A stretch of 34,417 bases of DNA, from the NCBI GenBank assembly GCA_001045525.1, contig LDWW01000035.1, positions 1-34,417 on the forward strand. The letters run 5' to 3'. The notes under the pieces were generated by a model. That model saw only the letters and a list, made by a program, of their open reading frames with translations. It was not told the origin of the DNA and searched no databases. Within the stretch, counting starts at the first letter, position 1, and every line of letters starts with the position of its first letter. Source of the DNA: Chitinispirillum alkaliphilum. GTDB taxonomy: Bacteria; Fibrobacterota; Chitinivibrionia; Chitinivibrionales; Chitinispirillaceae. Made by a program: the position numbers and the translations under genes. Positions 1 through 34,417 of the stretch are shown here, one piece after another.

Positions 1-437
1 TTTCATTACTTTTTAAGAGTCCAGCGCTAAGAAGCGCTGTTTCAAAAACAATTGGGGCCTTCAGCCCCAAACCCCGACCTACTTTCTTTCCAAGGCCAAA
101 GAAAGTAGGCAAAGAACGCCTTGGGAGCCCCACACTGGCTCCAATATTCGCGCTTTCTCCGGGGAAGGGCCAAAACTCGAGGACTCGAACAATTGGCCCC
201 GGGAAAGGACCGGCGAAAGCGCTCATTCGCCAGTAATTGGGGCGGATTTGTACCCGATAGTTTTTTTAGGAGCTTACTGCTGTTCGCCCTGTGAAATAGA
301 TGGAGAAAATTTTTGTGCAAGTTTAATTGCCGGAGTAATAAAACCCAAAAAATTACGGCAAATCCAGTTCAGAATATCTCGCCATTTCAGGGCTCCGGGT
401 TCACACGCCACCCGCTATAATAGCCCGGGGTAAGTCC
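1..437. repeat. Dispersed hairpin-rich repeat, copy A
   Basis: Positions 1-346 match 7004-7352 almost base for base, in the same orientation. The following tail (about 352-437) matches tails at about 6674-6750 and 7355-7400. The unit opens with three perfect hairpins: 22-39 (CAGCGCT/AGCGCTG), 52-70 (TTGGGGC/GCCCCAA) and 79-108 (CTACTTTCTTT/AAAGAAAGTAG). The left end is cut by the window edge. Short open frames on both strands exist here but have no plausible start signals, and they recur only because the DNA is repeated, so I regard the unit as non-coding. Confidence 0.85.
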
Positions 438-461
438 CCAAGCCCCCCTCCCCCTGAATCC

Positions 462-3400
462 TCACCTCACCACAACACGATCACTCCCTGACCTCCCAAA
501 TGTTTCCGGTGCGTACATCTCTTCCGCTTTGGCCGGTGGAACAAAAAACTCCCCGGGTGTAGTGGCTATCGCGTTATAAGCAAAACTTATAGTATTTCCA
601 TGAAAATGAGTGACGAACGCCTCTGCGCGATCATCGCGGAGGTTCTTATGATTAAACGAGGAACCTGTGTGCCGACGACTGGAAAGGTTACTCGTCACGG
701 CGAGAGTAGGGTTGAGTGGCTCCAGTCCTGCAGGAAGAGGGTCAACCAGAGCTACATGATGTCTGTGGCTCTGAGCACTCATTTTCACAGTAACCCTAAC
801 CTTTGCGCCTGCCTTAATCTTCCAGGTTCCATCCTCCAGACGCAGTACATCATTATTATTATCAACACCCATGTAGTGTCTTTCAACCTGAAATCCATTA
901 TTCATTGGTTGGATCTGTTGGCTTTTTGGTGCATAGTTAAGAGCTATTCTGTAATACATGCGGCCTGAGCCATCCTTTTGAAGCACCAGGTTTTCTGCTC
1001 TGTCCTTATTTGCCAGATAATCCATCGGGATAGTCAGTTGGTGAGATTGGGCAGTCCGTCCCTTAAAAGAATCCCCCCCCACATACTCCTCTCCAACCCA
1101 TGCCCGTGCAACAAAATCAACTGTCTGCATTTCATAACTCCTAAAGTAAGTGTCAAGTGCAAGGAGCACAAAACAGTTCTCAGTAGTAGTTCTCCAGCGA
1201 CCTGACCTCCTCTGTGCAAGCAATCCTCTCACAAGTTTAATGATCAGATCAGATTTGGGTTGCGCCTTCATCAGTGCCTCAAGTACCACTGCATCACCAC
1301 GCCGGGGTGAATAAAAAACATGATAACCGTCATTTCCTGCAAACGAGTGATTGAACTGTGCCCTGTCTGAAGTCTCTTCTACCAGGTTATGAAGATGGCG
1401 AACAATATTCTTTACTTCTGTTGATTCTGGTGATCTGGAAAAGACATACAAAAACCAACCAAGTGATTCGATGTTCCACTGCTCCACCGGAGTTACCCTT
1501 AAAAGACTCCGCGCTTTATCTTCGTCATAATCACCATTTATTGCACGAACATATAATGAATATGCAGTGATGGTTCTGAAAGCAGATTCAGAAAATGAAT
1601 GTGGAATATGTCGTTCAATTAACTTTACATAATTAATAGCCTTACTTTTGATTTCCGTTGGAATGCTATATCCTTTGTTTTGAGCTCTTATCAATGCATG
1701 AATCACATGAAGCGAAGCAAATGGATCGGATTGCTGATCACGACTCCAGAAGCCAAATCCGCCATCTTTGTTTTGGCGCTGAGTAAGTTCTGTGATATCA
1801 AAAACAATTCTTTCGTTTATCTGTTCCTGTGATGGAATTTCTGGTACATTGAAGGCATGCAACACATCACTCAGAGCGACAGCTGACAGTAATCTTGATG
1901 CCAGTTGTTCTGAGCTCGTGAATGGATAATTGTAAAGATAAACGAATGCATCTGTAAGACCCTGAAGTGCTGTTGAGGATGTGGTGATCTGCACACCTCC
2001 AATTTGATTCCAAACATTTTCCGGACGCTCTATTGGATAGCGTACAACATTGTTATCAAGTGTGCCGTAAGTCGCAAATGTCTCTGTTGTAACAGGTGTA
2101 TAGACTGGCAGCTCAAATGAAGTTGCGTCGGTATAATTGCTAACTGTTGCTGATACCTGAAAATGAGCTGTACCAGAATTAATAGCTGATGCGGAAAAGC
2201 GTACTTCATGATTGCTGTGTGCAGGAATAGAAATTATGTAGCTCTCATTGTAAATCTTTACATTTTTAGACCTGACCGCAACACTGACTGGTAAGGTAGA
2301 ATCAGTCTGGTTGTGAAGCACTACAGGGAGTTCAAAATGATCTCCTAAGTAGAGAAATCTTGGCGCACTGGGTCGAACCATCAGGGGTAGTCGGGCGGTG
2401 ATAGTGGTTTCTGCTGTCCCAAAACGTTTAGGACCGTCGGCTGCGATCACCATGATACGATATCGTGTAAGATTGTCAGGTAATTGAATATCTGTGACCA
2501 GTTCGCCTAAATGATTTGTAATCCCTGCAGGGATAAATTTCACAAGTGGATTAAATTCGGAGCGGATTACGGGTGGAGAAGAACTTGAATATACGTTATT
2601 TTTTCTAATGACATTTTGCGGAGCCAATCTAACGCGTGAATCTCCTTTTTCACTGCTCAATGACGGAAAATCTGTTACACTTTCAATTTTTCTTTCACCG
2701 ATAGCGTAAAAGTCTCTGCCAATGTGAAAGTTTCTCAAACTATTGATATCGGGTGTTTTTGTATTCTCCAAAAAAATGAGCGGACGATTGTGATGATTTA
2801 AAACCAGTGAAGGGGTTAAAGGGTAAAACAGATCTAAAGGATTTTTCAGGTTGTAGTTTGACAAAGCCAGCACGCCTTCATCAACGATTGCGATCGCGAC
2901 TTCTGCATTCTGGACAGCTGTATTGTTAGCATCAAATACAGTAATTTTCATTTGTGTATTTTCATTAGGTTTCAAATATTGTTTGTTTGGTGTAGCGGTT
3001 ACCAGTAGAGTTCTTGATCTTTTAGATACAGGAATAATCAAACTTCCGTTTGCAAGTGAAGGCTGCATGGGCAACAGGCTGTCCGGTAAGCCATCAGCTC
3101 CTGTGCGGTATCTCGTACCTGTGAGATGAACCTGCGCATGAAAATTTGGAACATAATCATCACTGATTTCAACGTTTATTTCTTTGGTCGACTCTGTAAG
3201 AGAAAACCTTTTTGTGAGAATTTTACCGTAACGTGACAACAGAAGAAAACCTTCAGCAGGTGTAAATGGTGATTGAATAAGTAGTTTTGCAGTGTCACCG
3301 GATTGATAAATATCCTTATCAGGAATTATTGTTACTTTCTGAATATCTACTCTGTTTTGTTTAAATGCCGGGTTATCCCGTACCCAACGTATTATTGAAC

Positions 3401-6400
3401 TGGAATTTGCTCTACCTTTTTTATCAACGAGTGTTGCAGTAATTCTCCAGAAACCTCCTTCTTTAGGAATGAAGTCCCAGGTAACAGGTTTATTAGAAGA
3501 GACCATACATTCTCTAAACGATTCAGCAATTGTGTCTCTTTCAATTCTGCCGTAACCACATCTGTGGACCTTCTCTGCTGTGAATAAGACCGGCACATTG
3601 CTTACAATTTTACCATCTATATCTGTTACAATCCATTCAGTCGAAACTTTTTCACCAGAATCGAAATAGTTTTCATCATTTTTAAGACCCACATAGTAAG
3701 ATGCGGGATGAATTATGGTTGAGGCCTTTGCTGCCACTTGCTGACGATTAACATTGGTTACAGCTGCCTCCACAGTTAGGCTGACAGGGGTGCGAAATTG
3801 CGAACAGTCAATTGAAGTTGTGATTATGTGAGATCCATTATTATCCGTCTTTCCGCGGAACCTTTTTTCTTCGTTCATCCTTGTTCGTGAAGATAAACCA
3901 GACCATTTCCAGGATTGAGGGAGGATATCTCCAAAAGAGTAATTGCTGTGATTTGGTGGAGAGTATGATGCTCTCCTGGTTTGTAATACCCAGTTTATTG
4001 GAGCCGAAGATATGTTACCTTCTGTGAAATATGATGCCTCAGCGGAGATTGTAAAATTCTGACCGGAAAAAAGTAACTCATTATTTATTTGTACTGCTAC
4101 TTCATACTCTGGTGAGCGATAGTTTTGTATGGATATGCTGTGGCTATGTTTGTGTTCGCCCGATTGTAATTGAATAATAGCGTTCCCCAGGTTTGCATCA
4201 TCAGGAATCACAAAGCTAAAGTCAAATCCACCATGAACTGATAACAAAACCTTACCCCTTGTGATTTCTGTATCACGCGGATCAATTACAGTATAGGTTA
4301 GCGGAGCAGTAATATCAGGGATTTCAGGATCAGATCCAATCTGCCGGGATATCTTTCTAACCCACCCCTTAATATGAACTGTGTCTGATGGTCTGTAAGT
4401 TTGTCGATCATCAAAAACATAAAAGAGATGTTGCTCCGCTTTACTTTGACGGCGAAGATCAATTGGGAAAAATGCTGTATCGTTATCCAATGAAGCTACT
4501 ATTGTAGAGTGTTGTAAATTATTTGGCAGATCAAATGTAATTAACCCGCGATAATCAGTTTTGCCACTTAAAGAATCTACCTTGATTTTAACATTCTCAT
4601 GCGGCACAGCTTCTTCCAAACCTGTAGTCATTACAACCAGCCTTGATGGATCCACCCATGCATCTATCCCAACATTTGTTAATTGAATCCATGAAATCCA
4701 ATAGGAACGTATCATCCTATTCTGAAACTGCGTATCGACATCGTTCATGTAGCTTGTGGGACCAATCCAGACTAAAAAATGTCCTTTCTCATCAAGTAAA
4801 TAGTTGTGCAATTCAATCCGGGATGTAATCAGTGAATCTCGGTGCCCCTTTATAGGTATACTGTCTGTAGCAATTAATTTTCCGGGCATACCACTAAGCC
4901 AGGTCGTATCACAATGATATTTGTTGTAACTTCTTTGAAAAGTGAGCCAGTCTGAAGCCTGCACACGCCAGACTTTTAAAGCCAGGTTTTGATAACTGCG
5001 CGAGTATACAGTAAGTGATGCAGGAGATGTAGGATCCATGACAAACATACCGGGTTTTAATGAAAAGAAAAGGGGGTGAAGCGGTTCTGTTTTGAACTCA
5101 AAGATGTTATTGCCAGTTAATTTCTGTCCATATATATCCTTGATTTCCCGGGAGAACTCAATTGTGTATGTAGTTGATGCTGCTTTGGAGCCTTCTATGC
5201 TTATCGTATGTGTGCTGGTGCTTATCTGAAGATCTTCCAGTGGAGGAGAAATTTTAACCATTGAATTATCGAAGTTCTCTATGTCGAGTTGGTTATTGAG
5301 TGTGAAATTCCATTGAGAGTATTTTTCATTTTTAATTGTAAGAGAATCATGAGTCCTAAATGAAAAACTTTGGTCTTCCCTGGTGACTAAAGGTCCTTCA
5401 GCTGATGATGTTCCTTGTTTCAGCGTTACTACCACATTTTGAGATGGTTTGAGTTGTGCACATAACGATAACAATACACATCGATTTTTCCAAAGATCTC
5501 TGGTTGGTAGTGGCCATGTTTTTTTCAGATGTTCCCTGTATTTGTCCAGTTCACTATGATCCATGAGGTGAAATTCTACCTGTTGATCATCAACCTCTAT
5601 TGTAAGCATTTTTTTGATATGCAGGGGATCAATTCTTTGATTAAACGAGATAATTACAGGAACATCTGTTCTGTTATTATTTCCAGTTGGAAAATGCCTT
5701 ACAATTCGTACCGGGGCAGTATAGAACGTAAACTCTAATTCACCACTGATAAATACACTATCCACAGATTGTGTCTGTTTGTCAATTATTGCCCTGTACT
5801 CTGTTGCCCACGGCAGATCATCTGAAACGGGATTAAAAACAAGTGTAGTGGTGTTTAACCATCGCCAAAAGCCTTTTATTGGTGGATCAAATGTGACTGG
5901 ATTAATTTCAACGATATCATTTACCGCTTTTATATTAACCATTGGTCGACTAAAAGTAAAACTAAACTCCCGAGGGTTTCTAATTTCTCCCTGTGGCGAC
6001 ATACGGGTAATTGTGAACTTTTTAGCTTTAATATTATTATCAATTTGCTGGGGTAGGGGGGGAGCAATAATGTCGGCTGATTGATAGGAAACATTTTCTT
6101 TTATAGTTTTTTGCGGCAGTGGTTGGATCGAGCTACGGGGAGAAAAAATTGCTTGCGCAGTGTTCTGTGGCAATGGAGTTAATTGTGACAGGAGTTCCTG
6201 AGCTGATCTGTCATCCAAAACTTCTGCTGCAGTTGTTAAAGGTGTAGCCTGGATCTGATTATCGTTACCGACCTCTGAAATTTTCTGTATGATACTGGTT
6301 GTAAAGAATTGTTCATCTCTTAAAGGAGCCAGATGCTGGAAATGGGAACAGATGTCAATGGGTTGGTGATCATCAGAGCTATGTCTATTGCAGGAGAATA

Positions 6401-6446
6401 GAAAAATAAACAGAAAGCTGATGGCGTATAGTATAAACAGTCGCAC
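462..6446 (-). CDS. Alpha-2-macroglobulin-like lipoprotein lacking the thioester cysteine
   Basis: This 1994-residue protein belongs to the bacterial alpha-2-macroglobulin family, periplasmic protease-trapping proteins usually tethered to a membrane. The N-terminus is a lipoprotein signal ending in LFSC, with the lipidated Cys at residue 19. A run of macroglobulin-type beta domains follows. Family landmarks include YRPSDTVHIKGW in the MG2-like domain and VAIVDEGVLAL before the ANA-like domain. An alpha-helical thioester-type domain lies at about 1490-1790, and a C-terminal domain ends in the typical DDRAEAF...TPGEFFVPP...FGRSG stretch. At residues 1507-1514 the family motif YPxGCxEQ reads YPFTSSEQ, so the reactive Cys is Ser1511. 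E. coli YfaS is a known thioester-less relative. The start is GTG at 6446, chosen because the signal peptide begins there; the RBS is weak. No pbpC partner is adjacent. The gene stands alone between direct repeats. Confidence 0.93.
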   Translation of the reverse strand: MRLFILYAISFLFIFLFSCNRHSSDDHQPIDICSHFQHLAPLRDEQFFTTSIIQKISEVGNDNQIQATPLTTAAEVLDDRSAQELLSQLTPLPQNTAQAIFSPRSSIQPLPQKTIKENVSYQSADIIAPPLPQQIDNNIKAKKFTITRMSPQGEIRNPREFSFTFSRPMVNIKAVNDIVEINPVTFDPPIKGFWRWLNTTTLVFNPVSDDLPWATEYRAIIDKQTQSVDSVFISGELEFTFYTAPVRIVRHFPTGNNNRTDVPVIISFNQRIDPLHIKKMLTIEVDDQQVEFHLMDHSELDKYREHLKKTWPLPTRDLWKNRCVLLSLCAQLKPSQNVVVTLKQGTSSAEGPLVTREDQSFSFRTHDSLTIKNEKYSQWNFTLNNQLDIENFDNSMVKISPPLEDLQISTSTHTISIEGSKAASTTYTIEFSREIKDIYGQKLTGNNIFEFKTEPLHPLFFSLKPGMFVMDPTSPASLTVYSRSYQNLALKVWRVQASDWLTFQRSYNKYHCDTTWLSGMPGKLIATDSIPIKGHRDSLITSRIELHNYLLDEKGHFLVWIGPTSYMNDVDTQFQNRMIRSYWISWIQLTNVGIDAWVDPSRLVVMTTGLEEAVPHENVKIKVDSLSGKTDYRGLITFDLPNNLQHSTIVASLDNDTAFFPIDLRRQSKAEQHLFYVFDDRQTYRPSDTVHIKGWVRKISRQIGSDPEIPDITAPLTYTVIDPRDTEITRGKVLLSVHGGFDFSFVIPDDANLGNAIIQLQSGEHKHSHSISIQNYRSPEYEVAVQINNELLFSGQNFTISAEASYFTEGNISSAPINWVLQTRRASYSPPNHSNYSFGDILPQSWKWSGLSSRTRMNEEKRFRGKTDNNGSHIITTSIDCSQFRTPVSLTVEAAVTNVNRQQVAAKASTIIHPASYYVGLKNDENYFDSGEKVSTEWIVTDIDGKIVSNVPVLFTAEKVHRCGYGRIERDTIAESFRECMVSSNKPVTWDFIPKEGGFWRITATLVDKKGRANSSSIIRWVRDNPAFKQNRVDIQKVTIIPDKDIYQSGDTAKLLIQSPFTPAEGFLLLSRYGKILTKRFSLTESTKEINVEISDDYVPNFHAQVHLTGTRYRTGADGLPDSLLPMQPSLANGSLIIPVSKRSRTLLVTATPNKQYLKPNENTQMKITVFDANNTAVQNAEVAIAIVDEGVLALSNYNLKNPLDLFYPLTPSLVLNHHNRPLIFLENTKTPDINSLRNFHIGRDFYAIGERKIESVTDFPSLSSEKGDSRVRLAPQNVIRKNNVYSSSSPPVIRSEFNPLVKFIPAGITNHLGELVTDIQLPDNLTRYRIMVIAADGPKRFGTAETTITARLPLMVRPSAPRFLYLGDHFELPVVLHNQTDSTLPVSVAVRSKNVKIYNESYIISIPAHSNHEVRFSASAINSGTAHFQVSATVSNYTDATSFELPVYTPVTTETFATYGTLDNNVVRYPIERPENVWNQIGGVQITTSSTALQGLTDAFVYLYNYPFTSSEQLASRLLSAVALSDVLHAFNVPEIPSQEQINERIVFDITELTQRQNKDGGFGFWSRDQQSDPFASLHVIHALIRAQNKGYSIPTEIKSKAINYVKLIERHIPHSFSESAFRTITAYSLYVRAINGDYDEDKARSLLRVTPVEQWNIESLGWFLYVFSRSPESTEVKNIVRHLHNLVEETSDRAQFNHSFAGNDGYHVFYSPRRGDAVVLEALMKAQPKSDLIIKLVRGLLAQRRSGRWRTTTENCFVLLALDTYFRSYEMQTVDFVARAWVGEEYVGGDSFKGRTAQSHQLTIPMDYLANKDRAENLVLQKDGSGRMYYRIALNYAPKSQQIQPMNNGFQVERHYMGVDNNNDVLRLEDGTWKIKAGAKVRVTVKMSAQSHRHHVALVDPLPAGLEPLNPTLAVTSNLSSRRHTGSSFNHKNLRDDRAEAFVTHFHGNTISFAYNAIATTPGEFFVPPAKAEEMYAPETFGRSGSDRVVVR

Positions 6447-6667
6447 AAGTTTTCTTTCGACAGGGTGTATGATGGAGCTATTCAGTCTTACAGCTTAAAA
6501 CAGATGCACTGGTTTCTACTCTAACTGACGTTTTTAAATGAAAAAAGTTACAAAAATATGAATCTCACACCCAGTCACCTGATCGGATTTCGCTTCCCGG
6601 ATTAAATGCTTTTCAATACTTATTCTTGTATACTGATGAAAGCGCGCGGGGATATTTTTCTGCCCTT

Positions 6668-6905
6668 GTAAACCCAAAAATTACGCAAATCCAGTTCAGA
6701 ATATCTCGTCCTTTCAGGGCTCCGGGTTCACACGCTCACTCGACCCAGGGCTGCGACGGGCAGACCGTCTTACCCTGGGCTGTTATAGCATGCCCCTTTA
6801 GGGCTAAAGAAAAAGATAAATTCCTGAGACTGTTGCTGTTGCAAATTACGACTGAAGGCGCGAACCTATTATAGCCCGGGGCAAGCCAGTCCGCTGGCGC
6901 AGCGC
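6668..6905. repeat. Dispersed repeat tail, copy C
   Basis: This is a partial copy of the repeat tail in the same orientation as copies A and B. Positions 6674-6830 align with 7355-7495 and share the motif GACCCAGGGCTGCGACGG followed by ACCGTCTTACCCTGGGCTG. That motif is itself an imperfect inverted repeat (CCCAGGG ... CCCTGGG). The end near 6873-6885 (ATAGCCCGGGG) matches 419-431 of copy A. The A-copy tail therefore looks like this one with an internal deletion. It lies upstream of the alpha-2-macroglobulin gene and is not coding. Confidence 0.8.
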
Positions 6906-7003
6906 CGGGTGGTGTCGTGAAAACTAATTATAGCTCTGAAAGAGCGGGATATTCCAGTCTATTATTACTCCGGCAATTATATACGCATAAGAGAGTGTTT
7001 GAG

Positions 7004-7500
7004 TTTCATTACTTTTTTAAGGGTCCAGCGCTAAGAAGCGCTGTTTCAAAAACAATTGGGGCCTTCAGCCCCAAACCCCGACCTACTTTCTTTCCAAGGC
7101 CAAAGAAAGTAGGCAAAGAACGCCTTGGGAGCCCCACACTGGCTCCAATATTCGCGCTTTGGCCGGGGAAGGGCCAAAACTCGAGGACTCGAACAATTGG
7201 CCCCGGGAAAGGACCGGCGAAAGCGCTCATTCGCCAGTGATTGGGGCGGATTTGTACCCGATAGTTTTTTTTTAGGAGCTTACTGCCGTTCGCCCTGTGA
7301 AATAGATGGAGAAAATTTTTGTGCATGTTTAATTGCCGGAGTAATAAAACCCAACATCTCAGAATATCACGCCCTTTCAGGGCTCCGGGTTCACACGCTC
7401 ACTCGACCCAGGGCTGCGACGGCAGACCGTCTTACCCTGGGCTGTTATAGCACGCCCCTTTCAGGGCTAAGAAAAAGATAAATTCCTGAAGAGTGTTGCT
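7004..7500. repeat. Dispersed hairpin-rich repeat, copy B (core plus tail)
   Basis: The core 7004-7352 is a near-identical direct copy of 1-346 and includes the CTACTTTCTTT/AAAGAAAGTAG hairpin at 7083-7112. The tail 7355-7500 repeats the CCCAGGG...CCCTGGG unit seen in copy C. Compared with copy A, about 20 bases are missing at the core/tail junction. The IS91-type transposase remnant starts less than 300 bases further on. Open frames across this unit are repeat artefacts. Confidence 0.85.
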
Positions 7501-7729
7501 GTTGCAAAATACGAAGACGCGAAATAAACTCAAGGTTAAAAAAATACAACATTCGCATCTTTCAGTAGTGAGATGCTCAGAAAACATACCGCTAAAGATC
7601 CCATAGGGTATGGGATACAAAGAAATTTCCGTCGGGCTTACCTCAGGGTGCGGTATACGCAGAAAAATTTCCGCCACGCATCCAAATATACCCCAAAAAA
7701 TATCAGGGGCGGTACGGCTAAAGGAGACT

Positions 7730-7979
7730 ATTTCGCCGCTCTGGATGCGTTGCGCCGTTTCCGTTCACGGCATGCCGGAACCGGAAACCCCGTATCGCCG
7801 AAACCACCGCATATCTTGGGCTGCATTGATCAAGGCAGTTTATGAGGTTGATCCGCTCAGGTGTCCAAATTGTGGTGGTACCATGAAAAACCATCGGATT
7901 TATAGAAGACGATGCCGTGATTGAGAGAACTCTCAAACATTATGTGGCTGGTGCTTATCCCTGCCTTTGCTCAAGCTGA
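7730..7979 (+). pseudogene. IS91-family transposase, C-terminal remnant with frameshift
   Basis: From 7793 the plus strand encodes YRRNHRISWAALIKAVYEVD followed by PLRCPNCGGTMK, the conserved zinc-binding C-terminal region of IS91-type rolling-circle transposases. At about 7886-7893 the frame breaks. One frame over, the homology continues from 7893 as IGFIEDDAVIERTLKHY, the usual continuation of the family, and ends at a stop at 7977-7979. The catalytic N-terminal part with the two tyrosines is absent. The piece is a dead fragment of a mobile element. The similarity upstream of 7793 is too weak to set a firm boundary. Confidence 0.75.
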
Positions 7980-8235
7980 GTGTGCTGTGCAGCTATAACT
8001 ATGGGGGGGAGTAGCGATCGGGCACACAGATTTCAAGACTTTGAACTTGACAGGTTTCTTACACATGAGAAATATTTGACAACTCAGCGTGAATCGAGTT
8101 ATCTTGTAAAAGTTAATGAACGACTTTAGTACTTTCATTTATGTTTTATACAACAGACAATACCTGATAGTATTTGCCCAATGAGAAGTGGTAGGCGGGG
8201 TACTTTTCCATAAACAAATTCAAAGGAGTAGTAGT

Positions 8236-8730
8236 GTGATTAAAGAAGTCCTTTATTCGGTATTCATTGCAGCAGTGGTCATCTTAGTGGGATGTTCAAA
8301 CTCTCAATCACCCTCCAGTGCCTACAGAGAAATGGTTCAAGCCGAAAAAAACCAGAACTGGGGAAAGGTTTATGATTCCTATTGTGAATCCTCTCAGGAA
8401 AAAGTTGTGGAAATGTTTAAATCTATGCAGGCACTCAGCAACGGCCTGTTCTCCATGTTGACAGATGGAGAAAACGAGGACTCTGCAGGTCAGAGTGATA
8501 ACGAACAACTTAGTGGCAGAGATTTTTTTGTAAAGACTATGACGTCGGGACAAGATATCTCTTCGAACCAAATCGGCAAGGTTATAGATGAAAAAATTAC
8601 CGGGGACAGAGCTGTGCTCACCATAGAACTTGAAAAGGATGAGGATGATCCAAGGTCTGCTTTTATGGACGACACTGTAGAGGTGGGGATGGTGCTTGAA
8701 AACGGAAGATGGAAAATAGTTCTTGAGTAG
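8236..8730 (+). CDS. Small lipoprotein, possibly DUF4878/NTF2-like
   Basis: This is a 164-residue predicted lipoprotein. The start is GTG at 8236, preceded by AAGGAG at 8223-8228; an earlier in-frame GTG at 8188 has no comparable site and would put 16 odd residues before the signal peptide. The signal segment ends in LVGC, with Cys20 as the lipidation site. The mature part is acidic and begins with a helix (YREMVQAEKNQNWGKVYDSY). It ends in a beta-rich segment (GDRAVLTIELE ... VGMVLENGRWKIVLE). That layout resembles small NTF2-like lipoproteins with a closing WKI strand (DUF4878 type). The function is unknown. It appears to be monocistronic, lying between the transposase remnant and a repeat-rich gap. 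Confidence 0.8.
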   Translation: MIKEVLYSVFIAAVVILVGCSNSQSPSSAYREMVQAEKNQNWGKVYDSYCESSQEKVVEMFKSMQALSNGLFSMLTDGENEDSAGQSDNEQLSGRDFFVKTMTSGQDISSNQIGKVIDEKITGDRAVLTIELEKDEDDPRSAFMDDTVEVGMVLENGRWKIVLE

Positions 8731-8777
8731 AAGGCTGAATCTGATCTTTCAAAAACCCCTAATTCCCCCAAAGTTAA

Positions 8778-8832
8778 ATTGACAGTACGAGGGATTTCGA
8801 CATGAGTTTAAGTACACCTTCGTACTGTCAAT
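8778..8832. repeat. Perfect 13-bp inverted repeat downstream of the lipoprotein
   Basis: ATTGACAGTACGA at 8778-8790 is matched exactly by its reverse complement at 8820-8832, with 29 bases between. It lies about 50 bases after the lipoprotein stop. There is no T-run on either side, so a simple intrinsic terminator is not clear. It could instead be an element end or a protein-binding site. Confidence 0.6.
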
Positions 8833-9127
8833 CTGGTTTGTTTGTTTCTGCATTCCTGAAAAAACTCTGTGGCCGGCTCAGGTATACAAAGTATTCAACT
8901 ATATTAATAGTTATATAATGAGTCCTATACGCCGGAAGTTTATTTGAAGAATACAATTCTAAATCTATTTTATGTCCGTTTGCATGGTGCGAATTGTATG
9001 TGTAAGTAAATAGTGGGTTAACCCGCTTTCTTGATTGAATTCTCCCTAGATTGTGCCCCAATACCGGCTATGTTACTATAAGCTGCTGCTTATTCTTTTT
9101 CTCTTCTTATTGGTTTAATATTAAAGT

Positions 9128-9408
9128 GTGGTGGATAATGTTTACAAAATATTAGCCTGTAAAAAGTTGTTACTGATTTTTGTCTTCAGCGGTGTATTAT
9201 TATTATTTACAAAAAAGAAACAGTTGCTAATATCAATCAAAATGAAAATCTTGGTGATGTTGCATTCTCAGCAAAAATTGTACAAAGCGTGGTGCTCAGC
9301 AACATTATTTGCAATCCGAAACAGCTCCTGAAATGCACACTCTTAAGTCAAATGCCTGTATATGAAACCAGCCGCCCGGGTAAGCGCGCAAGGTTGGACG
9401 AAGGGTGA
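9128..9408 (+). pseudogene. Possible frameshifted small secreted-protein gene (unrecognised)
   Basis: An open frame from GTG 9128 encodes a short start and a hydrophobic, signal-like segment (CKKLLLIFVFSGVLLLF). It then reaches a run of six A followed by G at 9211-9217. In the zero frame the downstream sequence is low quality. In the -1 frame it continues as a more protein-like stretch (ETVANINQNENLGDVAFSAK...) to a stop at 9406-9408. Either one A was lost from the homopolymer and the gene is broken, or the A AAA AAG heptamer is used as a slippery site. There is no recognisable family. The end runs into the GC-rich repeat-like block beginning near 9366, which may have truncated the gene. Confidence 0.3.
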
Positions 9409-9680
9409 CACTTTCTTAAGTGTCAGTGCGATCAGCAGGGCGGAGTCTTCGCAGCCCCATAAACGACGCACCGAGGAGGAACGACGAGCCCGTAGGAGAA
9501 CCGACCCGAGTCCTCGAAGGGTTGCGCCCAAGGTATTGTTCTTTTTTGTATTATTCTCAGTTTGCATTGGTGTTTTTAGGATGCGATACAAAGGGTAGTC
9601 ATCGAGCTCTAATGGGACCATTTGTGCTGGTCCGGAGAGCCTGTAAGGAATTCGTGATGTCGTTTTCGGCAGCCGCATCC
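9366..9680. repeat. GC-rich repeat-like block with hairpins, non-coding
   Basis: This block differs sharply in composition from the AT-rich sequence on its left and contains small inverted repeats: TGACACTT/AAGTGTCA at 9406-9425 and GGACCA/TGGTCC near 9613-9632. Open frames exist on both strands but have no start signals and no family likeness. It looks like a dispersed non-coding element inserted between the lipoprotein and the helicase gene. Only one copy is present in the window, so the repeat status is inferred from its look. The rest of the gap 8731-9769 holds nothing else I can name. Confidence 0.4.
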
Positions 9681-9769
9681 TATCTCATTTACACTTTTAG
9701 TTTTATGACAGTCTCAGATTTCCCATTCAGCCTGTTATCCATTTTTTCCGAAATTCGCCCCTGCACTCC

Positions 9770-11797
9770 TCAGTCCCACATCTCCTTTAACCTGCTCTGT
9801 ATGTCTGTTTTGGTACCCTCTTCAGCTTCGTCCTCGGTTGACGTTTGGGGTTCAGTACATATTTCATCCATCGAGCCCTTGACTTCAGGTGTAAAGAAAC
9901 GGCTGCACTGTGCATAGACATGTCTGTCGGACATGCCTTTGGGTCTGGTATAAAACCGAAGTGGCCAGGTTACATACAGGTTATTTTTTGCCCGGGTCAT
10001 GGCCACATATGCAAGTCTGAGCTCCTCACTTGTGTCTTCCGGTGAATCGGTGGCCATGTCGGAAGGGAGGCATCCATCTGCGGCATGAATAAGGTAAACC
10101 GTATCCCACTCACACCCTTTGGCAGAATGGATGGTTGAGAGAATCAGATAATCTTCATCTTTACTTGACTGGCCGGCAAGGTCACTTGTGGATGCAGGCG
10201 GGTCGAGGATAAGTTCGGTTAAAAAGTCAGTGCGTGATTTGTAGCCTGAAGAGAGTCCGGTGATATGTTCGATATCGTTAAAACGAATCTTGCCGTTTTC
10301 ATACCGCTCTTCGAGAAGCGGTTTGTAGAAAGAGACGATGGAGTCAAGTTGACTGCCAAGGCTCTGCTCGCCCAGGGAGAGTTCACTGAGAAGAGTTGAA
10401 AGTCTGCCCACCTCCTTAAGCACAGGGGTGCTTGCGGGAACAGTTTTAAGTGAATCGAGGGTGTAGTTGTTAAGTGTTAGATGTTCAAAAATGGCTGAGG
10501 CTGTTGCGGGTCCTACTCCGTCAAAGAGTTGAAGGACCCTGAACCAGGCCATTTCATCTTTTCTGTTTTCCAGAATTTTAACAAAAGAGAGAAAGTCCTT
10601 GATGTGAGCAGCTTCCAGAAATTTCAAACCCCCGAATTTATGGAAAGGGATATTTTTTCTCACAAGTTCCAGCTCGAGTGCTGCGGAGTGAGAGCCTGCT
10701 CTGAAAAGGACGGCTTGATTTTTCAGTGGGATTCCCTCTTCAAGGTGTCCGAGTATTTTTTCAATCACACCATTTGCTTCACACTCTTCGTCTTTATAGG
10801 TGATAAGCTGTGGCCGGTTTGAACCTTTGCGTTTTGAGAAGAGGTTTTTGGTGAACCTTTCGCTTTCCTGTGAAATGAGTAAATTGGTGGTGTTGAGGAT
10901 AGGCTCAGTTGATCTGTAGTTGTGTTCGAGTGTGACAATGGTTGTGTCGGGAAATGTTTTTGGAAAGTCAAGCATGTTGCGAACCGATGCTGCTCTGAAG
11001 CTGTAAATGCTTTGTGCATCATCCCCGACAACCATAATATTTTTATTTGCTTGTCGCATTCGCACAAGGATATCAGATTGCAGTTTGTTTGTATCCTGGT
11101 ATTCATCGACGAGTATGTGGTCAAATCTCTTTTCGATCAGCTCTGCATTTTTCTTCTCTCCAAGGAGATGATACCAGTACAGGAGCAGATCATCATAGTC
11201 CAGGGTGTTTCTTCTCTGTTTAACTGAAACATATTCTCTGAAAATCTCCTTTAGCTGAGGTTTCCATCTCTCGCACCAGGGAAAGTGAACTTTGAGAATA
11301 TGGTCAAGGTCTTCGCCGGAGTTCATTCTTCTTGAGTAGATGGCCAGAAGAGTTGATTTTCTCGGGAATCTACCCTTTTTTGCAGATTCGGTTTTTTTGT
11401 GTCTGATAACATCCATGAGGTCTTCGGCATCAGACTGGTCAAGGATTGTAAAATCGGGGCCGATCCCGGCTGCTTCGCTGTAGATTCGCAGCAGGCGGTT
11501 GGCAGCAGCATGGAATGTTCCGCCCCAGACAGAGGAGGTTGCGGAGCAATCTTTTTGCTGCAGTGCCTGAGCCGCTCTGGTGAGCATTTCCCTTGCGGCT
11601 CTGCGAGTGAATGTGAGCAGAAGAATCCTCTCGGGTTTAACTCCGGAGTTTATGAGATGAGCCACTCTGTAGGCGAGGGTTTTGGTTTTTCCGCTGCCTG
11701 CTCCGGCAACAACAAGCAGCGGCCCTTCACCAAAGGAAACCGCTTCCAGTTGTCTGCTGTTTAATTCCTTACTCCATTTTTCAATCTCTTTAATCAT
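9770..11797 (-). CDS. UvrD/Rep/PcrA-type superfamily 1 DNA helicase
   Basis: This 675-residue ATP-dependent 3'-5' DNA helicase of the UvrD/Rep family would act in repair or in restarting replication. All the SF1 motifs are readable in order: Q-motif NSRQLEAV (Gln16), Walker A AGAGSGKT (31-38), motif Ia LTFTRRAA (61-68), motif II DEYQD (231-235), motif III GDDAQSIYSFR (258-268), motif IV EHNYRS (291-296), motif V STIHSAKGCEWD (554-565) and motif VI AYVAMTRAK (596-604). The C-terminus is acidic and variable. The protein is slightly shorter than E. coli UvrD, and I cannot tell UvrD, PcrA and Rep apart from sequence alone. The start is 28 bases after the rnk-like stop on the same strand, which suggests co-transcription. 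The RBS is weak. Confidence 0.95.
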   Translation of the reverse strand: MIKEIEKWSKELNSRQLEAVSFGEGPLLVVAGAGSGKTKTLAYRVAHLINSGVKPERILLLTFTRRAAREMLTRAAQALQQKDCSATSSVWGGTFHAAANRLLRIYSEAAGIGPDFTILDQSDAEDLMDVIRHKKTESAKKGRFPRKSTLLAIYSRRMNSGEDLDHILKVHFPWCERWKPQLKEIFREYVSVKQRRNTLDYDDLLLYWYHLLGEKKNAELIEKRFDHILVDEYQDTNKLQSDILVRMRQANKNIMVVGDDAQSIYSFRAASVRNMLDFPKTFPDTTIVTLEHNYRSTEPILNTTNLLISQESERFTKNLFSKRKGSNRPQLITYKDEECEANGVIEKILGHLEEGIPLKNQAVLFRAGSHSAALELELVRKNIPFHKFGGLKFLEAAHIKDFLSFVKILENRKDEMAWFRVLQLFDGVGPATASAIFEHLTLNNYTLDSLKTVPASTPVLKEVGRLSTLLSELSLGEQSLGSQLDSIVSFYKPLLEERYENGKIRFNDIEHITGLSSGYKSRTDFLTELILDPPASTSDLAGQSSKDEDYLILSTIHSAKGCEWDTVYLIHAADGCLPSDMATDSPEDTSEELRLAYVAMTRAKNNLYVTWPLRFYTRPKGMSDRHVYAQCSRFFTPEVKGSMDEICTEPQTSTEDEAEEGTKTDIQSRLKEMWD

Positions 11798-11825
11798 AAA
11801 ACTAAAATCTTAATGGCCTTCTGAA

Positions 11826-12239
11826 TTAGAGTTCGTAATTACCCTCAGATTCCGGTTGATACAGAATCTCCTCCACGATCAGTTCGATCTTTCCTTTGGG
11901 AACATCCCACTCGATTGTATCTCCTACCTTATAGCCAATCAGGGCGGTTCCAATAGGGGCCAGAACCGAAATCCTGTCTTCGCTTACATCTGCATTGGCA
12001 GGGAATACAAGTTGGATTACCATTTCATCGCCGGTGTCGAGCTCCCTGAGCTTGACTTTGGAGTTCATGGTAATCACATCAGGGGGGATCTCCTGCGGTT
12101 TAACCACTTTAGCCCTGTCCAGTTCAGATTTGAGTTTTTTCATATACTCTTTCTCTGAACCTGTGACACCTTCCCGGGTAATAAGGCCGGAAAGTCTTTT
12201 CATGTCCAACTCTGTGATATAGATATTCCGTATTTTCAC
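11826..12239 (-). CDS. rnk: Rnk-like nucleoside diphosphate kinase regulator / GreA-related factor
   Basis: This protein of about 137 residues is similar over its length to Rnk, a small RNA-polymerase-binding protein related to GreA/GreB. The N-terminal part is a short helical segment (SEKEYMKKLKSELDRAK). The C-terminal part is the FKBP-like GreA/B C domain, with the Rnk signatures DVITMNSKVKLRELDTGDE, LAPIGTALIGYKVGDTIEWD and EEILYQPESEG. The long Gre coiled coil that reaches the polymerase active site is missing, as in Rnk. I chose the GTG at 12239, nine bases after GGAG (12249-12252); another in-frame GTG at 12245 sits only three bases from it. The length then equals that of Rnk. It is the first gene of a likely two-gene operon with the helicase. 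Confidence 0.88.
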   Translation of the reverse strand: MKIRNIYITELDMKRLSGLITREGVTGSEKEYMKKLKSELDRAKVVKPQEIPPDVITMNSKVKLRELDTGDEMVIQLVFPANADVSEDRISVLAPIGTALIGYKVGDTIEWDVPKGKIELIVEEILYQPESEGNYEL

Positions 12240-12499
12240 CTCCACCAGCTCCTTTCTGAGTCTGTAGAAAAAATAGAGATGTTCATATCATAGTATTGCG
12301 ATCAGGACAAAGATATATTATTTCACCTGCCCGGTAAATGAGATCTGTTATTGGGGAAAAGATGAGTTCAAAGGAACTGATGTGGGGTGGTTTTCCACAA
12401 AGGGGCGGCCTCTTAATTGCTTCCTGTTTATTTGTGTTAAGATCAGGGGTTTAAATGACCTGTTAAAATGCGCAGAAAAAAGGTTAAAACGCGGCGGCT

Positions 12500-13558
12500 A
12501 TGTATGAGAGCGGAAGATGGTTTTGGGCTGATTTGTTGAAAATCCTCGCTGTTTTTGGAGTCGTACTGATTCATAGCTCCGCACCGTTTCTGGTGCAGTA
12601 TAAACAAGCCGGGGAATTAATATGGTGGAGCGGAAATCTCTACAATTCGGCTTCGAGATGGTGTATTCCAGTCTTCATAATGCTAAGCGGGGCATTTCTG
12701 CTCAGAAAAACGCAAAAAGATTCAGTCCATACTTTTTTCAAAAGACGGGTGCAGAGAATTGCAATCCCGTTTCTTATCTGGAGCGTGATCTATTACCTGT
12801 GGAGGGTATACGCCAACAACGAACCGCTCCCCCTTTCCTCTTTTTTTACTCTCTTCCTGCAGGAACCTGTATACTATCACCTGTGGTTTTTTTATGTCCT
12901 TATTGTTCTCTATATCTTTGCACCGGTAATCGGTTCCTATTTGAAAGGGGCGCAGAGGCAAAATGTAGCCTATTTTCTGATCGTGTGGTTTCTGTTTGCT
13001 TCGGTTCTCCCTGTAATAGAAGAGTATTTCGGATTCCAAAGTTATTTCTCTTTGGGCAATATCGCATCCGCCTTTTATTACGTGGGGTACTTTGTTCTTG
13101 GATATCTGCTGAAGGATATGCAGCTGAACCGAAAACTGATAGTTTATATGTCCCTGGTTTTTTTTGTTTCATTTATGTTTACAGCTTATGGAACTTTTTT
13201 TCTAACAGTGGTTGAGAATGGCGGAGAGTTTGACGGGCTCTTATATGAATATTTCAGCTTCAATGTCTCAGCCATGGCGGTCGCTCTGTTTTTAATGGTA
13301 AACAGGTTAAAAGCTCCCAAACATAAGCTGGGCTTAAGGGTTGTATCAGAAACTGCGGTATGTGTGCCGGGTATTTTTCTTGTTCATGCTATGTTTATAG
13401 CGCTGTTTATCAGAGGAATGCTGGGGTTTACTCTCGATCAGAACACCATCCATCCGCTCCTTGGGATACCGCTTTTCGCCCTGAGTGTTTTCCTCTCTTC
13501 TCTGGTGATTGTGTATATCATAAGAAAAATTCCGGTAATTAAATATTCCGTGCCCTGA
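12500..13558 (+). CDS. Integral membrane acyltransferase (acyltransferase 3 family)
   Basis: This 352-residue polytopic membrane protein of the acyltransferase 3 (OafA/WecH-like) family transfers acetyl or other acyl groups to cell-surface carbohydrates or lipids. About ten hydrophobic segments are visible. The family landmark at the N-terminus is FADLLK-like WADLLKILAVFGVVLIHSS, with the conserved His at residue 25, and HLWFFYVLIVLYIFAPV lies in the middle. There is no C-terminal SGNH domain. The start is ATG 12500, with only a weak upstream purine stretch. The next gene begins 57 bases after the stop on the same strand, so the two probably form an operon. The acceptor molecule cannot be deduced. 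Confidence 0.88.
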   Translation: MYESGRWFWADLLKILAVFGVVLIHSSAPFLVQYKQAGELIWWSGNLYNSASRWCIPVFIMLSGAFLLRKTQKDSVHTFFKRRVQRIAIPFLIWSVIYYLWRVYANNEPLPLSSFFTLFLQEPVYYHLWFFYVLIVLYIFAPVIGSYLKGAQRQNVAYFLIVWFLFASVLPVIEEYFGFQSYFSLGNIASAFYYVGYFVLGYLLKDMQLNRKLIVYMSLVFFVSFMFTAYGTFFLTVVENGGEFDGLLYEYFSFNVSAMAVALFLMVNRLKAPKHKLGLRVVSETAVCVPGIFLVHAMFIALFIRGMLGFTLDQNTIHPLLGIPLFALSVFLSSLVIVYIIRKIPVIKYSVP

Positions 13559-13615
13559 AAAAAAAAGTGAAGCTTAGGCGTTTAGTTAAATAAATAGATT
13601 AACCGGAGATCAGAA

Positions 13616-14731
13616 ATGAGTTACAAAAATTTAAAAACTCTCCTTGTGCAGCGTTCTCTGCTCCCGCCGGTTTTCCTGGATTATGTCATCCCTGTGCTTT
13701 TTTCCCTGATATTGTTGTTTCTTATCTCTTTGCCCCAGGGAAACAGAAAAGAACTCTATATCATTGAGCAGGATGAGTATCAATCGTTTCTGCGCGTTGC
13801 CCACTCTTCATTGATGGAACTCTCTAAAGAGGAGGCATGGGAAACTGTGGTGCCCCGGGTTGAAACTGTATGGATCCCTTCGAGTGCGGATGGAAGCGAT
13901 CAGCCTGCGCTTTTCTATAACTCAGGGTCCGATGCAAAAAAGCCTCTTCTTGTTGCCCTGCATAGTTGGAGTGCTGATTATAAACAGCATTACAGTATTC
14001 CGTATGGAATTTGGGCTGTGAAAAACGACTGGGTATTTATTCACCCCGACTACAGGGGGCCATATACCAACCCTCAGGCAACAGCTTCTGAACTTGCTGT
14101 TCAGGATATCCTGGATGCAGTTGAGTATGCAAAAAGCAATGCCCGTATAGACAGATCAAGAGTGTATTTAACAGGGTTTTCCGGGGGCGGGATGACTACG
14201 CTGATCATGGTGGGCCGGTACCCTTCGCTATGGACCGCCGCGGCTGCATGGGTACCGGTGTATGATCTTGTCCAGTGGTACGAAACAATCCAAGGCGCAG
14301 CGCACGATTATGCAGCCCATATAGAAAACTCCTGTGGAGGTTCGCCCCTTGAGAGCAGCGAGGCTTATCAGGAGTGCAAAAATAGAAGTGCAAGTACCTA
14401 TCTGAGCAACGCTGTGGGAAAAGATGTTCAGGTTTATATCGCCACCGGTGTTGGTGATCTGTTTGTCCCCCCGGGGCATGGAGTTCAGGCTTTTAATGAT
14501 CTGGCGGGAGAACCTGAACGGATCAGTCCTGAAGATATCTCGTATATCGATACTAATTACAGGCTGCCGGAACATCTTCTGGGAGAGTATTCCGATGAAC
14601 TGTTTAAAATGGCGGGTTACGATCTTATATTCAGCAGGAAATCACAGAATGTCAAATTGCAGATATACGACGGGGGGCATGATATTGTGTATAATGCAGG
14701 GCTTTTCTGGCTTGGAGGACAAAAAAGATGA
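13616..14731 (+). CDS. Membrane-anchored alpha/beta hydrolase (prolyl oligopeptidase-like)
   Basis: This 371-residue alpha/beta hydrolase has an N-terminal membrane anchor (about residues 19-40), so its catalytic domain is probably periplasmic. The nucleophile elbow GFSGGG holds Ser189. Likely triad partners are Asp281 in GVGDLFVPPGHG and His355 in GGHDIV. The pattern matches dienelactone hydrolase / S9-type esterase-peptidases. GGAG at 13605-13608 sits seven bases before the ATG. Its position directly after a membrane acyltransferase suggests a role in adding and removing acyl groups from an envelope polymer, but the substrate is unknown. The stop codon overlaps the start of a strong hairpin. 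Confidence 0.85.
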   Translation: MSYKNLKTLLVQRSLLPPVFLDYVIPVLFSLILLFLISLPQGNRKELYIIEQDEYQSFLRVAHSSLMELSKEEAWETVVPRVETVWIPSSADGSDQPALFYNSGSDAKKPLLVALHSWSADYKQHYSIPYGIWAVKNDWVFIHPDYRGPYTNPQATASELAVQDILDAVEYAKSNARIDRSRVYLTGFSGGGMTTLIMVGRYPSLWTAAAAWVPVYDLVQWYETIQGAAHDYAAHIENSCGGSPLESSEAYQECKNRSASTYLSNAVGKDVQVYIATGVGDLFVPPGHGVQAFNDLAGEPERISPEDISYIDTNYRLPEHLLGEYSDELFKMAGYDLIFSRKSQNVKLQIYDGGHDIVYNAGLFWLGGQKR

Positions 14732-14775
14732 TTCAAAGCTGCCGGCTGTGCCACCACAGCCAGCAACTTTGAATC
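14730..14775 (-). terminator. Long hairpin terminator between convergent genes
   Basis: A 21-base arm at 14730-14750 pairs with 14755-14775, with two G-T wobbles and a four-base loop. Read on the minus strand, the hairpin is followed two bases later by a T-run (TCTTTTTT), making a good intrinsic terminator for the beta-helix gene whose stop is at 14801. On the plus strand there is no T-run, though the hairpin begins at the hydrolase stop codon and may also protect that transcript. Confidence 0.85.
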
Positions 14776-14800
14776 CGGGTGCCTGGCAGACGGTTATCGT

Positions 14801-16084
14801 TTAGTTACTGATATTTGTCGCCTTTAGCAATCTTTCCCACATGTTGTCGAAACTGAACGAGCCTGACCTGCCATTATCATCTTCCTGCACCATGGGGTGG
14901 GTTCTTTGCGGGGTGCGGGATGCGTTTACGCTACTTTTGGCACGTGCAGCGGATGCCGATGCTGCCCGTGAGCTTCGAAGGGCCTGGGGGTTGTCGGTTT
15001 GTGCCAATGGGTGTGGATAGGTATAAGGTGTATAGTTTCTGTTTGGTCTGAGGAAGTAATCCCTGTTTTCCTGGATATGTTCTCTTGAGAGTCCTCTGTC
15101 ACGGACAAAGGGTACGGCTGTTTCCTGGCCGTTCACTGTGTTGTTCCAGATGTGGAGGTCATGGATCTGGTCAATGCCCGGATAGCTTGAGGAGAGGTAT
15201 CTTCCGTTTGGTCCTCTCATGAAAGATCTGTAGTTTTCAAGCATTATGGGTTGTGTGAAACTGCCTTCAAATTCGTTGTCAAAAATCACACCTGTCCCAC
15301 CCCTTATAAACATCCCCATGAAGCTGTGTCCTGATTTGATTGTATTGCCATAGATCTCGTAGCTTCTGGTTCCTCTTCCGTACTCGTAGTTTCCGTGGGC
15401 ATCGATGGGGTTGGTGTTTTGGTTTCCGTTGTCGATTGTGTTGTAACGGAAAACGTAACGTGCTCCGCGGTTGGCTGCGATTGAGTGGATGTTTCTTGCT
15501 CTGTGGTGACTGAAATAGTTATCCTCCACGTACACCGCATCATCACTTCCGAGTGAAAGCGGACGGTCCCATGATGCATCGTTGTCACCGTAGATCACAA
15601 CATCGGTCATACCGTTTTCAAGAAATCTGTTGTTATCGATAACACCTCGTACGAAGCCGTGGGTTTGAACACCGCGTCTGCGGAAATTGGTGAATGTGCT
15701 GTTGTCAACTCTGAAGGTGAGATCGTTGCTTCTGAGCTGTACGCCTCCGCCTGCACCGTTTCCGTCAAGGACCAGGTTTGTGAGCCGGAAGAACCCTTCG
15801 GTGACCACATTGAAGATCCAGTTAAGGGAAGAGTTTCCTCTGAGGGTGGTTCCGTTGTCACCGGAGCCGGATATGGTGAGGTTTTTATTGACTCTGATAG
15901 AGGGGCCGTTGATATTGAAATTGCCTTCGGGGATAATGACTGTGCCGTTTTCAGGGGCAGCATCGATTGCAGCCTGGATGTCAGCTCTGCTTCCGCTTGC
16001 TGCACGAACTTCATCTGCTTGTGTTGTGCTAAGGGTTAAAAGGATAGTTGTAAGAATAAAAGATGCGTAGAGTTTGATTTTCAT
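14801..16084 (-). CDS. Secreted right-handed parallel beta-helix protein (pectate lyase-like fold)
   Basis: This 427-residue secreted protein has a signal peptide of about 23 residues (cleavage probably after TQA). It starts with the typical entry motif of pectin lyase-like folds, ADIQAAIDAAPENGTVIIPEGNF, and repeats N/D-rich turns over residues 30-355: NLTISGSGDNGTTLRG, NLVLDGNG, DNSTFTNF, DNNRFLENG, EDNYFSHH, FRYNTIDNG, YGNTIKSG and FDNEFEG. These are the rungs of a parallel beta-helix. The C-terminal tail (about 365-410) is low-complexity and rich in Ser, Ala and Arg. A polysaccharide lyase or binding role is plausible next to carbohydrate genes, but I see no motif that fixes a substrate. 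It is divergent from the efflux operon, with a 189-base gap. Confidence 0.85.
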   Translation of the reverse strand: MKIKLYASFILTTILLTLSTTQADEVRAASGSRADIQAAIDAAPENGTVIIPEGNFNINGPSIRVNKNLTISGSGDNGTTLRGNSSLNWIFNVVTEGFFRLTNLVLDGNGAGGGVQLRSNDLTFRVDNSTFTNFRRRGVQTHGFVRGVIDNNRFLENGMTDVVIYGDNDASWDRPLSLGSDDAVYVEDNYFSHHRARNIHSIAANRGARYVFRYNTIDNGNQNTNPIDAHGNYEYGRGTRSYEIYGNTIKSGHSFMGMFIRGGTGVIFDNEFEGSFTQPIMLENYRSFMRGPNGRYLSSSYPGIDQIHDLHIWNNTVNGQETAVPFVRDRGLSREHIQENRDYFLRPNRNYTPYTYPHPLAQTDNPQALRSSRAASASAARAKSSVNASRTPQRTHPMVQEDDNGRSGSFSFDNMWERLLKATNISN

Positions 16085-16273
16085 CTGGTCTACCTTATCT
16101 GTTTAGTGATAGGAAAGATGTGCATAGGAACATCTGTTTTGATTTTGGGGGGATTTCGAATTTGAATTGAAAATTATTTTTACAAAAACTTTCCCTCTGC
16201 TCTCATTGGCACTGTCATTGCACCTGTTTATCAGGAGAAATTGCCACTTTTAGAGCTAAGAGGCTAAAGATAG

Positions 16274-17596
16274 ATGAAGAGAATTAGGAGTTTTTATCTT
16301 TTAATTTTTTTCTCCTTTTTACAGTATATACCGGGGGAAGAAATTTCAAACGGTCTGTTAACAGCAGAGCAAAGTGTAGATATAGCCCTGCGCAACAGCC
16401 CCTTTTCAAGGCGAATCGAGCAGCAGTACAGGCTCACCCGCAGTGGCAGGTATGATCTTATCAGCCCTGTTCTGCCTCAGTTAAGTTTCTCTTCAGGATT
16501 TTCCCGTTTTGGTGCAGAAACAGACATTCTCATTGATCCGGTTCCCGATCTTCCAGCCTCTGCGCAGGTGTTCACAGTCGATGAGTACCGTACACTGTTT
16601 TCTCTTTTTGGCAATCTGTTTGATCTGTCTTCCTTTGTTCTCCTTGGGCAGTTAAATACGGTAGATGAGATAGCGGATAACAGTTTAAGGGATTCAAGGG
16701 CGGAGCTGGCGTTAAATGTCAAAGAGTCCTTTTTAACGCTTGTTACCCTTCATAATGAGGTTCACGTTGCTCAGGCTTCGCTTGCCCAAAGTGAAGAGCA
16801 GCTTGAAATTGCCCGGGAGCTTCTGCGTCTGGGGGTGATAGCAAGAGCCGAACTTCTGCGGCTTGAGACAAATTTCATTGAGCAGAGGGTCAATCTGATT
16901 CAGGCTTCGCGCGTGCTTGAAAACAGCTTAAGAGGTTTTGCGGATCTTATCGGTGTCGATCCTCCGGTTCAAATCGATACGGTGTTGCCATTTCCCGATA
17001 CAGAAGGGCCATTGCCGTCCCTCGATTCTTTAAGGGTGCTGGTCCTGGAGCGCAATCCCGGTCACAGAGTCTCAATCTTAACGGAAGAAAATCAGCGTGC
17101 AGCAGAGAGAGCTGTGCGTTTCAGGAGAGTGCCGACTTTAAGCGGTTCTTTCTCCTATGGATATACTGCACCGGAAATGTTTACAAGCTTAAGCCAGTGG
17201 CGCGAAAATGATTTCTGGAGCATAGGGTTTGATGTAAATGTGATGCTTTTCGAAGGGTTGTCCTGGAGGGGGCAGCGAATAGAGGCTGCCGCGCAATCCC
17301 AGATAGCACAAACCGAGGTCGAAATCTCCGTAAATGAGGTGATTCAGCAACTCGATGCTGCCTATGCCGATCTGCATGCCTCAAGAGAGGCGCTGACCCT
17401 TGTTCCCGACCTTTTGGAAGCTGCACAGGAGGAATTTAGGCTGATACGAGAGCAATTCAGGCTTGGCGCTGCATCTGCGCTCGATCTTCTGCAGGCTCAG
17501 CTCACCTTAAATCAGGCTCAGCTGCAATCTGTGAGCATTATTACAAATCACTACAGAACCGAAGCGGTGATTTTACGACTCGTTGGGGAATGGTAA
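16274..17596 (+). CDS. TolC-family outer membrane efflux protein
   Basis: This 440-residue outer-membrane channel component has a signal peptide (about 1-21). Two TolC-type repeats follow, each with long amphipathic helices (for example the Gln/Glu/Ala-rich segment around EVHVAQASLAQSEEQLEIARELLRLG). The second repeat contains the family-typical VPDLLEAAQEEFRLIREQFRLGAAS followed by LDLLQAQLTLNQAQ. It is the first gene of a four-gene operon. Its TAA stop overlaps the ATG of the adaptor gene (17590-17596), which strongly suggests coupled translation and a shared complex. Confidence 0.93.
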   Translation: MKRIRSFYLLIFFSFLQYIPGEEISNGLLTAEQSVDIALRNSPFSRRIEQQYRLTRSGRYDLISPVLPQLSFSSGFSRFGAETDILIDPVPDLPASAQVFTVDEYRTLFSLFGNLFDLSSFVLLGQLNTVDEIADNSLRDSRAELALNVKESFLTLVTLHNEVHVAQASLAQSEEQLEIARELLRLGVIARAELLRLETNFIEQRVNLIQASRVLENSLRGFADLIGVDPPVQIDTVLPFPDTEGPLPSLDSLRVLVLERNPGHRVSILTEENQRAAERAVRFRRVPTLSGSFSYGYTAPEMFTSLSQWRENDFWSIGFDVNVMLFEGLSWRGQRIEAAAQSQIAQTEVEISVNEVIQQLDAAYADLHASREALTLVPDLLEAAQEEFRLIREQFRLGAASALDLLQAQLTLNQAQLQSVSIITNHYRTEAVILRLVGEW

Positions 17597-18783
17597 AGGT
17601 GAAAAGGAAGATAAAGAGAATAACTGTTGTAGTTGTGTTGGGTTTGGTGGTGTTTTTGATTCTGCTTATCGCCCTTCTGCGAAGAGAGCCGCTCAGAGAG
17701 GTTGAGGTGTCTCAGGTTGTGCGGGGTGATGTTTTCTCGATGGTTGAGGCACGCGGGGAGATACGGCCTGAAGTTGAAGTGAACATATCCTCTTCCATTG
17801 TGGGCACAGTCGAAAAGCTTGAAGTTAAGGAGGGCCAGCAGGTAAAAGAGGGTGATTTGCTCATTCAGCTTGATCAGGAGGAGTTTGAGGCATCTGTGCG
17901 CAGGGCGCAAGCTGCCCTTGAGCTTACGCAGGCTGCGCTTGACCAGAGCAGGGCTCAGTGGGAGCGTGCCAGGGAGCTTTTTGAGGCTGAACTGATTTCA
18001 AGACAGGAATATGAAGCTGCTCAGGCTCAGTTCAGAACCGATCAGGCTCGTGTCAAGGAGGCCCGGGCTGCACTCGATGTGGCTTTGGGGCAGCTTGAAG
18101 AAACCATGATCACTGCACCGATGTCAGGCACTGTCACACAGCTCAATGTTGAAGTGGGAGAGCAGGTTATAGTTGGTACAATCAATATCCCCGGTACCGT
18201 GCTGATGGTCCTTGCGGATCTTACACTTATGCAGGTTCACGGTGAGGTTGATGAGGCCGATATTCCCCTGGTGGAAATCGGACAGGATGCAATTATCGAG
18301 GTTGATGCAATTATCGAGGTTGATGCAATTGGGGAGAGGGTTTTTAATGGGGTTGTAACAGAGGTGGGATTGGCTCCGCTGCCTCCGGAGGAGTTCGTGG
18401 CGCCTGAGGGGTTTGTAAGCTACAGCGTGACAGTCGACATTCAGGATACAATCGAAGAGCTCAAAACCGGGATGACCGCTTATGCCGATATAATAACCGC
18501 AGAGAGCAGAAACGTACTTGTGGTTCCGGTCGAAGCTGTCCAGATCCGCCCCGCTGAGCAGGCCGGAATTTTGCTTCAGGAGAGGGCGCCGGGAGAAGAC
18601 ATCGAGGCGGTATTTGTCTACCTGCAGGGAACAGCTGTTTTGGTTGAGGTCCGCACTGGAATTGCCGGTTATCAAACAATAGAGATTGTCGATGGACTGC
18701 AGGAAGGGCAATTTGTGATCACCGGCCCTTTTGCTGTGGTAAGGGAGCTGAGGAGTGGTGAGATGGTTGGGGTCACAAGATAG
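17590..18783 (+). CDS. Periplasmic adaptor (membrane fusion protein), MacA/HlyD-like
   Basis: This 397-residue adaptor links the inner-membrane ABC permease to TolC. It has an N-terminal membrane anchor (about 11-30) and a lipoyl-like half-motif (GTVEKLEVKEGQQVKEGDLLIQLD). A coiled-coil hairpin follows (about 100-165, rich in Ala/Gln/Glu), then the second lipoyl half (TAPMSGTVTQLNVEVGEQV), a beta-barrel and a membrane-proximal domain (VVPVEAVQ, LQEGQFVITG). Residues 233-244 contain DAIIEV twice in tandem, from an 18-bp in-frame duplication. The gene overlaps the tolC-like gene upstream and is followed by the ATPase gene after about 60 bases. Confidence 0.93.
   Translation: MVKVKRKIKRITVVVVLGLVVFLILLIALLRREPLREVEVSQVVRGDVFSMVEARGEIRPEVEVNISSSIVGTVEKLEVKEGQQVKEGDLLIQLDQEEFEASVRRAQAALELTQAALDQSRAQWERARELFEAELISRQEYEAAQAQFRTDQARVKEARAALDVALGQLEETMITAPMSGTVTQLNVEVGEQVIVGTINIPGTVLMVLADLTLMQVHGEVDEADIPLVEIGQDAIIEVDAIIEVDAIGERVFNGVVTEVGLAPLPPEEFVAPEGFVSYSVTVDIQDTIEELKTGMTAYADIITAESRNVLVVPVEAVQIRPAEQAGILLQERAPGEDIEAVFVYLQGTAVLVEVRTGIAGYQTIEIVDGLQEGQFVITGPFAVVRELRSGEMVGVTR
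18286..18330 (+). repeat. 18-bp in-frame tandem duplication inside the adaptor gene
   Basis: GATGCAATTATCGAGGTT occurs at 18286-18303 and again at 18304-18321, and the first nine bases recur at 18322-18330. It adds exactly six residues (DAIIEV) to the beta-barrel domain. The identity of the copies suggests a recent slip. Confidence 0.95.
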
Positions 18784-18843
18784 AACAAACTTCATCTTGA
18801 ATTATCCAGAGGTTTTGGACAAAACTGTTTGGATTGGAGCACC

Positions 18844-19527
18844 ATGCTTATTGAGCTTCGGAATATATCAAAAGTGTACAGAATGGGTAGTGTTGAAGTT
18901 GGTGCTGTGAAGAACCTGAATCTCTCTGTTGGCAGAAATGAATACGTGTCAATCATGGGGCCGTCCGGTTCCGGCAAATCTACACTTATGAATATAATAG
19001 GGTGTCTGGACCGTCCAGGAGCGGGAGATTACATATTAGATGGGGAATCGGTTCTTAATCTCGGTGATGACAGACTGGCGCAGATCCGTAACCGCAAGAT
19101 TGGATTCGTGTTTCAGACGTTTAACCTTCTTGCTTCTGAAAGTGCGTTGAGCAATGTTGAGCTCCCCATGCTTTATGCCGGGGAAACGGTTTGGGAAAGA
19201 AAGGATAAGGCCAAAAGAGGGCTTGAGAGTGTAGGGCTTGGTCAGCGTGTGATGCATAAGCCTTCTGAGATGTCCGGAGGTGAACGGCAGCGTGTGGCCA
19301 TTGCCAGGGCTCTTGTAAATTCACCGCCAATGATTCTGGCTGATGAGCCCACAGGGAATCTTGACAGCAGCACCGGTGCAGAGATAATGAGAATGTTTGA
19401 CCAGTTGTTCCTGGAGGGAAAAACCATCATTCTGGTTACCCATGATCCTAAAGTGGCAATGCATGCCAACAGAATTGTAAGGATAAAGGATGGCAGGATT
19501 GAAAGTGATGAGACGGCGGTAAAATGA
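18844..19527 (+). CDS. ABC transporter ATP-binding protein, MacB/LolD type
   Basis: This 227-residue nucleotide-binding subunit powers the tripartite system. It shows Walker A GPSGSGKST (39-47), Q-loop Gln91 (FVFQTFNLL), signature MSGGERQR (143-150), Walker B MILADEPTG (163-171) and the H-loop VTHD (His200). The arrangement and length match the stand-alone ATPases of the LolD/MacB-N family. I chose ATG 18844, which has GGAG four bases upstream and starts at the conserved MIELRNISK-like position; an in-frame TTG at 18829 adds five residues. The 3' end overlaps the permease start by four bases (ATGA). Confidence 0.95.
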   Translation: MLIELRNISKVYRMGSVEVGAVKNLNLSVGRNEYVSIMGPSGSGKSTLMNIIGCLDRPGAGDYILDGESVLNLGDDRLAQIRNRKIGFVFQTFNLLASESALSNVELPMLYAGETVWERKDKAKRGLESVGLGQRVMHKPSEMSGGERQRVAIARALVNSPPMILADEPTGNLDSSTGAEIMRMFDQLFLEGKTIILVTHDPKVAMHANRIVRIKDGRIESDETAVK

Positions 19528-20759
19528 ATCTGTTTGAATCGATCCGACTTGCTGTCGGCGCCATATGGGCACACAGACTCCGTTCCCTGCTCACAACCCT
19601 TGGTGTGATGATCGGTGTTATGACCGTCATAGCGATGCTTGCACTTATTGATGGGATCAATTCTTTGGTAGCAAACCAGCTTGCTGCACTCGGAACCAAT
19701 ACTCTCTATGTTCAGAAGTTCCCCTGGACAATGACCAGGGAAGAGATGCTTGAGATGAGGAGAAGGAGAAATCTCACTCTTGATGATGCTTCTGCGGTCG
19801 AAAACCAAATTGACCTTGCACAGAGAGTCGCACCGATGCTCTCGTCCGCAATGGCTGTAAGGCGAGGGGCTATTGACCTTGTCGGTGTAGAAATTATAGG
19901 TACATCACCCGATTATCAGTTCATTGCTGAATTAGATATTGAGTCGGGCAGACAGATGCTCCCTGTAGATCTGACACAGAGCAGGCAGGTTGCAATGATC
20001 GGAGCTACCGTGGCACGGGAATTGTTTCCCGCTGCAGATCCTGTGGGTAGAAGACTGCTGATAGGAAACAGGCGGTTTGATATAATTGCGGTTCTTGAGG
20101 AGGTCGGGGCTGTATTTGGAGCCGATCAGGATAACAGGGTGTTAATCCCGATCTCTACGTATAAAAAAGTGTTTTCCGGTCCGGTAACATTGGTTGGAGA
20201 GGAGTCGGTAACGATAATTGTTCAGCCCCTCAGTCCTGAATTGATAGAGGAAACTTCAGAGCAGATTCGTGAACTGCTCAGAAGAAGAAGGGGGCTTTCT
20301 GCGGTAGAAGATGATGATTTTTCAATCAATACCGCTGAGCAGCTCCTTGAAACTTACCGCACTCTCACTTCCGGAGTTTTTGGCTTGATGATCGGGGTAA
20401 CATCACTCTCTCTGATTGTCGGCGGAATCGGAATAATGAATATAATGCTTGTTTCTGTTTCCGAGAGAATTCGTGAGATCGGTATAAGGAAAGCTGTGGG
20501 AGCGAGACGCAGGGACATACGCTCCCAATTCATTATAGAAGCTGTTGTTCTTTCATGTGCCGGTGGTTTCATTGGTATGGCACTGGGGTTTATGGTTGCA
20601 TGGGGGGTATCGGCCGTCATTGATTTACCTGCAGCGGTGACCTGGTGGTCTATACTTCTTGGATTTGGTTTTTCTGTTATGGTAGGAGTGTTCTTTGGAT
20701 GGTATCCTTCAAAGCGAGCATCGGAAATGGACCCTATCGATGCACTTAGACGGGAGTAG
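19524..20759 (+). CDS. ABC transporter permease, MacB/FtsX type
   Basis: This 411-residue inner-membrane permease has one N-terminal transmembrane helix (about 18-40, after the family motif AIWAHRLRSLLTTLGVMIGV). A large periplasmic domain follows (about 45-280), then three C-terminal helices in the FtsX domain, with the family sequence GIGIMNIMLVSVSERIREIG followed by IRKAVGARRRDI. The protein ends in the conserved YPSKRASEMDPIDALRRE. Together with the upstream genes it forms a MacAB-TolC-like complex in which ATPase and permease are separate proteins rather than fused as in E. coli MacB. Antibiotics, peptides, lipoproteins or glycolipids are all possible substrates. Confidence 0.95.
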   Translation: MNLFESIRLAVGAIWAHRLRSLLTTLGVMIGVMTVIAMLALIDGINSLVANQLAALGTNTLYVQKFPWTMTREEMLEMRRRRNLTLDDASAVENQIDLAQRVAPMLSSAMAVRRGAIDLVGVEIIGTSPDYQFIAELDIESGRQMLPVDLTQSRQVAMIGATVARELFPAADPVGRRLLIGNRRFDIIAVLEEVGAVFGADQDNRVLIPISTYKKVFSGPVTLVGEESVTIIVQPLSPELIEETSEQIRELLRRRRGLSAVEDDDFSINTAEQLLETYRTLTSGVFGLMIGVTSLSLIVGGIGIMNIMLVSVSERIREIGIRKAVGARRRDIRSQFIIEAVVLSCAGGFIGMALGFMVAWGVSAVIDLPAAVTWWSILLGFGFSVMVGVFFGWYPSKRASEMDPIDALRRE

Positions 20760-21230
20760 AATAAAGTACTCAGTTAAATCACACTGTGAGGAATAGAAAT
20801 CTTCAGGTTCCCTCTATAATCCAATCCAGTTGGAAAATTTTCAAAAGGCTTTTGGAGAATACTGTTGTTTGGGCTTTTCTGTGTGTCAAAAATTACAGCT
20901 GGCAATCAATAAAATAAAAAAAGGCTGTCGGTTGACACGGGGTCTGTGGAAATAAAGACCGCTCGCTGTTTTCACTTTGAGGAAAAAGAGTTGGTTTTGC
21001 AGCTTTATTACGGATCCGGTCTGCACTTCACGGTTTTGGTTGGTATGCATGTGATAGTGCAGGGCTTGCTGCAGGATTGCGTGATATAAGAGTTTCAGGT
21101 CAGGCCCCTGTACTCAACGCATCTCCGAAAAATCTGGCAAATCCGAGAATTTCAGTTATATTATAGAGATAAGTTGAGTGGAATTTTTCCTCATTCATGC
21201 AAGTTAAACGATTAATTTGAAAGGTAGCAC
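20760..21230. other. Intergenic region before the GH8 gene
   Basis: No gene is evident. A reading frame open from 20981 to the stop at 21164-21166 lacks a start codon and encodes a protein-like stretch (HGFGWYACDSAGLAAGLRDI) that I do not recognise; it may be a gene remnant. The region just before 21231 has AAGG at 21221-21224 as the likely ribosome binding site of the GH8 gene. No clear terminator for the efflux operon was found. Confidence 0.4.
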
Positions 21231-23498
21231 ATGAAAAAAGGAAACAGGTTACAATTTATCGGGGTGGTAGTTTTCATTGCTTTGTTTTACACGCATTCTT
21301 CAGGGCAATATCGCGCTTTTCCGCAAGCCGTTGATTTTCCAAACACCATAAAGCCTTCACACGTTACCCAGCAACAGATGAACAATTCGATTACCTCTTT
21401 TTACGAGAGCTGGAAAACGGATCTGCTTCGTGACGCGGAGAGTACAACTGGTGGGTACTATATATATGCTCCTGGTACCAATACCACACAGGATGCGCTG
21501 ACTGTTTCAGAGGCGCATGGTTATGCCATGATTATAGCTGTATTGATGGCGGGTTATGATCCTGAAGCACAGGATATTTTTGATGGTTTGTTCAAAATGA
21601 AAAGAGTTCATCACTCAACACGCACTCCGTATCTTATGTCCTGGCAGATAACGGGGAGGAGCAATTCACATGAGAATATAGGTGATCGTCATGAGACTGC
21701 TACTGATGGGGATCTTGACATGGCATACGCTCTTCTTCTTGCACATTACCAGTGGGGCTCAAACGGGTCGATCAATTATCTTCAGGAGGCCAAGAACTCT
21801 ATCGCAGCGATCCGTGATTTCGACATGAGTCACTCTACCAACCGCCTTAAACTCGGCTCGTGGGCCAGATACACCGATGAGCATGAAACCAACACCCGGT
21901 CTTCAGATTGGATGCCTGCATTTTTCAGAAACTTCAAAGAGCATGATAACCACAGGATCTGGGATGATGGAATCAGCACAATTTACAGTATATTCAACGC
22001 AGTGAGGCATAGCACCACAGGATTGGTTCCCGATTTTGTCGTTGGTCACAATCCGGTTCCTGCTTCGGCATATTTTCTGGAGACCCGGTATGATGGGGAT
22101 TACCATAATAATGCCTGCCGTGTGCCGTGGCGAATGGCGCAGGATTATATCCATTTCGGGGCACAAGAGTCAAAAAACGCCATGACCAGAATGATGGATT
22201 TTTTTCTGGAAAGTACAGGTGGGGATCCGGGTAATATAAAGAATGGCTATCTGCTTAACGGGACTCCCACAAGAGATGACAGATGGGGACCATGGAGATC
22301 ATACCTTTCACCCATCATGGTTGGTGCAATGATTGATCCCAAGTACCAGAGTTTTTTAAATCAGGGCTGGGATTTGATGAACAGATGGAATTCTCAGGAC
22401 GGGTATTACTCAAGCACTATTAACCTTCTCTGCATGCTTCTTATTTCAGGAAACTGGTGGAATCCACATATGCCGGGAGCGCCCGATGGGTATATGCTTT
22501 CCACTAATTCCAGAGGGGGCACTGTTTCAGTATCTCCCGAGAGGAGCATTTACGAACCCGGGACTCAGGTTCAGCTTACGGCTGCGCCTAATTCCGGTAA
22601 CACTTTCACAGGCTGGACAGGAGATATTTCTTCTTCTGAAAACCCTGTTACCATCACCATAAATTCAAACATGAGTGTGATTGCGAATTTTTCCCGTGAG
22701 GACGGGGGGGATATTGAGCCGGATAATCTTGTGATGCTTGCGGACTGGGGTGCAGATAGTGATAATCTGGGTTCAGCCATAGACACAGGGAGCTCAATTG
22801 TAAGTGGTGGAGTGGCAGAGATGAGTTACTCTATTGTTCCGCGACCTGACAGCAGCTCATGGCCCTGGGCAGAAATGACGGCTTCTTTTGACAACGATTT
22901 TACCGGTCTTTCAAAAGTCACTCTGGTTTACCGAAGTACCAATTCTTTTGATGTGGCACTTGGGATGCCTGGGTTTCTTGATGATGGAACGGCACATCGA
23001 AAAACCTTGAACGCAAGCAGTTCATGGAGTACCGTAGAAATCCCAATTTCAGAATTTGAACAACCATCCTGGGTTGCAAATAAGACAACACTCAGCACAA
23101 ACAATATTGAGGTTCTGACTATTCTCCCCATACGCAACGATACAAGACAAACTAACGGTACAATTGAAATCCAGTCAATTGTTTTTGATGGGGTAAGCTG
23201 GGCGACTTCAATTACAGCCAAAAAATCCAAGAACCTGGACAGAATGTTTTCTGGCGCAAGTGTCAACATAAGAAATAATATGCTTGAGCTGCAGGTAAAT
23301 GAACCCGGAAGGTATTCGCTTACCTTAAACCAGCTGAATGGAAGAAGGGCTGCGAACTATGCAAATGAGTATTTTTCTGCAGGTTCCCATTTTATACCGT
23401 TTAATTCGAACTCATTAACCCCCGGTGTATACCTTCTGAATCTCAGAAAAGAGGGCAATGTTTCGCTGGGAAAAGTTAAAAGGGTTTTGATCAGATAA
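21231..23498 (+). CDS. Secreted glycoside hydrolase family 8 enzyme with C-terminal sorting-like tail
   Basis: This 755-residue secreted enzyme has a signal peptide (about 1-25). The GH8 catalytic domain (about 35-415) carries the general acid Glu94 in TVSEAHGYAM, the conserved Asp159/Asp161 in ATDGDLDMAYALL, SDWMPAFFRNF (225-235) and NACRVPWRMAQDY (294-306). The residue that is the catalytic base Asp in subfamily GH8a is Asn294 here. A repeat domain of the InlB-B/GWTGD type (about 421-488) follows, then a beta-sandwich likely to bind carbohydrate (about 498-655). The tail (about 678-755) ends in PGVYLLNLRKEG...KVKRVLIR, like Por/T9SS-type sorting domains. The target may be beta-glucan, chitosan or xylan. 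It is followed by a terminator hairpin. Confidence 0.92.
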   Translation: MKKGNRLQFIGVVVFIALFYTHSSGQYRAFPQAVDFPNTIKPSHVTQQQMNNSITSFYESWKTDLLRDAESTTGGYYIYAPGTNTTQDALTVSEAHGYAMIIAVLMAGYDPEAQDIFDGLFKMKRVHHSTRTPYLMSWQITGRSNSHENIGDRHETATDGDLDMAYALLLAHYQWGSNGSINYLQEAKNSIAAIRDFDMSHSTNRLKLGSWARYTDEHETNTRSSDWMPAFFRNFKEHDNHRIWDDGISTIYSIFNAVRHSTTGLVPDFVVGHNPVPASAYFLETRYDGDYHNNACRVPWRMAQDYIHFGAQESKNAMTRMMDFFLESTGGDPGNIKNGYLLNGTPTRDDRWGPWRSYLSPIMVGAMIDPKYQSFLNQGWDLMNRWNSQDGYYSSTINLLCMLLISGNWWNPHMPGAPDGYMLSTNSRGGTVSVSPERSIYEPGTQVQLTAAPNSGNTFTGWTGDISSSENPVTITINSNMSVIANFSREDGGDIEPDNLVMLADWGADSDNLGSAIDTGSSIVSGGVAEMSYSIVPRPDSSSWPWAEMTASFDNDFTGLSKVTLVYRSTNSFDVALGMPGFLDDGTAHRKTLNASSSWSTVEIPISEFEQPSWVANKTTLSTNNIEVLTILPIRNDTRQTNGTIEIQSIVFDGVSWATSITAKKSKNLDRMFSGASVNIRNNMLELQVNEPGRYSLTLNQLNGRRAANYANEYFSAGSHFIPFNSNSLTPGVYLLNLRKEGNVSLGKVKRVLIR

Positions 23499-23520
23499 CC
23501 CCCCTCAGTGTTGTGTCGGG

Positions 23521-23559
23521 AGTAAAGGTGTTTCTCAGGTTTTGAGGAGCACCTTTACT
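23521..23559 (+). terminator. Hairpin after the GH8 gene
   Basis: AGTAAAGGTG at 23521-23530 pairs perfectly with CACCTTTACT at 23550-23559. An inner stem, CTCA/TGAG (23534-23537 with 23543-23546), sits inside it. It lies 22 bases after the GH8 stop and is followed by a T-rich stretch, so it most likely ends that transcript and separates it from the U32 gene. Confidence 0.75.
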
Positions 23560-23703
23560 GTTTATGCATATAATTTTTCTTTCCAGCTACTCGACTGTTA
23601 AGAAAATACCCTGACTCGTTTCGCCTCTTTTCTTCTGTAGTAAAACCCCGGGAATATTATTTTAGTATCCGGACCAGTAAAATAATGGAGGAGTGTTTGG
23701 CAT

Positions 23704-24915
23704 ATGAGACTATCGGTGCCGTATAATCCTGACCCTGAAGTTTTCGAAGAAATCTGCGGGTTTGGTGAAGTGAAAGAGGTGTATGGCAAACTGCGTCAGG
23801 ATATAATCGGTGGTGGCCGGTCCTCTTATACGCTGCCATCTGTCACTCTTAAAAAGCTTGAAAAACAGATCGGACATGGTGCGGAGAAAGGTGTTGTATT
23901 CAATTATCTTCTCAATGCGGCATCTCTGGACGGAAGTGAGCAGACACGCAGGGGGCAGAAAAGGATAAGAAGATTTATAGATCAAATCTGTGATGCCGGA
24001 GTCAGGGCTGTCACGGTATCATCACCACTTCTTTTGAGAATTTTAAAAAAAGAATATCCTCAGCTTTCTGTACGGGTAGGTGTTTTTGCAATGGTGGGTA
24101 ATTTAGGTAAAGCCAGGCAGTGGGAGGATTTGGGTGCAGATGTAATTTGTCTGAGTGCCATAGCGGTAAACCGGAATTTCGACGAGCTGAAGCGGTTGCG
24201 TGAGGGTGTGAGCTGTGGTCTTCAGTTACTTGTAAATGCAAGTTGTCTCAGAGATTGCAGCTGGGAGCTTGCTCATATGAACATGCTGACTCAGGCATCG
24301 CGTACGGGACATCAAAACAGAGGCTTCAATCTCGATTACTGTTTCCTTCACTGCTCTGGTACCCGAATAAAAAATCCGGTTAATTATATAAGGTCAATAT
24401 GGATTCGTCCCGAAGACATTTATCTCTATGAATCGATGGGTTATGATGATTTCAAGCTGGTTGAGAGAAGCTGTCCGGGAGATCTGCTTATCCTAAGAAT
24501 TAAAGCTTACATAAAGAGAAATTTTGAGGGTAATCTTCTGGAGCTGGTTGGGCCGGTTGCCAGGGTTAAGATGGAACAGGGAATGAGAAAACGGGAATAC
24601 CTCTCTATGCTAAGGCGCATGGTGCACCCGGGGAAAATCAAGATTTCAAGCCTTTTGAAGTTTAAAAATTACTGTGAGGAAGTAATTCCCGGTTTGTATG
24701 ATGAAAAATCTCCTGTTTACATAGACAATCGCTCGCTTGACGGGTACCTGGAGGAAATACGGAACAGAAATTGTCAGAGTCGGGGATGTCTGGACTGTGG
24801 ATATTGCAAAAAAATTGCCGGTAAAGTAGTACGGGTCAATGAAGAGTGGCAGAGGCGCATGATTCAGAAGAACAGAAAATTATGGGAAGAGATGGATTGT
24901 GGCAGGTTCTGGTAA
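23704..24915 (+). CDS. U32-family Fe-S protein (UbiU/UbiV/RlhA/TrhP relatives)
   Basis: This 403-residue protein belongs to the U32 'peptidase' family, several members of which are now known to be Fe-S proteins in oxygen-independent hydroxylations. The N-terminal half reads as a TIM-barrel-like domain (GVRAVTVSSPLLLRILKKEY, LSVRVGVFAM). A core cysteine set follows in the family arrangement: Cys181, Cys185, Cys213, Cys217 (DYCFLHC) and Cys257 (VERSC), with the typical IRPEDIYLYESMGYDDFKLV between. An extra C-terminal cluster, Cys357-x4-Cys362-x2-Cys365-x2-Cys368, could hold a second metal site. The SD is GGAGGAG at 23687-23693. It converges on the ketosynthase gene with a 22-base gap. Inference: an anaerobic hydroxylase for the neighbouring lipid pathway; an RNA-modifying role is the main alternative. 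Confidence 0.82.
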   Translation: MRLSVPYNPDPEVFEEICGFGEVKEVYGKLRQDIIGGGRSSYTLPSVTLKKLEKQIGHGAEKGVVFNYLLNAASLDGSEQTRRGQKRIRRFIDQICDAGVRAVTVSSPLLLRILKKEYPQLSVRVGVFAMVGNLGKARQWEDLGADVICLSAIAVNRNFDELKRLREGVSCGLQLLVNASCLRDCSWELAHMNMLTQASRTGHQNRGFNLDYCFLHCSGTRIKNPVNYIRSIWIRPEDIYLYESMGYDDFKLVERSCPGDLLILRIKAYIKRNFEGNLLELVGPVARVKMEQGMRKREYLSMLRRMVHPGKIKISSLLKFKNYCEEVIPGLYDEKSPVYIDNRSLDGYLEEIRNRNCQSRGCLDCGYCKKIAGKVVRVNEEWQRRMIQKNRKLWEEMDCGRFW

Positions 24916-24937
24916 GGTTCTTTTCCTTGCAGATTTC

Positions 24938-26308
24938 TCAGTCACTTTTTCCTATGAGAAGTGCGGCGTTATGTCCCCCAAAGGCAAAAGAGTTACTTAT
25001 TGCGAAATTTATCGGTGCCGAAACTGATTTTTTTACGAAGTTAAGCGGGGCAACCGGGTTAAAAAGGTTGGGGCAGGGGTGTAGTTTCCCCTCTTTTATG
25101 GAAAGCAGACACACTGCGGCTTCAATTGCCCCCGATGCTCCGATTGTGTGACCGATCAGTCCTTTGGTGCTGTTTATGTATGGTTTGTGCGGAAATTGCT
25201 CATCCAAAATCTGTGTTTCGATTTGGTCATTGAGCTCGGTGCCGGTGCCGTGAGCATTTATATAGTCAATTCGGTTTGTTTCAATACGTGCATTATTGCA
25301 AAGTCGTTCGAGCATCGAATTGATCTCTGTCCCGGAGGGGTCGATACTCATTAAACTGTAAGCATCGAAGGATTCTTCGTAGTTTATGATCTCCCCCAGA
25401 ATCGATGCGTTGCGCTTTTGTGCATGGTGGAGGGATTCCAGGACCAGCATACCCGAACCGCCTTCTGAGAAGAGAAATCCGGAACGGTTCTGATCAAAAG
25501 GGCAGTTCGCGCTTTCAGGCTGATCGCACCTTTTCACCAATGTTTTGGAATCATCAAACCCACGGAAAATTCCACCATGATCCTCATACAGGTATTCACT
25601 TCCACCCGTTAAAATAAAGTCGGCCCGCCCCGAAGCAATCTCCTGAAATGCCTGCCCGATTGCCATGGTTCCCGATGCACAGGCACTGCAGACGGTTCTG
25701 TTTATTCCCTTGAGGCCAAATTTCAACCCGGTATATGCAGCTGGTGCGTTGGGCATAATCATAGAAACTATAAAGGGATTGAAGCGGCGGCTCCCCTGAA
25801 TCCTCTCCTTTACACGAACGAGAGCGGATTTAATCTGAGGATGTTCATGCTCGATTTCCCCAAGAGTTTTCAGATCATTGAGCAGAGGGGTTTTTACTTG
25901 GTTGATGTTGTTGTGAAGCAGGGAATTTATACCTCCTACCCCTGTGCCTGTTATCACGCCGCTTCTCATTGGGTCAAGAGTATCACATGTATATGTGTTG
26001 TGACGTTTATCTGCCTGTTCTATACATATGCCAGCCATGGCGAGGGCTTCAAACGATGCCTCAATTGTAAGCATTGTCACCATATCAAGCTGCATCGATT
26101 CTATTCTGCTGATATGATCGGGGGAAAAGGCTATCTTCGGTAACGGAGCCCATAGCTTGGAGGTATACTGCTTATGTTTTGTCCAGTTTTCCGGAATAGG
26201 GGCAACACTCTGTTCACCGTTCAGGGCAGAATTCCAGAAACGCTTTACTCCCTGCCCAAGTGGGGTACAAAGCCCGATACCGGTAACTACAACTCTGTTA
26301 TTGATCAT
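24938..26308 (-). CDS. FabF-like beta-ketoacyl-ACP synthase
   Basis: This 456-residue condensing enzyme extends an acyl chain on ACP. The Cys-His-His set of KAS I/II enzymes is complete: Cys210 in VCSACASG, His353 in NAHGTGT and His387 in STKGLIGHTIGASGA, with Lys382. The C-terminal loop NSFAFGGHNAALLI is also typical. The protein is about 40 residues longer than E. coli FabF, with extra sequence at about residues 48-60 and 100-175. It starts on an ATGA overlap with the stop of the ACP gene, so it is translationally coupled to it. The absence of other fab genes suggests a dedicated secondary-pathway ketosynthase rather than the housekeeping copy. Confidence 0.94.
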   Translation of the reverse strand: MINNRVVVTGIGLCTPLGQGVKRFWNSALNGEQSVAPIPENWTKHKQYTSKLWAPLPKIAFSPDHISRIESMQLDMVTMLTIEASFEALAMAGICIEQADKRHNTYTCDTLDPMRSGVITGTGVGGINSLLHNNINQVKTPLLNDLKTLGEIEHEHPQIKSALVRVKERIQGSRRFNPFIVSMIMPNAPAAYTGLKFGLKGINRTVCSACASGTMAIGQAFQEIASGRADFILTGGSEYLYEDHGGIFRGFDDSKTLVKRCDQPESANCPFDQNRSGFLFSEGGSGMLVLESLHHAQKRNASILGEIINYEESFDAYSLMSIDPSGTEINSMLERLCNNARIETNRIDYINAHGTGTELNDQIETQILDEQFPHKPYINSTKGLIGHTIGASGAIEAAVCLLSIKEGKLHPCPNLFNPVAPLNFVKKSVSAPINFAISNSFAFGGHNAALLIGKSD

Positions 26309-26556
26309 GAGAGTTTCATTCGTGATTCAATGTACTGGGCAATTGTTTGGGGTGTTGTAAGCTTTGCGGCTTCCTGATCATCGATACTCTCTCCAAACTC
26401 CTCTTCGAGAGCCATGAGAAGGCTTACTGTGTCAAGTGAATCTGCATTGAGATCCTCTTTTATCCGGCTGTCGGGTTTTATGGAAGATTCCTCAATCCGT
26501 AGAACTTCTTTGATAATCTCAGAAACTCTTTTGTATACTTCTGCACTGTCCTCCAC
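26305..26556 (-). CDS. Acyl carrier protein
   Basis: This 83-residue acidic carrier protein has the phosphopantetheine attachment site Ser40 in the motif LNADSLDTV. The four-helix pattern of ACPs is visible, ending in TPQTIAQYIESRMKL. The start is GTG 26556 with AGGAG five to six bases upstream. The stop overlaps the ketosynthase start (ATGA). It is divergent from the type III PKS gene 98 bases away, so a shared regulatory region is likely. I read it as the carrier of this locus's own ketosynthase. Confidence 0.94.
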   Translation of the reverse strand: MEDSAEVYKRVSEIIKEVLRIEESSIKPDSRIKEDLNADSLDTVSLLMALEEEFGESIDDQEAAKLTTPQTIAQYIESRMKLS

Positions 26557-26654
26557 TTGAACTCCTCTCTAAATGTAAAACCTTACTGAGTGAAAATAGT
26601 ATTTTATCGTTAATTGAAAACAGGTTTAAAATTCAAAAGAAAAGATTACCCGAT

Positions 26655-27746
26655 ATGGCTCACAGATTAAAAAAACAAAAATCACCTCATTTATGGATAA
26701 AGGGGTTGGGAAGTTCTGTTCCTCCTTCTGTTCTCAAACAGCAGAGCGCTTCGGAGATGATCGAGGAGTATTTCAAGGATCAGCTCACGCCAAGGAGCAT
26801 AGATGTTATCCGGAAAGTTTTTTCGCATGAGAGTGTCAGGACACGCAGGGTAGCTCTTGATGAGGGGATGGAATGGAGGGATCTTAAGAATGAGGATCCC
26901 GACAGGCGTGCAGAACGTTTCCTTAAGTGGGCTGTTTATCTTGGATGCGATGCGGCAGAAAAGGCAATGAAGAAGGCGGGTGTAAAACCTGCGGATGTGA
27001 GGGCTTTGGCTGTCAACACCTGTACCGGTTATGTGTGTCCGGGCTTAAGTACATATATCTCTCAGGAACTGGGGCTTTCAGGAGATGTGATGGCATTTGA
27101 TCTGGTTGGAAGCGGATGTGGCGGCGCTATTCCTGTTTTGCAGTGTGCGGGAAATGCTCTTGGTTCCTTCGATGATGGAGTTGCTTTGGCTATTTCGGTT
27201 GAAATCTGTACAGCTACTTTTCAGATGGGAAATGATATCAGTCTTATTGTTTCGAATGCGCTGTTTGGTGACGGAGCAGGTGCAGCTGTTATCGGGAGTC
27301 AAAGCCCGGGGCTTGGTGTACTGAGCTGGTCAAGTTTCTACGAACAAAAATTCAGAGAAGAAATCAGGTTTACCTACAAAAACGGACAGCTTCATAATAA
27401 ACTAACCCCTCAGCTTCCAAAGATTATCGGTGAAGTTGTACCCCCTTTTGTAACTGAATTTTTGTCCTCAAATGAGCTTGCGCCGGGAGATATCGCATTC
27501 TGGGCGATTCATCCCGGGGGGGACAGGGTCATAACGGAGCTCCAGAAGGCGCTTGGACTGAGTGAAAGGGATGTGGCCCCGGCGCGCACGGTTCTTAAAA
27601 ATCTGGGTAATATGTCATCACCAACAGTATGGTTTGAACTTGAAGACTATATAAAAGGATCCCCTTGTAAAAATGATAAGATTATGATGCTGGCTTTTGG
27701 GGCAGGATTGTCGGCTCATACCGTTCTGCTGGAAAATCAAATGTAA
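26655..27746 (+). CDS. Type III polyketide synthase (chalcone/alkylresorcinol synthase family)
   Basis: This 363-residue homodimeric-type condensing enzyme extends a starter acyl group with malonyl units and cyclises the product. The catalytic triad of type III PKSs is readable: Cys155 in VGSGCGGAIPVL, His286 in FWAIHPGGDRVI and Asn319 in NLGNMSSPTVWFELED. The family stretch NTCTGYVCPGLSTYISQELG (121-140) is also present. It is not a FabH: the GNMSS motif and the HPGG motif are those of the chalcone/stilbene synthase group. With an adjacent ACP and ketosynthase, a long-chain acyl starter giving an alkylresorcinol or alkylpyrone is the most likely product type (inference). Its RBS is weak. Confidence 0.92.
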   Translation: MAHRLKKQKSPHLWIKGLGSSVPPSVLKQQSASEMIEEYFKDQLTPRSIDVIRKVFSHESVRTRRVALDEGMEWRDLKNEDPDRRAERFLKWAVYLGCDAAEKAMKKAGVKPADVRALAVNTCTGYVCPGLSTYISQELGLSGDVMAFDLVGSGCGGAIPVLQCAGNALGSFDDGVALAISVEICTATFQMGNDISLIVSNALFGDGAGAAVIGSQSPGLGVLSWSSFYEQKFREEIRFTYKNGQLHNKLTPQLPKIIGEVVPPFVTEFLSSNELAPGDIAFWAIHPGGDRVITELQKALGLSERDVAPARTVLKNLGNMSSPTVWFELEDYIKGSPCKNDKIMMLAFGAGLSAHTVLLENQM

Positions 27747-27845
27747 ATGTCAGGCAGAACACCGGAATGAGTTGCCAAACATGAGCAAATACAAAATTTA
27801 TAAAAGGCAGGAACACTTCGGCTTCCCTACAGTGCGGAAAAGACT

Positions 27846-28574
27846 TCACTTACCAATCTTTTCCGCTTCATACAAAGCGGTTACCCCAAACATGAAAAAT
27901 TTTCTTTTCCGTATAGAAAACCCATGTTTTCTGAACAGTTTTATAATGTGTTTGTTATCGGGAAATCTGTTCAGGCTTTTTGCAATATAGGAATAGATTT
28001 CAGGATTACCGTGTAAAACCACTCCCCAGAGCGCACCCCAGAGGTAAAGGAAGAAAAATTCTGCCTTTGAGAGAATGGGGTTGCTGAATTTTGCAAAGTC
28101 AAGAAGTATCACCTTGCCGTCCGGTTTGAGGACCCTGTTGATTTCAGTAAGACAGATACCAGGGTCCGGGGCATTGCGCAGAGCATAACTGCCGCATACC
28201 ACATCTACAGAATTACTTTTTATTCCAAGATGATTCATATCCTGAAGAGAAAAGGGGAGTGAACATTTAGCCTTCTCAGGTGCCTGGCTTACCATCTCAG
28301 GGCTTAGATCCGAGGCTACAACTTTTGCCTCCGGAAAACGCTTTTTGCATCCGTAAGCGATATCCCCCGTACCTGAAGCGATATCCAGTATTACACCCTT
28401 GCCGACCGGAGGAATCATTTGGAGAAGAACTCTTTTCCATGCCTTGTCCCGGTTAAAGGAGAGAAGACGGGTTACCAGATTGTATTTGGGAGCCACAACA
28501 GAGAAAAGCCACTTGTTGTAGGATTTTTTCTTTTCCGGGTAACTGAGAGTGTCTTCTGAAAACTTTGATTTCAA
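27846..28574 (-). CDS. UbiE/MenG-type C-methyltransferase
   Basis: This protein of about 242 residues is a SAM-dependent methyltransferase of the UbiE/COQ5/MenG family, which C-methylates quinone precursors. Evidence: APKYNLVTRLLSFNRDKAWKR at the N-terminus, SAM motif ILDIASGTGDIA, NSVDVVCGSYALRNAPD, EINRVLKPDGKVILLDFAK and the C-terminal YSYIAKSLNRFPDNKHIIKL. I prefer TTG 28574, with GGAG ten bases upstream and a length close to the family. The frame stays open to a TTG at 28676 with no RBS, which would add 34 unrelated residues. It converges on the type III PKS gene. It could be the housekeeping menaquinone enzyme or a pathway-specific one; the position favours the latter. Confidence 0.9.
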   Translation of the reverse strand: MKSKFSEDTLSYPEKKKSYNKWLFSVVAPKYNLVTRLLSFNRDKAWKRVLLQMIPPVGKGVILDIASGTGDIAYGCKKRFPEAKVVASDLSPEMVSQAPEKAKCSLPFSLQDMNHLGIKSNSVDVVCGSYALRNAPDPGICLTEINRVLKPDGKVILLDFAKFSNPILSKAEFFFLYLWGALWGVVLHGNPEIYSYIAKSLNRFPDNKHIIKLFRKHGFSIRKRKFFMFGVTALYEAEKIGK

Positions 28575-28863
28575 AGTGTTTGTTTCTCCGGGTTTTGTTT
28601 GGATGTCTTTACAGTTAATCAACTGGTGTGAAAATGTGTAATCAGTGATTAAAATAGTATCTGTGTAGTTGATCAATTGTTAAAAGAAAAATGAAAATAC
28701 TGCATGGTGTATCTTTATACATGTGATAAAATGAGCAGAGCGGATAAGGGAGAATGTCTTTGGTATCGATTTTTTTATTGTTCATCTCCCTTAAAGCTTT
28801 GCCAGTTTTGGCGGTAACACTGGGAGTATTCAGCTTGAAAATTTTTGCCTCTGTATCGGTGTT

Positions 28864-29295
28864 TTAATCCTCTTCATCCCACTCATCGGACAGATCCTCT
28901 TCACAATACCCTTTTTGGAAACAGTCCGGACAGTAGGCGTTGCACCCATAGGTGATAAAGGATGAGCTGTTTTTTTCCGGAATCGCTACCTTATCGGTAA
29001 GAACATGGTCGATAATGTAATTATAGAGAAGTTTGTCAGGCACGGTATCGGGGCATTCCACATAGATGTTATACTTACTCAGAATAGAGAGGATCTCTTC
29101 TGTTTTTTCATTAAGCTGTTTTTCATCGAGAGAGTCAGAAGGGGGGAATGTGTAATTTTCAGGGAAAAGAGAACGGACAGAGCTTTCGGGGCCGCTCTCC
29201 ATATGCTTGATCTGATCAATCAATGAGTTGTTCTCACCCGGTTCACCAATTGGTTCTGTTGATTTTTGTTTGTCCCAGTCAGTGTTGAAAATCAT
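28864..29295 (-). CDS. Unrecognised acidic protein with C-terminal cysteine cluster
   Basis: I do not recognise this 143-residue protein. It has no signal peptide or membrane segment. The middle is helical (LDEKQLNEKTEEILSILSKY). The C-terminus carries a compact cluster, YGCNAYCPDCFQKGYCEED (Cys-x3-Cys-x2-Cys-x4-Cys), followed by an Asp/Glu-rich end. The spacing suits a zinc or Fe-S site. GAGGTG lies about six bases before the ATG. It lies upstream of the methyltransferase gene on the same strand, with a gap of nearly 290 bases, so shared transcription is possible but not evident. Confidence 0.75.
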   Translation of the reverse strand: MIFNTDWDKQKSTEPIGEPGENNSLIDQIKHMESGPESSVRSLFPENYTFPPSDSLDEKQLNEKTEEILSILSKYNIYVECPDTVPDKLLYNYIIDHVLTDKVAIPEKNSSSFITYGCNAYCPDCFQKGYCEEDLSDEWDEED

Positions 29296-29657
29296 ATCTG
29301 CACCTCTTCGGTTAATATGTTAGGTGGATTTGTCTCCGCATGTCAGGAGCTTGATGTGAAGACATAGAAATATAAGGGAATCGGGATTTGTTCAGACCGC
29401 CGGTGATTGATTTGCAATCACTGTTTGTTTTCCGGAAAATTTGCCGGATAAGCGGGAAAAGGCACTTAAGGTGCATAAATATTGAGAATAGTTTTGTCGG
29501 GAATATTTCAATATACATAATAAGGAGCGGATATCGAAAGGAGAATTTACCGGGAGCGGTGGTAGTGCTTCTTTGGGGGGATTTCTCTTGTGGTATATCT
29601 TTTGCGCCTCTCAAAACTGTGGAAAATGGGAGTGTACTTGAGGAGAAAAAGATCAAA

Positions 29658-30569
29658 ATGAGTGTGGAAATTACGGTTTGTGTCTGTACCTACAAACGTC
29701 CAGAACAGCTGAATCGTTTGCTGGAAAAACTCAAGTTCCAGAGTATCAGGGAGCAGGGTTTGGAGTTTCGGGTGGTCGTTGTGGATAACGATTCCAATCG
29801 CAGCGCAGAACAAACGGTTGAGCGTGTTTCTGCCGTAGTGAACTACACTGTTATATATGTATGCGAGCCGCAGAAAAATATCTCCACAGCCAGAAACGCT
29901 GCAGCCAGAAGCGCTGGCGGGAGTGAATTTGTGGCTTTTATCGATGATGATGAATTTCCGGATGATAACTGGTTGAGCAGAATGCATAAAGAGTGTACTG
30001 GCAGGGGGGTGACGGGTGTTATGGGGCCTGTGGAGCCTCATTTCCCTCAAGATGCCCCGGCTTGGCTGGTTAAAAGCGGCCTTTGCAACAGAAAAAGATT
30101 CAAAACCGGTACTCCGTTACACTACCCTCCGATGATGAGAACCGGTAATGTGCTTCTCAAAACTGAGATATTCTCAGGTGGTCTTTGGTTTGACCCCAAA
30201 TTTGGGCTCAGTGGCGGTGAAGATAAAGATTTTTTCACCCGCGCGCTTCAGCTCGGGTACTCTTTTATGTGGTGTGATGAGGGGGTGGTATTTGAAGAAG
30301 TTTCACCTGCGCGACTCAGCAGAAAGTACCACCTTAAAAGGGCGCTTCTTAGAGGCGCTCTCAATGGAAGAAAAACAGGAAAAGCAAGTTTTGCGGTTTT
30401 TAAGTCCGCTTTCGCTTTTCTTACCTACTCTTTGGCGCTTCCTCTCTTGTCCCTCAGAGGACATCACCTGTTTATGAGATATCTGGTCAGATCATTTGAC
30501 CATATCGGGCTTCTGCTGAGTGTGTTTGGGGTGGAGCCGGTTAAGGACAGGGAGAGTATGGGAGGGTGA
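29658..30569 (+). CDS. Family 2 glycosyltransferase
   Basis: This 303-residue GT-A fold glycosyltransferase begins with the hallmark VCVCTYKRPEQLNRLLEKL. It has VVVVDNDSN (nucleotide-sugar binding), ISTARNAAARSA, and the metal-binding acidic motif IDDDEFPDDNW. Its acceptor-side FGLSGGEDKDFFTRALQLGY carries the ED catalytic-base motif. A hydrophobic C-terminal region suggests membrane association. I chose ATG 29658, with AGGAG upstream at 29641-29645; the frame is open back to 29388, but those 90 residues look unlike protein. It is followed by a purine-rich tandem repeat and the ChbG-like gene. It probably acts in surface polysaccharide or glycolipid synthesis. Confidence 0.9.
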   Translation: MSVEITVCVCTYKRPEQLNRLLEKLKFQSIREQGLEFRVVVVDNDSNRSAEQTVERVSAVVNYTVIYVCEPQKNISTARNAAARSAGGSEFVAFIDDDEFPDDNWLSRMHKECTGRGVTGVMGPVEPHFPQDAPAWLVKSGLCNRKRFKTGTPLHYPPMMRTGNVLLKTEIFSGGLWFDPKFGLSGGEDKDFFTRALQLGYSFMWCDEGVVFEEVSPARLSRKYHLKRALLRGALNGRKTGKASFAVFKSAFAFLTYSLALPLLSLRGHHLFMRYLVRSFDHIGLLLSVFGVEPVKDRESMGG

Positions 30570-30610
30570 GGGGAGAGAGTGAAGAAGGAGAGAGTGAAGA
30601 GGGAGAGAGT
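30566..30610 (+). repeat. Three 15-bp purine-rich tandem repeats
   Basis: Three units of the form GAAGAGGGAGAGAGT sit at 30566-30580, 30581-30595 and 30596-30610, with small differences in the first two. They start at the stop codon of the glycosyltransferase gene and end 20 bases before the next ATG. The units contain GGAG cores, so changes in copy number could influence translation of the downstream gene. Confidence 0.85.
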
Positions 30611-30630
30611 ATTTAACAAGCGAGGTTTCA

Positions 30631-31404
30631 ATGCTGATCGTTAATGCGGATGATTGGGGAAGTTCCGAAGAGACTACAAATACAATCAAAGAATGTTTGG
30701 ATTACAAGATTATAGATACTGTAAGCGCTATGGTTTTCATGAAAGACTCTCACAGAGCTGCAGATATGGCTCTTCAGGAGGGAACAAAAACCGCTCTTCA
30801 TGTAAATTTCACCACACCTTTCGACGGTGATGTGCATTCGGTCAGGTTGAAAGAGGCCCAGCTCAGGCTTATAAAATATCTGCGCAGTTCAAAACTTGCT
30901 CAGCTTGTATACAATCCCCTGCTTACAAGAGATTTTGAATACGTGTTTAATTCTCAGTGTGAAGAGTTTACAAAACTATACGGAACGGTTCCGAATCGTA
31001 TCGATGGACACAATCATATGCATCTATGCGCAAATATGATATTTGGCGATCTTCTGCCACGAAACATCCGGGTAAGAAGAAATATTACTGTGAGGAGAGG
31101 CGAAAAAGGTATGGCTAACCGCTTCTACCGATCTTTCTTAGATAAAATTCTGGAGAAAAGATACATATGTACACACTTTTTCTATCATATACAGCAAATA
31201 AGCAAAAATGGTAAAGAGAAAAGAGCTGAACTGCTCTGTATGCTTGAAGATCAGGCACAGGTAAAGTTCATTGAGTTGTTGGCGCACCCACAGCAAAAAA
31301 TCGACTATGATTATCTCTTAAGCAAAGAGTTTATGGATGCTGCATTCAGAATACCGCGGGGAGACTTTTCCGGATGCCAGCAAAGTCGCCAGATTCTGAA
31401 ATGA
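30631..31404 (+). CDS. ChbG/YdjC-family deacetylase
   Basis: This 257-residue protein belongs to the YdjC/ChbG family of metal-dependent deacetylases that remove N-acetyl groups from oligosaccharides or glycolipids. The metal site is visible: Asp7-Asp8 in NADDWG, His in LHVNF, DGHNHMHL in the middle, and ELLAHP near the C-terminus. There is no signal peptide, so it would be cytoplasmic. It follows the glycosyltransferase gene on the same strand, 61 bases later, across a tandem repeat, and is probably co-transcribed. The two together suggest synthesis of a glycolipid or polysaccharide unit in which a GlcNAc-like sugar is deacetylated after transfer. Confidence 0.88.
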   Translation: MLIVNADDWGSSEETTNTIKECLDYKIIDTVSAMVFMKDSHRAADMALQEGTKTALHVNFTTPFDGDVHSVRLKEAQLRLIKYLRSSKLAQLVYNPLLTRDFEYVFNSQCEEFTKLYGTVPNRIDGHNHMHLCANMIFGDLLPRNIRVRRNITVRRGEKGMANRFYRSFLDKILEKRYICTHFFYHIQQISKNGKEKRAELLCMLEDQAQVKFIELLAHPQQKIDYDYLLSKEFMDAAFRIPRGDFSGCQQSRQILK

Positions 31405-32073
31405 AATGACTTGATCGCACTACCCATTTCAGGGCCCGCAAAAAGGCACTCAGTATCGCTGTGGTTTCCAGATTCAGGCGCAGTCTGATAACCGGCACCG
31501 TTAACCCACCTTTTAACGGATCTTTTGTCTCATCCATTTTTTCCCGCTATTAACCATTAAATGATATTTGTTGTGAGCGAGTCCTTTAGTCTGCATAGAT
31601 TCCTGAAAAGGGTCGTTTGCAATTTAGTTCATTTACCCCCGATTGTAAGAGCCGGTTTTAGAGTACATTAAGCAACGAAGCTATGATCTGGTTTTTCCCG
31701 CTATACTGTTTTACTTCATTCGCTTTTTTACCCCATTTTAATACTTATTCTGGACATCTGTGGTGAAATATGAATTTCACGGCTCTTGGGTAGGGAATCT
31801 GAGGTATAAATAGCCGTATAGGCCATTGGAATTGGGATAAAACATTGACCAGTCATGAAAAAACGGGTTTTTGGCCAGAACTTATATTAATTTACTATAC
31901 AGGTCATATTTCAAAAAAAATGCCGTTTAAAAAAAACTTAAAAAAAATGTTGAATTTAACGAGTTTTGACTTCTATAATTTTACACAGATGAGCAATTAT
32001 GCTCCTGATTTGAAACTCACGATGAGTAATCAAATCGGAAAAATTTTTTTATCCTTAAACGGAGGTTCGCTTT
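31405..32073. other. Long intergenic region before the pilin gene
   Basis: I see no gene here. A minus-strand frame (31346-31537) overlaps the end of the deacetylase gene and lacks a good start. The last 300 bases are AT-rich with several A-runs. The pilin RBS, GGAGG at 32061-32065, lies at the end. I looked for a cyclic-di-GMP riboswitch, common upstream of pilin genes, and did not find its conserved blocks. Confidence 0.4.
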
Positions 32074-32502
32074 ATGTTTAAAAATCAAAAAGGTTTCACC
32101 CTTATTGAGCTCATGGTTGTAATCGTTATTATCGGTATCCTGGCCACACTGGCTATCCCAAGGTTCACAGATGCAGCAGTAAGGGCAAGGGCTTCTGAGG
32201 CTCCGAGAGTACTGGCTTCCTATGAGAGTGCTCAGCTTGCGTATATTGCTGAACGTGGAACCCCGGGCAATCTCGATAATCTTATAATGGAAGATGCCGA
32301 AACAACGCAGTGGTATAATTATGAAGAACAAGGAGAAGAAGGTGGAACCTATAGGGCAACAGCGCAGGGTAATATCGGAGGCATCGGATGGCTGCAGACA
32401 GAAGTGCGTAATGAGGGAAGACCAAGACGTACAATTGAAGATAACACAGAGGCTGCGGTAGAAAAATACTTGCCAAGTTTTTTTGCAACAGTATCCAATT
32501 AA
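32074..32502 (+). CDS. Type IV pilin-like protein (prepilin)
   Basis: This 142-residue prepilin has a short leader, MFKNQKG, cleaved before FTLIEL. Glu5 of the mature protein is present, followed by the hydrophobic assembly helix MVVIVIIGILATLAIPRF. The globular part is acidic, with no cysteine pair, and is close in size to GspG-type pseudopilins and small major pilins. GGAGG sits eight bases before the ATG. No pilus assembly genes are adjacent; the isolated position with its own strong RBS and a downstream hairpin suggests a highly expressed major pilin, possibly used for attachment to insoluble substrate (inference). Confidence 0.92.
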   Translation: MFKNQKGFTLIELMVVIVIIGILATLAIPRFTDAAVRARASEAPRVLASYESAQLAYIAERGTPGNLDNLIMEDAETTQWYNYEEQGEEGGTYRATAQGNIGGIGWLQTEVRNEGRPRRTIEDNTEAAVEKYLPSFFATVSN

Positions 32503-32519
32503 TGTTTGCCTGGTGTTGT

Positions 32520-32550
32520 CTGGCCGGTACGGATTACCTGTATCGGCCAG
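32520..32550 (+). terminator. Hairpin after the pilin gene
   Basis: CTGGCCGGTAC at 32520-32530 pairs with GTATCGGCCAG at 32540-32550 with one G-T wobble and a nine-base loop. It lies 17 bases after the pilin stop and is followed by TTTACGTT, a weak T-run. It probably acts as a terminator or mRNA-stabilising hairpin. Confidence 0.65.
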
Positions 32551-32723
32551 TTTACGTTAACTCCCCTTTTTGTCTGTTTGGATTCCCCTGTAATAGCCCG
32601 TCAGGCAGACCATTAAATTTTTGGACTTAGGGAATAACACCCTTTTGGGAGCAGCGGAGGTTTTTTATTATTGCTGCCTATCAGAAGAGATTTAACTCTT
32701 TGGTTTCTTTGAGATGTTTTTCT

Positions 32724-34043
32724 TTAACGCTCTGCAATCTGGTAATGTGAGACAAATCCCAGTAAAATCCAAAAGATATAGGCAACAGGTACAACACTGA
32801 TATTGAAAAAAGCCTGCACAAGGTAACCAGTGATTGCTGCCATAACCGGTAGCAGGATTTCTGAATTTTTGATGTTATTCACTCCTTTTTTCAAAACCAG
32901 CCCAATGAAAAAAAGGTAAACAAGCAGTGCTGGGATACCGGAAGATACTGCAATGTGAAGATATTCATTATGAGCTCGATCAAAAATTAAAATCCTGCCA
33001 AAAGTTTCTGTAATATCTTCAGAAAATCTATCAGTAAAGACAAGGCCCAAATTTTCGATTCCATGACCAAAAAGTGGTTTTTCCCTGATCAGTTGTATAA
33101 CTCTTACCCATATGTAGATTCTGCCATTACCTAAATTTTCAGATTCCGGTTCGTTGTTAAGTAACGTTATTGCATCAGAGGAGATAGAATTAAATCTTTT
33201 CTGCAATGAAGACTCTGAAATCAGGTTGAATGATAATGTGACAAAAATTGATATGATCACTACACATGTAATTCGCAGATTTTCATATGTTTTTCTCTCA
33301 GTGTAAAACCATATCAGAATGACAGTTAAGCAAACAGAAACAATCGCACCAATTAAAGCACTACGGGTCAGTGTGCAAAACAGGCTGAACAGGATTATTG
33401 CGTAATTTAAACCCATGCTATTTTTCTTCGTTTTTACGAACATGAACAGAGCCACAGGCAGCATCATCATTAAATAACTGCCAAAAAAGTTGGGGTTGGA
33501 GAAAGTCGAAAATGCCCTAAAGTAGTTTTGTTTCTCTACTGGTCTTGGTAAAGGATCAATTCCAAAGAACTGTAAAATCCCGTAAAGAGCCAAAACCGCA
33601 GCGCTTATCATCAGATAGTTGAAGAACTTGTAATCAGTCAATTTTATGGATCGTGCTGCCAGGAAAAGTAAAAAATAAATAATCAGGGTAAGAAAGCCCT
33701 CATCACGTGCATATGAGCCTGAAAATGCCAGGGAAAACGATTCGGCAAAAAACAAGGAAACTGCGAGAAAGAGAACATACAGGGACAGATTTATATTGAT
33801 GGGATCAAAGGAGATAAACTGGTCTATTTGCTTACGGTTTTTTAAGATAATCAGAAGATAAGCCATTACCAGTGCTGAAAGGGCATAAATTCTTTGCGAG
33901 TTGTGTGTGAAACCATATTCCGTCACAGGTATAATAATAAACGGAACAATGGAAACTGCAATGATTAGTATTTGATAAATGTGTGTTTTTGATTTGGTGA
34001 TCTTCTCCATATCAGGCCGTAATCTTTTTTTGAGGTTTGCCAC
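32724..34043 (-). CDS. O-antigen ligase / polymerase-like membrane protein (Wzy_C family)
   Basis: This 439-residue polytopic membrane protein has about eleven hydrophobic helices. It belongs to the O-antigen ligase (WaaL)/Wzy-like group, which joins polysaccharide or other acceptors in the periplasm. Landmarks are TLTRSALIGAIVSV, the large periplasmic loop with the sequence REKPLFGHGIENL, and the diagnostic RAHNEYLHIAVSSGIPALLVY. The start is GTG 34043; an ATG 11 codons later (34010) is an alternative, and neither has a clear RBS. It stands alone, convergent with the pilin gene. WaaL-like proteins near pilin genes can also be pilin glycosyltransferases, so it may act on the pilin; this is speculative. 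Confidence 0.88.
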   Translation of the reverse strand: MANLKKRLRPDMEKITKSKTHIYQILIIAVSIVPFIIIPVTEYGFTHNSQRIYALSALVMAYLLIILKNRKQIDQFISFDPININLSLYVLFLAVSLFFAESFSLAFSGSYARDEGFLTLIIYFLLFLAARSIKLTDYKFFNYLMISAAVLALYGILQFFGIDPLPRPVEKQNYFRAFSTFSNPNFFGSYLMMMLPVALFMFVKTKKNSMGLNYAIILFSLFCTLTRSALIGAIVSVCLTVILIWFYTERKTYENLRITCVVIISIFVTLSFNLISESSLQKRFNSISSDAITLLNNEPESENLGNGRIYIWVRVIQLIREKPLFGHGIENLGLVFTDRFSEDITETFGRILIFDRAHNEYLHIAVSSGIPALLVYLFFIGLVLKKGVNNIKNSEILLPVMAAITGYLVQAFFNISVVPVAYIFWILLGFVSHYQIAER

Positions 34044-34417
34044 TTATCACAGAGGTAACGTGATAAATTCTTTGTTGTGTGGTTTTTGTCTATAATATTC
34101 TGGACGAAATAAGTTTCTCGTACAACCAGGTGTTCTAAAGGTATAAAAAATAGTATAGTTTGTGACAGGAAACCTATTTTTGGTGATTCGTCTCAATTAT
34201 TCCTGCTTTTTTGCTTGAGTTATTCGACCGGGACATCTGTGATTTTATACAGATATAAGCACCTGATTTTCAATATGTAGATTGGGTATTTTCTTCGTGT
34301 TGCTCTCTCCATATTTTTGCAAAATAATATAAAAGGAAGTGTAAAACCCGGATGCCCAAGTCGGCGCACCACGGAGACCCTTAATACGTACGACGGTAAG
34401 CTTTTGAAAAACAATGA
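34044..34417. other. Window end, no gene recognised
   Basis: These bases probably hold the promoter of the ligase-like gene. The last 70 bases (from about 34347) are more GC-rich than the rest and could be the edge of another element. The minus-strand frame at 34220-34414 has no RBS and no family resemblance. Confidence 0.35.

Follow-up and report, generated by a model that had tools for sequence, protein, structure and literature searches.

We propose that a five-gene locus in the obligate anaerobe Chitinispirillum alkaliphilum ACht6-1 probably directs the hydroxylation of a resorcinol-type lipid without O2, together with its methylation. The locus lies in the window, by which we mean the whole 34,417-nucleotide stretch of DNA analysed. 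The proposal draws on the genes themselves, their active sites, their conservation and co-occurrence, and the exchange of one partner, a U32 protein, with flavin enzymes, all of which were read from sequence. From these we infer the substrates, the order of steps, the hydroxylation, and the product of the pathway; the choices of ring position, of resorcinol over pyrone, and of phenolic lipid over quinone are likewise interpretation.

In the proposed pathway, a dedicated acyl carrier protein (ACP) and beta-ketoacyl-ACP synthase (KS) would supply a long acyl starter, which the type III polyketide synthase (PKS) would extend with malonyl units and cyclise to an alkylresorcinol-type phenol. The U32 protein, a putative iron-sulfur enzyme, would do the work that a flavin hydroxylase does in srsABC, hidABC, and pkqABC pathways and hydroxylate the ring without O2, with prephenate as the probable oxygen donor, and the UbiE-type enzyme would methylate a ring carbon to give a methylated hydroquinone-type lipid. 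In a fermentative anaerobe, this product is more likely to be a structural membrane lipid, possibly of cysts, than a respiratory carrier.

Phenolic-lipid and polyketide-quinone pathways are regarded as requiring O2 at the hydroxylation step. If our reading is true, a recurrent replacement of flavin enzymes by U32 proteins would explain hydroxylated ring lipids in anaerobes, and O2-independent hydroxylation would reach past ubiquinone and RNA. Our literature search found no paper combining U32, type III polyketide synthase, and quinone. The host is in cultivation (DSM 24539), and the lipid, the enzyme, and the prephenate dependence are open to test.

Organization of the locus

All five genes named in the original prediction are present, as judged by open reading frames and profile matches (Table 1), as are the overlap of KS and ACP, which share 4 nt, and the complete Cys-His-Asn triad of the PKS. 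The assembly from which the window comes measures 4.43 Mb in 160 contigs.

Table 1. Features of the locus, in window positions
Feature	Positions	Strand	Evidence or remark
U32-family protein, 403 aa	23704-24915	+	PF01136 34.4 bits
FabF-type beta-ketoacyl-ACP synthase (KS)	24938-26308	-	PF00109/PF02801; under NCBIfam fabF cut-off
Acyl carrier protein (ACP)	26305-26556	-	TIGR00517 above cut-off
ACP/type III PKS intergenic region, 98 bp, divergent	26557-26654	.	ORF coordinates
Type III polyketide synthase, 363 aa	26655-27746	+	Chal_sti_synt domains
UbiE/COQ5-type methyltransferase, 276 aa	27846-28676	-	PF01209 122 bits; TIGR01934 158.9 bits (cut-off 158.35)
Cys-rich protein, 143 aa	28864-29295	-	Same strand as UbiE, upstream of UbiE gene

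Because the genes lie on alternating strands (U32 and KS convergent, ACP and PKS divergent, PKS and UbiE convergent), they form three to four transcription units in the window and not a single operon. At two homologous loci (L067 and L097), U32, ACP, KS, PKS, and methyltransferase follow one another on one shared strand. The gap between ACP and PKS is likely to be a promoter region for both units; promoter and terminator scans of the locus gave no signal above shuffled sequences, and an Rfam search of it returned zero matches. The UbiE gene begins with TTG, and its real start is possibly internal. Membership of the Cys-rich protein in the cluster is uncertain: it has no family in Pfam or NCBIfam, and a search for relatives at homologous loci found none.

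The PKS triad (Cys155/His286/Asn319) is kept across 16 aligned sequences, that of the KS (Cys210/His353/His387) is intact and kept in relatives, and the ACP carries a DSL serine motif. By sequence the methyltransferase belongs to the UbiE family, and it is the sole strong UbiE homologue of the genome.

A divergent U32 protein

The cluster U32 matches the Pfam U32 profile at residues 87-177 only, which marks it as a divergent subfamily; judged from its sequence it is distinct and has no name. Its AlphaFold model (pLDDT 93) is a TIM barrel whose best structural match is the U32 protein 5d88 (Z 20.6), other fold matches being generic TIM barrels. Eight cysteines are conserved: two CxxxC pairs (C181, C185 and C213, C217) and a C-terminal C357-x4-C362-x2-C365-x2-C368 motif. 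The cysteines and an RPED motif are kept among 58 U32 homologues, C181, C185, C213, and C217, candidate ligands of a [4Fe-4S] cluster, in at least 54 of them, with a spacing unlike that of UbiU/UbiV.

The protein is distant from all four E. coli paralogues. Orthology to UbiU/UbiV is unsupported, with identities of about 15-17% and, in HH comparison, a weak match to UbiU (73%) and none to UbiV; in place of a UbiU-UbiV pair with UbiT and ubiquinone genes, the locus has a single U32, and the window holds no ubiquinone genes. Nor is the U32 an RlhA or a TrhP; a placement with these enzymes was an outcome that, by the original prediction, would undo it. The genome encodes separate TrhP-like (1e-71) and RlhA-like (7e-60) U32 proteins, each matching over hundreds of residues; the cluster U32 aligns with TrhP locally only (7e-6), full-length similarity to RlhA/TrhP is absent, and we reject such a role for it.

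Conservation and exchange of partners

Within Fibrobacterota, the cluster U32 occurs in 18 of 168 genomes and a type III PKS in 20 of 168, and all 18 genomes with the U32 have the PKS (Fisher p = 2.8e-22). The clustering is far above chance, and the block is kept across different families with different flanks. In the order of the window genome, strong UbiE homologues are found in 16 of 19 genomes with the PKS versus 0 of 21 without it (p 1.5e-8). In relatives the cluster also includes a further methyltransferase (F4), an exporter of the MMPL type, and YceI, a lipid-binding protein.

The conservation of the neighbourhood, on which the original prediction depended, extends further. A U32 gene adjoining a type III PKS, with or without UbiE, recurs in about eight phyla beyond Fibrobacterota (Planctomycetota, Bdellovibrionota, Myxococcota, Thermodesulfobacteriota, Nitrospinota, Lentisphaerota, Verrucomicrobiota, and Pseudomonadota); linkage to KS and ACP was found in Fibrobacterota only. 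Among 56 type III PKS loci, 18 of them found via U32, the partner is U32 in 38, a flavin oxidoreductase in 10, neither in 8, and both in none (Fisher p 1.2e-6, over loci that are not independent). On the tree, the flavin label changes at least six times. The flavin partners belong mostly to the geranylgeranyl-reductase superfamily, and PKS-linked flavin oxidoreductases are putative hydroxylases (PMC10896814).

The exchange can be seen within Fibrobacterota itself. One genome (G026, 69% complete) has F4 methyltransferase, PKS, UbiE, and a class A flavin monooxygenase, the last in the position that U32 occupies in relatives, and a U32 search of it gave no match. Within the order, a PF01494 match near 200 bits is confined to this genome, where it lies beside the PKS; the genome also has cydA. 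No flavin-dependent hydroxylase or oxidoreductase was found in the window, and the best PF01494 match in its genome reaches 49 bits. Another relative (G001) has PKS-ACP-KS with neither U32 nor flavin enzyme nearby; a search of this PKS neighbourhood for a flavin substitute found none.

DAHP synthase and chorismate mutase lead to prephenate, which U32 hydroxylases need. Elsewhere, DAHP synthase adjoins the U32 gene in 22 of 69 loci, mostly as a chorismate mutase fusion, and in 18 of those 22 it lies upstream of U32, the two being -9 to 150 bp apart. The original prediction that a U32 protein replaces an O2-dependent hydroxylase is thus strengthened by the exclusive, repeated exchange with flavin enzymes and by these neighbours; the hydroxylation itself we infer.

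The use of U32 proteins of this family is not confined to the PKS pathway, since 30 of 50 genomes with an unlinked U32 have no PKS at E 1e-20. Tentatively, the cluster U32 may found a new family of lipid hydroxylases that depend on prephenate and do not need O2, standing in for flavin hydroxylases in the phenolic-lipid clusters of many phyla and possibly serving anaerobic triterpenoid oxygenation beside oxidosqualene-cyclase-like genes in Myxococcota/Deltaproteobacteria.

Alternative readings

The resorcinol step is uncertain because the closest solved relatives of the PKS, PKS18 (1ted, 1.8e-39) and PKS11, are pyrone synthases, annotated as alpha-pyrone or long-chain enzymes. The PKS might then make alkylpyrones, which UbiE and the F4 methyltransferase would methylate; the U32 would hydroxylate the acyl chain or the pyrone, or act otherwise, and the product would be a pyrone lipid, not a quinol. 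The nearest NCBIfam model, DpgA, also points this way, with a score far under cut-off. We consider this unlikely, given that flavin oxidoreductases hold the U32 position in related PKS loci, as in the alkylresorcinol operons of Planctomycetota (PMC10896814), and that a phenol ring would suit a UbiE-type C-methyltransferase better. The invariant Trp283 of the PKS is a candidate counterpart of ArsB Trp281; PKS18 also has Trp at the aligned place.

Still less probable is a polyketide quinone that replaces menaquinone as electron carrier, as proposed for actinobacterial pkqABC. In its favour, MqnA/D occur in 0 of 20 genomes with the PKS versus 123 of 148 others (p 8e-14), MenD is above cut-off in one genome of the order only, cydA matches in the order are limited to four genomes, all with the PKS (p 0.04), and a UbiE homologue in G001 lies about 4 kb from cydAB. 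The MqnA/D contrast, however, tracks deep lineages and is not independent evidence, and genomes of the same order without the PKS also lack menaquinone genes. In the window organism, a respiratory quinone is unlikely because the organism is reported to lack both respiration and an NADH dehydrogenase complex (PMC4814513) and its genome has no cydA. UbiA (PF01040) proved uninformative as a marker of quinone synthesis, being found in 167 of 168 genomes and all controls; UbiA-family matches in the window genome are weak. The UbiE homologue could have been the genome's only menaquinone methyltransferase, but MqnA/D are absent and no MenD is above cut-off; we therefore reject a MenG role, the genome having no known menaquinone pathway. 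A U32 that modifies RNA or protein, its adjacency to the PKS being metabolically meaningless, seems very improbable. RlhA and TrhP do modify RNA, and of the E. coli proteins compared by HH, TrhP comes closest (95%), but the cluster U32 always accompanies the PKS in Fibrobacterota, adjoins it across phyla, is exchanged with flavin enzymes, and has the TrhP-like and RlhA-like proteins of its genome as separate counterparts.

Comparison with known systems

Like our locus, the Azotobacter ars locus joins a type III PKS to enzymes dedicated to acyl supply; there they are type I fatty acid synthase subunits, whereas the window has a stand-alone KS and ACP, and we know of no U32 in ars. The srsABC (Streptomyces griseus), pkqABC (Mycobacterium, Streptomyces), hidABC (picocyanobacteria), and planctomycetal mtr-fdo-t3pks clusters share with the window a type III PKS, one or more methyltransferases, and a third, redox gene; in srsABC, hidABC, and pkqABC-type clusters the PKS triad is intact and the methyltransferase adjacent, as here. 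The window differs in having a U32 instead of a flavin oxidoreductase and a methyltransferase of the UbiE type, and Fibrobacterota in having the dedicated KS and ACP. In tested systems of these types, the PKS product is an alkylresorcinol (PMC10896814, PMC9927152).

E. coli relies on UbiU/UbiV for anaerobic ubiquinone hydroxylation. Without O2, these [4Fe-4S] U32 proteins act on an aromatic ring (PMC10470549). The cluster U32 resembles them in fold, in its many cysteines, and in its proposed part as the O2-independent equivalent of a flavin hydroxylase, with an aromatic lipid as substrate. Unlike the UbiU-UbiV pair, it is single at its locus, has the additional C-terminal four-Cys motif, and is not linked to UbiA-type quinone genes. 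TrhP and RlhA have a Cx6C spacing versus CxxxC and hydroxylate RNA, whereas the genome context of the cluster U32 is lipid synthesis. Their hydroxylation depends on prephenate, as is documented for TrhP (PMC6599085), and the DAHP synthase and chorismate mutase genes beside relatives of the cluster U32 would fit the same use of prephenate.

Gene Content of the Cluster

All five genes lie where the original prediction had placed them and belong to the families that it had named (U32, KS, ACP, type III PKS, and UbiE-type methyltransferase). The overlap of KS and ACP is real, at four bases, and the triad of the type III PKS is complete (Cys155/His286/Asn319). The KS has its active site (Cys210/His353/His387) and the ACP its DSL serine; judged by these PKS, KS, and ACP motifs, the cluster genes are intact. 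Because the strands alternate, the cluster is not a single operon in the window's genome (4,434,773 bases in 160 contigs, the window being the entire contig G000:C35). The neighboring GH8 glycosidase is not conserved together with the cluster, and no relative of the Cys-rich protein was found in the homologous loci.

Features of the window
Feature	Coordinates	Strand	Basis or description
Short ORFs only	6447-9769		~3.3 kb; no Pfam family over cut-off among ORFs tested, no Rfam match
GH8 glycosidase	21231-23498	+	Secreted; InlB-type repeat, C-terminal extension; adjoins cluster
U32	23704-24915	+	ORF and Pfam family
KS	24938-26308	-	ORF and Pfam family
ACP	26305-26556	-	ORF and NCBIfam family
Type III PKS	26655-27746	+	ORF and Pfam family
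UbiE-type methyltransferase	27846-28676	-	ORF and Pfam/NCBIfam family
Cys-rich protein	28864-29295	-	143 aa; directly upstream of UbiE; no known family

Conservation of the Neighborhood

The five genes had been proposed to form one pathway, and their neighborhood is indeed conserved: U32, KS, ACP, PKS, UbiE, and F4, a second class I methyltransferase found in the conserved neighborhoods of relatives, are retained in the window's and other families. Eight further genomes of the window's family encode the type III PKS (44-56% identity). Gene orientations within the block are shuffled in relatives and the outer flanks differ; at two loci (L067 and L097) U32-ACP-KS-PKS-F4 all lie on one strand, and in some families genes for an MMPL exporter and a YceI-like protein join the block. 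Among 168 Fibrobacterota genomes, 18 have the core U32 and 20 have the PKS, which is present in 18/18 U32 genomes (Fisher p 2.8e-22); in G025, a genome of the window's order, both genes are present although ~124 kb of the same contig separates them. We are highly confident that U32 and the PKS work in the same pathway.

An alignment scan found 575 U32 relatives, of which 80 were kept. Outside Fibrobacterota, 18 of the retained loci have a PKS no more than a few kb from U32, frequently with UbiE, F4, MMPL, and YceI genes as extra neighbors, in Planctomycetota, Bdellovibrionota, Myxococcota, Thermodesulfobacteriota, Nitrospinota, Lentisphaerota, Verrucomicrobiota, and Pseudomonadota. Fifty U32 genomes have no linked PKS; 20 of these encode one elsewhere, beside a flavin oxidoreductase (9/20), a second U32 paralogue (4/20), or neither (7/20, some of these loci being cut by contig ends).

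Other settings were also seen. At L076, L078, and L080 (families f3, f5, and f6), genes of carotenoid type (CrtI-like, aldehyde dehydrogenase, glycosyltransferase) lie next to the cluster U32. At L085 and L086, paralogues 34-35% identical to the window's U32 stand beside radical-SAM-type genes (family F7), possibly reflecting another role of the U32 family.

Alternative Roles for U32 and UbiE

The U32 protein could have been an RNA-modifying enzyme, but it is neither TrhP nor RlhA: two other U32 genes in the genome match these (1e-71 and 7e-60, respectively), and the cluster protein reaches only 7e-6 to TrhP, over 66 residues. Its match to Pfam U32 is partial (34 bits) and NCBIfam gave none; HH comparison returned TrhP at 95% and UbiU, a ubiquinone-hydroxylating protein, at 73%, with no match to UbiV. 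The predicted structure, modeled with high confidence (pLDDT 93), most closely resembles the U32 protein 5d88 (Z 20.6 over 228 residues). Across 58 homologues the RPED motif is invariant, C181, C185, C217, C362, and C368 occur in 58/58, C357 and C365 in 57/58, and C213 in 54/58; these conserved cysteines suggest two possible FeS sites.

The UbiE-type enzyme is the sole strong UbiE homologue in its genome, but known menaquinone genes are missing (no MqnA/D, and no MenD over the cut-off), and a role as menaquinone methyltransferase is rejected. MqnA/MqnD (PF02621), present in 123/168 genomes, occur in 0/40 of the window's order, MenD exceeds the curated cut-off in 1/40 (G037), and 39/40 (G000-G039) lack both. 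Strong UbiE homologues occur in 16/19 genomes of the order with the PKS versus 0/21 without it. Genomes without the PKS lack menaquinone genes too, so the PKS is at most a putative replacement for menaquinone. The window's genome has no CydA; four genomes of the order gave a match, 4/4 with the PKS. Three with a cydA match (G001, G024 as a fragment, and G026) lack MqnA/D and MenD over the cut-off, which raises the question of what quinol supplies their cytochrome bd. In G001 (L216:2714-9474), which has PKS-ACP-KS and no U32, a UbiE-type methyltransferase follows cydA and cydB ~4 kb on.

Exchange with a Flavin Enzyme and a Possible Oxygen Donor

Sorted by partner, 56 PKS loci (18 of them found through U32, and G025 counted as U32 although its U32 is far away) comprise 38 with U32, 10 with a flavin enzyme, 8 with neither, and 0 with both (Fisher p 1.2e-6, the loci being related). 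On the PKS tree the flavin label must change seven times, with well supported branches forcing six or more of these changes, and L163 (U32) and L287 (flavin) are sisters with full support. Within the window's order, G026 carries F4-PKS-UbiE-flavin monooxygenase (PF01494, 198 bits); U32 had no match in this genome, which is 69% complete, and its PKS falls outside the main Fibrobacterota PKS group. Most flavin partners belong to the geranylgeranyl-reductase superfamily, for which a hydroxylase role is only putative (PMC10896814). The exclusive exchange of partners supports the proposal that U32 replaces a flavin hydroxylase; hydroxylation itself is predicted.

DAHP synthase adjoins U32 on the same strand at 22/69 U32 loci outside Fibrobacterota (L122, L125, L127-L132, L134, L136-L138, L146, L150-L154, L161, L166, L168, L169). 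It lies upstream in 18 cases, at distances of -9 to 150 bp, and downstream in the other four; the window's own U32 has no such neighbor. DAHP synthase is usually fused to chorismate mutase, which both of two loci checked against Pfam carry. Chorismate mutase makes prephenate. By gene order, this context fits a prephenate-dependent U32 hydroxylase and suggests a local prephenate supply for the enzyme. TrhP requires prephenate for O2-independent tRNA hydroxylation (PMC6599085), and prephenate has been proposed as O donor of U32 proteins (PMC10470549).

At L125, L137, L150, and L166, U32 stands with DAHP synthase/chorismate mutase, a geranylgeranyl-reductase-type flavoprotein, and an oxidosqualene-cyclase-like gene, and at the last three also among mevalonate and isoprenoid genes; U32 there possibly performs an O2-independent oxygenation step in triterpenoid synthesis.

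Proposed Pathway and Known Clusters

We propose that ACP and KS would load or elongate a starter, the type III PKS would build the phenolic ring, U32 would hydroxylate it without O2, and UbiE would C-methylate it; in relatives, F4 would methylate further and MMPL and YceI would move the lipid. U32 probably hydroxylates the lipid, and we give about an even chance to a methylated hydroquinone-type lipid as product. Chitinispirillum alkaliphilum ACht6-1 is an obligately anaerobic fermenter with genes for neither aerobic nor anaerobic respiration, and its old cultures form lipid cysts (PMC4814513). For this organism we favor a structural lipid; linking it to the cysts is speculation.

A U32 protein in the flavin enzyme's place was not found in the literature searched, a scope that left out most subscription journals. 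Known clusters combine a type III PKS and a methyltransferase with a flavin enzyme (PMC10896814, PMC9927152), whereas the window's cluster has U32 in that position.
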